This document shows positions 1-64,000 of a DNA stretch of 64,000 nt, in pieces. The notes below the pieces were generated by a model that saw only the letters and a program-made list of their open reading frames with translations, had not been told where the DNA came from and did no database searches. How positions within the stretch are numbered: position 1 is the stretch's first letter; every line of letters starts with the position of its first letter. The stretch is from Flagellimonas okinawensis (GTDB lineage: Bacteria; Bacteroidota; Bacteroidia; Flavobacteriales; Flavobacteriaceae), in contig NZ_JARFVA010000004.1 in assembly GCF_029194005.1 (NCBI RefSeq), positions 62,001 to 126,000 of the forward strand, in the 5' to 3' direction. The translations under genes were made by a program, and so were the position numbers.

Positions 1-356
1 TTGAACCTCAGGGCAAGGGCTATGGCATCGCTGGTACGCGCATCGATGATTTCCTCTTCGTTTTCACGCTCACAAATAATGCTGGAGTAAAATACACCAT
101 CGACTAGTTTGTGAATGATTACTTGTTTGACCACAATTTTGAACCTGTCAGCAAAATTTTTGAACAGGTCATGGGTCAAAGGTCGGGGCGGTTTTATCTC
201 TTTTTCCAATGCAATGGCTATGGACTGTGCCTCAAAAGCTCCTATCACGATGGGAAGTTTACGGTCGCCTTCCTCTTCATTTAAAATAAGGGCGTACGCG
301 CCATTTTGTGTTTGGCTGTATGATATCCCCTTAATTTTTAATCGTACTAAACTCAT
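1..356 (-). CDS. Bifunctional nuclease family protein (DUF151), partial
   Basis: The 118 visible codons are the N-terminal part of a DUF151 protein. Plant members of the family have RNase and DNase activity; the bacterial role is not settled. The protein starts MSLVRLKIKGISYSQTQNGA, continues with EGDRKLPIVIGAFEAQSIA and later has RTSDAIALALRF, all typical of the family. The gene runs off the left edge, so the C-terminus cannot be judged. The ATG at 356 has an AGGAGGAG stretch 4 nt upstream, an unusually good Shine-Dalgarno for this phylum. It follows etfA in the same direction, but a hairpin with a short U-tract lies between them, so co-transcription is uncertain. Confidence 0.85.
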   Translation of the reverse strand, partial: MSLVRLKIKGISYSQTQNGAYALILNEEEGDRKLPIVIGAFEAQSIAIALEKEIKPPRPLTHDLFKNFADRFKIVVKQVIIHKLVDGVFYSSIICERENEEEIIDARTSDAIALALRF

Positions 357-373
357 ATATCTCCTCCTAAAGC

Positions 374-420
374 AAAAGGGCCGTTCAAATAAGTGGCCTT
401 ACCAGTTATCTGAACAGCCC
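374..420 (-). terminator. Likely intrinsic terminator of etfBA
   Basis: On the minus strand a 10-bp stem (GGGCTGTTCA with TGAACGGCCC, one G.U pair) closes a 23-nt loop and is followed by TTTT. It lies between the etfA stop and the DUF151 start. The large loop and short U-tract suggest partial termination. Confidence 0.5.
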
Positions 421-445
421 CTTGCAATGGGCAAATTAACAAAAT

Positions 446-1414
446 TTAAGCGTTTTGGGCTTTAAATTCTTTTAATTTTTCGATGAGCTCGGGCACTACC
501 TCAAAGGCATCGCCGACTATTCCATAATCCGCTGCCTTGAAGAAGGGAGCTTCAGGGTCGTTGTTGATGACCACTTTAACCTTGGAGGCATTGATCCCTG
601 CCAAATGTTGAATGGCTCCGGAAATTCCTATGGCGATATAAAGATTGCTCGCTACAGGTTTTCCTGTCTGTCCCACGTGCTCGCTATGTGGACGCCACCC
701 CATATCGGAAACGGGCTTAGAGCAGGCCGTGGCGGCTCCAAGTACATCCGCAAGCTCTTCTACCATGCCCCAATTCTCCGGACCTTTGAGACCGCGGCCT
801 CCAGAAACCACGATATCGGCATCTGCGATGGTAGCTTTACCTACGACACGGTCGACTTCAACAGATTTTACACTGAAGGCATCGTCTGCCAATGATGGGC
901 CAAAATTTTCAACGGAAGCTGAAACATTGCTTTCAACTACGCCGAAAGCGTTGCTGGAAACTCCAATGACTTTAATATCCGAGGTTATCTCCGTCAAGGC
1001 GAAACCTTTATTACTGAAAGCTGTTCTTTTTACTACAAAAGGAGAGGTGCTTTCGGGTGCTGCCACTACGTTGGGCACATAACCCGCGCTTAATTTGGCA
1101 CTAAGGATAGGAGCTAGGAATTTACTGTCGGCACTGGAGCTCAATACAATTACTTTTGTGTCCTCTGCCTTGGCCGCTTGTGCCAATACATCTGCATAGG
1201 CCTTGGCGTTGAAAGTTGTCAAGGAGTCATCCGATACCTTTAGAACTTTGGAGACCCCATAGGTTCCCAATGAAGCATCGTCCTCTGCATTAAATGAAAC
1301 CGCTGTTACGGTAGTGCCTAGGTCTTGGGCCACTTTATGTGCGTAAGAGGCCACTTCGAAGGCGTTTTTTTTGAATTTTCCCTTAAGGGATTCTGTATAT
1401 ACTAATACTGACAT
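446..1414 (-). CDS. etfA: Electron transfer flavoprotein subunit alpha (EtfA/FixB)
   Basis: This 322-residue protein is the FAD-binding alpha subunit of the ETF heterodimer, which takes electrons from acyl-CoA and other flavin dehydrogenases and passes them to ETF:quinone oxidoreductase. It starts MSVLVYTESLKGKFKKNAFE. The C-terminal half holds the FAD-domain signature: SGGRGLKGPENWG, RPHSEHVGQTGKPV, GISGAIQHLAGI and INNDPEAPFFKAADYGIVGD. The ATG at 1414 is chosen because homology begins there; the open frame continues 26 codons upstream but that extension overlaps etfB and looks like shadow sequence. The gene starts 16 nt after the etfB stop, so the two are one operon, as expected for subunits made in equal amounts. 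Confidence 0.95.
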   Translation of the reverse strand: MSVLVYTESLKGKFKKNAFEVASYAHKVAQDLGTTVTAVSFNAEDDASLGTYGVSKVLKVSDDSLTTFNAKAYADVLAQAAKAEDTKVIVLSSSADSKFLAPILSAKLSAGYVPNVVAAPESTSPFVVKRTAFSNKGFALTEITSDIKVIGVSSNAFGVVESNVSASVENFGPSLADDAFSVKSVEVDRVVGKATIADADIVVSGGRGLKGPENWGMVEELADVLGAATACSKPVSDMGWRPHSEHVGQTGKPVASNLYIAIGISGAIQHLAGINASKVKVVINNDPEAPFFKAADYGIVGDAFEVVPELIEKLKEFKAQNA

Positions 1415-1430
1415 AATTTTTTGATCTTGT

Positions 1431-2177
1431 TTAGATAACTTTTGCTTCGTTGTGCAGTAAATCGACCAATTCCCCGACATTGCCAGCATCAACTAATTTT
1501 ACTGGTCCTTTTGCAGCCGGTTTTTCGAATTTTTTGTCCTGTGTTGCCTGTGTGGCATCAACTGGCTCCACAACATTCAATGCTTTTTTACGGGCCATCA
1601 TGATGCCTCTCATGTTTGGGATCCGTAGGTCACTTTCCTCGACCAATCCTTTTTGTCCGCCGATTACCAAAGGCAAGGAAGTGCTTATCTTTTCTTTACC
1701 TCCGTCGATTTCACGGATGGCAGTTGCGGTATCTCCTTCGACATCCAGAGATATACAGGTGTTCACGAAGTTCATGTCCAACAAGGTTGCCAACATCCCG
1801 GGAACCATGCCGCCGTTGTAGTCGATGGATTCCCTTCCTGCGATAATGAGGTCGTAGGCTCCGTTTTTCACCACTTCGGCCAATTGTTGGGCCACGAAAA
1901 AGCCATCGATAGGTTCAGCGTTCACCCTAATGGCTTCATCTGCACCTATTGCCAATGCCTTCCTTATGGTGGGCTCGGTCTGTGGGCCTCCCACGTTTAC
2001 CACGTGGACGGTTGCGCCTTGTTTTTCTTTGAACCACATGGCACGTGTCAATCCGAATTCATCGTTTGGATTAATAACAAATTGGACCCCGTTTGTGTCA
2101 AACTTGGTATCCCCTTCCGTAAAATTGATTTTGGAAGTAGTATCCGGTACGTTGCTTATGCAAACTAAAATCTTCAT
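1431..2177 (-). CDS. etfB: Electron transfer flavoprotein subunit beta (EtfB/FixA)
   Basis: A 248-residue ETF beta subunit, the AMP-binding partner of EtfA. It begins MKILVCISNVPDTTSKINF and contains INPNDEFGLTRAMWFKE, GADEAIRVNAEPIDG and the signature AGRESIDYNGGMVPGMLA, followed by LPLVIGGQKGLVEESDLRIPN. Length and motif order match the family. It is the first gene of the etfBA unit, with a perfect -7 box (TATATTTG) 20 to 30 nt upstream and a 28-bp perfect palindrome over the -33 region, which suggests control by a dimeric repressor. In Flavobacteriaceae this pair often serves fatty-acid or branched-chain amino-acid oxidation, but no dehydrogenase gene is adjacent to show its partner. Confidence 0.95.
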   Translation of the reverse strand: MKILVCISNVPDTTSKINFTEGDTKFDTNGVQFVINPNDEFGLTRAMWFKEKQGATVHVVNVGGPQTEPTIRKALAIGADEAIRVNAEPIDGFFVAQQLAEVVKNGAYDLIIAGRESIDYNGGMVPGMLATLLDMNFVNTCISLDVEGDTATAIREIDGGKEKISTSLPLVIGGQKGLVEESDLRIPNMRGIMMARKKALNVVEPVDATQATQDKKFEKPAAKGPVKLVDAGNVGELVDLLHNEAKVI

Positions 2178-2199
2178 ATATACTTAAGGTTTATGTCTT

Positions 2200-2207
2200 C
2201 AAATATA
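2200..2207 (-). promoter_or_regulatory. -7 promoter box of etfBA
   Basis: The minus strand reads TATATTTG, a perfect match to the Bacteroidota -7 consensus TAnnTTTG, 22 nt upstream of the etfB ATG. The expected -33 region falls inside the palindrome at 2221-2248. Confidence 0.7.
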
Positions 2208-2220
2208 AATATAAAATCCG

Positions 2221-2248
2221 AAATTTATTATGCATGCATAATAAATTT
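2221..2248. promoter_or_regulatory. 28-bp perfect palindrome, putative operator
   Basis: The half-site AAATTTATTATGCA is followed directly by its exact reverse complement. It lies between the divergent etfBA and pdhB genes and covers the predicted -33 region of etfB, while the pdhB -7 box is 47 nt away. The symmetry and AT-rich flanks around a TGCATGCA core fit a MarR- or TetR-type operator. The regulator is not encoded nearby, so its identity is unknown. Confidence 0.6.
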
Positions 2249-2295
2249 TGTTCTTTTTTTGGTTTTGCCCCGACTGATTTTCGGGTAGTTTTTGC

Positions 2296-2303
2296 TATTT
2301 TTG
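2296..2303 (+). promoter_or_regulatory. -7 promoter box of pdhB
   Basis: TATTTTTG matches TAnnTTTG exactly and lies 41 nt upstream of the pdhB ATG. No clear TTG -33 element is seen at the usual spacing. Confidence 0.6.
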
Positions 2304-2344
2304 CTTGCGTTTTTAAGCAGACTATAACTATTTAGTACGATTCA

Positions 2345-3325
2345 ATGAAAACATTACAATTTAGGGAGGCAGTAGCCGAGGCTATGTCCGAAGAAATGCG
2401 AAGAGATGAGAACATTTACCTGATGGGCGAGGAGGTGGCCGAATACAACGGTGCTTACAAGGCTTCCAAGGGCATGTTGGATGAGTTCGGACCGGAGCGT
2501 GTTTTGGATACCCCAATTTCAGAACTTGGTTTCGCCGGTATCGGTGTAGGCTCTGCAATGAATGGCAATAGGCCTATTATAGAATTCATGACATTCAACT
2601 TCTCTTTGGTGGGAATTGATCAAATTATAAACAACGCTGCCAAAATTCGACAAATGTCCGGTGGACAGTTCAATTGTCCAATTGTATTTAGGGGTCCTAC
2701 GGCTTCTGCGGGACAGTTGGCCGCAACACACTCCCAAGCTTTCGAAAGCTGGTATGCAAATACGCCCGGATTAAAGGTAGTGGTGCCATCAAACCCTGCT
2801 GATGCAAAAGGTTTGTTGAAATCGGCTATTCGTGATGACGATCCTGTAATTTTTATGGAATCTGAGCAAATGTACGGTGACAAAGGAGAGGTGCCGGAAG
2901 GAGAGTACACTATTCCATTGGGTGTTGCGGATATCAAGAGAGAAGGTACGGACGTGACCATTGTTTCCTTTGGAAAAATAATTAAAGAGGCCTATAAAGC
3001 TGCCGATGAGCTGGAAAAGGAAGGTATCAGTTGCGAAATCATCGATTTGAGAACTGTTCGTCCTATGGACCATGATGCTATTCTTACTTCCGTAAAGAAA
3101 ACAAATAGAATGGTGATCTTGGAAGAGGCTTGGCCTTTTGGTAACGTAGCTACCGAAATTATCTACCATGTCCAGGATAAGGCCTTTGATTACTTGGATG
3201 CACCTATCGTGAAACTGAACACTGCCGATACTCCAGCACCATATTCGCCAGTACTTTTGGAAGAGTGGTTGCCCAACAGCGATGATGTAATCAAAGCTGT
3301 TAAGAAAGTGTTATATAAGCTATAG
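2345..3325 (+). CDS. pdhB: Pyruvate dehydrogenase E1 component, beta subunit
   Basis: This 326-residue protein is the beta chain of a heterotetrameric 2-oxoacid dehydrogenase E1 (thiamine diphosphate dependent). It starts MKTLQFREAVAEAMSEEMRR and shows MGEEVAEYNGAYKASKGM, DTPISELGFAGIGVGSAMNG, RGPTASAGQLAATHSQ and EEAWPFGNVATEI, typical of PdhB. The beta chain supplies the glutamate that activates the cofactor (the E in DTPISELGF). The alpha subunit and E2 are not adjacent; in Flavobacteriaceae pdhA-pdhC often lie elsewhere and pdhB stands alone, as here. A branched-chain 2-oxoacid E1 beta is the alternative, but the match to pyruvate E1 is closer by motif wording. A strong terminator follows. 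Confidence 0.88.
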   Translation: MKTLQFREAVAEAMSEEMRRDENIYLMGEEVAEYNGAYKASKGMLDEFGPERVLDTPISELGFAGIGVGSAMNGNRPIIEFMTFNFSLVGIDQIINNAAKIRQMSGGQFNCPIVFRGPTASAGQLAATHSQAFESWYANTPGLKVVVPSNPADAKGLLKSAIRDDDPVIFMESEQMYGDKGEVPEGEYTIPLGVADIKREGTDVTIVSFGKIIKEAYKAADELEKEGISCEIIDLRTVRPMDHDAILTSVKKTNRMVILEEAWPFGNVATEIIYHVQDKAFDYLDAPIVKLNTADTPAPYSPVLLEEWLPNSDDVIKAVKKVLYKL

Positions 3326-3347
3326 AATCATATTTGTAAGGTATATT

Positions 3348-3380
3348 AGCCCTGTCAACCTAGTTGACGGGGCTTTTTTT
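3348..3380 (+). terminator. Intrinsic terminator of pdhB
   Basis: A 12-bp stem (AGCCCTGTCAAC with GTTGACGGGGCT, one G.U pair) with a 3-nt loop is followed by seven T residues, 22 nt after the pdhB stop. Confidence 0.9.
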
Positions 3381-3479
3381 AGGGAATATTTTTTGATTAG
3401 AAATTACTTTGAACCAAATTTGACCTGAATTGAACGGGATCAATGCATATGCTGTTCCCTAAGTCCCTTACATCTGCCT

Positions 3480-5975
3480 ATGAAAAGAATCCTTTCTGTT
3501 TTTTTTCTACTATTTATTGCCTGTGTTTCTGCGCAGACCAAGATCGAGGGGGTAGTTACCGATGATACCGGTATGCCCATTGCCTTCGCTAACATCATAT
3601 TTGTTAATTCATCAGAAGGTACCATTACCAACGATAATGGTCACTTTTATATGGAGTCGGATGAAACCTATGATGCCATCAAGGTATCATTTATTGGTTA
3701 CGAGACCATGGAAATACCCTTGGAACAAAAGGTGACCTATGGAATGGAAATCGTACTTGCGGAATCTGCCGAACAACTGGATGAGGTGGTCATTTATACA
3801 GGAAAGCAGTCAAAAAAGAACAATCCCGCTATTGATATCCTGCGAAAGATCTGGGCAAAAAAGCGGGAGAACGGTGTGCGCAAGTTCAAGCAATATCAGT
3901 ACGACAAGTACGAGAAGATAGAGTTCGATCTAAATACCATCGATAGCGCACTGATCAAGAGCAAGTTGTTCAAGGGATTGGAATTTATGTTCGAGGATTT
4001 GGATACTTCTCGCATCACAGGAAAGACCTATCTGCCCATGTTCTTGAACGAAACCTTTTCCAAGGTATACGGAGACAACGAGTTGGATAGGGAAAAGGAG
4101 GATGTATTGGGAAACAAAAACTCTGGATTTAGTGGCAACCAGTCCATAACGGCTTTTGTGGAAGATCTCTATTCCGATTATGATATCTACGATAATTACC
4201 TCAAGTTTTTTGATAAAAGTTTCACTAGCCCGTTGTCCAAGACAGGGGTGGATGTATATAATTATGTACTGTCCGACAGTACTTATATAGACAATAAATG
4301 GTGTTATAACATTATTTATTACCCCAGAAGGAAGAACGAACTCACCTTTAAAGGTGATTTTTGGGTGAACGATACCACCTTTGCCATCAAGAAAATAAAT
4401 ATGCAGGTCACCAAAAGTGCCAACATTAACTGGGTAAAGGAAATCTACATTGAGCAGGATTTCGAGGTAGTCAGCGATTCGGTCTTTTTGTTGAAGAGGG
4501 ACTATATGCTGAGCGATTTCAGCTTTTCAAAGAAAGAGGATTCAAGGGGTGTGTATGGCAAACGCACCACCGTTTTTGATAATTACAACTTTAATAATCC
4601 AAGAACCGAAGAATTTTACAAAGCGGTTGCCGATCCATACGATCCACGTGTTTTTTCCCAGGACAGTGTTTTCTGGAAAAATGCCAGGTTGGAAAGTCTT
4701 AACGAGGACGAATCAGGTATATTCAAACTATTGGATACCTTGAAAACAGTGCCCAAATTCCGGACCTATTATGATATTGTGAGTGTTTTGGGATCTGGCT
4801 ACATAGAAATCGATAAATGGAATATTGATATAGGGGATATCTACAGCACCTTCGGCTATAACGATGCGGAAGGTATTCGTTTAAGGGCTGGGGCCCGTAC
4901 CTATTTTGGGCAGAACGACATGTGGCGATTGGAAGGTTACATGGCGTACGGTTTCAACGATCGGAAATTCAAGCATGGGTTTTCGGGCAAGTTTTTGCTG
5001 GACCGTAAGAATAGACTTATTATTTCCGGAGGGAACCGACGGGATATTGAACAGTTGGGACTGAGTTTAACCAGTACCAATGATGTCATGGGCAGGAGTA
5101 TCGCCTCGTCCTCTTTGGTCACCGTGGGTTCCAATAATAGGTTGACCAACATAAACCTATCCACCCTCAATTTTGAGATGGAACCGGTTAAGAATTTCAG
5201 AATAGATTTAGGCGGGTCCTTTAGGACTTTAAGCTCTGCTCTACCTGATGCATTCAGTTTGGATTATGTGGATGTGGATTCACCAACAGGAATAGCTTCC
5301 GAGGTAAAACAATTCGACCTAAGTACAACCTTGATCTATACTCCGGGAAAACGGACTATTGGTTATGGTGTGGAGCGTTCCAATATCAATGACGACTACA
5401 GTACCTTGGTCTTGAAATATACCAAAGGTGTGGATGGTTTCCTGGAAAGTGATTTTGATTACGAAAAGCTCCAGTTTTCTTATCAACAGCCATGGCAAAT
5501 CGGCGGGTTTGGCCGGTTGACCAGTAGCGTGGAACTTGGTAAAACCTTCGGCACTGTGCCATTGGGTCTTTTAAGTGTGATCCCGGGAAATCAAACACTG
5601 TTCTCTCTGTACAATGTATTTCCCAATTTGGATTTTTATGAGTTTGTTACGGACACCTACGCTACGGTCCATTTGGAACATAACTTTAATGGCCGTCTGT
5701 TTTCGCGAATCCCCCTATTGCGTAAACTCAATCTCCGTGAGATTGTAGGGGTAAGAGGGGCATGGGGTCAATTGTCCGAAGAGAACATTGCCTTGAGTGC
5801 TCCGACCAACATTCCTTTGATGGCGCCCGAGGACCAAGTCTATTGGGAGTACTCGTTAGGTGTGGGCAATATTTTCAAAATACTTCGGATCGACTTCAAT
5901 TTTAGGGGTAATTACCTAGAAAATCCAGATGCAAGAGCATTTGGGATTACCGGAACTTTCGGATTTAGCTTTTAA
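3480..5975 (+). CDS. DUF5686 outer-membrane protein with carboxypeptidase-like regulatory domain
   Basis: An 831-residue protein that starts with the signal peptide MKRILSVFFLLFIACVSAQ. Residues about 20-105 form a CarboxypepD_reg-like (CarbopepD_reg_2) beta-sandwich with IEGVVTDDTGMPIAFANI and the end motif LDEVVIYTGK, as seen in TonB-dependent and related outer-membrane proteins. The rest matches the DUF5686 family of Bacteroidota (KKNNPAIDILRKIWAKK, QYQYDKYEKIEFDLN) and ends in FGITGTFGFSF, an aromatic C-terminus expected of a beta-barrel. Location in the outer membrane follows; the molecular role is unknown. It stands alone between two promoters, and the next gene (ppa) has its own promoter box. 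Confidence 0.85.
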   Translation: MKRILSVFFLLFIACVSAQTKIEGVVTDDTGMPIAFANIIFVNSSEGTITNDNGHFYMESDETYDAIKVSFIGYETMEIPLEQKVTYGMEIVLAESAEQLDEVVIYTGKQSKKNNPAIDILRKIWAKKRENGVRKFKQYQYDKYEKIEFDLNTIDSALIKSKLFKGLEFMFEDLDTSRITGKTYLPMFLNETFSKVYGDNELDREKEDVLGNKNSGFSGNQSITAFVEDLYSDYDIYDNYLKFFDKSFTSPLSKTGVDVYNYVLSDSTYIDNKWCYNIIYYPRRKNELTFKGDFWVNDTTFAIKKINMQVTKSANINWVKEIYIEQDFEVVSDSVFLLKRDYMLSDFSFSKKEDSRGVYGKRTTVFDNYNFNNPRTEEFYKAVADPYDPRVFSQDSVFWKNARLESLNEDESGIFKLLDTLKTVPKFRTYYDIVSVLGSGYIEIDKWNIDIGDIYSTFGYNDAEGIRLRAGARTYFGQNDMWRLEGYMAYGFNDRKFKHGFSGKFLLDRKNRLIISGGNRRDIEQLGLSLTSTNDVMGRSIASSSLVTVGSNNRLTNINLSTLNFEMEPVKNFRIDLGGSFRTLSSALPDAFSLDYVDVDSPTGIASEVKQFDLSTTLIYTPGKRTIGYGVERSNINDDYSTLVLKYTKGVDGFLESDFDYEKLQFSYQQPWQIGGFGRLTSSVELGKTFGTVPLGLLSVIPGNQTLFSLYNVFPNLDFYEFVTDTYATVHLEHNFNGRLFSRIPLLRKLNLREIVGVRGAWGQLSEENIALSAPTNIPLMAPEDQVYWEYSLGVGNIFKILRIDFNFRGNYLENPDARAFGITGTFGFSF

Positions 5976-6022
5976 ATAGCACGAAACAGGCAATTTATGC
6001 CGTCTATTCCAGTTATACTGGT

Positions 6023-6030
6023 TATTTTTG
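6023..6030 (+). promoter_or_regulatory. -7 promoter box of ppa
   Basis: TATTTTTG is a perfect TAnnTTTG match followed by C, 23 nt upstream of the ppa ATG at 6054. Confidence 0.65.
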
Positions 6031-6053
6031 CATAATAAATATATATCACTAAC

Positions 6054-6581
6054 ATGTCTAAAAAACCACGTATTACCTTTGATGTACTGGTAGAAATCCC
6101 CAAAGGTAGCAGAAACAAGTACGAATACGATTTTACCCTTAACAAGATCCGATTTGATAGAACCTTATTTTCCTCGATGATGTATCCTGGAGATTATGGC
6201 TTTATCCCTGAGACCTTGGCCTTGGATGGCGACCCACTGGATGTATTGGTTCTATGTACCGAGCCGACCTATCCTATGGTAGTTGTTGAGGTTAAGCCAG
6301 TCGGGGTTTTTCATATGACCGACGAAAAAGGTCCGGATGAAAAAGTAATCTGCGTACCGGTTTCCGATCCTATCTGGAGCAAAAGGGACGACATCAGTGA
6401 ATTAAATCCACACCGTTTGAAAGAGATTGAACACTTTTTCCAAGTGTATAAGGATTTGGAAGAGAAGAAAGTAGATGTTGGTGGCTGGGGAGATGTCAAT
6501 GAGGCCGTAAAAATCTATCATGAATGCGTTCAACGTTACGAAGATAGCGAGCATAAAAAACGCAGAGCATACACGATATAG
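6054..6581 (+). CDS. ppa: Inorganic pyrophosphatase (family I)
   Basis: This 175-residue cytosolic enzyme hydrolyses pyrophosphate to phosphate and so pulls biosynthetic reactions forward. The family I signature LDGDPLDVLVL holds the metal-binding aspartates; YPGDYGFIPETL and the downstream DEKVICVPVSDP supply further active-site residues. Length is normal for a hexameric family I enzyme. It has its own promoter and a strong terminator, so it is monocistronic, and it lies directly before the membrane pyrophosphatase hppA, giving two pyrophosphate-consuming enzymes of unrelated fold next to each other. Confidence 0.96.
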   Translation: MSKKPRITFDVLVEIPKGSRNKYEYDFTLNKIRFDRTLFSSMMYPGDYGFIPETLALDGDPLDVLVLCTEPTYPMVVVEVKPVGVFHMTDEKGPDEKVICVPVSDPIWSKRDDISELNPHRLKEIEHFFQVYKDLEEKKVDVGGWGDVNEAVKIYHECVQRYEDSEHKKRRAYTI

Positions 6582-6600
6582 ATTACATAATAATAACTTT

Positions 6601-6640
6601 AAAAAAATGCGCTTTTAATAATTAAAGGCGCATTTTTTTT
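6601..6640 (+). terminator. Intrinsic terminator of ppa
   Basis: A 12-bp stem (ATGCGCTTTTAA with TTAAAGGCGCAT, one G.U pair) with a TAA loop, flanked by A7 before and T8 after. The A and T runs extend the stem, so it may work in both directions. Confidence 0.9.
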
Positions 6641-6697
6641 ATTACTTCGTATTTTATTACATTAGCTGGCATTAAAAAATTCTAAACAATCTAACCT

Positions 6698-9100
6698 ATG
6701 GATTTAATCGTAAAATTTTTGCCCGTATTTGGTCTTTTAGCCCTCCTTTATGTGTTCGTCAAGAACGTTTGGATAACCAAGCAAGAGGTCGGGGACGAAA
6801 AAATGGCAAGGATTGCCAAGAACATTGCAGATGGTGCAATGTCCTTTTTAAAGGCTGAATATAAAATACTGAGCATTTTTGTAATCTGTGTGGCCATTCT
6901 GCTCTACTTTAAAGGAAGCAATGAAACCGGCTCAAACGGTATGGTTGCACTTTCCTTTGTTGTTGGGGCCATATGTTCCGCCTTGGCCGGATTTATTGGT
7001 ATGAAGGTGGCGACAAAAGCGAATGTCAGAACCACCAATGCTGCTCGAACATCTTTGGGAAAGGCCCTTGAGGTAGCTTTCGCAGGTGGTGCCGTTATGG
7101 GATTGGGAGTAGTTGGACTTGGGGTATTGGGGCTCAGCGGACTATTTATGGTGTATAGCGGACAGGGCTGGGAAATCGGTGAAGTACTGAACGTATTGTC
7201 CGGTTTTTCATTGGGTGCCTCTTCTATTGCTCTTTTTGCCCGTGTGGGTGGGGGTATCTACACAAAGGCTGCCGATGTAGGAGCCGATTTGGTAGGTAAG
7301 GTAGAAGCGGGGATTCCTGAAGATCATCCGTTAAACCCTGCGACCATTGCTGATAATGTTGGGGACAATGTTGGAGATGTGGCCGGTATGGGTGCTGACC
7401 TTTTTGAATCCTATGTCGGTTCCATTATAGGTACCATGGTATTAGGTGCAGTTTTTGCCGGTCTGCCCGAGTTTCAATCGGCATTTGATGGTTTGGGAGC
7501 AGTTTACCTTCCCTTGGCACTCGCCGCGGTGGGAATCATTATGTCCATCATAGGTACCTTCTTTGTTCGCGTCAAGGATGGTGGGAACCCACAGACTGCT
7601 TTGAACATTGGAGAGTTCGGTTCTGCGGGACTGATGTTGATAGCTTCTTATTTTCTGATAACTGGAATGCTTCCAGAATCTTGGGTCGAAGCCGGAAGGG
7701 AATATACTTCTCTAGGTGTTTTCTTAGCGACGATCGCTGGTTTGGTAGCAGGTCTACTGGTAGGTAAAGTAACTGAATATTACACGGGAACGGGAACCAA
7801 ACCGGTAAACTCCATAGTGCGCCAATCAGAAACTGGTTCCGCAACAAATATTATCGCAGGACTCGGCGTAGGGATGATGTCCACTGCCATTCCGATCATA
7901 CTTATCGCTGCCGCCATTTTGGTTTCACACTATTTTGCAGGTCTTTACGGTATTGCAATTGCAGCTGTTGGGATGTTGGCCAATACAGGTATTCAGTTGG
8001 CAGTAGACGCTTACGGACCAATTTCCGATAACGCTGGTGGTATTGCAGAAATGGCAGAACTTCCAGGGGAAGTACGTGATAGAACAGATAAATTGGACGC
8101 TGTAGGAAATACTACTGCCGCCATTGGTAAGGGATTCGCCATTGCCTCTGCCGCACTGACGGCTTTGGCTTTATTTGCGGCCTTTATGAAGACCGCCGGG
8201 GTCAAATCCATTGATGTTTCTCAGCCAGATATCATGGCAGGGCTTCTTGTTGGAGGAATGCTTCCATTTGTATTCTCCGCACTTTCCATGAATGCCGTTG
8301 GGCGCGCAGCCATGTCCATGATCGAAGAAGTACGTAGACAGTTCAAGGATATACCTGAATTAAAGGCGGCCTTGGAAATTATGAGAAAGCACAATTCCGA
8401 CCTTTCAAAGGCAAGTAAAGAAGATATGGAAATCTTTGAAGCTGCAGATGGAAAGGCCGAATATGAGAAATGTGTGGAGATTTCCACTCAGGCATCCATT
8501 AGGGAAATGGTATTTCCTGGCCTTTTGGCTATAGCCGTACCCGTGGCCATAGGTTTTATCGGAGGTGCCGAAATGTTGGGAGGATTATTGGCCGGTGTAA
8601 CAACAGCAGGTGTACTTATGGCAATCTTCCAATCCAATGCTGGTGGTGCATGGGACAACGCCAAAAAAACTATCGAAAGTGAAGGTCGTAAGGGTAGTGA
8701 TGCACATAAGGCCGCAGTTGTAGGTGATACCGTTGGCGATCCTTTTAAGGATACTTCGGGTCCATCCTTGAATATTTTGCTTAAATTGATGTCCGTTGTG
8801 GCATTGGTCATAGCTCCAAGTCTTGTAAGTCTTGCTCCAGCCGATGAGGTGGGGATGGTGAAACAGGATGGAACAATGATTACAATAACAGAGGAAGGGA
8901 TGAAAGAAACCAAGTCTGTTGAAAAGCAAATCCGTGTAGAGGTGAGCAATACAGCAGATGGTTCCTTTAAAGCAGTTGTGATTTCCAGTACCAATGTAAA
9001 TGGTGAACTAGTGGAGGAGACCAAAGAGTTTACTGCCGATACAAAAGAAGAATTGGAGAAAAAAATTCAAGAATATAAGAGTGCCGAGGCAAAGGATTAG
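6698..9100 (+). CDS. hppA: Membrane-bound ion-pumping pyrophosphatase
   Basis: This 800-residue polytopic membrane protein couples pyrophosphate hydrolysis to cation export. The substrate site is clear in [20 protein letters not shown] and [20 protein letters not shown], with a second set in [18 protein letters not shown]. The segment [13 protein letters not shown] carries Ala where K+-independent enzymes have Lys, so the protein should belong to the K+-dependent class; whether it moves H+, Na+ or both cannot be read safely. After the last membrane helix about 75 residues form a soluble, charged tail ([20 protein letters not shown] onward) that is absent from the short-form enzymes. It is transcribed like ppa but separated from it by a terminator. 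Confidence 0.95.
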
Positions 9101-9121
9101 CTCGCGCTTTTTTGAAAGCTG

Positions 9122-9152
9122 GAAAAACCACGCCAATTGGCGTGGTTTTTTT
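9122..9152. terminator. Bidirectional terminator between hppA and tonB-like gene
   Basis: A perfect 11-bp stem (AAAACCACGCC with GGCGTGGTTTT) with loop AATT and T-tracts on both strands serves the convergent genes; it abuts the stop codon of the minus-strand gene. Confidence 0.92.
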
Positions 9153-9870
9153 ATGGATTTAATTTAAAAGTTATGGGGATCGAGTATGGTACCTTAACTG
9201 GTGTGCCTCTTTGTTTTCCGGGTTGGAATTTGGGTAACTTGGAGATAATCCGTGCAGCCTCCTTTTCCAAGCTTTCATGTGGTCCACGAAGCCTTATGTC
9301 TCCTACACTTCCATCTTTTTGAACAGTGAATATGACACTGACCCTTCCTTCAAGTCCCATTTCTTGGGCCATTTCCGGGTAACGGAAATTTTTGCGTATG
9401 TGCTTTAGCATCTGTTCTTGGAAGCAAGCTCTTTTCCCTTTTTCAGTCTTTTCATTTTCACATCCCGGAAAAATGGGAGCATCCTCTATAAGGATAAAGG
9501 GGACCTCGTCAGGAATTTCCTCTTCTTCTACCTCAATACTTTCAATGGGCGCAATCTCCGTATTCTGATCGGAATCCGATGATTTGATAACGTCTTCAAT
9601 TACGTCCTCTTCATCTTCTACCACATCTATTACCGGAGGTGTCTGTACTTGTGGCTTTGGGGGGTCGGGCAATTTGTGGAAAGTTATCGGTGGCTCCTCC
9701 TCCAGAAGTGTTCTTGGGTCCATTTGCCCCGTATCCCAATCGGAAATTGGGTCATAGCTTTTCCATTCCAAGGCCAAGTAGGCCATGAGCAATACCAAGG
9801 TCATCCCTACAAAGAAGTAGAGTAGGCTATTTCTTTTGACCTCTAAGTTTGGATTCTTTTTCGGTTCCAT
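9151..9870 (-). CDS. Energy transducer TonB
   Basis: A 239-residue TonB protein that would link the ExbBD proton motor to TonB-dependent outer-membrane transporters. It has a short cytoplasmic N-terminus (MEPKKNPNLEVKRNS), one membrane segment (LLYFFVGMTLVLLMAYLAL), an acidic and proline-rich periplasmic spacer (PPKPQVQTPPVIDVVEDEED) and a C-terminal TonB_C domain with FRYPEMAQEMGLEGRVSVIF and the closing VPYSIPITFKLNP. The ATG at 9870 is preferred to a TTG three codons upstream. No exbBD is adjacent. Such orphan TonB paralogues are common in Flavobacteriaceae, so the transporter it serves is unknown. Confidence 0.92.
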   Translation of the reverse strand: MEPKKNPNLEVKRNSLLYFFVGMTLVLLMAYLALEWKSYDPISDWDTGQMDPRTLLEEEPPITFHKLPDPPKPQVQTPPVIDVVEDEEDVIEDVIKSSDSDQNTEIAPIESIEVEEEEIPDEVPFILIEDAPIFPGCENEKTEKGKRACFQEQMLKHIRKNFRYPEMAQEMGLEGRVSVIFTVQKDGSVGDIRLRGPHESLEKEAARIISKLPKFQPGKQRGTPVKVPYSIPITFKLNP

Positions 9871-10009
9871 AATTTTCAAGTTTTTACCTTACAAAAGGTG
9901 TAGTTAATAGCTGTGGGCTCGTCCCAGTCCTAAACTACCTCGAAAAATTACCGTATTAAACTGCCAATGAGTGAACAGGTTGTTTGAATGAGTAAAATGG
10001 AAATGTTAT

Positions 10010-10762
10010 TTAAAATGACATGGAAATTCCAAGGCCCATTTGTTTTCCATTATAAAAAGGGGCTACCATTCCATCCGCTGTTTTCCTGTCTTTAAAAAAT
10101 GCATTTTTGATATAAGGGTGCACCCAATAGGCTATTTTGGTGCTCAATATTCCAATTCCGGCACCTGCTGCCACGTCGGTGAGCCAATGGCGATCGTTGT
10201 ACATTCTAAAAAATCCGGTTCCTGTGGCAACCGCATAGCCCATAACACCGTACCACGGCGAAATATCCCTGTATTCTTGAAATAAAAACTCGGCCCCCAT
10301 AAATGCTGTTGCTGTATGTCCCGAAGGAAATGAGTTGTTGGAAGAACCATCCGGTCGTTCTACATTGGATGTCTTTTTTATGGTATTGACCGTTGCACCC
10401 ATAATCAAGTAGGCCGTCCCCAAAATTATGGTTCTATCCTTAAAATTATGCTTGCCCTCGACGCCCAGGGCATTCAATGCATAAACGGATAAAAACGGTG
10501 AGTACTGGGAAACATCGTCAATAGTGAACTTGGTGTCTATATGCTCACTGAGTTCGTTTTTGATGTCGGCATTGAGAAATTTTAATTGATGGCTTTCCAA
10601 ACCTACGATTCCGTATGTGATCAGGGAAGCAGGAATTATTAAAGATTGTAATTTCGGTTTTAGGGCTTTGCCTTTTTGAAGCGAATCTGTTTTGCTTTTC
10701 TGGGCAAAAATATGGGTGGATAAAACAAATAGGAGAATCAGAATTTTTTTGAAATGCTTCAT
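10010..10762 (-). CDS. PAP2-superfamily phosphatase, exported
   Basis: A 250-residue phosphatase with signal peptide MKHFKKILILLFVLSTHIFA. All three PAP2 motifs are present: KKTSNVERP (K-x6-RP), SFPSGHTATAF (PSGH) and YNDRHWLTDVAAGAGIG (R-H-x3-D). The family removes phosphate from lipid phosphates such as phosphatidic acid or undecaprenyl pyrophosphate, or from other esters; the substrate is not evident. ATG 10762 is chosen over a TTG three codons earlier because it begins the signal peptide. It ends with WVHPYIKNAFF...MGLGISMSF, so a small outer-membrane-like C-terminus is possible. It follows the deoxynucleoside kinase by 17 nt and is probably co-transcribed with it. Confidence 0.88.
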   Translation of the reverse strand: MKHFKKILILLFVLSTHIFAQKSKTDSLQKGKALKPKLQSLIIPASLITYGIVGLESHQLKFLNADIKNELSEHIDTKFTIDDVSQYSPFLSVYALNALGVEGKHNFKDRTIILGTAYLIMGATVNTIKKTSNVERPDGSSNNSFPSGHTATAFMGAEFLFQEYRDISPWYGVMGYAVATGTGFFRMYNDRHWLTDVAAGAGIGILSTKIAYWVHPYIKNAFFKDRKTADGMVAPFYNGKQMGLGISMSF

Positions 10763-10779
10763 TTCCGACAAAAAGGAAC

Positions 10780-11397
10780 CTATTCGAATAAACCATGAAT
10801 TTCCCCATCAATCCGATTGATGACCTCTCCAAGATCTTCTGGATTGTCGACAAAATCCAAATTGTCCACATCAAAAATGAGCAACTTGCCTTTTTCGTAG
10901 GTATTCACCCAAGCTTCATAACGTTCATTCAATCGACTCAGGTAATCAATGGAAATGGAGTTTTCATAATCCCGCCCCCTTTTATGGATCTGGCTGACCA
11001 GATTGGGGATGGAACTGCGTAGGTAGATCATTAGGTCTGGGGGCTGGACCAAGGATTCCATCAATTCAAAGAGCCCTTTGTAATTCTCATAATCCCTATT
11101 GGTCATCAATCCCATGGCATGAAGGTTCGGAGCAAAAATATGGGCATCCTCGTAAATGGTCCTGTCCTGTATCACGTTTTTGCCACTTTCCCTGATTTTT
11201 AGGATCTGTCGGTACCTGCTGTTCAAAAAGTAAATCTGTAGGTTAAAGCTCCAACGCTCCATTTGGGTGTAAAAATCATCCAGATATGGATTGTCCACTA
11301 CATCTTCAAAATGGGCCTCCCATTTATAATGTTTTGCAAGTAAGTTTGTTAAAGTGGTTTTTCCAGCGCCAATATTTCCTGCTACAGCAATATGCAT
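10780..11397 (-). CDS. Deoxynucleoside kinase
   Basis: A 205-residue kinase of the dNK/dGK/dAK family that phosphorylates deoxynucleosides for nucleotide salvage. The P-loop GNIGAGKTTL is at residues 8-17, followed by the family motif DVVDNPYLDDFY, the substrate-site segment WSFNLQIYFLNSRY, and DRTIYEDAHIFA, which corresponds to the DR[ST] catalytic motif; IHKRGRDYE is the lid region. Which deoxynucleoside is preferred cannot be told. It is encoded divergently from metK, with 324 bp between their starts. Confidence 0.9.
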   Translation of the reverse strand: MHIAVAGNIGAGKTTLTNLLAKHYKWEAHFEDVVDNPYLDDFYTQMERWSFNLQIYFLNSRYRQILKIRESGKNVIQDRTIYEDAHIFAPNLHAMGLMTNRDYENYKGLFELMESLVQPPDLMIYLRSSIPNLVSQIHKRGRDYENSISIDYLSRLNERYEAWVNTYEKGKLLIFDVDNLDFVDNPEDLGEVINRIDGEIHGLFE

Positions 11398-11550
11398 GGG
11401 ATGTGATTGTTTTTAAGTTGGTGTTTATGGATGAGGGAATTTCTAATCGCCGCAATATACAAAGTATATCCGCTTATCGAAAAAAAACTGGTTCAAATGA
11501 GGCGTTGAATATTAGCTCCCGACAAAGTTTTAAATTATCGGGCAAATATG

Positions 11551-11558
11551 TACTTTTG
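11551..11558 (+). promoter_or_regulatory. -7 promoter box of metK
   Basis: TACTTTTG followed by C is a perfect TAnnTTTG match. Transcription should begin near 11563, giving metK a 5' leader of about 160 nt. Confidence 0.65.
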
Positions 11559-11576
11559 CGCTTCAAAACGAGGAAA

Positions 11577-11701
11577 GATTTGACTGATTGCAACCTCTGT
11601 TACCTTTCAAGGTATACGAAAAATGCTAAAGCAGTTCGTGCCGACCAAAATTGGCATCTCTTCATCAAGGGTAAGGAACTTCTTCGCAATTCTGTCAAGT
11701 C
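11577..11701 (+). promoter_or_regulatory. Structured 5' leader of metK, not an S-box
   Basis: The leader can fold into a closed multi-stem RNA. An outer stem GATTTGAC (11577-11584) pairs with GTCAAGTC (11694-11701, one G.U); ATTGC (11587-11591) pairs with GCAAT (11686-11690); TTACC (11600-11604) pairs with GGTAA (11670-11674); and an inner hairpin is formed by ACGAA/TTCGT plus TGC/GCA around a TAAA loop (11616-11639). It lacks the conserved S-box core seen upstream of the other methionine genes here. The region from 11398 to 11576 holds only the promoter. The pairing is by eye; function as a regulator is inferred from position. Confidence 0.45.
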
Positions 11702-11721
11702 TATGATTTTAAAAAAGAGAA

Positions 11722-12975
11722 ATGGCGTATTTGTTTACATCGGAATCCGTTAGTGAGGGACATCCGGATAAGATAGCAGATCAGATAAGTGATGCACTAT
11801 TGGATAATTTTTTGGCCTTTGACCCTGAAAGCAAAGTAGCTTGTGAAACTTTGGTGACAACGGGCCAAGTGGTCTTGGCAGGAGAAGTTAAGAGCCATAC
11901 ATATGTGGATTTGCAGAGTATAGCACGCGACGTGATCAACAATATTGGCTACACCAAAGGGGAATATAAGTTTAGCGGTGATTCCTGTGGAGTGATTTCT
12001 TTGATCCATGAGCAATCACAGGACATCAACCAAGGCGTTGATAGAGGAAGCAAGGAAGAACAAGGTGCTGGTGATCAAGGAATGATGTTCGGCTATGCCA
12101 CTACGGAGACCGATAATTACATGCCTTTGGCATTGGATATTTCCCATAAGATATTGGAGGTACTCGCGGACTTAAGGAGAGAGGGAACACGAATTCCATA
12201 CCTGCGCCCGGACGCAAAGGCCCAGGTTACCATCGAATACTCGGATGATAATGTCCCGCAACGAATCGATACGATAGTGGTCTCGACCCAACACGATGAA
12301 TTTGACTCGGATGATGCCATGTTGGCCAAAATCAAGGAGGATATCATCAATATTTTGATTCCAGAGGTGAAAAATTTACTTCCGGAGAGTATTCAAAAAT
12401 TGTTTACGGACAACATCAAGTATCACATCAATCCAACTGGAAAATTTGTGATCGGAGGTCCTCACGGTGATGCCGGCCTTACCGGAAGAAAAATAGTTGT
12501 GGATACCTATGGTGGAAAGGGTGCCCACGGGGGAGGAGCCTTCAGTGGAAAAGACCCGAGCAAGGTGGACCGAAGTGCTGCCTATGCAGCAAGGCACATG
12601 GCCAAAAACTTGGTGGCCGCCGGAGTTGCAGGTGAAATTTTAGTACAGGTAAGCTATGCCATTGGGGTAGTGGAACCCACATCGATTTTTGTGGACACCT
12701 ACAAGTCTTCCAATTTGAAGATGACCGATGGTGAGATAGCAAAAAAAGCAGCAGAACTTTTTGATATGAGGCCTTTTGCCATCGAGGAGCGTCTAAAACT
12801 ACGTAACCCGATTTACTTGGAAACAGCCGCTTATGGACATTTGGGCAAAGACCCAAGAACCGTAACCAAGGTGTTCGAATCCCCATATAATGGTAGGATT
12901 GAAAAGGAAGTGGAACTATTTACCTGGGAAAAATTGGATATGGTGGATAAGGTGAAGGAGGCCTTTGACCTGTAG
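11722..12975 (+). CDS. metK: S-adenosylmethionine synthetase (methionine adenosyltransferase)
   Basis: This 417-residue enzyme makes S-adenosylmethionine from methionine and ATP. Motifs in order are [55 protein letters not shown] and [20 protein letters not shown], which carry the substrate, Mg and K+ sites. It is some 30 residues longer than the E. coli enzyme, as usual in Bacteroidota. It is the end point of the methionine pathway whose other genes lie downstream, and has its own promoter, a long structured leader and a terminator. Confidence 0.97.
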
Positions 12976-12995
12976 GGCAAAAAATAAACAGTACT

Positions 12996-13025
12996 AAAAA
13001 GGGGCTCCAAGAGCTCCTTTTTTTT
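12996..13025 (+). terminator. Intrinsic terminator of metK
   Basis: An 8-bp stem (AGGGGCTC with GAGCTCCT, one G.U) with a CAA loop is followed by a run of T residues. Confidence 0.85.
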
Positions 13026-13078
13026 ATTGGTATACTCCCATGAACTTTAGTAGCTTTAGCAAATCAAAAAGTATTAAA

Positions 13079-15013
13079 ATGAGAAGTTCGGTTAGAATCC
13101 TATTACTAAGCGCTTTAATGTTGACGGTCTCCGTCAGTTGTAAAAAAACAGTCAAGACCGAGGTGCAAGAAGTCGACACCTATGTGGCCGACAATTATAC
13201 CAAAAAAGAGGTGGACATTGAAATGCGTGATGGGATAAAACTGCATACGACCATTTACTCTCCCAAGGATACTTCACGGGAGTATCCCATCATTATGCAG
13301 CGCACCCCATATAGTTCCAGACCTTACGGTGAGGGGAATTTTAGGACCAAGATCGGGCCGAACGAGCATTTGATGAAAGAAGGGAATATCATCGTTTACC
13401 AAGATGTTAGGGGAAGATGGCTCAGTGAAGGCCATTATGTGAATATGAGGGCCTATATACCCAACAAAACATCAAATGATCAGGTGGACGAGAGTTCGGA
13501 TACCTATGATACCATTGAGTGGCTGGTGAACAATGTGGAAAACAATAATGGTAACGTGGGTATTTGGGGAATCTCCTATCCTGGTCATTATGCCACATAT
13601 GCCACGGTGGACGCGCACCCTGCGCTAAAGGCCGCCTCCCCACAAGCATGTATAGGGGATTTCTTTTTTGATGATTTTCATCACAACGGGGCCTATCTGT
13701 TGAGTTACTTTAGGGCAACCTCGCTTTTTGGAACCCCTAGACCCAACGGAGATGCGCCGATCGATACGGCATGGTACACTTTGCCGAACCTGCCCACCGA
13801 AGACCAGTATCAGTTCTTTTTGGAGGCAGGACCATTGAAAAATCTAGATTACTTTTTCGAGTATGAAACCGCGGATACCCCTACAATGCGTCCCGAGGGT
13901 GTGACCGATGATTATTTCTGGAACGAGCTCAAGGAACATCCCAATTACGATGAAATGTGGCAGAGTAGGGGACTGATCCAACATTTGAAAAATGTAAAGA
14001 GCAGTGTCGCCACCATGATCGTGGGAGGGTGGTTTGATGCTGAGGACCTGTACGGACCGTTGGAAACATATAAAAACATAGAAAAGTACAACGAAGGTAA
14101 TTACAACACCATGGTGTTCGGGCCATGGGACCATGGAGGTTGGGCCCGCGACAAGGAGCGCAATGTAGTGGGCAACTACTATTTCGGGGACTCTATTTCA
14201 CTTTTCTTTCAAAAGGATATTGAAACCAAGTTCTTCAATCATTTCCTAAAAGGGGAAGGTGATAAGGATACCGGACTGCCGGAGGCCTATGTATTTGATA
14301 CGGGAAAAAAGGAATGGAAACGATATGATGCGTGGCCGCCCACAAATGCAGTGAAACAGACCATGTACCTTTCCGAAGATCAAGAACTGACAACAGAGCA
14401 AAAGGGAACTACAGGAATCCAGTTTATAAGCGATATAAAAAAACCAGTGCCCTATTCCGAAGATGTAAAGACTGTTTTTACACCTAGAAAATACATGACC
14501 GACGATCAGCGCTTTGCTGCTCGCCGTTCCGATGTTCTGGTTTTTGAAACCGATGTGATGGAAGAGGACCTCACCTTGGCGGGCGATATCTTGGCTAAAT
14601 TGAAAGTGGCCACGACCGGTACAGCTGCAGATTGGATCGTAAAGGTGATCGATGTGCATCCATCGGATGCCGAGACCAATGAGGAAATGCAAGACCACCT
14701 AAAAATGAGCAATTACCATTTAATGGTTAGGAGCGAGGTGCTCCGCGGTAGGTTCAGAAATAGCTTCTCCGACCCGGAACCGTTCACTCCCAACCAAAAG
14801 ACGGATGTGGACCTTAAACTTCAGGATGTATTCCACACCATAAAAAAAGGGCACAAACTGCAGATTCAAGTTCAAAGTACATGGTTCCCGCTTATCGATC
14901 TAAATCCGCAGACCTATGTGGACAATATCTTTAAGGCGGATGAATCCGACTTCAAAACACAGACACATACCGTATTTACCGATTCCAATATTGAGTTTAC
15001 GGTATTGAAATAA
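13079..15013 (+). CDS. CocE/NonD-family serine hydrolase (S15-like peptidase)
   Basis: A 644-residue exported alpha/beta hydrolase related to X-Pro dipeptidyl-peptidases and cocaine esterase. The start at 13079 gives MRSSVRILLLSALMLTVSVS followed by CKK, a likely lipoprotein signal although the residue at -3 is not the usual Leu; an ATG 13 codons upstream would add a non-signal extension. The catalytic triad is visible: Ser in GIWGISYPGHYAT, Asp in GGWFDAEDLYGP and His in FGPWDHGGWARD. The C-terminal third is the jelly-roll domain of the family. Substrate may be peptides with penultimate Pro, or esters. A paralogue lies at 61635-63464. Confidence 0.88.
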   Translation: MRSSVRILLLSALMLTVSVSCKKTVKTEVQEVDTYVADNYTKKEVDIEMRDGIKLHTTIYSPKDTSREYPIIMQRTPYSSRPYGEGNFRTKIGPNEHLMKEGNIIVYQDVRGRWLSEGHYVNMRAYIPNKTSNDQVDESSDTYDTIEWLVNNVENNNGNVGIWGISYPGHYATYATVDAHPALKAASPQACIGDFFFDDFHHNGAYLLSYFRATSLFGTPRPNGDAPIDTAWYTLPNLPTEDQYQFFLEAGPLKNLDYFFEYETADTPTMRPEGVTDDYFWNELKEHPNYDEMWQSRGLIQHLKNVKSSVATMIVGGWFDAEDLYGPLETYKNIEKYNEGNYNTMVFGPWDHGGWARDKERNVVGNYYFGDSISLFFQKDIETKFFNHFLKGEGDKDTGLPEAYVFDTGKKEWKRYDAWPPTNAVKQTMYLSEDQELTTEQKGTTGIQFISDIKKPVPYSEDVKTVFTPRKYMTDDQRFAARRSDVLVFETDVMEEDLTLAGDILAKLKVATTGTAADWIVKVIDVHPSDAETNEEMQDHLKMSNYHLMVRSEVLRGRFRNSFSDPEPFTPNQKTDVDLKLQDVFHTIKKGHKLQIQVQSTWFPLIDLNPQTYVDNIFKADESDFKTQTHTVFTDSNIEFTVLK

Positions 15014-15025
15014 AAAAAACAGGAG

Positions 15026-15107
15026 TTCGTGGGGCAAACCCGCTTGATGAAAATTTTCCAAAAGATTAGGAAAATCGACCTTTCCATCAGTATATTTGTC
15101 CCACGAA
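15026..15107. repeat. 82-nt nested inverted repeat
   Basis: The outer arms TTCGTGGGGCAAA (15026-15038) and TTTGTCCCACGAA (15095-15107) pair over 13 positions with one G.U. Inside, GATG pairs with CATC and ATTTTCC with GGAAAAT around a 9-nt loop. There is no U-tract, so it is not a standard terminator. The right arm includes part of the -7 box of the next gene. Confidence 0.6.
15091..15098 (+). promoter_or_regulatory. -7 promoter box of the SAM-riboswitch/metX-thrA unit
   Basis: TATATTTG is a perfect TAnnTTTG box; transcription would begin about 20 nt before the riboswitch aptamer. Confidence 0.65.
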
Positions 15108-15124
15108 GTTCAAACACGTATTGT

Positions 15125-15260
15125 CAGTTATCAAGAAAGGTGGAGGGAATAGACCCGTTGAAGCCTTAGCAACCCTTGGCCCAGTCAAGAAGGTGCTACA
15201 TTCTATCCCGTTGGGAATAGATAACATCACAGGTAGTTTCTGCCCCTTCTTTCTTATAAC
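15125..15260 (+). promoter_or_regulatory. SAM-I (S-box) riboswitch upstream of metX-thrA fusion
   Basis: The S-box core is plain: TCAAGAAAGGTGGAGGGA, GAAGCCTTAGCAACC and AAGGTGCTACATTC. P1 is GTTATC (15127-15132) with GATAAC (15220-15225); P4 is a short hairpin with a GTT loop. The downstream segment 15249-15260 (CTTTCTTATAAC) can pair with 15127-15139 over 12 bp with one bulged C, which would break P1 and P2, so it is the probable expression platform. SAM binding should lower expression of the downstream genes, as for S-boxes in general. Confidence 0.93.
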
Positions 15261-15308
15261 CTTTACTATTTATTAATTTTTCGACCCATTGGGTCTACAG
15301 TTGTTTAT

Positions 15309-18300
15309 ATGGATTTAAGGCATTTGGCCATATCGGATTTTAAGACATTGAACGGGTCCGTTCAGGACTTGGAATTGTCATATCAAGTTTTTGGCAAACC
15401 GTTGCATACGGCCCCCATTATTTTGGTGAACCATGCACTTACGGGAAACTCCAATGTGGCGGGCAAAGAAGGTTGGTGGTCCGATTTGATCGGAGACGGA
15501 AAATGTATCGATACCGAGAAGTACACGATTTTATCCTTTAATATTCCAGGGAACGGTTTTGATGGATTTGTCATCGAAAACTACAAGGATTTTGTAGCTG
15601 GTGATATTGCCAGAATATTTCTTTGGGGGCTCGAGCAGTTGGATATTGATCAACTGTTCGCCATTATCGGTGGCTCTCTAGGCGGTGGTATCGCCTGGGA
15701 AATGACCGCTATCAACCCAAACATTACGGAGCATTTGATTCCCGTGGCATCCGATTGGAAATCGACAGATTGGTTGATTGCCAATTGTCAGATTCAAGAA
15801 CAGTTTTTGGTGAATTCAAAACAGCCCGTTCACGATGCACGTATGCACGCCATGTTGTGCTACCGTACGCCGGAATCCTTCAAGGAAAGGTTCAAAAGAA
15901 GTACCAATGAGGAGCTTAAAGTGTTCAATGTGGAATCTTGGTTGATGCACCACGGGAAAAAACTACAGGAGCGCTTTCAGTTATCCGCATATAAGTTGAT
16001 GAACCAACTGCTAAAGTCGATAGATATTACCAGAAATGGTGATGCCGCTTTCAAGGCTTTACAGGAAAGTAACACCAAAATACATATCATTGGGGTGAAT
16101 TCCGATCTGTTCTTTACAGCCGAGGAAAATAAGGAGACCTTTAAGCGGTTGGCGCAGGCCAATGCCAATGTTACTTATGGTGAAGTACAGTCGCTCCATG
16201 GCCACGATGCTTTTTTAATGGAGTTTGAACAATTGGAAAAATTGCTACAGCCTGTTTTCCAACCCGAGGGTAAGACGGAACGAATCAAAATATTGAAGTT
16301 CGGAGGTAAATCACTGGCCAATGGAGAGGGTATTGAAAGGGTACTCAAGATCATTGCCAAAAGAGCAGTGGTAAATGAACAGTTTGCAGTTGTGGTCTCC
16401 GCTAGGGGAAAGGCTACAGATCAATTGGAAAATCTGCTCGACAAAGCTGCCTCGGGAAAGGGTTTTGAGGAAGAGCTGAAGAAGTTTGCATCCTATCAGA
16501 AAAATAATTTTGATATAGATATTTCAGAAGAACTGAACGCTATAGAAAAAATATTGAACGGGGTTTCCTTGACAGGGGACTACAGCTTAAAAACGAAGGA
16601 CGAAATATTGTCTTATGGTGAATTGTTGTCTGCCAAATATGTAACCGCCTCCCTGAATGCAACCGGATTGAACGCAAAGCTTTTCGATTCAAGGAAATTG
16701 ATAACCACCGATGACAATTATAGTAATGCCGAAGTGGATCAAAGTACATCCAAGGAAAACGTACTTCGTTATTTCCACGAATTGGATTCGGGCACCATTC
16801 CCGTGATAACCGGATTCATCGGTTCCAATAGGGATGGGTCCACAACCACCTTGGGAAGAAACGGCAGTAACTATTCCGCTGCCTTATTGGCCAATTATTT
16901 GGATGCTTCCGAATTGATTAATTACACCCATGTGGACGGTATATTTACCGCCAACCCTGATTTGGTGAGCGACGCTAAATTAATAGATGTAATATCGTAC
17001 AGTGAGGCGAACGAACTGGCCAACTTTGGTGCAAACATACTGCATGCAAAGACCATTATACCTTTGATCGAGAAGAACATACCATTGCGAATCTGCAATA
17101 CCTTCAACGATGATAACGAAGGTACATTGATCGGTCCTAAAACGGATAATGGTGGCATAAAATCACTATCGGTATTGGACCATATGGCCCTTATTAATTT
17201 AGAGGGTAGGGGCTTACTGGGAAAAGTTGGGGTAGACATGAGAATTTTTAGGGCATTGGGTCAAAATGGCATCAGTGTAGGTATTGTTTCCCAGGGGTCA
17301 TCGGAAAGAGGTATCGGACTGGTCGTGGATGGATCCAAAGCAGATAAGGCCAAGAAAGTATTGGACCAAGAATTCGAGACCGATTACTCATCAAAGGATA
17401 TCAACCAGATTACAGTGGTCAAAGATGTTTCGGTCATATCCATTGTTGGAATGGACTTGAGCAGTTTTCACAAACCGTTCAATGCCTTGGCCAAAAATCA
17501 GGTCATTCCCTTGCTGTTCAATAATACGGTGACAGGAAAGAATGTGAGCATGGTGGTAAAGAAATCCGACCTGCATAAGGCCATTAATGTAATTCATGGA
17601 CAAATTTTTGGAATCGCCAAGAAAATCAATTTGGCCCTGTTCGGCCATGGAACCGTTGGAGGTACATTGATAGATCAGATTCTGGATTCCGAAAGGAGTA
17701 TTGAAGAGCGAAAAAGCTTGGATCTTCGAATTTTTGCCGTATCCAATTCCAGAAAAGTATTGTTGGATGCCAAAGGAATAGGGGCGGATTGGCAAGAGCG
17801 TTTGGAAAAGGAGGGGGTGCCCTATCAAGTGGATGATATTATATCGTTTGCCAAAAGAAACCACCTGGAAAACCTGATCGCAGTCGATAATACCGCAAGC
17901 AATACATTTGTTGAGAACTATGAACCTTTGGTAAAACATGGTTTTGACCTTGTTTCTTCAAATAAGATTGCAAATACCTTGAGTTTTGATACTTACAAAA
18001 GTCTAAGGAAATGTTTGGAGTCCAATCAAAAGCAGTATTTGTACGAGACCAATGTGGGGGCAGGGCTTCCGTTAATAGATACCATTAAGCTGTTACATTT
18101 ATCCGGGGAGAACATTACACGGATAAAAGGAGTATTCTCTGGCTCATTGAGCTATATATTCAACACCTTTTCAGAGAAAGATGTTTCTTTTTCCGAAATT
18201 GTCAAGGAAGCTATGGAGAGCGGGTTTACCGAACCCGACCCAAGGGAAGATCTTTCAGGGAACGATGTTGGAAGAAAATTATTGATTCTGGCCCGGGAAC

Positions 18301-18695
18301 TGGACTTACAGAACGAGTTTTCCGATATCACTGTGAACAATCTGATCCCGGAGGATCTGCGCACATTGGATTTTAATGATTTCATGGGGCGAATAGGTGA
18401 AATGGATGCTGTTTATGAGAAAATCAAGGCTGGTCAACAAGCCGGGCATGTATTGCGCTATGTCGGTGATCTTCATGGAGACCTTCAACAGGATAAGGGT
18501 GTGTTGGACGTTAAATTGATACCGGTTCCCAAGGAAAGTGCATTGGGACATGTAAAAGGTTCCGATTCCATAATTGAAATTTATACGGAGTCCTATGGTG
18601 AGCATCCATTGGTGATTCAAGGCGCCGGTGCAGGAGCCGCTGTAACGGCAAGAGGAGTATTTGGTGACATTTTAAGAATAGCAGAAAAGATATGA
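15309..18695 (+). CDS. thrA: Fused homoserine acyltransferase-like / aspartate kinase / homoserine dehydrogenase
   Basis: An 1128-residue three-module protein. Residues 1-315 are a MetX-like alpha/beta hydrolase (homoserine O-acyltransferase) with an intact triad: Ser123 in GGSLGGGIAWEM, Asp266 in GVNSDLFFT and His299 in LHGHDAFLMEF. From about 327 comes aspartate kinase (ILKFGGKSLANGEG, then TTLGRNGSNYSAALLA and THVDGIFTANP), with ACT regulatory domains around 640-760. From about 772 the homoserine dehydrogenase domain begins with the nucleotide-binding LALFGHGTVGG and continues with ETNVGAGLPLIDTIK and EPDPREDLSGNDVGRKL. It would catalyse the first, third and acylation steps from aspartate toward methionine; aspartate-semialdehyde dehydrogenase must come from elsewhere. 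A SAM riboswitch precedes it, and its stop overlaps the sulfhydrylase start by 4 nt. Confidence 0.92.
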   Translation: MDLRHLAISDFKTLNGSVQDLELSYQVFGKPLHTAPIILVNHALTGNSNVAGKEGWWSDLIGDGKCIDTEKYTILSFNIPGNGFDGFVIENYKDFVAGDIARIFLWGLEQLDIDQLFAIIGGSLGGGIAWEMTAINPNITEHLIPVASDWKSTDWLIANCQIQEQFLVNSKQPVHDARMHAMLCYRTPESFKERFKRSTNEELKVFNVESWLMHHGKKLQERFQLSAYKLMNQLLKSIDITRNGDAAFKALQESNTKIHIIGVNSDLFFTAEENKETFKRLAQANANVTYGEVQSLHGHDAFLMEFEQLEKLLQPVFQPEGKTERIKILKFGGKSLANGEGIERVLKIIAKRAVVNEQFAVVVSARGKATDQLENLLDKAASGKGFEEELKKFASYQKNNFDIDISEELNAIEKILNGVSLTGDYSLKTKDEILSYGELLSAKYVTASLNATGLNAKLFDSRKLITTDDNYSNAEVDQSTSKENVLRYFHELDSGTIPVITGFIGSNRDGSTTTLGRNGSNYSAALLANYLDASELINYTHVDGIFTANPDLVSDAKLIDVISYSEANELANFGANILHAKTIIPLIEKNIPLRICNTFNDDNEGTLIGPKTDNGGIKSLSVLDHMALINLEGRGLLGKVGVDMRIFRALGQNGISVGIVSQGSSERGIGLVVDGSKADKAKKVLDQEFETDYSSKDINQITVVKDVSVISIVGMDLSSFHKPFNALAKNQVIPLLFNNTVTGKNVSMVVKKSDLHKAINVIHGQIFGIAKKINLALFGHGTVGGTLIDQILDSERSIEERKSLDLRIFAVSNSRKVLLDAKGIGADWQERLEKEGVPYQVDDIISFAKRNHLENLIAVDNTASNTFVENYEPLVKHGFDLVSSNKIANTLSFDTYKSLRKCLESNQKQYLYETNVGAGLPLIDTIKLLHLSGENITRIKGVFSGSLSYIFNTFSEKDVSFSEIVKEAMESGFTEPDPREDLSGNDVGRKLLILARELDLQNEFSDITVNNLIPEDLRTLDFNDFMGRIGEMDAVYEKIKAGQQAGHVLRYVGDLHGDLQQDKGVLDVKLIPVPKESALGHVKGSDSIIEIYTESYGEHPLVIQGAGAGAAVTARGVFGDILRIAEKI

Positions 18696-19864
18696 GCAAG
18701 CAAGGCAAGAAATTTGAGACACAGGCAATACGGACGCAGATGGAACGCAGTCATAATTTGGAGCATTCAAGCCCCATTTATATGACATCCAGTTTTGTAT
18801 TCGAGGATGCTGAAGATATGCGGGCATCTTTTGCGGAGGAAAAGGAGCGGAACATATATTCCAGGTATTCCAATCCAAATTCATCCGAATTGATCGATCG
18901 TGTATGCAAAATGGAAGGTGCGGAGAATGGGTTCGCTTATGCCTCTGGCATGGCCGCAGTTTTTTCCACATTGGCAGCTTTGTTGGACTCGGGTGACCAT
19001 GTGATATCCTCCAAGAGTATTTTTGGCTCCACACATACGCTGTTTACCCAGTTTTTTCCAAAATGGAACATAGAGACCAGTTATTTTGATGCCAATGATC
19101 TTTCGGAAATAGAGGGACTTATAAAACCCAATAGCAAGATCCTTTATGTGGAGACACCTACCAATCCCGGGGTGGATGTATTGGACCTGGAAGTATTGGG
19201 GCAAATTGCAAAGAAGCACGGGCTTATTTTTGTAGTGGATAATTGCTTTGCCACTCCCTATTTACAGCAGCCCATAAAGTTTGGGGCTGATTTGGTCATT
19301 CATTCAGGCACCAAACTTATGGATGGTCAGGGAAGGGTGCTGGCCGGTATTACGGTAGGTAGTGGTGAATTGATGGACAAAGTATATCGTTTTTCAAGGA
19401 TTACCGGACCGGCCTTATCTCCCTTTAATGCGTGGGTGTTGTCCAGAAGTTTGGAAACATTGGCCATTAGGGTCGATAGGCATTGCGAGAACGCCCTAAA
19501 GTTGGCTACATTTTTGGAAGGTCACGATAAAATTGAATGGGTTAAATATCCATTCTTAAAATCACATCCAAAGCACGAAATTGCAAAAAAACAAATGAAG
19601 GCCGGAGGTTGTGTGGTAGCTTTTGAGGTTAAGGGAGGTCTCGATGCCGGAAGGAAGTTTTTCGATAGTATCGAATTGTTGTCACTGTCCGCCAATTTGG
19701 GGGATGCCCGTAGTATTGTGACCCACCCCGCATCCACGACCCACAGTAAGCTCACTACGCAGGAGCGCCTGGCCGTTGGTATATCGGATGGCATGGTTAG
19801 GGTGTCCGTAGGCTTGGAGCATATCGATGATATTATTTCTGATATCGAGCAAGCTCTGGGATAA
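18692..19864 (+). CDS. metZ: O-acyl-L-homoserine sulfhydrylase (Cys/Met metabolism PLP enzyme)
   Basis: A 390-residue PLP enzyme that joins sulfide to acylated homoserine to give homocysteine. Family features include YSRYSNPNSSELIDRV, YASGMAAVFSTLAALL, VETPTNPGVDVLDL, VDNCFATPYLQQP and the PLP-lysine segment HSGTKLMDGQGRVLAG; the DGQGR wording is typical of the MetZ (O-succinylhomoserine sulfhydrylase) branch rather than cystathionine gamma-synthase. Whether the acyl group is acetyl or succinyl depends on the fused MetX domain upstream. The ATGA overlap with that gene shows translational coupling, and both are under the SAM riboswitch. Confidence 0.9.
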   Translation: MSKQGKKFETQAIRTQMERSHNLEHSSPIYMTSSFVFEDAEDMRASFAEEKERNIYSRYSNPNSSELIDRVCKMEGAENGFAYASGMAAVFSTLAALLDSGDHVISSKSIFGSTHTLFTQFFPKWNIETSYFDANDLSEIEGLIKPNSKILYVETPTNPGVDVLDLEVLGQIAKKHGLIFVVDNCFATPYLQQPIKFGADLVIHSGTKLMDGQGRVLAGITVGSGELMDKVYRFSRITGPALSPFNAWVLSRSLETLAIRVDRHCENALKLATFLEGHDKIEWVKYPFLKSHPKHEIAKKQMKAGGCVVAFEVKGGLDAGRKFFDSIELLSLSANLGDARSIVTHPASTTHSKLTTQERLAVGISDGMVRVSVGLEHIDDIISDIEQALG

Positions 19865-19901
19865 TATTTTGATACCTGAAATTAGGGAGGTAGGTTGTTA
19901 A

Positions 19902-19912
19902 TTTTCCCTATA
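19902..19912 (-). promoter_or_regulatory. Possible Rrf2 half-site in its own promoter
   Basis: The minus strand reads TATAGGGAAAA, resembling the right half (ATAGG-n-TAAAA) of the three candidate operators at 20395, 20475 and 23721. It overlaps a TATATTCG -7-like box 1 nt before the rrf2-family start, which would allow autoregulation. Only half the motif is present. Confidence 0.3.
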
Positions 19913-19917
19913 TTCGT

Positions 19918-20328
19918 ATGATGCTCTCCAAGAAGACAAAATACGGACTCAAAGCCTTAACCTACCTCGCTAAGGTGTCGGACAATCAGCCCATTCAAAT
20001 AGCTGAGATTGCGAAGCACGAGAATATTTCGCAAAAATTTTTAGAAAGTATTTTACTTACTTTAAGAAGAAACGGTCTGTTGGGCTCAAAAAAAGGTAAA
20101 GGTGGAGGATATTACCTAATCAAGGAGCCAAAAGATATTCTCATGACCACGGTAATGAGGGTATTGGAGGGTCCTATTGCCATGGTCCCATGTGTCAGTT
20201 TGAATTTCTATGAAAAATGTGACGACTGTCCCGATGAAGGGGAGTGCTCCGTGCACAAATTAATGTTACAGGTCCGGGATAGTGCACTTGAGGTGTACAG
20301 GAACAATACCCTGGAAGATCTACTCTAA
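19918..20328 (+). CDS. Rrf2-family transcriptional regulator
   Basis: A 136-residue winged-helix regulator of the Rrf2 family (IscR, CymR, NsrR). The N-terminal wHTH reads LSKKTKYGLKALTYLAKVS, IAEIAKHENISQKFLESIL and KGKGGGYYLIKEP. Four cysteines at positions 92, 101, 104 and 110 (CDDCPDEGEC) could hold an Fe-S cluster, although the spacing differs from the classic IscR set. Its place between the methionine genes and the cysteine/sulfate genes, and repeated motifs upstream of those genes, suggest a CymR-like regulator of sulfur assimilation. A second ATG follows directly at 19921; a -7-like box ends only 1-4 nt before the start, so the message may be leaderless. Confidence 0.88.
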   Translation: MMLSKKTKYGLKALTYLAKVSDNQPIQIAEIAKHENISQKFLESILLTLRRNGLLGSKKGKGGGYYLIKEPKDILMTTVMRVLEGPIAMVPCVSLNFYEKCDDCPDEGECSVHKLMLQVRDSALEVYRNNTLEDLL

Positions 20329-20394
20329 ACTAATCAAGGTTTTATTGCTTTCTAGTTGATTATTGAAAAAAATCAGCCCTATTTTTCGTTAATC

Positions 20395-20415
20395 TACTAA
20401 AACTATAGGATAAAA
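20395..20415 (+). promoter_or_regulatory. Candidate Rrf2 operator, copy 1
   Basis: TACTAAA-A-C-T-ATAGG-A-TAAAA. It is identical at 18 of 21 positions to copy 2, 80 bp downstream. It lies upstream of the predicted -33 element of the DUF2061-cys operon, a position suited to activation or cooperative binding. Confidence 0.5.
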
Positions 20416-20433
20416 GTAATTTTATGTTGCCAT

Positions 20434-20467
20434 TTGCTTTTCGTTCCAAAAAATAATTTTACTTTTG
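20434..20467 (+). promoter_or_regulatory. Promoter of the DUF2061-cysHDN operon
   Basis: TTG (20434-20436), a 23-nt spacer and TACTTTTG (20460-20467) match the Bacteroidota consensus TTG-N17-23-TAnnTTTG. It lies between the two candidate operators. Transcription should begin near 20472. Confidence 0.65.
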
Positions 20468-20474
20468 AAAACCC

Positions 20475-20495
20475 TACTAAATCGATAGGGTAAAA
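20475..20495 (+). promoter_or_regulatory. Candidate Rrf2 operator, copy 2
   Basis: TACTAAA-T-C-G-ATAGG-G-TAAAA, whose flanks form an inverted repeat ACCCTA (9 nt) TAGGGT. It overlaps the predicted transcription start of the cys operon, a position suited to repression. Confidence 0.5.
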
Positions 20496-20507
20496 AAAGA
20501 ATAAAAA

Positions 20508-20771
20508 ATGATCACGGAGCAATTATTGGTGAAAAGGGAAAAGGAGCAGGGTACTTATGAAAAGGACAGTACATCCGAAAGCCCTAAAAGGAGTATTGTG
20601 AAATCCATAAGTTGGAGAGTGGTCGGCACCTTGGATACCATTATTATTTCATGGCTCGTAACAGGAACCTTGTCGTTGGCATTTTCCATCGGTTTGGTGG
20701 AGCTGGTGACCAAAATGGTACTCTATTTTTTTCACGAAAGAATATGGAACTCCATAAAATGGGGTAAATAA
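20508..20771 (+). CDS. DUF2061 small membrane protein
   Basis: An 87-residue protein with a charged N-terminus and a DUF2061 domain: KSISWRVVGTLDTIIISWLV then LAFSIGLVELVTKMVLYFFH and the end ERIWNSIKWG. Two membrane helices are expected. The family is often found in sulfate-assimilation clusters and sometimes fused to or next to CysND, but its function is not known. It leads the cys operon, 11 nt before cysH, directly downstream of the candidate Rrf2 operators. Confidence 0.85.
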   Translation: MITEQLLVKREKEQGTYEKDSTSESPKRSIVKSISWRVVGTLDTIIISWLVTGTLSLAFSIGLVELVTKMVLYFFHERIWNSIKWGK

Positions 20772-20782
20772 AATAGCTGGAT

Positions 20783-21406
20783 ATGGCATTGACTCAAGAA
20801 GAAATACAAAATTTGAATCGCCAATTTAAAGGCATTCCTCCGGAAGAGATTATTTCGTGGGCCATCAACCATGGGAAATTACCTGTGGTCACCACCAATT
20901 TTAGACCCTATGAGGTAGCTATCCTCAGTGCAGTGACCGAGGTGGACAATAAAATTCCTGTCATTTGGTGCGATACCGGATACAATACCCCGCAAACCTA
21001 TAAACATGCAGAGGAACTGATCGCAAGATTGGGCCTGAACATAAAATTGTTCGTTCCCAAGCAGACAACTGCCCACAGGGATGCGGTAATGGGTATACCA
21101 CAAATAGATGACCCCATGCACAAAGAGTTCACCGAGCAGGTTAAGCTGGAACCTTTCCGCAGGGCCATGGAGGAGTATAAACCTGATGTTTGGTTTACCA
21201 ATTTAAGAAAAGGACAGACTGCACACAGGGATTCCCTGGATGTATTGAGCTTGAGCAAAGACGGTGTATTAAAGGTCAGTCCGTTTTATCATTGGAGCGA
21301 TACCCAACTGGATGCCTATTTAAAGGAGCGTCAATTGCCCAATGAGCACAAATACTTCGATCCCACAAAAGTATTGGCCAACCGTGAATGCGGTTTGCAC
21401 ACCTAA
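20783..21406 (+). CDS. cysH: Phosphoadenylyl-sulfate reductase family protein
   Basis: A 207-residue reductase that makes sulfite from activated sulfate with thioredoxin or a similar reductant. The catalytic cysteine sits in the C-terminal RECGLHT motif (Cys203). Other family segments are WCDTGYNTPQTYKHAEEL, DVWFTNLRKGQTAHR and SPFYHWSDTQLDAYL. The CC and CxxC pairs that bind the [4Fe-4S] cluster of APS-specific enzymes are absent, and the PP-loop is degenerate (VTTNFRPYE), so PAPS is the expected substrate. No APS kinase gene is in the window, which leaves the substrate question open. Confidence 0.85.
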   Translation: MALTQEEIQNLNRQFKGIPPEEIISWAINHGKLPVVTTNFRPYEVAILSAVTEVDNKIPVIWCDTGYNTPQTYKHAEELIARLGLNIKLFVPKQTTAHRDAVMGIPQIDDPMHKEFTEQVKLEPFRRAMEEYKPDVWFTNLRKGQTAHRDSLDVLSLSKDGVLKVSPFYHWSDTQLDAYLKERQLPNEHKYFDPTKVLANRECGLHT

Positions 21407-21463
21407 TCAACGATAATGAATATTCGCCTCTCTATGGGGTGATCTCAACTAAAAGATATAGCC

Positions 21464-22411
21464 TTGAGCACACTTGCAGAAGAAATTAAAAAGCCGAAAA
21501 TCGCCAGTCAGTCAGAAAGACCGGGTGCAAATGCTTTGGAGCACGAAGCCATTTACATTATGCGCGAGGTAGCGGCACAGTTTGAAAAACCAGTCCTGCT
21601 ATTTTCAGGAGGAAAGGATTCCATAACATTGGTGCGTTTGGCACAAAAGGCATTTTGGCCCGCCAAGATACCCTTCCCATTAATGCATATCGATACAGGT
21701 CACAACTTTCCCGAAACCATCGAGTTCAGGGATAAACTTGTAGAGGAATTGGGGGTTGAGTTGATCGTACGAAATGTGCAGGACTCCATTGATGAGGGTA
21801 AAGTAGTGGAGGAGACCGGAAAATATGCCAGCAGGAACATGCTCCAGACCACGACTTTATTGGATGCCATTGAAGAATTCAAGTTCGATGCCTGTATCGG
21901 CGGAGCAAGAAGAGATGAAGAAAAGGCAAGGGCGAAGGAGCGCATCTTTTCCGTGCGGGACGATTTTGGACAATGGGACGAAAAAAACCAAAGACCGGAA
22001 TTGTTCGATATGTTGAACGGAGAAATAGAAATAGGCCAGAATGTTAGGGTTTTCCCTATCAGTAATTGGACCGAATTGGATGTATGGAGCTATATCCAAA
22101 AAGAAAATATTGAGATCCCATCCATTTATTTTGCGCACAAACGAAACACCTTCCTAAGGGATGGATTGATTTGGTCGGCAGAGGACGATGTCGTATTCAG
22201 GGCCGATGATGAACAAGTAGAGGAACGAATGGTGCGTTTTAGAACCGTCGGTGATATGAGTTGTACGGCTGCCGTTGAATCTTATGCCGATACCATTGAT
22301 AAAGTGGTGGCAGAGATCAGGGACTCCAGAATATCGGAACGTGGTGCACGTATTGATGACAAGCGCTCCGAAGCGGCCATGGAAAAAAGAAAGCAACAAG
22401 GATATTTTTAA
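21464..22411 (+). CDS. cysD: Sulfate adenylyltransferase subunit 2
   Basis: A 315-residue PP-loop ATPase subunit that makes adenylyl sulfate together with the GTPase CysN. The PP-loop is LFSGGKDSITLVRLAQKAF; other landmarks are HIDTGHNFPETIEFRD, GGARRDEEKARAKERIFS and the long C-terminal end SEAAMEKRKQQGYF. The start is a TTG (STLAEEIKKP follows); no ATG occurs before residue 34, which is inside the conserved region. It lies 57 nt after cysH and 14 nt before cysN. Confidence 0.95.
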   Translation: MSTLAEEIKKPKIASQSERPGANALEHEAIYIMREVAAQFEKPVLLFSGGKDSITLVRLAQKAFWPAKIPFPLMHIDTGHNFPETIEFRDKLVEELGVELIVRNVQDSIDEGKVVEETGKYASRNMLQTTTLLDAIEEFKFDACIGGARRDEEKARAKERIFSVRDDFGQWDEKNQRPELFDMLNGEIEIGQNVRVFPISNWTELDVWSYIQKENIEIPSIYFAHKRNTFLRDGLIWSAEDDVVFRADDEQVEERMVRFRTVGDMSCTAAVESYADTIDKVVAEIRDSRISERGARIDDKRSEAAMEKRKQQGYF

Positions 22412-22425
22412 AGGGAAAAAAACGA

Positions 22426-23673
22426 ATGGAAGTTTTAAAGATAGCAACAGCAGGAAGTGTAGATGATGGTAAAAGTACCTTGATCGGAAGATTGCTTTAT
22501 GATACAAAGTCGATGACCGATGATAAATTAGAGGCCATTGAGCGAACCAGCAAACAAAAAGGATATGATTATCTTGATTTTTCACTGGCGACCGATGGTC
22601 TGGTGGCGGAAAGAGAGCAGGGAATCACCATCGATGTGGCCCATATCTACTTTTCTACACCGTCCAAAAGCTACATTATTGCCGATACTCCCGGACATGT
22701 GGAATATACACGAAACATGGTGACCGGTGCATCGACCTCACAAGCATCGATAATTTTGATAGATGCCCGAAAGGGAGTGATAGAGCAGACACACCGTCAC
22801 TTTTTCATCAATAACCTCTTAAGGGTCAAAGATGTAATAGTGGCCATCAATAAAATGGATCTCGTTGATTTCTCGGAAGAGACCTATAATAAAATCAAAT
22901 CCGATTTCGAGGAATTGATGGGAAAAAGGGATTACCAGGACCAGACCATTACTTTTATTCCGGTAAGTGCCCTAAAAGGAGACAATGTGGTCAACCGCTC
23001 CGAGAATACACCTTGGTACGAAGGACAGACCTTATTGGAGCATTTGGAAGCCTTGGACCAAAAAGATATTTACAATACAGGGACACCCCGTTTCCCCGTA
23101 CAATATGTAATCCGACCCAAAACTGAGGATTTCCATGATTTTCGTGGATTTGCCGGAAAAGTTTATGGTGGTGAGTTGAATGTCGGCGACGAAGTAGTGG
23201 TTTTGCCCTCAATGACGCGTTCCAAGATCAAGGACATTTATTTTTATAACGAACAATATAAGACCGCACCAAGAAGGTCTTCCGTGACCATCACCTTGGA
23301 AGATGAGGTAAATGTGAGCAGAGGGGATATGTTGGTCAAGGTAGGTGACCTACCGACCGTGGACAAACAATTGACCGCAACGGTGTCTTGGATGGATAGT
23401 GCCAACTTTGTGCCAGGGGGTAAATATGTGCTTCAACACGGAGTAAACAAAGTACTGGCCAAGGTGGATGCCATCGAACACAAGATCCACCCGGATTATT
23501 CTGGGATCGAGGAGAATGTGACCGCACTTCAGATGAACGATATAGCAAAGGTAAAGCTAAGGTTGAACAAGCCTATTTTCTATGATAGGTTCAAAGATCA
23601 TCGAACCAATGGCTCGTTCATTATTATCGATAGTAGAACAAACAATACTGCAGGCGTAGGATTTATTGATTAG
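22426..23673 (+). CDS. cysN: Sulfate adenylyltransferase subunit 1 (GTPase)
   Basis: A 415-residue EF-Tu-like GTPase that drives APS synthesis by CysD. G1 is AGSVDDGKSTLIGRLL, G2/G3 are REQGITIDVAHIYF and ADTPGHVEYTRNMVTGAS, and G4 is VAINKMDLVDF. It ends after the beta-barrel domains (GVGFID), so the CysC APS-kinase domain found fused to many CysN proteins is missing. It is the last gene before a gap of 73 nt that holds the third candidate Rrf2 site. Confidence 0.96.
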   Translation: MEVLKIATAGSVDDGKSTLIGRLLYDTKSMTDDKLEAIERTSKQKGYDYLDFSLATDGLVAEREQGITIDVAHIYFSTPSKSYIIADTPGHVEYTRNMVTGASTSQASIILIDARKGVIEQTHRHFFINNLLRVKDVIVAINKMDLVDFSEETYNKIKSDFEELMGKRDYQDQTITFIPVSALKGDNVVNRSENTPWYEGQTLLEHLEALDQKDIYNTGTPRFPVQYVIRPKTEDFHDFRGFAGKVYGGELNVGDEVVVLPSMTRSKIKDIYFYNEQYKTAPRRSSVTITLEDEVNVSRGDMLVKVGDLPTVDKQLTATVSWMDSANFVPGGKYVLQHGVNKVLAKVDAIEHKIHPDYSGIEENVTALQMNDIAKVKLRLNKPIFYDRFKDHRTNGSFIIIDSRTNNTAGVGFID

Positions 23674-23720
23674 TATTCTTCCATTTAGCTGGAAGAAGGG
23701 GAGTTTATTTTATTTAACTC

Positions 23721-23741
23721 TATTAAAAAGATAGGAAAACT
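23721..23741 (+). promoter_or_regulatory. Candidate Rrf2 operator, copy 3
   Basis: TATTAAAAAGATAGGAAAAC(T) matches copy 2 at 15 of 21 positions, with the GATAGG core kept. It ends 5 nt before the sulfite reductase start. The degenerate ends make it less sure than copies 1 and 2. Confidence 0.35.
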
Positions 23742-23746
23742 AGATT

Positions 23747-25837
23747 ATGCAAAGTTTTAGAACAGAAATTGAAAACCCGGTTGTAGAGAAGGACATCATC
23801 GAATTGGAGAAAAAAATTCGCCAGTTCAAAGGAGGGGAAGTGGATGAGGAAAAATTTCGTAGCCTCCGACTAGCACGTGGGGTATACGGACAACGCCAAC
23901 CAGGAGTTCAAATGATTCGAATCAAGCTGCCCTATGGTAAAGTGACTTCCAATCAATTACTGAGAATCGCCGATGTTTCGGATGAATATTCCAGAGGACG
24001 TTTGCATATCACTACCCGCCAGGATATCCAGATACATTATGTGGATTTGGAGAGGACGCCGGAATTATGGGCCCAATTGGAAAAAGATCAGGTGACACTT
24101 CGCGAGGCCTGTGGTAATACGGTACGCAATGTGACCGCTAGTGAAACTGCTGGAATCGATGTGAACGAACCTTTCGATGTTTCTCCCTATGCCCAAGCTG
24201 TGTTCGAATACTTCCTTAGAAACCCCATCGGACAGGAGATGGGAAGAAAGTTCAAGGTTTCTTTTTCGGCCAGTGATGCGGATACGGGTTTGTCCTACAT
24301 GCACGACCTTGGGTTTATTGCAAAGGAAAAAGATGGTGAAAGAGGTTTTAAAGTGATGTTGGCCGGAGGTCTGGGATCACAGCCACGGCATGCCGACGAG
24401 CTTTATGAGTTTTTGCCCACAGATAAAATTATTCCACTGATGGAAGGTGTGATCCGTGTATTTGACAGATACGGTGAACGTAAAAGTAGGGCCAAGGCCA
24501 GGATGAAATTTTTGTTGAAGGATTTGGGACTGGAAGGCTTCAAAGCTTTGCTGGAAGAAGAACAAACCGCCATTCCACATAAAACCTTTTCCATTAATGT
24601 TGATGATTACCCAGAAGTAAAGGTCGCTACGGTTGAAACCCCTGAGGTTTCCATCGAAGACCAAGAAGCTTTTGAACAGTGGAAATCGACCAACTTGGTG
24701 CCTCAAAAACAGGAAGGCTATGTGGCCATCGGTATTAAAGTGCTTTTGGGTGATTTTTATACCGATAAAGCCCGTGAGCTCGCCAAATTGGTAAAGGATT
24801 TTGCCGCAGGAGAGATTCGTTTGTCGCTCAGACAAAACATACTGATTCCTTACGTAAAAGAGGACTTGGTTCCTTTCATTTATCAAGAATTGAAAAAACT
24901 TGGATTTGCAGAAGCAGGTTATAACAAGGCATTGGACATTACGGCCTGTCCAGGGACCGATACCTGTAACCTTGGTATTGCGAGCAGTACGGGAATCGCA
25001 GATGAGTTGGAGAGAGTGATCAAGGCCGAATACCCACAGTACATCAAGAATCCGGATGTTGTAATCAAAATCAGTGGATGTATGAACGCTTGTGGGCAGC
25101 ACAATATGGCACACATAGGCTTTCAGGGCATGTCTGTTAGAACCAAGGATAAATTGGTAGCTCCTGCACTTCAAGTGTTGTTGGGAGGAGGGAATTATGG
25201 CGATGGTAGGGCGAGATTTGCCGATAAAGTTGCCAAGATTCCAAGTAGGAGGGGACCACAGGCACTCCGTCTTATTTTAGATGATTTTGAAGCCAACGGA
25301 AACGGGAAATCATTTACCGACTATTATGAGGATAAGGGGCAGATTTATTTTTACGACTTCCTTAAACCTTTGACGGATGTGGACAATCTTACCCAAGAAG
25401 ATTTTATCGACTGGGGCAATGAGGAAAAATATAAAAAAGAGATAGGTGTCGGAGAATGTGCAGGGGTCATAGTGGATTTAGTGGCCACATTGTTCTTCGA
25501 AAGCCAAGAGAAGATAGAAAATGCCGAGGAGGCCATTAAAGAAGGCAAATGGGCAGCAAGTATCTATTATTCGTATCAATCCATCGTGAATTCTGCCAAG
25601 GCATTGTTGACAGCAGAAAAGGTAAAGACCAATACACATGCCAGTATCATCAAGGATTTTGATAAACTATATGTGGAATCAAATAAAATAGCCTTCGAAG
25701 GAGGGTTTGAACAAGTTGCCCTTCAACTGAATAAAAACGAACCGTCTGAATCATTTGCAAAAAGCTATGTGGAAGATGCCAAAACAGTGCTGCAGCGATT
25801 GGAAGCGTTCAGAAAAATGGAGTTGGAACATGTATAG
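23747..25837 (+). CDS. Sulfite reductase haemoprotein with C-terminal HEPN-like domain
   Basis: A 696-residue sirohaem/[4Fe-4S] reductase, here expected to reduce sulfite to sulfide. The first ferredoxin-like half has RLHITTRQDIQIHYVD. The cluster cysteines are C401 and C407 (ACPGTDTCNLG) and C445 and C449 (SGCMNACGQHNMAHIGFQG). After about residue 565 comes an extra, mostly helical region of roughly 130 residues (EAIKEGKWAASIYYSYQSIV, SAKALLTAEKVKT) that looks like a HEPN fold and is not part of the catalytic unit. Nitrite reductase is the alternative; the neighbours (cysHDN, cobA) favour sulfite. The cobA start lies inside its last 8 nt. Confidence 0.92.
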   Translation: MQSFRTEIENPVVEKDIIELEKKIRQFKGGEVDEEKFRSLRLARGVYGQRQPGVQMIRIKLPYGKVTSNQLLRIADVSDEYSRGRLHITTRQDIQIHYVDLERTPELWAQLEKDQVTLREACGNTVRNVTASETAGIDVNEPFDVSPYAQAVFEYFLRNPIGQEMGRKFKVSFSASDADTGLSYMHDLGFIAKEKDGERGFKVMLAGGLGSQPRHADELYEFLPTDKIIPLMEGVIRVFDRYGERKSRAKARMKFLLKDLGLEGFKALLEEEQTAIPHKTFSINVDDYPEVKVATVETPEVSIEDQEAFEQWKSTNLVPQKQEGYVAIGIKVLLGDFYTDKARELAKLVKDFAAGEIRLSLRQNILIPYVKEDLVPFIYQELKKLGFAEAGYNKALDITACPGTDTCNLGIASSTGIADELERVIKAEYPQYIKNPDVVIKISGCMNACGQHNMAHIGFQGMSVRTKDKLVAPALQVLLGGGNYGDGRARFADKVAKIPSRRGPQALRLILDDFEANGNGKSFTDYYEDKGQIYFYDFLKPLTDVDNLTQEDFIDWGNEEKYKKEIGVGECAGVIVDLVATLFFESQEKIENAEEAIKEGKWAASIYYSYQSIVNSAKALLTAEKVKTNTHASIIKDFDKLYVESNKIAFEGGFEQVALQLNKNEPSESFAKSYVEDAKTVLQRLEAFRKMELEHV

Positions 25838-26606
25838 TGGAAAATTGACGGTAGTAGGAGCGGGTCCAGGTGACGTGGATTTGATAACCCTCAAAGGTAT
25901 AAAGGCTTTGCAGAACGCGGATGTGGTCTTGTATGATGCCTTGGTGTCCAAGGAATTATTAGATCATGCACCACAGGCCGAACAAGTCTTTGTTGGCAAA
26001 CGCAAGGGCTGCTATGCCTATCAGCAAGAACAGATCAATGATTTAATAGTTGAGCGAGCTGCAAGAGGACTAAAGGTTGTGCGGTTAAAAGGTGGTGATC
26101 CATTTGTATTTGGGCGAGGCGCCGAAGAGATGGAGCATGCCGCTTCATTCGGAATTGAAGTTGCCGTGGTACCGGGTATTTCATCCTCAGTTTCCGTACC
26201 GGCATCACAAAACATACCGGTTACCAAAAGAGGTGCTGCGGAGAGTTTTTGGGTAATCACCGGAACGACCAAGGAGCACAAGTTGTCCAGTGATGTGGCT
26301 TTGGCGGCAAAGTCCAATGCCACCGTCATTATTCTTATGGGCATGTCCAAGCTCAGGGAGATCATGGAGCTCTTTAAAGAAGAAGGAAAAGAAAAAACTC
26401 CGGTGGCCATCATACAAAATGGAACAACGGAAAAAGAAAGAATTGGTATTGACACTGTTGCTTCCATTGAGCACAGGGCAAAGGAGCAGCAGTTGTCCAA
26501 TCCAGCGATCATAGTAATCGGGGAGGTGGTCAACCACCGAAAAAGCATATTGGATATTCAACGTGAATACCAAGTACAGGGAAATAAATTGCAAGAAAAA
26601 GTTTAA
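25830..26606 (+). CDS. cobA: Uroporphyrinogen-III C-methyltransferase
   Basis: A 258-residue SUMT enzyme that methylates uroporphyrinogen III twice to precorrin-2, the first step toward the sirohaem used by the sulfite reductase upstream. It begins MYSGKLTVVGAGPGDVDLIT and has VGKRKGCYAYQQEQIN, VRLKGGDPFVFGRGAEE and VPGISSSVSVPASQNIPVT. ATG 25830 overlaps the upstream stop by 8 nt, so translation is coupled; a longer frame exists upstream but lies inside the reductase gene. The CysG dehydrogenase/ferrochelatase part is not fused and not found nearby. Confidence 0.95.
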   Translation: MYSGKLTVVGAGPGDVDLITLKGIKALQNADVVLYDALVSKELLDHAPQAEQVFVGKRKGCYAYQQEQINDLIVERAARGLKVVRLKGGDPFVFGRGAEEMEHAASFGIEVAVVPGISSSVSVPASQNIPVTKRGAAESFWVITGTTKEHKLSSDVALAAKSNATVIILMGMSKLREIMELFKEEGKEKTPVAIIQNGTTEKERIGIDTVASIEHRAKEQQLSNPAIIVIGEVVNHRKSILDIQREYQVQGNKLQEKV

Positions 26607-26628
26607 ACCAAATGTCAGCTCGTTAGGC

Positions 26629-26648
26629 CCCTGAGCGAAGCCAAAGGG
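26629..26648. repeat. REP-like palindromic repeat
   Basis: CCCTGAGCGAAGCCAAAGGG resembles a short dispersed palindrome I know from many Bacteroidota genomes (CCCTGAGCGGAGTCGAAGGG) with a few changes. It sits in the 70-nt gap between cobA and the ferredoxin reductase. Only one clear copy is in the window, so the family call rests on memory. Confidence 0.45.
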
Positions 26649-26676
26649 ACTTTCAAGACGAATTAAAAGTAGAATT

Positions 26677-27738
26677 ATGATAAAAACAGATATCATTATA
26701 ATCGGAGCAGGGCCCACTGGGTTATTTACCGTGTTCGAAGCGGGATTGCTCAAACTAAAATGCCATTTGATAGATGCCTTGGCACAGCCCGGAGGACAAT
26801 GTTCGGAGATTTATCCAAAAAAGCCCATTTACGATATTCCTGCCTACCCAGAGATTTTGGCAGGTACTTTAGTGGATAATCTAATGGAGCAGATCAAACC
26901 GTTTGAGCCTGGCTTTACCTTGGGAGAGCGAGCAGAAACCTTGGATAAGCAAGAAGATGGGTCGTTCATTGTTACAACGAACAAAGGGACAAAGCACCAT
27001 GCACCGGTCGTGGTTATTGCGGGAGGACTTGGTTCTTTTGAACCCAGAAAACCACTGATCCCAAATATAGAGCTCTTTGAAAGCAAGGGAGTGGAGTATA
27101 TGGTGAAGGACCCTGAACAGTTCCGTAATAAAAAAGTGGTGATATCCGGTGGTGGTGACTCCGCATTGGATTGGGCCATTTTCTTGGCCGATGTAGCTTC
27201 CGAGGTATCCCTGGTACACCGAAGAAATGAGTTCCGAGGAGCATTGGACTCGGTAGAGAAGGCACGTGAACTCGCCAAGATCGGTAAGATCAAATTGTAC
27301 ACGGAAGCAGAGGTAAAGGAAATTCATGGTAAGGACGAATTGCATGCCGTAGTCATAAAATATAATGACGACGCAAAAGACGATTCCTACGTGGAAACCG
27401 ATTACTTTATTCCTTTGTTCGGACTGTCGCCCAAATTGGGACCATTGGGTAATTGGGGCTTGGAAATCGAGAAAAATGCCATAAAGGTGAACAACGCCAA
27501 AGATTATCAAACTAATATTCCGGGCGTATTTGCCATAGGTGACGTGAATACCTATCCGGGCAAGTTGAAATTAATCCTTTCAGGATTCCATGAAGCTGCC
27601 GTAATGTGCCAGTATGCCTATCAAATTATCAATCCGGACAAAAGGTTTGTGATGAAGTACACCACTGTTGGCGGAGTACAGGGATTTGACGGTTCCAAAA
27701 AGGAAGCGAAGAAAGAAGTGGTGCAGAGCATCAGTTAA
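26677..27738 (+). CDS. Thioredoxin reductase-like ferredoxin-NADP+ reductase
   Basis: A 353-residue FAD enzyme of the TrxR-like ferredoxin-NADP+ reductase type (as YumC of Bacillus). The FAD site is IIIGAGPTGLFTVFEAGLL with LAQPGGQCSEIYP; the NADPH site is VVISGGGDSALDWAIFLADV; the closing FAD motif is VFAIGDVNTYPGKL. The CxxC active site of thioredoxin reductase is missing, which excludes that role. Placed at the end of the sulfate-reduction genes, it most likely supplies electrons through ferredoxin to the sulfite reductase. A terminator follows. Confidence 0.9.
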   Translation: MIKTDIIIIGAGPTGLFTVFEAGLLKLKCHLIDALAQPGGQCSEIYPKKPIYDIPAYPEILAGTLVDNLMEQIKPFEPGFTLGERAETLDKQEDGSFIVTTNKGTKHHAPVVVIAGGLGSFEPRKPLIPNIELFESKGVEYMVKDPEQFRNKKVVISGGGDSALDWAIFLADVASEVSLVHRRNEFRGALDSVEKARELAKIGKIKLYTEAEVKEIHGKDELHAVVIKYNDDAKDDSYVETDYFIPLFGLSPKLGPLGNWGLEIEKNAIKVNNAKDYQTNIPGVFAIGDVNTYPGKLKLILSGFHEAAVMCQYAYQIINPDKRFVMKYTTVGGVQGFDGSKKEAKKEVVQSIS

Positions 27739-27764
27739 AAAAAAAGTTTTTTGAAGAGAAAAGG

Positions 27765-27795
27765 CCTTCCAGAAGCAATTTTGGAAGGTTTTTTT
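27765..27795 (+). terminator. Intrinsic terminator after ferredoxin reductase
   Basis: A 10-bp stem (CCTTCCAGAA with TTTTGGAAGG, one G.U) with a GCAA tetraloop is followed by seven T residues; it separates the sulfur operon from the SAM-controlled metH unit. Confidence 0.9.
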
Positions 27796-27850
27796 GCTTT
27801 TCACTTAGGAGTGCCGTTTCTTTGCGGTTCAGTTCATTTATAAATTGAAA

Positions 27851-28040
27851 GTGTTATCAAGAAAGGTGGAGGGATTGGACCCTGTGAAGCCTTAGCAACC
27901 CTCGACTTCGAGAAGGTGCTACATTCTACCCCTGTGCTGAACTTGTTTTAGGACCTGATGGAGTATTCATACCTGCCATTAAGTAAAAGGGGACGGATAA
28001 CTAACGAATACATCACAGTATCCATGCACTTTTCTTGATC
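27851..28040 (+). promoter_or_regulatory. SAM-I (S-box) riboswitch upstream of metH-metF
   Basis: The core TCAAGAAAGGTGGAGGGA, GAAGCCTTAGCAACC and GAAGGTGCTACATTC repeats that of the riboswitch at 15125. P1 is GTTATC (27853-27858) with GATAAC (27996-28001). P4 is closed by CCCC (27929-27932) with GGGG (27989-27992) around a loop of 56 nt, against 3 nt in the other copy. As there, a downstream segment (TTTCTTGAT, 28031-28039) is complementary to the 5' side of the aptamer (27856-27864). A weak TTTCTTTG -7-like box lies at 27817. Confidence 0.92.
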
Positions 28041-28072
28041 TCACTACATCCTTTTTTAAGGCAAATATTACT

Positions 28073-29074
28073 ATGGGAAAGATTGAAGATATTTTGAAGG
28101 AACGGATTTTAGTGCTGGATGGGGCCATGGGCACCATGCTACAGCGCCATAAATTCAAGGAAGAGGATTTTAGGGGCGAGCGTTTCAAGGATTGGCCAAG
28201 TGATTTGCAAGGTAATAACGATTTGTTGTCTTTGACCCAACCGGAGGCCGTAAAAGATGTCCATCGCAAATTTTTGGAAGCAGGTGCCGATATAATCGAA
28301 ACCAATACATTTTCGGGCACTACCATTGCAATGGCCGATTACGGTATGGAAGAGCTGGTGTACGAACTGAATTATGAATCGGCCAAGATCGCAAAAGAGG
28401 TCGCGGACGAGTTCACAGAAAAGGACCCCAAAAAACCAAGATTTGTGGCAGGGAGTATCGGTCCTACGAATAAAACCGCCAGTATGTCACCTGATGTGAA
28501 CGACCCAGGTTTTCGTGCAATCTCGTTCAATGAACTCCGAATTGCCTACAAACAACAGGTAGAGGCACTTTTGGATGGTGGAGCCGATATACTTTTGGTG
28601 GAAACCATTTTTGATACACTCAATGCAAAGGCAGCTCTTTTTGCCATTGAGGAAGTAAAGGATGAAAGAAATATAGAAGTTCCAGTAATGGTCAGTGGTA
28701 CCATTACCGATGCTTCGGGAAGGACTTTATCAGGACAGACGGCCGAAGCCTTTTTAATTTCCATCTCTCATATCCCTATATTATCGGTAGGGTTCAATTG
28801 CGCCTTGGGAGCCAAACAATTGGTGCCCCATTTGGAAGTGGTCTCGGCAAAGGCGGAGTTTGCCATTTCAGCCCACCCCAATGCAGGATTGCCGAATGCC
28901 TTTGGTGAATATGATGAAAGCCCGGAGCAAATGGCAGTTCAGATCAAGGAATATGTAGAAAAAGGATTGGTCAACATTGTAGGCGGATGCTGCGGGACAA
29001 CACCTGAACACATCAAAGCAATAGCAGAGGTGGTAAAGGATTATCAACCAAGAAAACTTCTGACACCAGCATAG
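28073..29074 (+). CDS. metH: Methionine synthase, homocysteine-binding subunit (split MetH)
   Basis: A 333-residue protein equal to the first domain of cobalamin-dependent methionine synthase. It has the barrel start [51 protein letters not shown] and the zinc-binding cysteines in VGFNCALGA and [16 protein letters not shown]. The folate, B12 and activation domains are encoded by the next gene, 9 nt downstream, so the enzyme is split after domain 1, as is usual in Flavobacteriaceae. It is the first gene of the SAM-riboswitch unit. Confidence 0.93.
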
Positions 29075-29083
29075 TTTAAGTTT

Positions 29084-31762
29084 ATGGCAACGAGTAATCA
29101 ACAACGAGTTTTACGCCTGAGTGGTCTCGAACCATTGGTGGTAACCCCGGAAAGCAATTTCATCAATGTGGGGGAACGAACCAATGTGGCAGGGTCCAAA
29201 CGATTTTTAAGGCTGATCAAGGAGGAAAAGTTTGATGAGGCATTGGACATCGCTCGCGAGCAGGTGGAAGGTGGTGCGCAGATTATCGACATCAATATGG
29301 ATGATGGTCTGATCGATGGAAAGGTAGCGATGGTCAGGTTCTTGAATCTAATCGTATCCGAACCGGATATTGCCCGAGTGCCCATTATGATCGATAGCTC
29401 CAAATGGGAGATTATCGAGGCCGGTTTGCAGGTAGTGCAAGGCAAATGTGTGGTTAATTCAATAAGCCTTAAAGAAGGCAAGGAAGAGTTTGTCCATCAT
29501 GCCAAACTGATAAAAAGATATGGTGCCGCGGTAATCGTCATGGCATTCGATGAAGTGGGGCAAGCCGATACCCTGGAACGTCGAAAGGAAATAGCGAAAC
29601 GTTCTTATGATATTCTGGTAAATGAAGTGAATTTTCCGCCAGAGGACATCATTTTTGATCTGAACATATTCCCAGTGGCGACCGGTATGGACGAGCATAA
29701 GAACAACGCCATCGATTTTATCGAAGGAACACGATGGGTTCGTGAGAACCTTCCCTATTGTAGTGTCAGTGGAGGGGTGAGCAATGTTTCGTTCTCGTTT
29801 AGGGGGAACAATCCCGTTCGTGAGGCCATGCATTCTGCGTTTTTGTTCCATGCCATCAAAGCGGGTTTGAATATGGGAATCGTAAACCCGACGATGTTGG
29901 AGGTGTACGATGATATTCCCAAGGATTTGTTGGAACATGTAGAAGATGTTTTGCTCAACAGAAGGGAAGATGCCACTGAGCGTTTGTTGGAGTTTGCAGA
30001 AACCGTGGTGGGTACGGCAAAGGAAAGTAAAGTTGATCTGTCTTGGCGGAAAGAGCCGCTTCAAGATAGGATCACCCGAGCCCTAGTTAAAGGAATTGAT
30101 CAATACATCATTGAAGATGTTGAGGAGGCACGCCAGCAGGCTGCGAAGCCTTTACAAGTTATAGAGGGCAACCTGATGACGGGAATGAACGTGGTCGGGG
30201 ACTTGTTCGGTAGTGGAAAAATGTTTTTGCCTCAGGTGGTAAAATCAGCCAGGGTGATGAAAAAGGCCGTAGCTTATCTGACCCCATATATTGAAGCATC
30301 AAAAGATAAGGATGCGAAAGCAGCCGGAAAAATATTGATGGCCACGGTAAAAGGAGATGTCCACGATATTGGAAAGAACATCGTGAGTGTGGTTCTGGCC
30401 TGTAACAATTACGAAATCGTGGATTTGGGTGTGATGGTGCCTCCGGAAAAAATCATCAATAGGGCCAAAGAAGAGCAAGTCGATATCATTGGTCTCAGCG
30501 GATTGATTACCCCATCTTTGGACGAAATGGTATTCTTGGCCAAAGAAATGGAGCGCCAAAACTTTGAGGTACCCCTTTTAATCGGTGGGGCCACAACGAG
30601 TAAGGCCCATACAGCGGTTAAAATTGATCCTCAATACAGCAATGCCGTAGTACACGTAAACGATGCATCCAGGGCCGTGACCGTTGTGGGCGACCTGTTA
30701 CAGGAGGAGACTTCGGTAACATATAAAAAATCGATTAAGCTGGATTACGAGAGTTTTAGGGATAAATTTTTGAACCGTTCCAAGCAAAAGGAATATTTGA
30801 CATTGGAGCAGGCCAGAAAGAATAAATTTCAAATCGAGTGGAAATCGTCCGATATCAAAAGGCCGAACCAATTGGGGATTCAGGTTTTGGAGGATTTTGA
30901 TTTGACGCGGTTGGAAGAGTATATTGATTGGTCCCCCTTTTTCAGAAGCTGGGACCTACACGGTAGATATCCTGATATTCTGACGGATAGTGTTGTTGGT
31001 GAACAGGCTAAGGAACTCTTCAGGGATGCCAAGGTACTGTTGCAACAGGTCTTGGATGAAAAACTGTTAAAGGGTAAGGCTATCTTTGGATTGTTTCCTG
31101 CCAATCAAATCGATGAGGATGATATTGAAGTTGATAAGGAAGGAGAAACTTTCATTTTTAGAACGCTTCGCCAACAACTAAAAAAACGTGAAGGAGTCCC
31201 AAATATAGCACTGGCGGATTTTATCGCTCCAAAGGATTCAGGAATTGATGATTACATGGGCTTCTTTTGTGTAAGCACAGGATTCGGGACGCAGGAATTG
31301 GCATCGCAATATGAGAAAAACCACGATGATTATAATTCCATTATGATCAAAGCTTTGGCCGACAGGTTGGCTGAGGCATTTGCGGAATATCTTCATAGAG
31401 AGGTGAGAACCAAATACTGGGGCTACGCCGTGGATGAAAATCTGGACAATGAAGCATTGATCAAAGAAAAATACCAGGGAATAAGACCCGCCCCGGGTTA
31501 TCCAGCCTGTCCGGACCATTTAGAAAAATTGACCATTTGGGATCTGTTGGACGTGGAGGAAAAAATAGGGGTTCGACTCACCGAAAGTTTGGCGATGTGG
31601 CCAGCAGCAAGTGTAAGTGGCTATTATTTTGGCCACCCAGAGGCCAAGTATTTTGGATTGGGCAAAATAGAACAAGACCAAGTCCATGACTTTGCTGAAC
31701 GAAAAAATATTAAATTGGAGGAAGCCCAAAAGTGGTTGGCTCCCAACATAGTTGACGAATAG
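29084..31762 (+). CDS. metH: Methionine synthase, folate/cobalamin/activation subunit (split MetH)
   Basis: An 892-residue protein holding the remaining MetH modules. The pterin-binding domain begins [20 protein letters not shown] and includes [20 protein letters not shown]; the cobalamin domain has the ligand motif [20 protein letters not shown] and [17 protein letters not shown] with [15 protein letters not shown]; the SAM-dependent reactivation domain has [17 protein letters not shown] and [20 protein letters not shown]. With the homocysteine subunit upstream it makes methionine from homocysteine and methyl-tetrahydrofolate. No cobalamin riboswitch was seen; control appears to be by SAM. 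Confidence 0.95.
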
Positions 31763-31765
31763 CAA

Positions 31766-32719
31766 ATGAAAATTACCGATCACATAAAGAAAGCCCAAGG
31801 GGAAACCTTGTTCAGTTTTGAGATTGTACCACCAGTAAAGGGCAAGAGCATTCAGGAACTCTATAACAATATCGACCCGTTGATGGAGTTCAAGCCACCT
31901 TTTATTGATGTGACGACCTCTCGGGAAGAATATATCTACAAGGAAAAAGATGGTTTGTTGGATAAAAAACTGACCCGTACCCGACCCGGGACCTTGGGTA
32001 TCTGTGCCTCTTTAAAACATAAGTACGATGTGGATACGGTGCCTCATGTATTGTGCGGAGGGTTTACCAAGGAGGAGACCGAGTATCTTCTTGTGGACTG
32101 TCAGTATTTGGAGATTGAAAATGTTATGGCTTTGCGCGGCGATGCCCGTAAAGAGGAAAAATATTTTACGCCCACCAAAGGTGGACATCAGTATGCAACT
32201 GAATTGGTGAAGCAGATCCAAGATATCAACGAAGGAAATTATTTGCACGATACGATACAGTCCAGTGATTTGAGCAGTTTCTGTATCGGGGTTGCAGGTT
32301 ATCCGGAAAAGCATATGGAAGCCCCGTCGCTTCAGTCCGATTTAAAACGTTTAAAGGAAAAGGTCGATTTGGGAGCGGACTATGTGGTGACCCAAATGTT
32401 TTTCGATAATCAAAAATTCTTTGAATTTGTGAAGGCTGCAAGGGATATGGGAATTGATGTACCCATAATTCCAGGAATTAAGCCGATTGCCGTTAAACGT
32501 CACCTGCAACTCTTGCCCCAAGTTTTTAGGGTGGATATTCCACAGGACTTGATCGACTCGGTTGAGGCCTGTAAGGACAACAAGGCGGTACGTCAAGTTG
32601 GGGTAGAGTGGGCCATTCAACAATCCAAGGAATTAAGGGAGGCCGGTGTACCCGTATTGCATTATTATTCCATGGGTAAATCAGATAATGTGAAGGCCAT
32701 TGCCAAGGAACTTTTTTAA
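31766..32719 (+). CDS. metF: Methylenetetrahydrofolate reductase
   Basis: A 317-residue flavoprotein that reduces 5,10-methylene-THF to 5-methyl-THF, the methyl donor for MetH. It shows FSFEIVPPVKGKSIQEL, FIDVTTSREEYIYK, the nucleotide-site segment NVMALRGDARKEE, and DYVVTQMFFDNQKFFEFV with PIIPGIKPIAVKRHLQLL. It starts 3 nt after the metH stop, so it is co-transcribed and under the same SAM riboswitch. Confidence 0.95.
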   Translation: MKITDHIKKAQGETLFSFEIVPPVKGKSIQELYNNIDPLMEFKPPFIDVTTSREEYIYKEKDGLLDKKLTRTRPGTLGICASLKHKYDVDTVPHVLCGGFTKEETEYLLVDCQYLEIENVMALRGDARKEEKYFTPTKGGHQYATELVKQIQDINEGNYLHDTIQSSDLSSFCIGVAGYPEKHMEAPSLQSDLKRLKEKVDLGADYVVTQMFFDNQKFFEFVKAARDMGIDVPIIPGIKPIAVKRHLQLLPQVFRVDIPQDLIDSVEACKDNKAVRQVGVEWAIQQSKELREAGVPVLHYYSMGKSDNVKAIAKELF

Positions 32720-32738
32720 TTTCCTACATTAGCGCCCC

Positions 32739-33839
32739 ATGAGGCACCTACTTTGCTCATTATTTCTGTTCGCTTGTTTTTTTGGATTTTCCCAAGATGG
32801 GGATGTTCCAAAAAAATACTCTTTGGATTTCAGTCAATTTTATGGTTCGGTTGCTCTGCACAACCCCGATATTTCGCACCTGATAACCAATCACCCTGGA
32901 GGAATTATCCTTGGTTTTAACAGGAAACGTTACGGCCACCAAGATTGGGAGGCTGATCTGGGCTATCCGGACACTGGATTTTCCTTCGTTTATCAGGACA
33001 TGAACAATGCCACCCTTGGAAGGCATTATGGGCTGTACGCGCATTATAATTTCTACTTTTTTAAAAGGAACCTGCAATTCAGGGTCGCTCAAGGAGTGTC
33101 CTATAATACAAATCCTTATGATAGGGACAATAATTTCAGGAACAATGCCTATGGCAGTCACCTACTGAGCTCCACCATGCTCATGTTCAACTATAACAGG
33201 GAGAATATAGTGGCGGGTATTGGGTTGAAGGCCGGTGTTGCCCTAATACATTATTCCAATGCTAATTTTAAGGCCCCAAATACTTCTACCAACACAGTGG
33301 CATTTAATCTTGGGCTCACCTACGATTTTAACAGGGATGTGGACCCTGAGTATCTGACCCCGGAAGCAAAGGAGAAAATCAAGGAACCTATTCGATATAA
33401 TCTGGTACTTCGCGGTGGTGCCAACGAAAGTGATGTGATCAATATGGGGCAGTATGGTTTTGCCATTGTGTCCGCATATGCAGATAAGCGTTTGGGGAAC
33501 CGCAGTGCGATTCAATTGGGAACCGATATTTTCTTTTCCAATTTTTTGAAGGAATTGATACGTTATCAATCCATTGCATTTCCGGAACTGAATGTTGAAC
33601 CAGACACGGATTATAAAAGGGTAGGTCTATTTTTGGGGCATGAATTGTTTGTGAACAAATTGAGCGTAGTGGCTCAATTGGGTTATTATGTATATTATCC
33701 TTTTGATTTTGAGGGTAGAATGTATAACAGGATCGGCTTGAAACGATATTTTGGTGATAGAATATTCGGAGCTGTAACTTTAAAATCCCACGGGGCCAAG
33801 GCAGAGGCCATTGAATTTGGAATAGGAGTAAGATTATAG
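32739..33839 (+). CDS. PagL/acyloxyacyl hydrolase-like outer-membrane protein
   Basis: A 366-residue protein with signal peptide MRHLLCSLFLFACFFGFSQ and a barrel-like body. The segment AGVALIHYSNANFKAPNTS resembles the His-x-Ser active site of PagL-type lipid A 3-O-deacylases, and the paired strands around YHYNFYFFKRNLQFRVAQGV-like regions fit an eight-stranded barrel; Flavobacteriaceae homologues are usually named acyloxyacyl hydrolase. The C-terminal half (RYNLVLRGGANESDVINMGQ onward) extends well beyond classical PagL. Removal of a lipid A acyl chain is the likely role, not proven. A TACATTAG box ends 6 nt before the ATG. Confidence 0.7.
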   Translation: MRHLLCSLFLFACFFGFSQDGDVPKKYSLDFSQFYGSVALHNPDISHLITNHPGGIILGFNRKRYGHQDWEADLGYPDTGFSFVYQDMNNATLGRHYGLYAHYNFYFFKRNLQFRVAQGVSYNTNPYDRDNNFRNNAYGSHLLSSTMLMFNYNRENIVAGIGLKAGVALIHYSNANFKAPNTSTNTVAFNLGLTYDFNRDVDPEYLTPEAKEKIKEPIRYNLVLRGGANESDVINMGQYGFAIVSAYADKRLGNRSAIQLGTDIFFSNFLKELIRYQSIAFPELNVEPDTDYKRVGLFLGHELFVNKLSVVAQLGYYVYYPFDFEGRMYNRIGLKRYFGDRIFGAVTLKSHGAKAEAIEFGIGVRL

Positions 33840-33846
33840 AATTTAG

Positions 33847-34650
33847 ATGCTGGAATTCAGAAGTTTATATAGGTTTAAGGATGTCATCTCGGGCACAGTC
33901 GAAAGATGCTTTACGTTGGCTATTTTTCTATTATTGCTTTCCTGTAACGGCGACAATGTTCCCGATTGTTTTCAAAATGCTGGTGACATTGTGCGACGAC
34001 CAATTGAGGTTTCTGACTTCAATACACTAACCGTATTCGAAAACCTGAACGTAGTGTTGAAGCAGGGCGATGAACAAATAGTGGAGATTGAAACAGGGGA
34101 GTTCCTCTGGAACGATGTTTCCGCAACTGTCGAAAATAACCGTTTGATCTTGAGAAATGAAAACAGTTGTAATTATGTTCGCGATTACGGCTTGACCACA
34201 GTATACATCACTTCACCAAATCTCACTGAAATACGAAGCAGCACAGGGCTCCTGATTTCCAGTGATGGGGTGCTGTCATATCCAAGCCTAAACCTATTGG
34301 CGGAAAGTTTCATCAATCCCGATACGGAAACAACCGATGGTTCTTTTGATTTGAACCTGAATTCGACTACGATCAGAATTACAGTGAACGGCATAGCCTA
34401 CTTCAAGCTGCAGGGAAATACAGAAAACCTGAACGTGTCAGTGGCTGCAGGGGATTCCAGGGTGGAAGCGGAAAACCTGGTTGCTACAAATGTGGCCGTA
34501 AACCATAGGGGGTCCAATGATGTTTTTGTGAATCCACAACAACGGTTGAGCGGGGTGATTCGAGGAACAGGTAATGTAATCAGTGTCAATACACCCCCAG
34601 AAGTTAACGTCGAGGAACTTTTTAACGGTAAATTGATCTATCAGGATTGA
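33847..34650 (+). CDS. Head-GIN (DUF2807) lipoprotein
   Basis: A 267-residue secreted protein. After a 33-residue leader ending LAIFLLLLSC (likely lipidated Cys33) it contains the DUF2807 (head GIN) beta-helix: FNTLTVFENLNVVLKQGDEQ, LTEIRSSTGLLISSDG and YFKLQGNTENLNVSVAAGDS, with the late GSNDVFVNPQQRLSGVIRGTG. The family is common in Bacteroidota, is surface or periplasm exposed, and has no known function. The N-terminal leader is odd in that a REP-like palindrome (33885-33908) is part of its coding sequence. It starts 7 nt after the PagL-like gene. Confidence 0.82.
   Translation: MLEFRSLYRFKDVISGTVERCFTLAIFLLLLSCNGDNVPDCFQNAGDIVRRPIEVSDFNTLTVFENLNVVLKQGDEQIVEIETGEFLWNDVSATVENNRLILRNENSCNYVRDYGLTTVYITSPNLTEIRSSTGLLISSDGVLSYPSLNLLAESFINPDTETTDGSFDLNLNSTTIRITVNGIAYFKLQGNTENLNVSVAAGDSRVEAENLVATNVAVNHRGSNDVFVNPQQRLSGVIRGTGNVISVNTPPEVNVEELFNGKLIYQD
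33885..33908. repeat. REP-like palindrome within a coding sequence
   Basis: CATCTCGGGCACAGTCGAAAGATG (given here as CATCTCGGGCAC + AGTCGAAAGATG) resembles the dispersed flavobacterial palindrome of type CATCTCGA...TCGAGAGATG. It lies in codons 13-21 of the head-GIN lipoprotein gene. The family match is from memory and only one copy is seen here. Confidence 0.4.
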
Positions 34651-34754
34651 CGGTGGACAAACTATGACAATGGTTTGTGGCGGCCATTCATTTTCTCAGT
34701 AAATTCGATATTCAAATCGAGCTATTGGGAACTCTTCTCTCACATATCAAAAAA

Positions 34755-35810
34755 ATGCTCTTTGGTCCTCCAGAAGTAAAACCATTGGAAGGACTTCATG
34801 GGCAGGAAAAGGCCGAAACTATTTTTAATAACCTGATTGCGGAAGACAAGGTTCCTGGTTTGGCAGTTACTATTTTAAATAAAGGGCAAGTGGTGCTCCA
34901 GAAAGGATACGGTTTTGCCGATCTTGATAGAAAAATCGAGGCGGATGCACAACGAACGGTTTTCCGTATTGCGAGCATTTCCAAATGTATCACAGGTCTG
35001 GCCTTGGGTAAAATGGTAGAAGACGGCATGATCGATCTGGACGAATCTTTTTATACTTATGTGCCATACTACCCTCAAAAGAAATACGATTTTACACTCC
35101 GTCAATTAGCGAGTCACACCGCCGGTATTCGCGGGTACCGGGGCAAGGAATTTGCATTGAACCAAGATTTATCCATCAAGGATGGTATAAAGGTTTTTAA
35201 GGACGACCCCTTGTTTTTTAAACCTGGGAACGGTTATTTGTACAATAGTTTTGATTTTGTGCTGTTGTCCTTGGCCATGCAAGAAGCCAGTGGGGTATCC
35301 TTTCCACAATATGTGAATGATAATATTTTGACAGCCCTGGGGTTAAAGAACACCTGCTCTCCCAAGGATATGGGCAAAGTTTCATGCACATTGGAGAGCA
35401 ACACTCAGTTTTACACAAGGCGTTCGGGTAACTTCCTAAAAGCAGTTGAGGTTAACAACGCCTATAAATTGGCAGGGGGCGGTTACCTGTCGACTTGCGA
35501 GGACATCGCCATTTTGGGACAGGCCATTTTAGAGCGAAAATTACTTAAGAACGAAACCTACGAGGAGTTACTTGCTTCCCAAATTATAGAAGGAGAGCCC
35601 ACGTATTATGGTCTTGGATTCCAGGTGAGCCGGGACTTCCATGGCAGAAAATTTATAGGGCACATTGGAAGCAGCGTTGGGGCCTATACCAACCTTTTTA
35701 TATACCCAGAACAGGAAATAGTAATCGTTATCCTCATCAATTGTACGGACCCAAAAATCCAAACAGAATTGGATCTTGCCATTACTTCAATATTTGAGGC
35801 CGTTACTTAG
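34755..35810 (+). CDS. Beta-lactamase-fold serine hydrolase (class C/LACTB-like)
   Basis: A 351-residue member of the beta-lactamase/D-alanyl-D-alanine carboxypeptidase family. The nucleophile motif SxxK is in FRIASISKCITGLALGKM; the second motif is YNSFDF (NGYLYNSFDFVLLSLAMQ), which resembles the YTTF of LACTB more than the YSN of true beta-lactamases; HIGSSVGAYTNLFIYPEQ gives the third element (HIGSSVGA). No signal peptide is apparent, so it may be cytoplasmic. ATG 34755 is chosen; a GTG at 34677 would add 26 residues with no homology. Peptide or ester hydrolysis is likely; the substrate is unknown. Its stop overlaps that of the convergent decarboxylase gene by 4 nt. Confidence 0.82.
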   Translation: MLFGPPEVKPLEGLHGQEKAETIFNNLIAEDKVPGLAVTILNKGQVVLQKGYGFADLDRKIEADAQRTVFRIASISKCITGLALGKMVEDGMIDLDESFYTYVPYYPQKKYDFTLRQLASHTAGIRGYRGKEFALNQDLSIKDGIKVFKDDPLFFKPGNGYLYNSFDFVLLSLAMQEASGVSFPQYVNDNILTALGLKNTCSPKDMGKVSCTLESNTQFYTRRSGNFLKAVEVNNAYKLAGGGYLSTCEDIAILGQAILERKLLKNETYEELLASQIIEGEPTYYGLGFQVSRDFHGRKFIGHIGSSVGAYTNLFIYPEQEIVIVILINCTDPKIQTELDLAITSIFEAVT

Positions 35811-37258
35811 GCCTTGCTTACTGCCCCTTCCTCGAATTCCAGTGCATATTTTTTACAAAGGTCAAACGTATCGGTGATATCTTCCATTGTTGTCCTAGGA
35901 TTAATGAGGCACATTCGAAGTACGATCTGTCCATTTAAAATGGTAGTCACCAGCATGGCCTGCCGAGAATCCATCACTTTTCCCGAAATATACTGGTTGA
36001 TTTTGTCCAATTCCTTTTCGGAATATTTTTTATTTATCGGATTGTACCTAAAATTGATCACCGCCAGGGTGGCAGGGAATACCACTTCCCAACTTTTACT
36101 GCCACGCAGCATTGTTTCCACCTCTTCCGCCAAATCAATGTTGTAGGTGATGGCATCACGGAATTCTTTTAAACCAAAGGTTTTTAGTGACATGTAAAAC
36201 TTCAAGGCTCTAAACCTTCGCGTTAATTGTATGCCGTGATCGTAAAAATTGATCTCGGAGGTATTTCCTTCGATATCCCTTAAATATTCAGGTTTTTCGG
36301 TAAAGGTGTGGCTTAGGTTTTTGTGGTTTCTTACCAATAGACATCCCATTTCATAAGGTTGAAAGAACCATTTATGGGGGTCGACCGTGAGGGAATCCGC
36401 TTTTTCAATTCCTTTCATGGCCTGTTTTCCTTTTTGGGACAAAATGGCGGCACCGCCGTAGGCACCATCAATATGGAACCAGATATCCTCTTTCTTGCAT
36501 ATTTTTCCCAGTTCCACCAATGGATCTACGGTTCCTGTGTTCGTGGTTCCCGCAGTGGCGATCAAACAAAATGGATATAGACCTTCCAGTCTATCCTTGG
36601 CAATACAGTTTTTCAACTTGTTCACCGAATACTTAAGTTCGCTGTCCGTGGGAATAATTCTGATCTGCTCCTTTTTAAAGCCCAATACCCGAATTGCTTT
36701 AATGTTGGACGAGTGGGCCTGATCGGAAAGGTAGATTACGGCATTTGAGAAATCATCCCCGCATTTTATTCTGCGAGCGGTTACCACTGCGGTAAGGTTG
36801 GCCATAGAACCACCGCTGGTAAAAATGCCTCCTCCTTTTTTCTTGGGAAAACCAAAAATCTTCAACAGCCACTGAATGGTCACGATCTCCAGTTCTGCCG
36901 CAGCAGGACTTGCGGCCCAACCACCAGAGAAGATATTGTATCCCGTGGCGAGTGCATCCGCCATTACGCTGACATAATTGCTGGGTCCGGGAACAAAAGA
37001 AAATGATTTGGGATGGGCCATATTGGCACTGTTGGTCATCACTTTTTCCAGTACAAATTCAAGAACCTTGGACGGGTCGGAGCCTTCTTCAGGGGCTTCC
37101 TCCAAAAAGAGTGAGTCCATTTCTTCCCGCGATCCAAGAGCGACCGGTAATTTTTCGTGTTGGGTCGCATGGTGCTCAACAATGGCATCCACAACTTGAT
37201 GCCCATAGGTTTTCATCTCTTCTTTGGAGAGTTCCAATCTGGCGTTGTTCTTCTTCAT
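35807..37258 (-). CDS. Group II PLP-dependent amino-acid decarboxylase
   Basis: A 483-residue enzyme of the DOPA/tyrosine/glutamate decarboxylase family. Landmarks are HPKSFSFVPGPSNYVSVMAD, FSGGWAASPAAAELEIVTIQ, FTSGGSMANLTAVVTARR, IATAGTTNTGTVDPL, HIDGAYGGAAILS and the PLP-lysine segment TVDPHKWFFQPYEMGCLLV. The family makes amines such as tryptamine, tyramine or diaminopropane; the motif wording is closer to aromatic-L-amino-acid decarboxylases than to glutamate decarboxylase, but substrate cannot be fixed. It is monocistronic, with its own promoter. Confidence 0.85.
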   Translation of the reverse strand: MKKNNARLELSKEEMKTYGHQVVDAIVEHHATQHEKLPVALGSREEMDSLFLEEAPEEGSDPSKVLEFVLEKVMTNSANMAHPKSFSFVPGPSNYVSVMADALATGYNIFSGGWAASPAAAELEIVTIQWLLKIFGFPKKKGGGIFTSGGSMANLTAVVTARRIKCGDDFSNAVIYLSDQAHSSNIKAIRVLGFKKEQIRIIPTDSELKYSVNKLKNCIAKDRLEGLYPFCLIATAGTTNTGTVDPLVELGKICKKEDIWFHIDGAYGGAAILSQKGKQAMKGIEKADSLTVDPHKWFFQPYEMGCLLVRNHKNLSHTFTEKPEYLRDIEGNTSEINFYDHGIQLTRRFRALKFYMSLKTFGLKEFRDAITYNIDLAEEVETMLRGSKSWEVVFPATLAVINFRYNPINKKYSEKELDKINQYISGKVMDSRQAMLVTTILNGQIVLRMCLINPRTTMEDITDTFDLCKKYALEFEEGAVSKA

Positions 37259-37280
37259 ATAACCGTTTTCTTCTGTATGG

Positions 37281-37288
37281 CAAAAGTA
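37281..37288 (-). promoter_or_regulatory. -7 promoter box of the PLP decarboxylase
   Basis: The minus strand reads TACTTTTG, a perfect TAnnTTTG match, 22 nt upstream of the ATG. An inverted pair AACCGTT/AACGGTT (37261-37267 and 37309-37315) flanks it. Confidence 0.6.
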
Positions 37289-37354
37289 CCATATTTGGAA
37301 CGGTTTTCCATCCCATTTTGGATGGTTGTTCCATTAGTTTTAACAATAGGGATA

Positions 37355-38248
37355 TTAAGCCGTGAGTTCGGTGAAAAGGCTTTCCAGGTTTTTGTTCTTT
37401 CTGCTCAGCTGTAGTGTTTTTAGTTTATTGTCGTGGGCAAAATCGAACACGGCAGGTCGCATGTCCTTGGAAGTGCCAAAGGTAATCTCGTAGACAAATC
37501 CCCCGGTATTCTTTACCTTGGTAACGTTGGGCATTTGATTTAGCAACTGTTCTTCCACGCGATAATCAAATTCCACCTCAATGATCTGTTCCTCAGCTTC
37601 ACGAAGTTCTTCCAGCTTTTTGTCGGCAACCAATTCGCCTTTATTGATGATGATCACACGGTCGCACACGGCTTCAACCTCTTTCATAATATGTGTGGAG
37701 AGCAAAATGGTCTTTTCCTTGCCTATGGTACGGATGAGCTTTCTTATTTCGATCAACTGGTTGGGGTCGAGACCTGTCGTTGGTTCATCAAGAATCAGAA
37801 CTTCCGGGTCGTGCAAAAGAGCTGCCGCAAGACCTACACGCTGGCGATAACCTTTGGACAACTGACCAATTTTTTTGTGCGCCTCCGGGGTTAATCCCGT
37901 TTGTTCGATAACCGCATTGATTTTGGACTTGTCCACTTTATAAACATCCGCATTAAAGGATAGGTATTCCTTAACGTACATCTCCAAATACAATGGATTG
38001 TGCTCTGGTAAATACCCGATACTTTTTTGAACGTCTTTTTCCGCTTCCAAAACATTAAATCCATTAACGGTAGCTTCCCCATTGTCTGCTTTGTAATAAG
38101 TGGTCAAGATGCGCATCATGGTTGATTTTCCTGCACCGTTAGGACCTAAAAAACCAACTACTTCCCCTTTGTTGATGGTAAAGGATACATTGTTCAATGC
38201 CTTTTGGGTGCCGAAAGTTTTGGTGATGTTCTGTACTGTAATGGACAT
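37355..38248 (-). CDS. gldA: Gliding motility ABC transporter ATP-binding protein GldA
   Basis: A 297-residue ABC ATPase that in Flavobacterium works with GldF and GldG and is needed for gliding. The Walker A is GFLGPNGAGKSTMMRIL, the signature is LSKGYRQRVGLAAAL and Walker B is VLILDEPTTGLDP, followed by the H-loop LLSTHIMKEVEA. The C-terminal region (RKNKNLESLFTELTA) matches GldA. gldF and gldG are not adjacent, as is usual. Its presence fits a gliding or T9SS-bearing flavobacterium, but does not prove motility. Confidence 0.92.
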   Translation of the reverse strand: MSITVQNITKTFGTQKALNNVSFTINKGEVVGFLGPNGAGKSTMMRILTTYYKADNGEATVNGFNVLEAEKDVQKSIGYLPEHNPLYLEMYVKEYLSFNADVYKVDKSKINAVIEQTGLTPEAHKKIGQLSKGYRQRVGLAAALLHDPEVLILDEPTTGLDPNQLIEIRKLIRTIGKEKTILLSTHIMKEVEAVCDRVIIINKGELVADKKLEELREAEEQIIEVEFDYRVEEQLLNQMPNVTKVKNTGGFVYEITFGTSKDMRPAVFDFAHDNKLKTLQLSRKNKNLESLFTELTA

Positions 38249-38269
38249 TCAAAATCTTTTTAATGATTC

Positions 38270-38277
38270 CAAAAATA
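38270..38277 (-). promoter_or_regulatory. -7 promoter box of gldA
   Basis: The minus strand reads TATTTTTG, a perfect TAnnTTTG box, 21 nt upstream of the gldA ATG. Confidence 0.6.
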
Positions 38278-38294
38278 CACTTTTAGCGGTTTTA

Positions 38295-38319
38295 ATCCTT
38301 GACTTTCAATATCAAGGAT
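38295..38319. repeat. Inverted repeat in the gldA-pheA intergenic region
   Basis: ATCCTTGA and TCAAGGAT form a perfect 8-bp stem around a 9-nt loop. It lies just upstream of the gldA promoter and could be an operator. The stretch 38320-38460 is AT-rich with A-runs and nothing else recognised. Confidence 0.4.
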
Positions 38320-38490
38320 ATTATTCTTTTCATCTTTTTTAAAAAAACCATTTAAGGGGAATTCACAATAAAGTGTCGTTTTCGTAAAATAAAACGCAGC
38401 AAAAAGATCAATTTCAAAAAAAATCAAAAAAAAATTGGGAATCTCTGTGTGTTTCCAATTGAATAGCTAAATTAGCCACCAATTAATGGA

Positions 38491-38565
38491 ATGATGACAA
38501 ACACGTATTTCTGGAACCGTTTTTATTTTTACTTCTTTTTTGGGAGAGAAGCGGGACTGTTATAG
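38491..38565 (+). CDS. Aromatic-rich leader peptide of the pheA operon
   Basis: A 24-codon frame (ATG ATG ... TAG) that is too short to be found by length-based gene calling. Ten of its 24 residues are aromatic: six Phe, three Tyr and one Trp, with seven in a row (FYFYFFF, codons 11-17) after TYFWN. It ends in GREAGLL. The stop codon lies within the left half of the antiterminator described at 38552. Such a peptide would let ribosomes sense charged tRNA-Phe and tRNA-Tyr, as in the pheA leader of enterobacteria. A weak -7-like box TAAATTAG is at 38468. Confidence 0.8.
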   Translation: MMTNTYFWNRFYFYFFFGREAGLL

Positions 38566-38621
38566 ATACGTTTAAAGTATAACCAATTTATAAAGTCCCG
38601 ATACATCGGGACTTTTTTTTT
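38552..38621 (+). terminator. Transcription attenuator (antiterminator and terminator) of pheA
   Basis: The terminator is a perfect 10-bp stem, AAAGTCCCGA (38592-38601) with TCGGGACTTT (38606-38615), loop TACA, and nine T residues from 38613. The competing antiterminator pairs CGGGACT (38552-38558) with AGTCCCG (38594-38600), continued by GTTATA (38559-38564) with TATAAC (38578-38583). A ribosome stalled on the Phe/Tyr codons leaves 38552 onward free to form the antiterminator; one that reaches the stop at 38563 covers it, so the terminator forms. The U-tract ends 3 nt before the pheA ATG. Confidence 0.82.
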
Positions 38622-38624
38622 GCA

Positions 38625-39452
38625 ATGGAATTAAAAGTTGCCATACAAGGAATAAAGGGTTCCAACCACCACCAGGTTGCCACGGACTTTTTTGGGGAAA
38701 ATATAGAACTGCTTGAATGTAGTTCCTTTGATGCCGTTATAGACAGTTTGATGGTAGGTGCCGCGGACAAGGGTATCATGGCTATAGAGAACTCAATTGC
38801 CGGTTCAATAATTCCCAATTACAATTTGGTCTACCACAATAATATCCACGTAATAGGGGAACATTATCTGAACATTCACCATAACCTTATGGTTATGCGG
38901 GGCAAAACTTTTGAGGACATCCAAGAGGTGCATTCACACCCCATGGCATTGTTGCAGTGCAAGGAATTCTTTAAATCGCACCCACAGATCAAGTTGGTAG
39001 AAAGTGTGGACACGGCAGAGACGGCGAAACGAATCAAAGAGGAAGATTTGGGGCATATTGCCGCGATAGCACCTAAAATGGCCGCTGAACTATATGATTT
39101 GGAGATTATTGCTGACAACATTCAGACCATTGTGAACAATTCCACCAGGTTCATCATCTTGAAAAAACAGAACAAGGTACTGCCGGAAGAGGAGATCAAT
39201 AAGGCATCCTTGAGATTTATAACAGATCACAAAAGAGGCAGTTTGGCCACGGTGCTCAACGTGATGAGCGATTGCAATATGAACCTTACCAAAATTCAGT
39301 CCTTGCCCGTCATCGAAACCCCATGGAAGTATGCCTTTTTTGTGGATGTCACTTTTGATAAATACGAGCACTTTGCCAAAACCAAATCTTTGATGCATAT
39401 CATGGCAGAGGATTTTAAGGTGTTGGGCGAATATAAAAATGCATTATTGTAA
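38625..39452 (+). CDS. pheA: Prephenate dehydratase
   Basis: A 275-residue monofunctional enzyme that turns prephenate into phenylpyruvate for phenylalanine synthesis. It begins MELKVAIQGIKGSNHHQVAT and has MAIENSIAGSIIPNYNLV, the Thr-Arg-Phe active-site segment NNSTRFIILKKQ, and a C-terminal ACT domain with KRGSLATVLNVMSD. In the effector motif the usual ESRP reads QSLP (TKIQSLPVIET), so feedback by phenylalanine may differ from the enterobacterial enzyme. It is the first gene of a four-gene aromatic operon and overlaps the next start by 1 nt. Confidence 0.93.
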   Translation: MELKVAIQGIKGSNHHQVATDFFGENIELLECSSFDAVIDSLMVGAADKGIMAIENSIAGSIIPNYNLVYHNNIHVIGEHYLNIHHNLMVMRGKTFEDIQEVHSHPMALLQCKEFFKSHPQIKLVESVDTAETAKRIKEEDLGHIAAIAPKMAAELYDLEIIADNIQTIVNNSTRFIILKKQNKVLPEEEINKASLRFITDHKRGSLATVLNVMSDCNMNLTKIQSLPVIETPWKYAFFVDVTFDKYEHFAKTKSLMHIMAEDFKVLGEYKNALL

Positions 39453-40594
39453 TGATTACAGCAGATCGATTAAATAACATACAGGAATATTACTTCTCTA
39501 AAAAGTTAAGGGAAGTCAGGGGATTGATGGCCGAAGGCAGACCAATCATCAATATGGGAATTGGCAGTCCCGATTTGGCACCCTCGCCACAGGTCCTGGA
39601 AACTTTAAGGGATTCCATCATAGAAGCCGGTGCCCATCAGTATCAGAGCTATCAAGGGTTACCTGAATTAAGGACCGCAATTGCCGATTTTTATTTGCAG
39701 AAGTTTGATGTGTCGGTTGACTCAAATTCCGAGATTTTACCTTTAATGGGTTCTAAAGAAGGGATTATGCACATCAGTATGGCCTTTTTAAATGAAGGGG
39801 ACGAGGTGCTTTTGCCCAACCCTGGGTACCCGACCTATGCGTCCGTAACAAACTTGGTAGGTGGGGTGCCTGTCACTTACGACCTAAAAGCAGAAAATGG
39901 TTGGTTCCCTGATTTAGAGGAACTTTCCAAGAAAGATTTGTCCAAAGTAAAGTTAATGTGGATCAGTTATCCGCATATGCCAACCGGAGCTACAGCGACA
40001 AAAGAGCAATTGAAGTCTTTGGTAAATTTTGCCAAGGAGAATGAAATCCTTTTGGTCAACGACAATCCATACAGTTTTGTGCTGTCCACTAATCCAACCA
40101 GTATTCTGTCTATTCAAGGAGCTAAAGATTGCACTTTAGAGCTGAACAGTTTGAGCAAAACATTCAATATGGCGGGTTGGCGTGTTGGGATGGTACTAGG
40201 GAGTGCAGAGCACATCAACGCAGTGTTGAAGGTGAAAAGCAATATGGATTCTGGAATGTTCTACGGAATACAGAAAGGTGCAGTTGCCGCATTGAAGAGC
40301 GGCCCAGAATGGTTTGAAGCATTGGATAAGGTGTACAAAACACGACGCGAGTTGATGTTTCAATTGGCAGATAAATTGGGCTGTACCTATGATAAAAATG
40401 CGGTAGGAATGTTTGTTTGGTGCAAACTGCCAAATGGAGCAGCACCATCTGAAGAATTTATTGATAACGTATTATACGACAAAGATATTTTTATTGCCCC
40501 AGGGACCATATTTGGGAGCAATGGAGAGGGCTATATCCGTTTTTCACTTTGTGTAAGCGAAGAAAAAATCAAAGAGGCCATAGAAAGATTTTAG
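39452..40594 (+). CDS. Class I/II aminotransferase, probably aromatic
   Basis: A 380-residue fold type I PLP aminotransferase. It has GIGSPDLAPSPQVLETL, NPGYPTYASVTNLVGGVPV, MWISYPHMPTGATA and the PLP-lysine segment ELNSLSKTFNMAGWRVGMVL, and the late Arg in YIRFSLCVSEEKI that would bind the substrate carboxylate. Its place between pheA and tyrA points to transamination of phenylpyruvate and 4-hydroxyphenylpyruvate, completing Phe and Tyr synthesis; aspartate or LL-diaminopimelate aminotransferase activity is an alternative. The stop is 3 nt before tyrA. Confidence 0.88.
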   Translation: MITADRLNNIQEYYFSKKLREVRGLMAEGRPIINMGIGSPDLAPSPQVLETLRDSIIEAGAHQYQSYQGLPELRTAIADFYLQKFDVSVDSNSEILPLMGSKEGIMHISMAFLNEGDEVLLPNPGYPTYASVTNLVGGVPVTYDLKAENGWFPDLEELSKKDLSKVKLMWISYPHMPTGATATKEQLKSLVNFAKENEILLVNDNPYSFVLSTNPTSILSIQGAKDCTLELNSLSKTFNMAGWRVGMVLGSAEHINAVLKVKSNMDSGMFYGIQKGAVAALKSGPEWFEALDKVYKTRRELMFQLADKLGCTYDKNAVGMFVWCKLPNGAAPSEEFIDNVLYDKDIFIAPGTIFGSNGEGYIRFSLCVSEEKIKEAIERF

Positions 40595-40597
40595 CTT

Positions 40598-41458
40598 ATG
40601 AGAGTAGTGATTATAGGAGTTGGACTGATCGGCGGTTCTTTTGCCATGGATGTAAAAAAGTTACATCCTGATGCTGAAATTATCGGTGTGGACAAAAGTG
40701 AAGAGCATTTGGATGAAGCCCTTCAGCTACAAATCATAGATAAAAAAGGGGATTACTCGGCTTTGTCAAATGCGGATTTGGTTTATGTGGGAATCCCGGT
40801 CAATGTTTTGGTCACCGAATTGCCCAACATATTGGATGCGGTTGGAGATGAAACCGTGGTAATGGATGCCGGTTCCACCAAACGATTAATCTGTGAGCAA
40901 GTTGCTGAACATCCGAACCGAAGGAATTTCATGGCCTGTCACCCCATTGCGGGTACTGAATTTTCTGGACCGGCCGCAGCGTTTCAGGGCTTGTATACAG
41001 GTAAGACGATGATTATTTGCGAAGTGGAAAAAACAGCTTTCAAGCTTCAAGAAAGAGCTTTGGCCATTTTTCAAGATATAGGGATGCGTATTCGGTACAT
41101 GAATCCCGAGGCACACGATAAACATATAGCGTACGTATCTCATTTATCACACATTAGCTCTTTTATGTTGGGAAAGACAGTTATCGAGAAAGAAAAAAAT
41201 GAGCGTGATATTTTTGACATGGCGGGGAGTGGTTTTGAGAGCACTGTTCGCTTGGCAAAAAGTTCACCCGATATGTGGACGCCAATATTTGAACAGAATA
41301 AAGATAATGTTGTGGAAACATTGGAAGAATACATTCAAAACCTTACCACGTTTAAGCAATTGATTTTGGACAATGATTTTGAAAATGTCCACCAAGAAAT
41401 GAGTAACACCAATAAAATAAAACAAATACTAAAAGGAATACCACTTACAAAAAAATAG
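40598..41458 (+). CDS. tyrA: Prephenate dehydrogenase
   Basis: A 286-residue NAD(P)-dependent enzyme that oxidatively decarboxylates prephenate to 4-hydroxyphenylpyruvate for tyrosine synthesis. The nucleotide-binding start is MRVVIIGVGLIGGSFAMDV; the catalytic region has ACHPIAGTEFSGPAAAFQG and the conserved His in DKHIAYVSHLSHISSFML. No chorismate mutase or ACT domain is fused. It sits 3 nt after the aminotransferase and 8 nt before the DAHP synthase/chorismate mutase gene. Confidence 0.94.
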   Translation: MRVVIIGVGLIGGSFAMDVKKLHPDAEIIGVDKSEEHLDEALQLQIIDKKGDYSALSNADLVYVGIPVNVLVTELPNILDAVGDETVVMDAGSTKRLICEQVAEHPNRRNFMACHPIAGTEFSGPAAAFQGLYTGKTMIICEVEKTAFKLQERALAIFQDIGMRIRYMNPEAHDKHIAYVSHLSHISSFMLGKTVIEKEKNERDIFDMAGSGFESTVRLAKSSPDMWTPIFEQNKDNVVETLEEYIQNLTTFKQLILDNDFENVHQEMSNTNKIKQILKGIPLTKK

Positions 41459-41466
41459 AGAGTATT

Positions 41467-42549
41467 ATGGAAAACAAAAAGGAAATGAGGAAATGGTTGG
41501 ATGACATGGATTTAGGTCATCCATTGGTTGTGGCTGGACCATGCAGCGCTGAAACCGAAGATCAAGTGTTGAAAATAGCACATGAGCTAAAGGATACCGA
41601 TGTAAGCTATTACCGCGCTGGAATCTGGAAACCAAGAACTCGTCCAGGTAATTTTGAAGGAGTAGGAGCCATCGGATTGAAGTGGTTGCAAAAAGTAAAA
41701 GAAGAAACCGGTCTTAAAACAGCTACCGAAGTTGCCAATAGAGCGCACGTAGATCTTGCCTTGGAGCACGATGTCGATCTGTTGTGGATCGGAGCACGTT
41801 CCACGGTAAGTCCATTTATCGTTCAAGAAATTGCAGATGCTTTGGAAGGAACGGATAAAATTGTTCTGGTAAAGAACCCTGTTAACCCGGACCTATCGCT
41901 TTGGTTGGGCGCAGTGGAGCGCTTGCACTCTGCCAATATTGAAAAATTGGGTGTGATTCACAGGGGTTTCTCCACTTACGAGAAAACAAAATACCGTAAT
42001 ATTCCGGAATGGCAGTTGGCCATTGAGCTACAGACCAAGTTCCCCGATCTACCTATTATCAACGATCCTAGTCACATTACAGGAAAGCGCGATATGGTGT
42101 TCGATGTGTCCCAAACCGCGCTGGATTTGAATTTTGATGGTTTGATGATCGAAACGCATTACGATCCGGATAATGCATGGAGCGATGCAGCCCAGCAAGT
42201 AACTCCCAAAACCTTGATTCAAATGATGAAGGATTTGCGTATTAGGAAGGAGACTGATGAGGAGGCGGAATACAATAACAATTTGAGCAATCTCAGAGCA
42301 CAGATCGATGTTTTGGACAATCAACTGATCGACCTTTTGGGAAAAAGAATGAAGGTTTCCGACGGAATTGGAGAGTTGAAAAAACAAAAGAACGTAGCAG
42401 TCCTTCAAAGTAACCGTTGGAACGCCATTTTGGGCAATATGATCTTGGAAGGTGAACAAAGAGGATTGAGCGAAGAGTTTGTTTTGAAAATGTTCAAGGC
42501 AATTCACCAAGAATCCATCAACCACCAAGAAAAGATCATCAACGCATAA
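41467..42549 (+). CDS. Bifunctional DAHP synthase / chorismate mutase
   Basis: A 360-residue fusion. Residues 1-260 are a type I-beta (KDO8PS-like) DAHP synthase with VVAGPCSAETEDQVLKIA, the phosphoenolpyruvate-binding GIWKPRTRPGNFEGVGAIGL, GVIHRGFSTYEKTKYRN and NDPSHITGKRDMV. Residues about 270-355 are an AroQ chorismate mutase (LRAQIDVLDNQLIDLLGKRM, GELKKQKNVAVLQSNRW). It joins the first step of the shikimate pathway to the first step of the Phe/Tyr branch, a link seen in several Bacteroidota and Bacillus. Binding of chorismate or prephenate at the mutase domain may feed back on the synthase. It ends the aromatic operon, followed by a terminator. Confidence 0.93.
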   Translation: MENKKEMRKWLDDMDLGHPLVVAGPCSAETEDQVLKIAHELKDTDVSYYRAGIWKPRTRPGNFEGVGAIGLKWLQKVKEETGLKTATEVANRAHVDLALEHDVDLLWIGARSTVSPFIVQEIADALEGTDKIVLVKNPVNPDLSLWLGAVERLHSANIEKLGVIHRGFSTYEKTKYRNIPEWQLAIELQTKFPDLPIINDPSHITGKRDMVFDVSQTALDLNFDGLMIETHYDPDNAWSDAAQQVTPKTLIQMMKDLRIRKETDEEAEYNNNLSNLRAQIDVLDNQLIDLLGKRMKVSDGIGELKKQKNVAVLQSNRWNAILGNMILEGEQRGLSEEFVLKMFKAIHQESINHQEKIINA

Positions 42550-42576
42550 GCTGATTTTTAGCTAGGCTGATTCAAG

Positions 42577-42622
42577 AACTATTTGTGGTCCCAATAAATA
42601 TGGGCTGCAAATAGTTTTTTTG
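42577..42622 (+). terminator. Intrinsic terminator of the aromatic operon
   Basis: A 9-bp outer stem (AACTATTTG with CAAATAGTT) encloses a second stem of CCCA with TGGG and is followed by seven T residues. Confidence 0.85.
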
Positions 42623-42680
42623 TTTTAAACTGTAACAAAATGGTAACAGGGTCATCTTTGAAAAGTAAAAACACTCTATC

Positions 42681-43355
42681 ATGAAAAAAATATACACACT
42701 AAGTCTTCTCTTGCTTCCCTTGTTCATGTTCTCGCAGCGAATCATTGATACGGAAGTCGGTGAATTCAACAAAATCAAAGTTTTTGATCTTATCGAGGTC
42801 AATCTGATCCAATCCGATGAAAATAAGATCATGATCAAAGGCTGGAATGTAGATGACATTAAATGGTCCAACAAAAATGGGACCTTGAAACTGAGAATGC
42901 AATTGGATAAAAAATTTCAGGGAGAGGACACCATGATCGAAGTCTATTATACCAATTTGGATGTCATAGATAGCAACGAAGGTGCTCAGATTACCTGTAA
43001 CGAAATGGTTCAAAAAAGTAAGATAGAGCTTCGTGCCCAAGAAGGTGCCATGATCCATATTGGCATGGATGTGGACTATGCGGAGGTCAGAGCGGTTACC
43101 GGAGGTATTGTAAGGGCATCCGGATTGGCCAAAAACCAAAGTGTTGTGCTGAATACAGGAGGTATTTTTGAGGGAAGGGAATTAAGGACCACTACAACCG
43201 ATGTTAAAATTTCAGCCGGGGGCGAAGCCGATGTCTTTGCTTCGGAAATGGTAGACATAAATGTAAGGGCCGGAGGAGATGTATACGTGTACGGAAATCC
43301 GGAAAAAGTGAATAAAAGAACCTTTGTGGGCGGAAGAGTCTATATTAAGGATTAA
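42681..43355 (+). CDS. Head-GIN (DUF2807) domain protein
   Basis: A 224-residue exported protein with signal peptide MKKIYTLSLLLLPLFMFSQ. The DUF2807 beta-helix follows: FNKIKVFDLIEVNLIQSDEN, AQITCNEMVQKSKIELRAQE and GIVRASGLAKNQSVVLNTGG, ending with the repeated short strands VRAGGDVYVYGNPEKVNKR. It is a paralogue in family of the lipoprotein at 33847 but lacks the lipobox. Function is unknown. It is a single gene, with terminators on both sides. Confidence 0.85.
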   Translation: MKKIYTLSLLLLPLFMFSQRIIDTEVGEFNKIKVFDLIEVNLIQSDENKIMIKGWNVDDIKWSNKNGTLKLRMQLDKKFQGEDTMIEVYYTNLDVIDSNEGAQITCNEMVQKSKIELRAQEGAMIHIGMDVDYAEVRAVTGGIVRASGLAKNQSVVLNTGGIFEGRELRTTTTDVKISAGGEADVFASEMVDINVRAGGDVYVYGNPEKVNKRTFVGGRVYIKD

Positions 43356-43369
43356 TGAAACTTGTTGCC

Positions 43370-43406
43370 AAAAAAAGGCCCTCCAATATTGGAGGGCCTT
43401 TTTTTT
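43370..43406. terminator. Bidirectional terminator
   Basis: A perfect palindromic stem (GGCCCTCCAAT with ATTGGAGGGCC) flanked by A7 and T8 serves the convergent head-GIN gene and the small secreted protein gene. Confidence 0.93.
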
Positions 43407-43423
43407 CGGGAAAGAAATCGAGT

Positions 43424-43864
43424 TTACTTTTTAAAGATGTATCTCGTGATAAAAATTCCTTGTCCATCGCCTTTTCCGGCCTCACTTTCAACTCCGCTTA
43501 CTACAAAGGCCAGTTCCCATCCGTTGGAAACCATATCATTGATCATGGAAGTGATCATGGCATCATTGGCCGCAATGTTCTGGAAACGGATTCCGCCGAT
43601 ATTGTAGAAGTTTAAAAGTTTCGTCTCTTCGAAGTTCTTTACTCTGATCTCACTCCTGCTGGATTTATTTCGAGAGTTGTCATCCTCCGTTTGGACACTG
43701 GTATATTCCTTGTAATCCTTGTCCTCAAGGGCATTGATGATTCGAGATCTTCCCAGTCCGTTGGGTACGATCGATTCCACACTGGTAATAACATGGTACT
43801 GCTGTGCACTCATGGTCAATGTAGCTGCAAAAAGCACTACTGTTGCCAAAACAAATTTTTTCAT
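43424..43864 (-). CDS. Small secreted protein of unknown function
   Basis: A 146-residue protein that I do not recognise. The signal peptide is MKKFVLATVVLFAATLTMSA, cut before QQYHVITSVES. The rest is polar (DDNSRNKSSRSEIRVKNFEE) and ends in a predicted alpha/beta part, MITSMINDMVSNGWELAFVV to FITRYIFKK, reminiscent of the short DUF4177-like fold in which a conserved Gly-Trp-Glu-Leu is followed by a strand. It is monocistronic, divergent from rsgA with 95 nt between starts, and shares a bidirectional terminator with the head-GIN gene. Confidence 0.75.
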   Translation of the reverse strand: MKKFVLATVVLFAATLTMSAQQYHVITSVESIVPNGLGRSRIINALEDKDYKEYTSVQTEDDNSRNKSSRSEIRVKNFEETKLLNFYNIGGIRFQNIAANDAMITSMINDMVSNGWELAFVVSGVESEAGKGDGQGIFITRYIFKK

Positions 43865-43959
43865 ACTACTTTAAGTTATTGATTGTTAAAACTCTTATTA
43901 AAGATATACAACGAAAAACAAGGAATATTGTTTCTTTGCAATCAAAATATAAACAAATA

Positions 43960-44898
43960 GTGAACGGAACTGTTTATAAATCAACTGGAAGCTGGTATAC
44001 CGTAAAGTCCTCGGATGGAGAATTTTACGAGTGTCGCATAAAAGGCAAGTTCCGTACCCAAGGAATAAAAAGCACGAATCCGGTTGCAGTGGGGGACCAT
44101 GTAGAGTTTAGTTTGGAAAATATTGGAGATGAAACGGTCGGTGTGATTTCTGAAATTGGGGAACGTAAAAACTATATTGTTCGTAAATCGGTGAAACTAT
44201 CCAAGCAAACCCACATCATCGCCTCTAACCTGGACCAAGTATTCTTATTGGTCACTTTGAACAACCCACCCACTTTTACAAGTTTTATAGACAGGTTTTT
44301 GGTTACAGCAGAGGCCTATGATATTCCTGTAGTGCTTCTTTTCAACAAAATGGATGTTTACGGGGATGAAGAAAGGTTTGAAGTGGATTATTTGATGGAC
44401 CTGTACACCAAGATTGGCTATAAATGTATACGAATAGAGGCCAAACAGGGGAAGAATGTTGATGAGGTAAGGGAACTGATGCTGGGCCGAACTAGTATGT
44501 TCGCTGGACATTCCGGAGTAGGAAAATCCACTTTGGTGAATGCGTTGGAACCCGGTCTTAGGTTAAGAACGGCAGAAATATCCGAGCAGCATATGCAAGG
44601 CCAGCATACCACAACTTTTGCGGAAATGTACGATCTTTCTTTTGATGCCCAGATCATAGATACACCAGGTATCAAGGGGTTTGGCATCGTGGACATGGAA
44701 AAACACGAGATAGGGGACTACTTTCCCGAGTTTTTCGCATTGAAATCGGAATGTAAGTTTAATAATTGCCTTCATTTGGATGAACCCAAGTGTGCTGTAA
44801 AGGAAGCATTGGAAAATGATGAAATCGCGGCAAGCCGATATCGTAGTTACGTTCAAATGTTAACAGGTGATGAAGATAATCCTTATAGGGAACGATAA
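43960..44898 (+). CDS. rsgA: Ribosome small subunit-dependent GTPase A
   Basis: A 312-residue circularly permuted GTPase that helps mature the 30S subunit. After an OB-fold (GTVYKSTGSWYTVKSSDGEF) come G4 (VLLFNKMDVYG), G5, then the P-loop FAGHSGVGKSTLVNAL and G3 IIDTPGIKGFGI, and a C-terminal zinc motif SECKFNNCLHLDEPKCAV. The GTG at 43960 is chosen because homology starts at NGTVYKS and a TTTCTTTG -7-like box lies at 43931, inside the longer frame that would start at 43843. It is followed directly by dtd with no gap. Confidence 0.92.
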   Translation: MNGTVYKSTGSWYTVKSSDGEFYECRIKGKFRTQGIKSTNPVAVGDHVEFSLENIGDETVGVISEIGERKNYIVRKSVKLSKQTHIIASNLDQVFLLVTLNNPPTFTSFIDRFLVTAEAYDIPVVLLFNKMDVYGDEERFEVDYLMDLYTKIGYKCIRIEAKQGKNVDEVRELMLGRTSMFAGHSGVGKSTLVNALEPGLRLRTAEISEQHMQGQHTTTFAEMYDLSFDAQIIDTPGIKGFGIVDMEKHEIGDYFPEFFALKSECKFNNCLHLDEPKCAVKEALENDEIAASRYRSYVQMLTGDEDNPYRER

Positions 44899-45351
44899 AT
44901 GAGAACAGTATTACAGAGAGTATCCAACGCCAGTGTAACCGTGGATGGTAAAGTAATTTCCTCCATGGATACTGGCCTTTTAGTGCTTTTGGGCATAGAA
45001 GATGCTGATACAAATGCGGATATAGACTGGTTGACCAATAAAATTTTAAACCTTCGGATTTTCAATGATGAAAATGAAGTGATGAACCATTCTGTCTTGG
45101 ATGTTGATGGAGATATTATCGTTGTCAGTCAATTTACCTTGCACGCATTAACCAAAAAGGGCAATCGGCCATCCTATATCAAAGCTGCCAAGCCTGATGT
45201 TGCGGTTCCCATGTATGAAGAGTTTATCGAGGTTTTGGAAAAAAAACTCGGCAAAAAAGTAGGGACGGGTATATTTGGTGCAGACATGAAAGTCGAACTA
45301 CTTAATGATGGTCCAGTGACCATTACCATGGATACAAAAAATAAGGAATAA
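44899..45351 (+). CDS. dtd: D-aminoacyl-tRNA deacylase
   Basis: A 150-residue enzyme that removes D-amino acids (and glycine mischarged to tRNA-Ala) from tRNA. It starts MRTVLQRVSNASVTVDG and has both family motifs: VVSQFTLHALTKKGNRPSY, which holds the SQFTL active-site segment, and LLNDGPVTITMD, which holds the cross-subunit Gly-cis-Pro. Length is standard. It begins 1 nt after rsgA and is in the same operon. Confidence 0.96.
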   Translation: MRTVLQRVSNASVTVDGKVISSMDTGLLVLLGIEDADTNADIDWLTNKILNLRIFNDENEVMNHSVLDVDGDIIVVSQFTLHALTKKGNRPSYIKAAKPDVAVPMYEEFIEVLEKKLGKKVGTGIFGADMKVELLNDGPVTITMDTKNKE

Positions 45352-45431
45352 TTACTTTTTGTCGAAAAAATTGTTTTAATTGTAGGAAATTGAGCACCTT
45401 GTTGCTGCACAACTAACCATTTCCTAAACGA

Positions 45432-47333
45432 ATGCGCTTATCTTTTTCGATTCTTCTTTTTCTCTGGGCTAGTATTACCTTTTCCCAAGAATATAGCTTT
45501 GATTCCATACCAAAGAAATTACTTGATAATGCAGATGCCGTTGTGCGTTTGGACAAGATGGATGTCGTTGTAACCGCAAGGGACCAAATGAAAATAAACG
45601 CGAAAAGGGTGGTCACTGTTCTCAATGAAAATGGCGATCGACTTGTTGAGGCATATACATACTATGAGAAGAAGGATAAGGTTGCCGAATTGGAGGCAGT
45701 GGTTTACAATTCCAAAGGGCAAGAGATAAAAAAGATCAAAAAGCGTGATTTTTTAGATCAAAGCGCTATAGGTGGGGGTACTTTATATTCCGATTCCAGG
45801 GTATTGATATTGAATTATACCCCAACCCAATATCCATATACTATAGAATTCACGAAAGAATATGTTACACCCAACACTGCTTTTGCTCCAAATTGGAGTT
45901 TTTTGGACAATTACAGAGTAAGTACGGAAAACAGTGAGTTCTCTTTTGTAGTGGAATGTGGAATTCCATTTAGGCATCAGGAAGAAAATTTTGGTCCCTA
46001 TAATATTGATGTGACTGAAATTACGAATGGGATTGTATACAAGGCCAAACATTTGGTCGCATTGGAGCGTGAACCTTTGTCTCCTTCGTTCCAGGATTTC
46101 ACCCCTATTGTTAAAGTCGCTCTTGACAAGTTTCATTTAGAGGGGGTAGATGGTGAAGCCACTACCTGGAAAGAGTTGGGAAGTTGGATCAACAATGAAT
46201 TGCTTTCTGGTAGGGATAAATTGGATGAAGCTACCATCGCACGGGCTAAACAATTAGTGGCAGGGTTGACCGATCCACTTGAAAAAACAAGGAAAATTTA
46301 TAATTATGTACAAGAAAATACAAGGTACATAAGTGTACAATTGGGCATAGGGGGGTGGATGCCGATAAGTGCTTCTGATGTTGATCGTGTCAAATATGGC
46401 GACTGTAAAGGACTTACCAATTATACCAAGGCCTTATTGGATGCGGTGGGTGTAGACTCCTATTATACGGTGGTAAATGCCGGAAGTCAACAAGTAAACT
46501 TAGATCCCAATTTTCCTTCGATGCAGGGCAACCACGTGTTTTTGAACGTTCCTTTGGAAGGCTCTGACATATGGTTGGAGTGCACAAGCCAAACTACTCC
46601 GGTAAATCATCTAGGTACGTTTACAGATAATAGAAATGTCTTGAAGGTCACACCCCAGGGAGGTGAACTGGTCCGGACCAAAAAGTATAGGGATGAGGAC
46701 AATTATCAATTTACAGCTGCGGAATTCAAGGTTGGAATTGATAAAAAAATCAGTGGTAAAGTAAAAATAGTTTCCAAGGGTACCCAGTATGATAATAAAT
46801 ATTGGCGGGCAAACAATACCCGATCGGAACAAGAGGAATTTTATAAAGGATATTGGAATTATGTACAGAATATTAGTTTGGGCAACGTTGATTTCCATAA
46901 CGATGTAGATAATATTGAGTTTGTGGAGGAAGTTGAGTTTAGCGCGGAGAATTATCTTTCGAGTGCTGGGGATAAATTACTATTGGCCCCCAATTTGTCG
47001 AACAGAAACTTGGGTGTGCCCGATAGATCTAGAAATAGGAAACTGCCCTTGTTGATCAGGCGCGGTTATTTGGATGAGGACGAGTTCATAATACACCTTC
47101 CTGACGGATACTTACCAGAAACTTGGATGCTACCGGTAAAGGAAGAAACCAAGTTTGGTTCTTATGCCATATCAATTGAGTCCAAAGAGCCGGGAGTAAT
47201 CCTTTACAAAAGGAGGCTTCTTATAAAATCCGGTCAATACCCAAAAGAAGACTATAAACTATATCGTGATTTTCGAAAGAAAGTTGCCAGATATGATAAT
47301 GCCAAAATTGTTTTAACTAGAAAAGAGTCATGA
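45432..47333 (+). CDS. DUF3857/transglutaminase-like protein, catalytic residues present
   Basis: A 633-residue exported protein with signal peptide MRLSFSILLFLWASITFSQ. DUF3857 occupies roughly residues 40-215, with IEFTKEYVTPN and the paired beta-strand pattern of the family. A transglutaminase-like core follows (VQENTRYISVQLGIGGWMPI) with Cys325 in YGDCKGLTNYTKALL and His368 in GNHVFLNVPLEG, and an acidic residue in WLECTSQT. The last quarter is a second DUF-type beta region. A cysteine peptidase or amide-forming activity on surface or periplasmic proteins is possible, but no substrate is known. It is the first of three tandem paralogues and overlaps the next by 4 nt. Confidence 0.87.
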   Translation: MRLSFSILLFLWASITFSQEYSFDSIPKKLLDNADAVVRLDKMDVVVTARDQMKINAKRVVTVLNENGDRLVEAYTYYEKKDKVAELEAVVYNSKGQEIKKIKKRDFLDQSAIGGGTLYSDSRVLILNYTPTQYPYTIEFTKEYVTPNTAFAPNWSFLDNYRVSTENSEFSFVVECGIPFRHQEENFGPYNIDVTEITNGIVYKAKHLVALEREPLSPSFQDFTPIVKVALDKFHLEGVDGEATTWKELGSWINNELLSGRDKLDEATIARAKQLVAGLTDPLEKTRKIYNYVQENTRYISVQLGIGGWMPISASDVDRVKYGDCKGLTNYTKALLDAVGVDSYYTVVNAGSQQVNLDPNFPSMQGNHVFLNVPLEGSDIWLECTSQTTPVNHLGTFTDNRNVLKVTPQGGELVRTKKYRDEDNYQFTAAEFKVGIDKKISGKVKIVSKGTQYDNKYWRANNTRSEQEEFYKGYWNYVQNISLGNVDFHNDVDNIEFVEEVEFSAENYLSSAGDKLLLAPNLSNRNLGVPDRSRNRKLPLLIRRGYLDEDEFIIHLPDGYLPETWMLPVKEETKFGSYAISIESKEPGVILYKRRLLIKSGQYPKEDYKLYRDFRKKVARYDNAKIVLTRKES

Positions 47334-49339
47334 GATTAGGTCTGTTTTTATTGTTCTTGTTTGTTCAGCAGGTTGCTAGTTCCAATCAAATTAAGTTTGG
47401 AAAGGTTTCCAAGGAAGAAGTCGCTTCTGTGCAGCACGAAAATTTCCCAGAAGCCAATGCGGCGATATTGTATAAAAATGAGTGGGTCCGTTACGAATAT
47501 CAATATCAAATCGGTTGGTCCGTGATCAGGGAGGTACATTATAGAATAAAAATTTACAATAAAGAAGGCTTTGATTGGGCAACTTTACAGGTTCCGTTAT
47601 ATGCTGCCAGTGGAAACAAGGAGGAAATTTCCGGGGTAAAAGGTTTCACCTTCAATATGGAAAACGGAAAAGTAGTGAGTCAAAAACTAAGGAATGATGG
47701 AGTATTTGAAGAAGAGGTCAACAAGTATAGGAACAAAGCCTCTATAACCATGCCAGAGGTCAAGGAAGGAAGTGTGTTGGATATCGAGTACAAAATTATC
47801 TCGCCTTTGTACTGGCATATTGATGAGTTTAAGCTCCAGTACGATATTCCAGTTGACCAGGCACAAGTACGGTTGGAAATTCCAGAATATTTTATCTTCA
47901 AGCAGTACAGTAAAGGCTTTCATAATATAGATTTTTCCCAGACCAGGGAAAATAGGTCTATTAATGTTTCTTATAGAAGTTCTGATGAAATGGGCCGTTT
48001 GGGCAGTACAAGCCGTAAAAACGGAACACTTGAGTTTTTTGAAAATATTTACAATATAGAAGCTTCCAACCTTCCTCCACTATTGGATGAAAAATACACT
48101 AGCAATATCGACAATTTTAGGGTTGCCGTGAATTTTGAACTAGCTTCCACACGTTTTCCCAACCAACCTTTTAAGAATTATAGCTTAACCTGGGAAGATG
48201 TTGCAAAATCAATATATGAATATGATGATTTCGGGGGAGAATTGAACAAACAGAATTATTTCGATGACGATATTGACCAACTGATTTCAGGTTTAACTTC
48301 GAATGAAGAGAAAGCTATGGCTATTTTCCATTACGTCAAATCTAAAATGAACTGGGATGGGTACACCGGTGTCGGGTGTAGTGACCAAGGTGTTAGACGT
48401 GCATATAAGGAGGGAACCGGAAATGTAGCGGAAATCAACTTGATGCTCACTTCAATGTTTAAGTATGCAGGTTTAAATGCAAACCCTATCTTGGTGAGTA
48501 CACGATCTCATGGAATACCTTTATTTCCTACGAGCGATGGTTTCAACTATGTAGTTGCGGGACTTCAAATACAAAATGATCTTGTTTTGTTTGATGCCAC
48601 GGAAAAAAATGCTTTTCCCGATGTACTACCAATGCGTGCTTTGAATTGGTTTGGAAGATTAATTCGTGAGGACGGTAGCTCCAGCCAAGTAAATTTAATG
48701 CCGAAGACCAAATCCTTGGATGCCATAATGATGAGTGTGGAATTAAACGAGGATGGTTCCATTAATGGACGGTATAGACAGCAATATACAGCGAATAACG
48801 CCTTTGTTTTTAGAAATAACTATGATAAAGGATCAGAGGACTCCTTTTTGGATGCACTGGAAAAAAGACATGGTGATTTGGAAATCTCAGAATATGAAGT
48901 GATCAATGCGGAAGACCCTGCCAAACCGGTAGTGCAATCATTTAATTATAGTAAAGAGGCGGCTTTTGAGGAAGTTGCAGGTAAACTATATCTTTCACCT
49001 CTTTTTCACCTGACCACTAGGGAGAATCCATTTAAAACGGAAAAAAGAGCATTTCCAGTAGATTATGGTTATCCTTGGGAAGACAAGTATATTATCAATA
49101 TAAATGTTCCGGAGGGCTATGTGGTCGAATCTATTCCGGAGCCCATAGCCGTTGCACTTCCGGATAATATGGGGCAGTTTAAATACAACATATCCGCAAA
49201 TAACAATGTCATAAGTGCCCGTATAGAGACAGCATTCAACAATCCTGTGATTCCAGCTCATTATTATGGCGATCTGAAGGAATTTTACCGTCATATTATC
49301 GAGAAGGAATCACAGAAAATAGTCTTGACAAAATCATAG
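47330..49339 (+). CDS. DUF3857/transglutaminase-fold protein, catalytic Cys and His missing
   Basis: A 669-residue paralogue with signal peptide MRLGLFLLFLFVQQVASS. DUF3857 covers about residues 50-215 (EVKEGSVLDIEYKIISPLYW). In the transglutaminase fold the Cys is replaced by Val366 (GTGNVAEINLMLTSMF) and the His by Tyr (DGFNYVVAGLQIQND); the acidic position is kept in VLFDATEKNAFP. The fold is therefore probably used for binding rather than catalysis. KSKMNWDGYTGVGCSDQGVR takes the place of the strand before the site. It overlaps the first paralogue by 4 nt and is 10 nt before the third. Confidence 0.87.
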   Translation: MRLGLFLLFLFVQQVASSNQIKFGKVSKEEVASVQHENFPEANAAILYKNEWVRYEYQYQIGWSVIREVHYRIKIYNKEGFDWATLQVPLYAASGNKEEISGVKGFTFNMENGKVVSQKLRNDGVFEEEVNKYRNKASITMPEVKEGSVLDIEYKIISPLYWHIDEFKLQYDIPVDQAQVRLEIPEYFIFKQYSKGFHNIDFSQTRENRSINVSYRSSDEMGRLGSTSRKNGTLEFFENIYNIEASNLPPLLDEKYTSNIDNFRVAVNFELASTRFPNQPFKNYSLTWEDVAKSIYEYDDFGGELNKQNYFDDDIDQLISGLTSNEEKAMAIFHYVKSKMNWDGYTGVGCSDQGVRRAYKEGTGNVAEINLMLTSMFKYAGLNANPILVSTRSHGIPLFPTSDGFNYVVAGLQIQNDLVLFDATEKNAFPDVLPMRALNWFGRLIREDGSSSQVNLMPKTKSLDAIMMSVELNEDGSINGRYRQQYTANNAFVFRNNYDKGSEDSFLDALEKRHGDLEISEYEVINAEDPAKPVVQSFNYSKEAAFEEVAGKLYLSPLFHLTTRENPFKTEKRAFPVDYGYPWEDKYIININVPEGYVVESIPEPIAVALPDNMGQFKYNISANNNVISARIETAFNNPVIPAHYYGDLKEFYRHIIEKESQKIVLTKS

Positions 49340-49349
49340 TGGACTTGGA

Positions 49350-51311
49350 ATGAAAAGAATCCTGTTGTTCCTTGTTTTAGTAAACAGTATTTTGGCAATC
49401 GGTCAAGATCTCGAATTTGGGGAACTTTCAATTATTGAGTCTGAATTTAGGAATTATGACAAGGATACCACCGCCCATGCAATTTACCTTTACGAAAAAG
49501 GGGAAAATTATTTTGAGGTAAGGAGAAACTATGTTTGGTTGATTACTACATACCATGCCAAGATAAAAATATTGGACAAGGAGGGTTTTTCCGAAGCAGA
49601 TATTACCATACCCTATTATCATTCGGATGGGAAGACTGAAAGGGTGAACGATATAAAGGCAATATCACATACCAATGGGGTTAAGTACAATGTGATGGAT
49701 AGCAATATTTATGATGTTGAGGTCAGTGAAAGATGGTCGGAAAAAAGGTTTACTTTTTCGAATGTGCAAGAAGGATCTGTTTTAGAATACACTTATGAAG
49801 TCCAGTCGCCTTTTTTCTACAATCTTCACGGATGGGAATTCCAAGATCACATACCCAAACTATACACGGAGTACAACGCTAAAATACCCGGGAATTATCG
49901 GTATAACAGGTCGCTTTTAGGAAATTTGGCATTGAACGTAAACGATGCCACCATTAAGTCCAATTGTTTTAGCATACCCGGTGTTTCAGCAGAGGCCGAT
50001 TGTGAAGTGTTGAAGTATGTGATGAAGGATGTGCCCGCTTTCAAAGGCGATGAAGAATATATGCTGGCCCCGTCCAATTACAGGTCCAGATTGGAGTTTG
50101 AGCTATCCGAGTTTGAAGGATTTGATGGGAGAAGGGAGAAATTTACCAAATCATGGAAAGATGTTGACAAAGAGTTTCGAACAGATCGGGATATCGGAGG
50201 GCAGCTCCGTAAAAAGAACTATTTTGAACGAAATCTTCCATTAGAACTCATTACTGGAAAGGAAGATGATCTGACCAGGGCCGTGAACCTCTACAACTTT
50301 GTCAAGTCCCACTACCGCTGGAACGGAAAGTATGGCATTTTTAGGGATAATAATGTAAAAAAGGCATTCGACGAGGCTATTGGCAATGTAGCGGAAATTA
50401 ATATCACGTTGATCAATTTGCTAAATGCATCAGGTATTGATGCTGATCTTATGCTTTTATCGACCAGAATGCATGGTTTGCCCAAGAAATCACATCCCAT
50501 AATGTCCGACTTTAATTATGTCATCGCGAAATTGGAAATTGAGGGAACCACTTATTTATTGGACGCCACTGAGAAGGAGCTGCCCTTTGGAATGCTGCCA
50601 TATCGTTGTTTAAACTATTATGGCAGGGTAATGGACCTGGATGGAGCTAGTTATTGGTATGACATTGCACCAGAGAAATTAAATGTCAGGTCAATTAGGG
50701 TTCAGGTTGAACTGGATGTCGAGAATGGGTTGGTCACTGGGGTCTGCGATGAAACTTCGCTGGGATATGATGCTTATTTTAAAAGAAGTAAGATAGCTTC
50801 ATTGTCCAAAGAGGAATATTTAGAAGAAATTGAGAAGGAGAATATGGATGGTTTTTTTGTAAAGGAATATGAAATCGTCAGGGAAAAATCAAACGAAAAA
50901 AGTTTGGTTGAACATTTTTCTTTTGAATTGGAAAATCTGGAGCCGACCGGTACTATTTATTTTAATCCTTTTTTAATTCGGTTCTTTAAGAATAATCCTT
51001 TTAAAGCTGAAAAAAGGAGTTATCCTGTCGATTTTGGTTACTCGAAGAGGTTTGATTATATGGCCAGTATCGAGATTCCTGAAGGATATTTGGTGAAAGA
51101 TTTACCAGAATCCATAAATATGGCATTACCGGATGGAAGCGGAATATTGCGTTTCAATACTAACGAGATACAAGGCAAGGTTATGGTAGTTTTTTCATTA
51201 CAACTGAAGTCTGCCCACTATAAAAGTGCCGGATACCACTATATAAAGGAATTATTTCGCAATGCGGTCGCCAGCCAAAATCAAAGCTATATAGTTCTTG
51301 AAAAGGAATGA
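49350..51311 (+). CDS. DUF3857/transglutaminase-fold protein, catalytic Cys and His missing (second)
   Basis: A 653-residue paralogue with signal peptide MKRILLFLVLVNSILAIGQ. It closely follows the second copy: NVQEGSVLEYTYEVQSPFFY in DUF3857, then KSHYRWNGKYGIFRDNNVKK, Val347 in AIGNVAEINITLINLL where Cys is expected, Tyr in SDFNYVIAKLEIEG where His is expected, and YLLDATEKELPFGMLPYR. Copies two and three share GNVAEIN and FNYV, so they split from one inactive ancestor or are under the same constraint. Function is unknown. It ends 12 nt before the -7 box of the next gene. Confidence 0.87.
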   Translation: MKRILLFLVLVNSILAIGQDLEFGELSIIESEFRNYDKDTTAHAIYLYEKGENYFEVRRNYVWLITTYHAKIKILDKEGFSEADITIPYYHSDGKTERVNDIKAISHTNGVKYNVMDSNIYDVEVSERWSEKRFTFSNVQEGSVLEYTYEVQSPFFYNLHGWEFQDHIPKLYTEYNAKIPGNYRYNRSLLGNLALNVNDATIKSNCFSIPGVSAEADCEVLKYVMKDVPAFKGDEEYMLAPSNYRSRLEFELSEFEGFDGRREKFTKSWKDVDKEFRTDRDIGGQLRKKNYFERNLPLELITGKEDDLTRAVNLYNFVKSHYRWNGKYGIFRDNNVKKAFDEAIGNVAEINITLINLLNASGIDADLMLLSTRMHGLPKKSHPIMSDFNYVIAKLEIEGTTYLLDATEKELPFGMLPYRCLNYYGRVMDLDGASYWYDIAPEKLNVRSIRVQVELDVENGLVTGVCDETSLGYDAYFKRSKIASLSKEEYLEEIEKENMDGFFVKEYEIVREKSNEKSLVEHFSFELENLEPTGTIYFNPFLIRFFKNNPFKAEKRSYPVDFGYSKRFDYMASIEIPEGYLVKDLPESINMALPDGSGILRFNTNEIQGKVMVVFSLQLKSAHYKSAGYHYIKELFRNAVASQNQSYIVLEKE

Positions 51312-51323
51312 TGCTGTTCTGCT

Positions 51324-51331
51324 TATCTTTG
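51324..51331 (+). promoter_or_regulatory. -7 promoter box of the MazG-like gene
   Basis: TATCTTTG is a perfect TAnnTTTG match placed inside the longer open frame that would begin at 51308. It sets the start of the gene at the GTG at 51356. Confidence 0.65.
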
Positions 51332-51355
51332 TCTCAAAACACAAATACAGTTAAG

Positions 51356-51682
51356 GTGAACATTGAAAACGCACAAAAAGCCGTAGACGAGTGGATCAAG
51401 AACCATGGCGTCCGTTATTTTAACGAACTCACCAATATGGCCCAACTTACCGAAGAGGTAGGCGAGGTAGCACGTATTATCGCAAGGCGCTACGGGGAAC
51501 AGAGTGAAAAGGAATCGGATAAGGCCAAGGACTTGGGCGAAGAGCTCGCAGATGTGGTTTTTGTAGTTCTTTGTTTGGCAAACCAAACCGGAATTGACCT
51601 ACAAGAAGCTTTCGATAAAAAATTGGATTTGAAGACCAAACGCGACCATGACCGTCATCAAAATAACAAAAAGCTCAAATAA
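51356..51682 (+). CDS. MazG-like nucleotide pyrophosphohydrolase
   Basis: A 108-residue all-alpha NTP pyrophosphohydrolase of the MazG/dUTPase superfamily. The acidic metal-binding helices read LTEEVGEVARIIARRYGEQ and DLGEELADVVFVVLCLANQ (E-x2-E and E-x2-D patterns), as in RS21-C6/MazG-like house-cleaning enzymes. It starts at GTG 51356 (VNIENAQKAVDEWI), since the promoter box lies upstream within the longer frame. The final residues are basic (KTKRDHDRHQNNKKLK). It precedes aroA, from which a small hairpin and a new promoter separate it. Confidence 0.86.
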   Translation: MNIENAQKAVDEWIKNHGVRYFNELTNMAQLTEEVGEVARIIARRYGEQSEKESDKAKDLGEELADVVFVVLCLANQTGIDLQEAFDKKLDLKTKRDHDRHQNNKKLK

Positions 51683-51690
51683 AGTTGTTT

Positions 51691-51718
51691 GCCTAAAGGG
51701 TCGTTAGGCCTGTTTTTT
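51691..51718 (+). terminator. Probable terminator between mazG-like gene and aroA
   Basis: GCCTAA pairs with TTAGGC around a 7-nt loop, followed after CTG by six T residues. The stem is short. Confidence 0.55.
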
Positions 51719-51719
51719 C

Positions 51720-51727
51720 TAGTTTTG
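51720..51727 (+). promoter_or_regulatory. -7 promoter box of aroA
   Basis: TAGTTTTG is a perfect TAnnTTTG match 24 nt before the TTG start. It excludes the upstream TTG at 51689 as a start. Confidence 0.65.
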
Positions 51728-51751
51728 ACAATTCATTCAAACCGCAAAGAT

Positions 51752-52981
51752 TTGAGACTCCAGCTTACCTCGCCCAGCGATAATAAAATACAAAGGACAA
51801 TTGCGATTACCGGTTCCAAAAGTGAAACCAACCGCTCACTTTTGTTACAGGCCCTTTTTCCGAATATCAAGATTGAGAACCTTTCCAATTCAGATGATGG
51901 GGAGGTGATGCAAAAGGGATTGCAAAAATCAACGGGTGTGGTGGATATTCATCATGCTGGAACAGCCATGAGATTTTTAACGGCATATTTTGCCTCACAA
52001 GAGGGAAAGCAAGTCACGCTCACGGGGTCTAATCGAATGCAGGAACGCCCGATTAAAATTCTAGTGGAAGCGCTACAATCACTTGGTGCCGATATTCAAT
52101 ACGAAAAAGAAGCAGGGTATCCACCCCTAAAAATAACAGGCAAGAAACTCGAAAAAAGTAAAGTTTCATTGCCCGCGAACATCAGTAGCCAATATATTTC
52201 CGCATTGTTGTTGATAGCGCCTAGTTTGGAAAATGGCCTTGAATTGGAGCTGATAGGTAAGATTACATCCGTTCCCTACATAAAAATGACCTTGGCGCTC
52301 TTGGAGCAAATAGGAGTACCATCTTCTTTTGAAGGGAACATTATTAAAGTTGCACCCAAGGCTACGGTAAAGGCGACTACTTTAGTGGTAGAGTCGGATT
52401 GGAGCTCGGCGAGTTATTTTTACAGTATCGTCGCCCTGTGCGAGGTGGGTACGGAAATACAATTGTCGTCCTACAAACAAAATTCACTGCAAGGGGATAG
52501 TGTTTTGGCCGACATCTATAAGGATTTTGGAGTAGAGACCACGTTTGCAAACAATAGTATTCGCCTCAAAAAAATAGGAGGAGCAAAGTCTGACCATTTG
52601 GAATATGACCTGTCCAATGCCCCGGATATTGCGCAAACCATTGCCGTGACCTGCCTTGGATTGTGCATTGGCTGTCATTTAACGGGACTGCACACACTTC
52701 CAATTAAGGAGACCGATCGCTTGGCAGCATTGCAAACCGAGCTGGGCAAGTTTGGCGGCAACGTTGATATCGACTCGGAAAGTTTAACGCTAACGGAACA
52801 GTCCCAGCTGAATAGCAATGTTTCTGTTGATACCTACAACGATCACAGAATGGCCATGGCCTTTGGCCCATTGGCACTAAAAATAGGATTTGTGGTCAAT
52901 GATGCCGAGGTCGTATCCAAGTCATACCCCGATTTTTGGAGCGATTTAAAAGCGCTTGGGTTTGTTGTGGAGGAACTGTAA
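51752..52981 (+). CDS. aroA: 3-phosphoshikimate 1-carboxyvinyltransferase (EPSP synthase)
   Basis: A 409-residue enzyme that joins phosphoenolpyruvate to shikimate 3-phosphate in the shikimate pathway. The first motif is AITGSKSETNRSLLLQALF; others are HHAGTAMRFLTAYFAS, GSNRMQERPIKILVEAL, SSQYISALLLIAPSL, ESDWSSASYFYSIVALCE and KETDRLAALQTELGKFGG, with DTYNDHRMAMAFGPLAL near the end. The TTG at 51752 (RLQLTSPSD follows) is set by the promoter box upstream. It is separate from the aromatic operon at 38.6-42.5 kb. Confidence 0.94.
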   Translation: MRLQLTSPSDNKIQRTIAITGSKSETNRSLLLQALFPNIKIENLSNSDDGEVMQKGLQKSTGVVDIHHAGTAMRFLTAYFASQEGKQVTLTGSNRMQERPIKILVEALQSLGADIQYEKEAGYPPLKITGKKLEKSKVSLPANISSQYISALLLIAPSLENGLELELIGKITSVPYIKMTLALLEQIGVPSSFEGNIIKVAPKATVKATTLVVESDWSSASYFYSIVALCEVGTEIQLSSYKQNSLQGDSVLADIYKDFGVETTFANNSIRLKKIGGAKSDHLEYDLSNAPDIAQTIAVTCLGLCIGCHLTGLHTLPIKETDRLAALQTELGKFGGNVDIDSESLTLTEQSQLNSNVSVDTYNDHRMAMAFGPLALKIGFVVNDAEVVSKSYPDFWSDLKALGFVVEEL

Positions 52982-53004
52982 TTCACATTTAATCATCAAA
53001 TTAC

Positions 53005-53036
53005 TTGACATCCGCTATTGGTAGGTTGTATATTTG
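53005..53036 (+). promoter_or_regulatory. Promoter of queA
   Basis: TTG (53005-53007), a 21-nt spacer and TATATTTG (53029-53036) match the full Bacteroidota consensus. The box lies inside a longer frame that could begin at 53018, so the ATG at 53069 is the start. Confidence 0.75.
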
Positions 53037-53068
53037 CCCCTCTTTTAAAAAATCGAAAAAAAGTCCAC

Positions 53069-54118
53069 ATGAAATTATCAAACTTCAATTTTGAATTGCC
53101 TAAAGAGTTATTGGCAGAATATCCTGCGGAACACAGGGACGAATCCAAACTAATGGTGGTTCACCGTGATAGCGGAAAAATTGAACATAAAATGTTCAAA
53201 GACCTAGTAGATTACTTTGATGAAGATGACGTTATGGTCTTGAACAATACAAAGGTGTTTCCTGCCCGACTTTTTGGAAATAAGGAAAAGACGGGAGCTA
53301 GAATTGAAGTTTTCCTTTTGAGGGAGTTAAACCAGGAACAACGCCTTTGGGATGTTTTGGTGGATCCAGCCAGAAAAATAAGAATCGGGAACAAATTGTA
53401 TTTTGGTGAGGATGAAAGTTTGGTGGCAGAGGTGATCGACAATACTACATCAAGAGGGAGAACATTACGCTTCCTATATGATGGTTCCTATACCGATTTT
53501 AGAAGAAAGCTCAGGGAATTGGGAGAGACTCCACTTCCAAAATATATCAAAAGAGAGGTTACCCCTGATGATGAGGAACGTTACCAAACCATTTATGCCA
53601 AACATGAAGGTGCGGTTGCAGCACCTACAGCAGGTCTCCACTTTTCCAAGCACTTGTTGAAACGTTTGGAAATCAAGGGAATCAATTTTGCCGAAGTAAC
53701 ACTTCACGTAGGATTGGGAACCTTTAACCCGGTTGAGGTCGAGGATTTGTCCAAGCACAAAATGGACAGTGAGGAATTGGTCATAGATGAAAAGGCAACC
53801 GAAATTGTAAACAACGCAAAATCAAACAAAAGAAAAGTTTGTGCGGTAGGTACAACAGTTATGCGTGGATTGGAAAGTGCCGTATCCTCGGAGCATACAT
53901 TAAATACATTTGAAGGGTGGACCAATAAGTTCATCTTTCCTCCTTACGAATTCAGTATTGCCAATTGTATGATTACGAACTTCCACTTGCCAAAATCTAC
54001 CTTGTTGATGATGGTCTCGGCTTTTGCAGGTCACGATCTTATTAAAAAGGCGTACAAGCAGGCCATTTTGGAAGGCTATCGCTTTTATTCCTACGGGGAT
54101 GCAATGTTGATTCTATAA
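53069..54118 (+). CDS. queA: S-adenosylmethionine:tRNA ribosyltransferase-isomerase
   Basis: A 349-residue enzyme that transfers the ribosyl part of SAM to preQ1 in tRNA, giving epoxyqueuosine. It begins [20 protein letters not shown] and shows [54 protein letters not shown] and [21 protein letters not shown] wording ([17 protein letters not shown]), with [20 protein letters not shown]. Length is standard. It has its own promoter and terminator. Confidence 0.96.
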
Positions 54119-54140
54119 AAGCATAATTTCATAGAAGAGA

Positions 54141-54175
54141 AATCCCGTTCGCTTTATGGCCAGCGGGATTTTTTC
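54141..54175 (+). terminator. Intrinsic terminator of queA
   Basis: AATCCCGTT pairs with AGCGGGATT (one G.U) and is followed by TTTT and a T-rich run. Confidence 0.85.
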
Positions 54176-54180
54176 TTGCT

Positions 54181-54188
54181 TATCTTTA
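54181..54188 (+). promoter_or_regulatory. -7-like box abutting rlmN
   Basis: TATCTTTA matches TAnnTTTG at seven of eight positions and ends 4 nt before the ATG at 54193; if used, the transcript would be leaderless or nearly so. Confidence 0.4.
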
Positions 54189-54192
54189 AGTG

Positions 54193-55233
54193 ATGGAAAC
54201 CAAAAAGAAGGACATACGGGCATTGACAAAGGACCAACTCCGTCAGTTTTTTGTGGAGCAAGGAGACAAGCCATTTCGTGGCAATCAAGTATACGAATGG
54301 TTGTGGCAGAAGTCAGCCCATGATTTTGATGCCATGACCAATATCTCCAAGGAAACCAGAAAAATGTTGGAGGACAATTTTGTCATCAATCATATTCGCG
54401 TAGATCAAATGCAGCGTAGTTCCGATGGTACCATTAAAAATGCTGTTCGATTGCACGATGGTTTAGTGGTCGAGTCCGTATTGATTCCCACGGAGACCCG
54501 AACAACTGCCTGTGTTTCCAGTCAAGTTGGTTGCAGCCTGGATTGTAGATTTTGTGCCACCGCACGTTTAAAACGTATGCGGAACCTGAATCCGGATGAA
54601 ATCTATGATCAAGTAGTGGCCATTGACAATGAAAGCCGTCTGTATTTTGACAGGCCCTTGAGCAATATCGTTTTTATGGGCATGGGAGAGCCTTTGATGA
54701 ACTACAACAATGTTTTGAAAGCTATTGATAAAATCACTTCCCCTGAGGGATTGGGGATGTCGCCCAAAAGAATTGTGGTGTCCACTTCGGGAGTGCCCAA
54801 GATAATCAAGAAAATGGCCGATGAAGAGGTTAAGTTCGGTCTGGCCGTCTCTTTGCACTCTGCAATCGATCAGGTGCGTACATCAATTATGCCGTTCAAT
54901 TCAACTTTCCCCTTGAAGGACCTTCGCGAGGCCCTGGAATATTGGTACAGTAAGACCAAAAACAGGATAACCTATGAATATGTGGTTTGGAAGGGCATCA
55001 ATGATACCCAAGAGGCAGCTGATGCTTTGGTGAAATTTTGCAAGTTTGCACCGTCCAAGGTCAATATTATTGAGTATAATCCCATTGATGATGGGGAGTT
55101 CCAGCAAGCGTCGAGCAGTGCAGTGGAAATGTACCAAAATACTTTGGAACGGAATGGGATAACTGTTACCGTACGTAGGTCGCGAGGAAAGGATATTGAT
55201 GCCGCTTGCGGACAATTGGCCAATAAGAGCTAA
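54193..55233 (+). CDS. rlmN: 23S rRNA (adenine(2503)-C(2))-methyltransferase
   Basis: A 346-residue radical SAM enzyme that methylates A2503 of 23S rRNA and A37 of some tRNAs. The cluster motif is C-x3-C-x2-C in GCSLDCRFCATARLKRMRNL; also present are VFMGMGEPLMNYNNVLKAI, VSTSGVPKIIKKMA, LAVSLHSAIDQVRTSIMPF and the C-terminal AACGQLANKS with the second catalytic cysteine. ATG 54193 is preferred to the GTG one codon before it. Confidence 0.95.
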   Translation: METKKKDIRALTKDQLRQFFVEQGDKPFRGNQVYEWLWQKSAHDFDAMTNISKETRKMLEDNFVINHIRVDQMQRSSDGTIKNAVRLHDGLVVESVLIPTETRTTACVSSQVGCSLDCRFCATARLKRMRNLNPDEIYDQVVAIDNESRLYFDRPLSNIVFMGMGEPLMNYNNVLKAIDKITSPEGLGMSPKRIVVSTSGVPKIIKKMADEEVKFGLAVSLHSAIDQVRTSIMPFNSTFPLKDLREALEYWYSKTKNRITYEYVVWKGINDTQEAADALVKFCKFAPSKVNIIEYNPIDDGEFQQASSSAVEMYQNTLERNGITVTVRRSRGKDIDAACGQLANKS

Positions 55234-55418
55234 CATCTAGGATACAGGATACAGGAGTTATATGAAATATGTTTCTTCCTAAATCCTAAACCCACAATCA
55301 CATTCCCTGTAAATCATCGATACTTTTGAACCTGTATCTTAAAACTTCGATTTCATTCCTACAACTCTTGCATTTTCCCTACTTTTAGGGTCTCAAAACC
55401 AAACACCACACCGTTACG

Positions 55419-56393
55419 TTGAAAATCGTTTCGCAGATAAGGGAACCCATAGAAAATGAGATGCAGCTTTTTGAGGAGAAATTCCTCAAATCCATGTCCT
55501 CCAAAGTCGCATTGTTCAATAGGATTACCTATTACATAGTTAATAGAAAGGGCAAGCAAATGCGTCCGATGTTCGTTTTTTTAACGGCAAAATTGTTGAA
55601 CGGTGAAGTCAATGAGCGCACCTATACCGGGGCATCCATCATTGAATTGATACACACGGCGAGCTTGGTGCACGATGATGTTGTGGACGATAGTAACAAG
55701 CGCCGGGGTTTCTTTTCCATCAATGCACTCTGGAAGAACAAGATAGCCGTTTTGGTAGGCGATTTCCTTTTCTCCAAAGGGCTTTTGGTTTCCTTGGAAA
55801 ATAAGGATTACGATCTTCTTCATATTATTTCCAATGCGGTACGTGATATGAGCGAAGGGGAACTTCTTCAAATTGAAAAAGCAAGATTGCTGGATATCAC
55901 CGAAGATGTGTATTATGATATCATCCGACAGAAAACGGCAACTTTAATTGCCGCCTGTTGCAGTATGGGTGCCTGTTCAGTTCGACCTGATTCGGATGAG
56001 GTGGAAACCTTTAGGAAGTTCGGTGAGCTTTGTGGTATGGCATTTCAAATTAAAGATGACCTATTTGATTACGGTGCCGAGAAAATTGGAAAGCCCACTG
56101 GAATCGATATCAAAGAACAGAAAATGACGCTTCCATTGATCTATGCCTTGAACAATAGTGACAAGGAAAAGAAAAAATGGTTGATCAACTCCATCAAAAA
56201 GCACAACAAGAACAAAAAACGGGTAAAGGAAGTGATCGAGTACGTCAAAGAAAAAGGCGGTCTGGATTATGCCGTAGTAAAAATGCTGGAGTTTAAGGAC
56301 GAAGCATTGGCCATCTTGGACAATTACCCGGACTCTGAATACAAAAGTGCCCTCACACTTATGGTCAATTACGTGGTGGACCGAAAAAAATAA
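55419..56393 (+). CDS. Trans-polyprenyl diphosphate synthase
   Basis: A 324-residue isoprenyl diphosphate synthase that elongates farnesyl or geranylgeranyl diphosphate for the menaquinone side chain. Both aspartate-rich motifs are present: ELIHTASLVHDDVVDDSNKR and GMAFQIKDDLFDYG, with the Lys/Arg substrate site GKQMRPMF and the KT in RQKTATLIAACC. Chain length cannot be read. It starts at a TTG (KIVSQIREPIE follows); a TACTTTTA box lies at 55380. The 185-nt gap after rlmN has a tandem GGATACA pair but nothing else I recognise. Confidence 0.9.
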   Translation: MKIVSQIREPIENEMQLFEEKFLKSMSSKVALFNRITYYIVNRKGKQMRPMFVFLTAKLLNGEVNERTYTGASIIELIHTASLVHDDVVDDSNKRRGFFSINALWKNKIAVLVGDFLFSKGLLVSLENKDYDLLHIISNAVRDMSEGELLQIEKARLLDITEDVYYDIIRQKTATLIAACCSMGACSVRPDSDEVETFRKFGELCGMAFQIKDDLFDYGAEKIGKPTGIDIKEQKMTLPLIYALNNSDKEKKKWLINSIKKHNKNKKRVKEVIEYVKEKGGLDYAVVKMLEFKDEALAILDNYPDSEYKSALTLMVNYVVDRKK

Positions 56394-56503
56394 GTTTTTA
56401 AAACAATGAAAAACAGATAGTTGCTGAAATGTTTTATTTTTCAGGCAACTATTCGCGTTTATATTCCGTCTATTAAAATAGAAGCACTTTATAAACCAAA
56501 CCA

Positions 56504-57079
56504 TTGAAGATTATCACGCTACATAACAACGAAAAGCAATTGATCAAAAAATCGATTCAAGGGGACCAAAATGCTCAAAAGTTGTTGTACGATAAATTTT
56601 CACCAAAAATGTTAGGTGTCTGTAGGCAATATATCAAGGACCTTCATTTTGCCGAGGATGTGATGATCAACGGTTTTGTAAAAGTATTTAACCACTTGAG
56701 TTCTTTTCAAAATAAAGGGAGTTTTGAGGGTTGGATCAGGACCATCATGGTACGAGAGAGCATCTCTTATTTACGTAAAAGACAATTTGTGGTTTATGAT
56801 GACGAAGCCATTGAAGTAAATGGTAAGATTTCAGAACCTGGTGATGGCCTCTTGGATGTGGAATACGTGCAAGACCTCATTGATAGACTGCCGGAAGGTT
56901 ATAAGGCGGTGTTTTTGCTCAATGCCATAGAAGGCTACGGTCACAAGGAGATTGCGGAGTTATTGGAAATTTCGGAAGGAACCTCCAAATCACAATTGTT
57001 CAAGGCCAGAAAAATGCTTCAAGAGAATTTAAATTTAAAGGGAATGTCACCGGGATTACGATCGGCGACCAAAAAATAA
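56504..57079 (+). CDS. ECF-type RNA polymerase sigma factor
   Basis: A 191-residue group IV sigma factor. Region 2 reads GDQNAQKLLYDKFSPKMLGV, with FAEDVMINGFVKVFNHLSSF and GWIRTIMVRESISYLRKRQ; region 4 reads IDRLPEGYKAVFLLNAIEGY and KEIAELLEISEGTSKSQLFK. It starts at TTG 56504 (KIITLHNNEK follows). It is the first gene of a three-gene unit with a membrane protein and an outer-membrane-like protein, 4 nt before the next start. The signal that it answers to is unknown. Confidence 0.92.
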   Translation: MKIITLHNNEKQLIKKSIQGDQNAQKLLYDKFSPKMLGVCRQYIKDLHFAEDVMINGFVKVFNHLSSFQNKGSFEGWIRTIMVRESISYLRKRQFVVYDDEAIEVNGKISEPGDGLLDVEYVQDLIDRLPEGYKAVFLLNAIEGYGHKEIAELLEISEGTSKSQLFKARKMLQENLNLKGMSPGLRSATKK

Positions 57080-57083
57080 CGGT

Positions 57084-57797
57084 ATGGATAAACTGGAAAA
57101 ACATATCAAGGAAAAGCTGGAGGAGCGAACCATTGAACCTTCTGCCAATGCTTGGGACAAAATTGCTTCGCAGGTCAAAGAACCGATCAAGCGAAAAGGA
57201 AATACATGGTTTCCATATGCCATTGCTGCAAGTATCGTTGGTGTTTTGTTCGTGTCTATTTTCTTTTTTACAAATAAGGACAGTAATCTGGAGCAAATAC
57301 AAGTTGTGGATACCAATGTAGAGGAAGCAACGGAAACCCAATTGCCGGATGATGAGACCTTGGAAATTGTTCCATCCAAGGAAACAGATCTAGTGGATAT
57401 GGAGCCCATAAAGACCGAAGATAATGAACAGTTTTCGGAGCCGACTTCCAACAATTTGATTGCAGAACAAGAAATCAAGGAGCCGCTACAGGATGAGGTC
57501 CAATTGAATTCCGACCAATTGATTGCCCAAAAGGTTGAGGAGGTCGTGGCACAAGTCGAGCTTATGGAAAGTGTCCATGAAAATGTTTCCGACGCAGAAG
57601 TGGACTCGCTATTACGAGCCGCCCAACGACAAATCCTCACGGACAAGCTGTTCGCCGAAGGTGGTTCCGTAGATGCCATGTCACTATTGGCAGAAGTAGA
57701 GGATGAACTGGACGGATCGTTCCGGGACCAAATATTCGATGCCCTAAAATCCGGATACCTTAAAGTACGTACAGCGGTGGCCGACCGAAATCAATAA
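57084..57797 (+). CDS. Single-pass membrane protein, probable anti-sigma factor
   Basis: A 237-residue protein that I do not match to a named family. Residues 1-40 (LEKHIKEKLEERTIEPSANA) have the length and W (WDKIASQVKEPIKRK) typical of the short cytoplasmic region of anti-sigma-like proteins in Bacteroidota. A membrane segment follows (FPYAIAASIVGVLFVSIFFF). The rest is a periplasmic acidic region, helical near its end (DSLLRAAQRQILTDKLFAEG). Position directly after the ECF sigma factor supports an anti-sigma role; direct sequence evidence is weak. Confidence 0.72.
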   Translation: MDKLEKHIKEKLEERTIEPSANAWDKIASQVKEPIKRKGNTWFPYAIAASIVGVLFVSIFFFTNKDSNLEQIQVVDTNVEEATETQLPDDETLEIVPSKETDLVDMEPIKTEDNEQFSEPTSNNLIAEQEIKEPLQDEVQLNSDQLIAQKVEEVVAQVELMESVHENVSDAEVDSLLRAAQRQILTDKLFAEGGSVDAMSLLAEVEDELDGSFRDQIFDALKSGYLKVRTAVADRNQ

Positions 57798-57884
57798 AAT
57801 TATTCATCAATCAAGTCAACCTTCTACAACTTCCTGCACTCGATGGGGGCAGGAAGGTGGGAGGGTTATAAATCAAAAACAATC

Positions 57885-58955
57885 ATGAAAACAATTACAT
57901 TTTATTCAGCAGTTTTATTCTTGTTTCTCGTTTCCCAAGCGGCTTTTGGACAAGAGGATTATCAGAAAAAAATAGAAGCGTTGAAGCTTGAAAAACAACG
58001 CATAGTAGAGCAAGAAAAAGAAGCTCTTAAACTAGAAGTGAAAAAAATTAACCAGCGTTTGGAGGATGGGGACATTTCTGAAGGTGAGGCTCGAGTTTTA
58101 AAGGAAGACGTGGCCAAACAAAGGGCTTTAAATATTGAGAACCGTGTGGCTATTATTGAGAATAGAATCGCATTGTTGGAACGCAACAAGGGAGATGTAC
58201 TTTCACTGAGCGAAATAGATACCATTTATGGGGATAGAATGCGGCTGGACCTGTTCATTGATGGCAAACCTGCCATTATATTTAACTCTAAGCACCATAA
58301 GAAGGAAATCAAATATGATAGGCGTACTTATTCCGACTTTGTGATGGCAGTTGGCTTGAACAATGCTTTGATAGAAGGACAGTCACTTTCCGATTCTCCC
58401 TATAAAATTGGTGGAAGTCGCTTTTTTGAAATGGGATGGCAATGGAGGACCAGAGTATTCAGAAATTCCAATTGGCTCAGGTTTAATTATGGATTTTCTT
58501 TTCAGTTCAATGGACTTAAACCTGACGGAAACCGGATTTTTGTACAGGAAGGGGACCAAACAGTACTCGAGCAATTCGATTATGATTTGGATAAGGCCAA
58601 GTTACGAATGGACAACCTTGTTTTCCCAATTCATTTTGAAGTCGGCCCTTCCCGTTTTAAAAAAACGGAGCAGACCATTCGTTATTCAATCCGAGATCAA
58701 TTTAGACTTGGTTTTGGAGGATATGGAGGGTTTAATTTAGGTACACGTCAAAAGTTAAAATACAATCGTGAGGGAGAAGATGTAAAAGATAAACTTAAAC
58801 GTGATTACAACACCAGTGACCTAATTTATGGTGTAAGCGGGTACATGGGTTTTGATGGCGTATTATTATATCTTAAATATGATCTTAATCCAATTTTTAA
58901 GGATGCAGATGTAAAACAAAACAATATTTCATTGGGTCTTCGGTTCGATATTTAA
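57885..58955 (+). CDS. Outer-membrane protein with N-terminal coiled coil
   Basis: A 356-residue exported protein with signal peptide MKTITFYSAVLFLFLVSQAAFG. Residues about 25-110 form a charged coiled coil (KIEALKLEKQRIVEQEKEAL, GEARVLKEDVAKQRALNIEN). The rest has amphipathic strands (FEMGWQWRTRVFRNSNWLRF) and ends SLGLRFDI, as expected of a porin-like beta-barrel (outer membrane beta-barrel family). ATG 57885 is chosen; a frame open 14 codons further upstream would spoil the signal peptide. It lies 87 nt after the anti-sigma-like gene and may be the cognate output of the sigma factor. Confidence 0.8.
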   Translation: MKTITFYSAVLFLFLVSQAAFGQEDYQKKIEALKLEKQRIVEQEKEALKLEVKKINQRLEDGDISEGEARVLKEDVAKQRALNIENRVAIIENRIALLERNKGDVLSLSEIDTIYGDRMRLDLFIDGKPAIIFNSKHHKKEIKYDRRTYSDFVMAVGLNNALIEGQSLSDSPYKIGGSRFFEMGWQWRTRVFRNSNWLRFNYGFSFQFNGLKPDGNRIFVQEGDQTVLEQFDYDLDKAKLRMDNLVFPIHFEVGPSRFKKTEQTIRYSIRDQFRLGFGGYGGFNLGTRQKLKYNREGEDVKDKLKRDYNTSDLIYGVSGYMGFDGVLLYLKYDLNPIFKDADVKQNNISLGLRFDI

Positions 58956-58979
58956 CCATTCAAGAACCATTTATAAATG

Positions 58980-59006
58980 CGGTCAGGGTTTTCCTGGCCG
59001 TATTTT
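58980..59006 (+). terminator. Terminator between the outer-membrane protein and zinc-ribbon genes
   Basis: CGGTCAGG pairs with CCTGGCCG (one G.U) around GTTTT, followed by TATTTTA. It lies between convergent genes and overlaps the last 2 nt of the minus-strand stop. Confidence 0.7.
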
Positions 59007-59247
59007 ATTCAGATAATGCCCGTTCCATTTCCAAAGTAAAATCCTCTTTATAATAGACTTTTTTACAATGGGAACATTCCGCGTAACGGATGTTGTTGAT
59101 CGTAAACATTGGAATCCAGAACAAATGGGCGTAGTTGGGCTGTGCCACCGCGGTGATTGTTCCTGTTTGGCCACAGTGCGAACAGGTAACATGACGGAGT
59201 AGTCTGGTTTCTTTTTTACCCGGTCTTGTTCCAAAAAAAAGTATCAT
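59005..59247 (-). CDS. Small zinc-ribbon protein
   Basis: An 80-residue protein with a hydrophobic first segment (MILFFGTRPGKKETRLL) and two CxxC pairs, CSHCGQTGTI and AECSHCKKVYYK, that should hold one zinc ion; between them is HLFWIPMFTINNI. Homologues are annotated as zinc-ribbon domain or zinc-binding proteins of unknown role in Bacteroidota. ATG 59247 is set by a perfect -7 box at 59272-59279, downstream of which transcription starts; an upstream TTG at 59289 would be ahead of the promoter. Confidence 0.82.
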   Translation of the reverse strand: MILFFGTRPGKKETRLLRHVTCSHCGQTGTITAVAQPNYAHLFWIPMFTINNIRYAECSHCKKVYYKEDFTLEMERALSE

Positions 59248-59271
59248 TCCACAAATAATATTGTTCCATCC

Positions 59272-59279
59272 CAAATTTA
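59272..59279 (-). promoter_or_regulatory. -7 promoter box of the zinc-ribbon gene
   Basis: The minus strand reads TAAATTTG, a perfect TAnnTTTG box, 24 nt upstream of the ATG at 59247. Confidence 0.65.
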
Positions 59280-59354
59280 GAGCTTTCAAGGGCGAATGAA
59301 AAAAATGATTTTTGTTTTTAAATATTTTCTACATTCGCCCACATTTTAGAAACA

Positions 59355-59984
59355 TTGAACGCCTACCACGATTTGGAGGATTGGTTGTCCTGGATGGACG
59401 ATATCTCCAGTAAGGATTATGTGATTATCGATAACTTTCTTAGGGACGAACTTTATACCCAGATCAAATCCTTCTTTCTTGGTAAACTTCCCAATTTTAA
59501 GGAAGCAGGCATAGGTGCCCATTCGGATAATCAAATCGATAGCAAGGTCCGCGGGGATTTTACCTATTGGTTGGACCGAGATCGAGATGCCCATTTAAAA
59601 AGCTACTGGGAATTGTTGGACGAGACCATTCACATTTTTAACCGATATTGTTACTTGAGCTTGTCGGGCTATGAGTTTCATTTGGCACACTATCCATCCG
59701 GTGGACACTACGATAAACATTTAGATCAGTTCGAAAATCGCAATAACCGTATGATTTCCATGATCATTTACTTAAATGATGACTGGAAACAGGGAGATGG
59801 CGGGGAACTCGAAATTTTTGAAAAGGACGGGACGAGTTTCTTGGTGGAACCCTTTGCCTCCCGCTGTGTAATGTTCAAAAGTGCCGATGTGCCCCATGCT
59901 GTATTGGAAGCCAACAAAAGTAGGTTCAGTCTTACCGGTTGGTTGTTGTATCAGCCATCGGCTGTTGGTAAGCTCTTTGTTTGA
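59355..59984 (+). CDS. 2-oxoglutarate/Fe(II)-dependent oxygenase
   Basis: A 209-residue protein of the prolyl-4-hydroxylase-like (P4Hc) 2OG-Fe(II) oxygenase family. The iron ligands are in HYDKHLDQFENRNNRM (H-x-D) and DVPHAVLEANKSRFSLTGWL (second His and the 2OG-binding Arg); the DSBH core has YLNDDWKQGDGGELEIF. The substrate is unknown; family members hydroxylate protein prolines or other residues. TTG 59355 is used as start; ATG 59394 is an alternative that would cut 13 residues of the first helix. Confidence 0.87.
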   Translation: MNAYHDLEDWLSWMDDISSKDYVIIDNFLRDELYTQIKSFFLGKLPNFKEAGIGAHSDNQIDSKVRGDFTYWLDRDRDAHLKSYWELLDETIHIFNRYCYLSLSGYEFHLAHYPSGGHYDKHLDQFENRNNRMISMIIYLNDDWKQGDGGELEIFEKDGTSFLVEPFASRCVMFKSADVPHAVLEANKSRFSLTGWLLYQPSAVGKLFV

Positions 59985-60296
59985 TCAATCTTTCTTTAAG
60001 GGTATCTGTCGGATAAGGTCCTCGTTCTGTGCTGTAGCTGCACCATAGGACATAACCAAAGTGCCTTTGGTGCCATCTGTGGCCTCAATGGTGAAAACGG
60101 TAGATTCGTCCGCTGGATTGGTCATGCCTTCAAAACGATACGAATTGATGATGACCAAATCTTTGGGTTGATATTCTTTTTTGGAATATAACGCCTTTAT
60201 ACAATTTTCATCCGCTTCAAAATCTTCTTTGTAACCTTCTTTCTGGGTTAGTGTGTTCACTGCTTCCGAAAGTGTTTCAAAACTGTATTTGTCCAT
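59985..60296 (-). CDS. Small conserved protein, unknown function
   Basis: A 103-residue protein starting MDKYSFETLSEAVNTLTQKE and continuing with YRFEGMTNPADESTVFTIEA and GTLVMSYGAATAQNEDL. I know this type as a short Bacteroidota family, often labelled phosphoribosylpyrophosphate synthetase, a name not supported by any PRPP synthetase motif here. No signal peptide or membrane segment. Its stop is next to the stop of the oxygenase gene (convergent), and it follows the HemG-like gene by 10 nt, so the two are probably co-transcribed. Confidence 0.75.
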   Translation of the reverse strand: MDKYSFETLSEAVNTLTQKEGYKEDFEADENCIKALYSKKEYQPKDLVIINSYRFEGMTNPADESTVFTIEATDGTKGTLVMSYGAATAQNEDLIRQIPLKKD

Positions 60297-60306
60297 AGGT
60301 TTTTTC

Positions 60307-60840
60307 TTAGATCTTTAAGTTAGCAATAAATTGAAGGACTTTCGATTTTATCTGGGACCAATCCGTGTATTCATGGTCTTTATCGGTATCAATGGAGCCC
60401 CCTTCCTTTTTTGCGATCGAGCGCATGATCAACTTTTTGAAATAATTATACTTTGTGTATTTCAAAGCACCGGCAATATGCCATATGTTCCTTGTGTTCC
60501 ATCCGGTCTCTTTTAAAAAGTTTTCAGCTATCTGTTCTGCCTCTTCATGTTCTTCTTTGATGGAAGATGCCACAGCCATGCTTACAGAGAAAAATGCTCC
60601 AGGTTTATTGTTCAGGGAATGGATATGTTCATGAACATAATCCTTGATCAACGGATTGTAATTGTGTATATGAATTGAACTGCCCACCAGTACGGCATCA
60701 AAAGCTTCTGGAGACGGAGGGTCTTCCGATGCATTGGAAACTACCACCTGATGCCCGTTTTCTTGCAGAACATTCTCCATAAATCTGGAAATCTTTCGTG
60801 TCTGGCCTTCAACTGTACCATAAATGATTAAAATTTTCAT
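60307..60840 (-). CDS. hemG: Flavodoxin-domain protein, HemG-like protoporphyrinogen oxidase
   Basis: A 177-residue flavodoxin. The FMN-binding start is MKILIIYGTVEGQTRKISRF, then FDAVLVGSSIHIHNYNPLIK. The C-terminal part, WHIAGALKYTKYNYFKKLIM and DTDKDHEYTDW, matches menaquinone-dependent protoporphyrinogen IX dehydrogenase (HemG) of gamma-proteobacteria, which oxidises protoporphyrinogen to protoporphyrin in haem synthesis. General flavodoxin function is the alternative. It is followed by a small conserved gene 10 nt on. Confidence 0.82.
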   Translation of the reverse strand: MKILIIYGTVEGQTRKISRFMENVLQENGHQVVVSNASEDPPSPEAFDAVLVGSSIHIHNYNPLIKDYVHEHIHSLNNKPGAFFSVSMAVASSIKEEHEEAEQIAENFLKETGWNTRNIWHIAGALKYTKYNYFKKLIMRSIAKKEGGSIDTDKDHEYTDWSQIKSKVLQFIANLKI

Positions 60841-60922
60841 GACAAAAAGCTTAATGGTTAGACTAGCCTAAAGTCACGTAAATATCATGGTAAATCCAAT
60901 GATATTGGTCAGTTAAAATGGA

Positions 60923-61633
60923 CTATTTGTATACTGTTTCAAAGGAATTTCCATTCCATACCTCATGGGTCACTTCACAGTATGAGCATACCTCGATCAG
61001 GTTTGTTTTTTTGTCCAGGGCCCCAATATTTTTTATAAGGAGTTTACTGTCCTCTCTAAATTCCGAGCCAAGTGAGGTAACGGGGCCATCGAAGATCTTC
61101 CCTGTAATCCGGTCAACTACCACACCTGTTTGGCAGGGAGATCCACAACCCCAAGAGACAAAGGTGTAATGTCCCGAAAAATTGACGCCATTCGCACATC
61201 CCTCGGTTATTCGGGTGATGAATTGTTTTGCTGCCGGGTTGGTGGAAAAATCAGGTTCGGCCAATTCTCCTTGATATACGTCAACAGGATAATCCTCAAA
61301 TGTTGAATTTGGTCCATATTTTCTGTAGATGATCACATCCTCAAAAGAAAGATCTTTTCCCATAATGATGTCTTCACCATAACCGGCCAATTGATTGTAG
61401 ATCGGGAAACTGTCATTGGCCCTTTCCCTTTTGGTCACCATAATTTCCTTAGGTTCTTTAGCCAAAACAAGATAGTCCAATGATTCAAAAATGGGAATCA
61501 GGGAATGACTTTCTGGAATTGATGCCTTTTCGATGGAATCTTGCTTTTCAGCCTTTTGGACTTTTACATCTTTCTTTTTTGGCTGGCACCCAAAAAGAAA
61601 CGCACAACAAATCAATAAACTAAGTCTTGACAT
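60923..61633 (-). CDS. Lipoprotein of unknown function
   Basis: A 236-residue probable lipoprotein: the signal MSRLSLLICCAFLFGC ends with LFGC, a good lipobox. A charged linker follows (KKKDVKVQKAEKQDSIEK). The C-terminal half has a conserved-looking block with several cysteines: TRITEGCANGVNFSGHYTFV, SWGCGSPCQTGVVVDRITGK, later EVCSYCEVTHEVW. I have seen similar blocks in uncharacterised bacterial proteins but know no function. It begins 1 nt after the S15-type peptidase stop, so they share a transcript. Confidence 0.75.
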   Translation of the reverse strand: MSRLSLLICCAFLFGCQPKKKDVKVQKAEKQDSIEKASIPESHSLIPIFESLDYLVLAKEPKEIMVTKRERANDSFPIYNQLAGYGEDIIMGKDLSFEDVIIYRKYGPNSTFEDYPVDVYQGELAEPDFSTNPAAKQFITRITEGCANGVNFSGHYTFVSWGCGSPCQTGVVVDRITGKIFDGPVTSLGSEFREDSKLLIKNIGALDKKTNLIEVCSYCEVTHEVWNGNSFETVYK

Positions 61634-61634
61634 C

Positions 61635-63464
61635 CTATAGCTTTATTTTTCCTCCTACCACTGGAAGTGTTAGCGTTGTGCCGTCAAGATCCACGGTGAG
61701 TTCGGTTCCCGGTTCTGGCCAAAGGGTAAATTCCTTGTCACTTGAAAAAATCATGAGTCCGATTTGTTGTCCTTCTGGAATGATTTGATCATCCGGCATA
61801 AGTTCAAATTCCAATTCGTAGAACTTATTGGGGACCAAAGGAGCACTTTTTGACAATGATTCGTGGTTTTGAGGGTCGGCCCATCCTCGTGTGATAATGT
61901 TGTCCGTGATCTTGGAATCCAGTGCTTCCGTCCAAGGCAGGGAAACCAGCCAAACAGATAGGTTTGCAGCAGGTTTACTGCTGGCCAACCTTATATTTAT
62001 TGTTGGCACACCAGAAATGTGGACATCCGCTTTTAAAGGTGGCGTAACGTAGAGCAAACGATTTTCAGAGACGTCTTCTTTGGCTAAGTCCGCCCCTGGA
62101 AAATTGTAATTGTCTATCAAGGTTTCCGTTCCCTGTTTTTTGGGCTTGACGGAGCTTAATTGTCCTTTCGAAGGCGCACCTTGATTTAGATATAGGGTTA
62201 CTTCTTTGGCTTTGGGATTAGGGTAATCCTCATAGGGTGTCGGATTATCCTTCTGTTCATTTTCTCTTACGATCCATGCCCTTGGTTCGTTTTCCACTCC
62301 ATTTTCCACCCCATGAAGGTAGCGTGTGAACCATTTGTTCATCATGGAAATCGGTGGTGGGCCACCATGCCCGTTTTGGTGATAATAGATCTGTGCAGGT
62401 ATTCCCATTTCCTTGGCTTTTTTGTAAATGCGGTAGCTGTGTTCGGGCATTACATTCCAGTCGTTGAAACCATGGGACATTAAAAGGGCGGCCTTCATAG
62501 GTTTCATGTCGTTAAGGTAATCCCTTCCAGCCCAAAAGTCATTGTAATCACCGGTAATCCGGTCTTGACCATTTTTCATTTCCGTATCGCGAACAACTTT
62601 ATTGTTTCTTGCTCTTTTTGATTCATCACCGCTGTGTATGAAGTCGTAAAGCACATCAATGTCCTCGCCCAGATAACCCCCAGGTGACCGAACCAATCCG
62701 TTCGAACGATAGTAGTGGTAATATGATGTATTGGGGGCAATGGGGATGATTGCTTCCAGACCTTCGACTCCTGTGGTTGCCGCAGCAAGTGGAATGGTCC
62801 CGTTATAGGAGGTGCCCGTCATGCCCACTTTTCCCGTGGACCAAAAGGCCTTGACCTCCTCGTTACCGTTGCGTTCCGAATAGGCTTTGGCCCTTCCGTT
62901 CAGCCAGTCGATAACTGCTTTCGGAGCCAAGGACTCATTGTCTCCGCCAACGGTGGGGGCTCCATCCGAAAGACCGGTTCCCGGAGAGGAGGAATGGACA
63001 ACGATATAGCCCCTGGGGACCCAGGTCCGAACCTGAGAGTTGGAAATAATAGGGCGTTCTCCCACGCGGGTGACATCTGGATGCTTTCTTGGTTTTCCGG
63101 GCTCGCCGAGTTCGTGTTTCACATCCCAAAATATACCCTTGTCCAGTCCGGCTGTACCTGCGTAATAAGGGCTGGATTCGTAAATAATGGGAAGTTTTAG
63201 TCCTTGGGTATCTGTCTGACCTGGTCTGGTGACATCCACATGCATTCGGTCAGGCTTCCCGTCGCCATCGGAATCAAATTCCGTTTCCACCCAAAGATCA
63301 TGGCGTATCCAGGTCCCGGGGTCGGAAAAGGCTTCTACCACTTGGGCTTCTCCATTTTTGATCACAGGTCCGACTTTATTTGCCATTTGTCCCTGAACGG
63401 CAAGAGTGGTGAACATAAAAATCGCAACCAAGCACCTATAACTTCTGGAATCTCTTAATATCAT
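61635..63464 (-). CDS. Xaa-Pro dipeptidyl-peptidase-like hydrolase (S15/CocE family)
   Basis: A 609-residue exported alpha/beta hydrolase with signal MILRDSRSYRCLVAIFMFTTLAVQG. The catalytic Ser is in KVGMTGTSYNGTIPLAAATT, Asp in SHGFNDWNVMPEHS and His in YHQNGHGGPPP. The segment DSDGDGKPDRMHVDVTRP is characteristic of the PepX branch, and the C-terminal jelly-roll domain is present (RAWIVRENEQKDNPTP to GGKIKL). Release of X-Pro dipeptides is the expected activity. It is a distant paralogue of the protein at 13079-15013 and is followed directly by the lipoprotein gene. Confidence 0.9.
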   Translation of the reverse strand: MILRDSRSYRCLVAIFMFTTLAVQGQMANKVGPVIKNGEAQVVEAFSDPGTWIRHDLWVETEFDSDGDGKPDRMHVDVTRPGQTDTQGLKLPIIYESSPYYAGTAGLDKGIFWDVKHELGEPGKPRKHPDVTRVGERPIISNSQVRTWVPRGYIVVHSSSPGTGLSDGAPTVGGDNESLAPKAVIDWLNGRAKAYSERNGNEEVKAFWSTGKVGMTGTSYNGTIPLAAATTGVEGLEAIIPIAPNTSYYHYYRSNGLVRSPGGYLGEDIDVLYDFIHSGDESKRARNNKVVRDTEMKNGQDRITGDYNDFWAGRDYLNDMKPMKAALLMSHGFNDWNVMPEHSYRIYKKAKEMGIPAQIYYHQNGHGGPPPISMMNKWFTRYLHGVENGVENEPRAWIVRENEQKDNPTPYEDYPNPKAKEVTLYLNQGAPSKGQLSSVKPKKQGTETLIDNYNFPGADLAKEDVSENRLLYVTPPLKADVHISGVPTINIRLASSKPAANLSVWLVSLPWTEALDSKITDNIITRGWADPQNHESLSKSAPLVPNKFYELEFELMPDDQIIPEGQQIGLMIFSSDKEFTLWPEPGTELTVDLDGTTLTLPVVGGKIKL

Positions 63465-63595
63465 GGAATCATTTTAATTTTTTTATTCTAATCTTAAGTG
63501 TTCCCAAGATACTAAAACTAATAGAGGGATTTGGTTTTTGAATTCATCAAAACATTGTTTTTATTTACCTTTAACAGCTATTTTAACAGAACAAC

Positions 63596-64000
63596 TTGAT
63601 TTCAAAAAACACCATAGACCAAGTATATGAGACTGCCCGATTGGAGGAGGTGATCGGTGATTTTGTGCAATTGAAGAAATCGGGGTCCAATTTTAAAGGT
63701 TTAAGTCCATTTACGGATGAACGTACCCCAAGTTTTATGGTGTCTCCCGTAAAGCAGATCTGGAAAGATTTTAGTAGTGGTAAAGGTGGTAACGTTGTCG
63801 CTTTTTTGATGGAGCACGAACATTTCACTTACCCCGAGGCCATAAAGTATCTGGCCAAAAAATACAATATCGAAGTAGAGGAGACGGAGCAGACCAATGA
63901 ACAGAAGGAGCAGGCCAATGAGCGCGAAAGTATGTACTTGGTTTCCGAATATGCCCAAAAATATTTTACCAAGACACTATGGAACAGTGAGCCGGGCAAG
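63596..64000 (+). CDS. dnaG: DNA primase DnaG, N-terminal part, zinc ligands replaced
   Basis: The first 135 residues of DnaG, which makes RNA primers for replication; the gene continues beyond the window. It starts at TTG 63596 (ISKNTIDQVYETARLEEVIG). The N-terminal zinc-binding fold is recognisable, with PFTDERTPSFMVSPVKQIWK, SSGKGGNVVAFLMEHEH and YPEAIKYLAKKYNIEVEE, but the four ligands of the CHC2 site (Cys, His, Cys, Cys) are replaced by Ser37, Thr40, Asp58 and Ser61. The TOPRIM domain is outside the window. The 131-nt gap before it shows nothing else that I recognise. Confidence 0.92.
   Translation, partial: MISKNTIDQVYETARLEEVIGDFVQLKKSGSNFKGLSPFTDERTPSFMVSPVKQIWKDFSSGKGGNVVAFLMEHEHFTYPEAIKYLAKKYNIEVEETEQTNEQKEQANERESMYLVSEYAQKYFTKTLWNSEPGK

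Follow-up and report, generated by a model that had tools for sequence, protein, structure and literature searches.

The pheA locus and its leader reading frame

The locus lies within a 64-kb stretch of DNA, referred to here as the window, and consists of a short, aromatic-rich leader reading frame, three alternative RNA helices and an operon headed by a prephenate dehydratase gene, pheA (Table 1). The order of the genes behind the leader (pheA, aminotransferase, tyrA, DAHP synthase/chorismate mutase), proposed in an earlier note on this DNA, is borne out by Pfam and NCBIfam matches. The ACT domain of PheA gave a match below the cut-off only. Several chorismate mutase matches fall at about residues 265–359 of the DAHP synthase/chorismate mutase fusion, and a homologue of this protein (L161) scores above both Pfam cut-offs.

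Table 1. Features of the pheA leader and operon, in window coordinates.
Feature	Position	Strand	Remarks
Likely -7 box, Bacteroidota-type promoter	38468..38475	+	TAAATTAG; matches TAnnTTnG
Leader ORF	38491..38565	+	MMTNTYFWNRFYFYFFFGREAGLL*; 24 codons; 10/24 residues F/Y/W
Segment 1	38503..38517	+	5' side of 1:2 hairpin; leader codons 4-8 (T-Y-F-W-N)
Control codons	38521..38541	+	FYFYFFF; end 10 nt 5' of antiterminator arm
Segment 2a, antiterminator 5' arm	38552..38558	+	CGGGACT; pairs with AGTCCCG at 38594-38600
Segment 2b, stop-codon region	38559..38571	+	3' side of 1:2 hairpin; reused inside extended antiterminator
Segment 3	38594..38600	+	AGTCCCG; antiterminator 3' arm and terminator 5' arm
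Intrinsic terminator, segments 3:4	38592..38621	+	stem 38592-38615, 10 pairs, loop 4; T run 38613-38621
pheA, prephenate dehydratase	38625..39452	+	PDT domain, PF00800, 197.8 bits (cut-off 25.2)
Class I/II-type aminotransferase	39452..40594	+	best NCBIfam match 408.3 bits, cut-off 507 not reached
tyrA, prephenate dehydrogenase	40598..41458	+	NF006307, 391.6 bits (cut-off 295)
DAHP synthase/chorismate mutase fusion	41467..42549	+	NF009239, 188.5 bits, under cut-off 279

The leader had been described in the same note as a 24-codon frame with 10 aromatic residues, and the translation confirms this; in relatives, the leader starts at what is here the second ATG (38494). Among the 1505 short ORFs of the window (10–40 aa, ATG, GTG or TTG starts, both strands, tallied per stop codon), it is the sole frame with 10 aromatic residues in 12, the runner-up having seven, and 18 of these ORFs have at least six aromatic residues per 12. 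In 50 leaders of 23 codons, the aromatic columns differ by 1.6% at the first codon position, 10% at the second and 20% at the third, and the second-position changes mostly exchange one aromatic residue for another; judged from such substitution patterns, the leader frame is under coding constraint.

In 76 of 89 relatives, the motif TAnnTTnG, which we take to be the consensus of the Bacteroidota -7 box, occurs no more than 60 nt 5' of the leader ATG, versus 7 of 89 in the adjoining 60-nt control; in 50 of these 76 it lies 25–27 nt ahead of the ATG. A sigma-70 scan returned 2 sites, versus 1.6 expected. This set of 89 relatives, used throughout as the main set, leaves out 18 rows considered close to others and the loci L063, L103 and L104. 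The window also holds two SAM riboswitches (RF00162) and one SAM-II riboswitch (RF01726), at 15125–15227, 27851–27964 and 11564–11639, all on the + strand.

RNA helices of the leader

In the terminator, 98.3% of 770 cells are paired across the 89 relatives, nine of nine pairs have changed on both sides, and pairing was as high in 0 of 500 shuffles. The earlier note had placed this stem at 38592–38615, which stands, but its addition of nine T to the stem does not, as three of the nine T are part of the stem and were thus counted twice. It had correctly recognized AGTCCCG as common to terminator and antiterminator, and the limits that it gave for the latter (38552–38564 with 38578–38600) are about right, the core being 38552–38558 with 38594–38600 and the helix being extended inwards in the window fold; the leader stop codon (38563–38565) does lie, as it had stated, on the 5' side of the antiterminator. 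In a register-free duplex comparison, in which each arm was paired with its own and with the others' segment 3, the own partner gave -11.97 kcal/mol versus -10.04 kcal/mol for permuted partners (0 of 2000 permutations; uncorrected for kinship). On a plain MAFFT alignment, the antiterminator is 79.8% paired and 53 of 500 shuffles are as high, a count blurred by the one-column shift that this alignment gives to ACGAGAC-type leaders. The three strands vary in concert, reading CGGGAC/GTCCCG/CGGGAC in most relatives, CGAGAC/GTCTCG in another group and GGATTGT/ACAATCC in Flavobacterium, with GAGGCTT, GAGCGGGA and GAGCGGTC in other families.

A further helix, 1:2 (38503–38517 with 38559–38571), is an addition to the two stems of the earlier note. 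Across the relatives, it brings the stop region together with roughly the first 10 codons of the leader, with a mean of -10.57 kcal/mol for own strands versus -7.24 kcal/mol for permuted ones (0 of 5000; uncorrected for kinship), and shifted control windows were null (706 of 1000 and 363 of 1000 permutations). With helices 1:2, 2:3 and 3:4 supported, all four segments of a classical attenuator are therefore present. Stem-breaking substitutions without compensation, which the earlier note would have held against its own reading, were sought, with the outcome for the terminator that all nine pairs have changed on both sides and for the antiterminator and the 1:2 helix that own partners pair better than permuted ones. 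The folding that it had proposed, run on 38486–38630, gave a minimum free energy of -32.9 kcal/mol (z = -2.53), a value reached by 2 of 200 shuffles.

Position of the control codons and predicted folding states

The last codon of the aromatic run is separated from the arm by 10–11 nt in 63 of the 89 relatives (range 7–14, sd 1.2). The distance from stop codon to arm has an sd of 4.5, and the stop falls before, on or after the arm, depending on the relative. Flavobacterium leaders (L217–L296) have a short form, which terminates close to the arm with FFFSRS (MATNRFYFSNNFYFFFSRS), and a long form, which continues with DCAMVI, and the leader of Flavobacterium johnsoniae CI04 (L262) is MAANRFYFSNNFYFFFSRSQDCAMVI. 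Some of the short and long Flavobacterium leaders are separated by CAG versus TAG at one codon. As read from these comparisons, stalling within the run would require such a near-constant run-to-arm spacing, and a functional tail of the peptide would not permit this arrangement. With the footprint size that we assume for the ribosome, the control codons are placed such that the arm would be exposed when the ribosome stalls on them and covered once it has reached the stop codon.

The structure predicted for the window's own leader is the antiterminator with a ribosome at the last Phe codon (-18.0 kcal/mol), the terminator with a ribosome at the stop codon (-14.4 kcal/mol), and the 1:2 hairpin plus terminator with no ribosome (-31.6 kcal/mol). 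The stop state and the ribosome-free state yield the terminator in 89 of 89 relatives. At equilibrium over the whole leader, the stall state gave the antiterminator in only 11 of the 89 relatives and the terminator in 78, with the antiterminator in 5 of 1780 leaders with a shuffled spacer; the model therefore requires folding during transcription, on which known attenuators likewise rely. When the nascent RNA extends to the end of segment 3 and a ribosome is stalled, the arm pairs with segment 3 in 88 of 89 relatives (483 of 1780 for shuffled spacers). This pairing persists in 52 of 89 nascent leaders with no ribosome, so the 1:2 hairpin does not clearly hold the untranslated leader in the terminated state.

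Distribution across Flavobacteriaceae and Bacteroidia

The leader is present at all 103 Flavobacteriaceae pheA loci that were read, 35 from the window's genus and 68 further ones; in that genus, pheA was matched in 35 of 36 genomes, the window's own included, and the leader lies upstream in all 35. The placing of the window in Flavobacteriaceae follows from G327, a genome of the same family whose PheA protein is 100% identical to that of Flavobacterium anhuiense. Forty of the family loci (L059–L098) were hand-picked among the matches listed, at identities of at least 59%, and a search with a covariance model of the leader, R1, serves as the unpicked check. A Flavobacterium query had 516 named relatives, and the 80 best of these form a named set (77 bear Flavobacterium in the title and three 'Flavobacteriaceae bacterium'); FYFS is in frame and the leader-plus-terminator test is passed at 80 of 80 of its loci. 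Aromatic codon runs, the lack of which in homologous upstream regions the earlier note had named as contrary evidence, are thus found at 103 of 103 family loci and 80 of 80 named loci. The leaders at L063, L104, L282 and L287 were read by eye, and the frame picked by script for L102 was a wrong one; the leader of L063, which lies farther upstream of the gene, is matched by R1 too.

Of 299 family genomes, 278 have an R1 match with E <= 0.01 and 277 have a match to pheA. The two occur together in 270 genomes and are both missing from 14; pheA alone is found in seven of the 277 pheA-bearing genomes, and R1 alone in eight genomes (Fisher p = 8e-14). The model was built with sequences from 66 of the 299 genomes, and 212 of the other 233 match. 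The position of the R1 match ahead of pheA was verified for the loci read only. The window's own genome has one strong R1 match (E 4.2e-18), the next having an E-value of 0.016. Five weak matches (L165, L168, L169, L170 and L172), all with E > 1e-4, proved not to be leaders, so the tallies at E <= 0.01 include chance matches, more of them outside the family.

Across the class, 81 of 346 genomes have an R1 match with E <= 0.01 (13 belong to Flavobacteriaceae), and the 18 best R1 loci from other families all precede a prephenate dehydratase-like ORF, as judged by eye (one Pfam-confirmed). In other families of the same order, the leader was found at six of seven loci (L104 by eye), and none was found upstream of pheA at the seventh, L103. 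Outside Flavobacteriaceae, 37 pheA loci were considered, comprising 36 of 37 pheA matches (the partial G471 being left out) and G052. The strict leader-plus-terminator test was passed by 22 of these, by none on the reverse strand and by 0 of 740 shuffles; L299 has a leader by eye, with a short T run, and 14 of the 37 fail when L299 is counted as positive.

Proposed mechanism and alternative explanations

These results suggest that the pheA-tyrA-DAHP synthase operon is tuned by a ribosome-mediated transcription attenuator, which would respond to how much charged tRNA-Phe, and probably tRNA-Tyr, is available; we assign this reading a probability of roughly 93%. Ribosome-mediated Phe/Tyr attenuation had been put forward in the earlier note, and the conservation of the leader and the compensating changes in its stems argue for it. 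The parts already established, by comparison of sequences, are the reading frame, the three alternative helices and the near-fixed run-to-arm distance. When Phe or Tyr is scarce, the ribosome would stall in FYFYFFF and cover segment 1, with the arm, which begins at 38552, barely exposed; the arm would then pair with segment 3 as the latter exits the polymerase, pre-empting the terminator and allowing the operon to be transcribed. When both are ample, the ribosome would reach the stop codon and cover the arm, segments 3 and 4 would pair, and transcription would end before pheA. In the least supported step, that of the untranslated leader, the 1:2 hairpin should occupy segment 2 and favour termination. 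Such an attenuator would mark, for Flavobacteriaceae and much of Bacteroidia, a specific point at which the control of aromatic amino acid synthesis can be tested.

A terminator with an alternative fold would look similar if it were run by a riboswitch, a T-box or a protein-binding attenuator, with the short frame being incidental, and the element at 38592–38615 is indeed terminator-like. This seems very improbable, given that no Rfam family reaches its gathering score at the locus, the three matches in the window (SAM, SAM-II and SAM) lying elsewhere, and that the best weak Rfam match is to a leader-peptide family (Phe_leader, 32.8 bits); an incidental frame would, moreover, account neither for the coding constraint nor for an arm positioned by its distance from the aromatic run. 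We consider it just as improbable that the leader works as a peptide, whether by causing arrest as a nascent chain or as a stable small protein, and not through the sensing of its codons. In one part of the family, TYFWNGFYFYFFF is kept beyond plain aromatic content, as would be expected of such a peptide, but the sequence has been freely rebuilt elsewhere (RFYFSNSFYFFFSRS; TYFSNWFYFFFSKRNE in L083; AYFYGFYFYFTSKSRD in L138) with the aromatic runs kept, and the C-terminus of the leader is dispensable. The conserved W-N stretch, for its part, sits in the 1:2 helix, where L036 and L047, with Y for W, still pair.

The least probable alternative, which we regard as highly unlikely, is that of a terminator alone, with an upstream ORF boosting pheA translation by reinitiation. 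Reinitiation at leader genes has been proposed in a passage of PMC4833913, with a peak of distances at 11–14 bp in Bacteroidetes, whereas the leader stop is 59 nt ahead of the pheA ATG in the window and this distance is highly variable among the relatives; reinitiation would also leave unexplained why the stop region pairs with segment 1 and the arm with segment 3. Sensing of Trp through the conserved W codon was also considered: W is held by 65 of the 89 leaders of the main set and by 4 of 78 script-found leaders of the named set (one of the four being a spurious frame). Such sensing is doubtful, given the few W in the named set and the position of the codon inside the 1:2 helix, and pairing, rather than sensing, may be what keeps the Trp codon.

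Relation to known systems

The working principle is most likely that of trpL/pheL-type attenuation, as its sequence features suggest, and this mechanism is already textbook knowledge. In Escherichia coli, pheA is preceded by pheL, a Phe-rich leader ORF with a terminator (PMC11802643), an arrangement that the window shares; its leader differs in having prominent Tyr codons, and its operon in being headed by a PDT domain without chorismate mutase, followed by tyrA and DAHP synthase. The weak match to Phe_leader (RF01859) spans the full length of the model (E 3e-4 to 5e-4), but it is below the gathering score of 55 and many pairs of the long helix of the model are not formed.

The earlier note knew of no described Phe/Tyr leader, and this has to be corrected, as AroR of Corynebacterium glutamicum is one: it has a Phe-Tyr-Phe leader before aroF, on which limitation for Phe, not Tyr, acts (Neshat 2014, as described in PMC11802643). 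Compared on the basis of that description, AroR and the window leader both place codons for Phe and Tyr ahead of an operon with DAHP synthase, and both would involve a stalling ribosome, as is predicted for the window leader; AroR belongs to another phylum, has Phe-Tyr-Phe only and is described there as unaffected by Tyr supply.

A structured 5' element of pheA with no Rfam match, conserved in Flavobacteriaceae genera, has been reported in Flavobacterium psychrophilum, together with clues to leader-peptide attenuation at amino acid operons generally (PMC9723704). The gene, the family and the lack of an Rfam match are the same as for the window leader, and the section of PMC9723704 concerned describes the element without a leader sequence or mechanism. 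By analogy with what that section describes, the window leader is likely to be this element; F. psychrophilum is absent from the 80 named loci.

Bacteroid-trp RNA (RF01692), a candidate cis-regulatory RNA of Bacteroidetes (PMC2864571) presented as an attenuator-like element of trp operons (PMC6414381), resembles the window leader, as far as these descriptions go, in being a candidate attenuator-like RNA from Bacteroidetes. It is absent from the 29 Rfam matches obtained at the locus up to E = 10, and the window leader differs from it in having one Trp codon only and in preceding pheA, not trp genes. A comparative study of attenuation by Lopatovskaya, from 2010, may contain relevant predictions. 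Among the titles and abstracts listed in a literature search, with subscription papers mostly outside its scope, none but PMC9723704 concerned a Phe/Tyr leader in Bacteroidota and none a Tyr leader before phenylalanine hydroxylase.

Leaders before other genes

Of the 22 family genomes that gave no match to pheA, 21 were searched for PF00800, with the window's own genome as positive control; the control alone was matched. G158 is counted among the genomes lacking pheA, but its leader (L162) lies at a contig end, so pheA may merely be unassembled. Two genomes of one genus, G088 and G280, lack PF00800 and PF02153 and have kept tryptophan synthase alpha; their leader, with NTWWSNSKFYLKR or NTWWSYSKFYPNR, precedes DAHP synthase/chorismate mutase alone. 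The WW leader before DAHP synthase/chorismate mutase (L161 and L163) keeps F and Y at the usual place, so that sensing of Trp there is a reading rather than a result. In another genus, G097 and G284 lack PF00800 and PF02153, and a leader with NTYYYYPIL or AIYYYYPIL precedes phenylalanine hydroxylase (PF00351). A frame with scattered Y, W and F before an aminotransferase in G294 (L167) was read as decayed and left uncounted.

The hydroxylase leaders were followed across Bacteroidia at 42 of the 43 best matches in the class, the fragment G596 being left out (L334–L375). A Tyr-run leader with a terminator precedes phenylalanine 4-hydroxylase at 17 of these 42 loci (0 of 42 on the reverse strand and 0 of 840 shuffles), and the remaining 25 have no Tyr-run leader; some of the 17 are close kin, the leaders of L366 and L368 being identical and those of L363 and L364 nearly so. 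The frames contain YYYYY or YYYY before a short phenylalanine 4-hydroxylase gene, as in L334, L336, L342, L353 and L356, with 3–5 Tyr and 0–3 Phe each. The same run test with 17 other residues gave 0–5 of 42 loci, Leu being highest (5) and Phe giving 1. In these leaders, the 1:2 helix was exceeded by 0 of 5000 permutations and the antiterminator, which is less supported, by 30 of 5000; the run-to-arm spacing is looser (sd 3.0).

The codon content of the leader thus appears, on the sequences compared, to shift in the expected direction before other genes. It is fairly probable that attenuation of aromatic genes in Bacteroidia forms one system, with three-helix leaders placed before varied genes and codons that track the product: F and Y before pheA-tyrA, WW, with single F and Y kept, before DAHP synthase alone in a genus lacking pheA and tyrA, and a Tyr run before the hydroxylase. 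The lost pheA, the changed downstream gene and the changed codons would then be natural experiments on the logic of attenuation through evolution. If this is true, the Tyr leader before phenylalanine 4-hydroxylase would be a tyrosine-specific leader-peptide attenuator, of which we know of no description. Phenylalanine hydroxylase is often regarded as catabolic, and the Tyr leaders raise the question of whether it serves tyrosine supply in these bacteria. The six-frame match to the hydroxylase that follows the Tyr leader of L181 (G284) contains an internal TAG.
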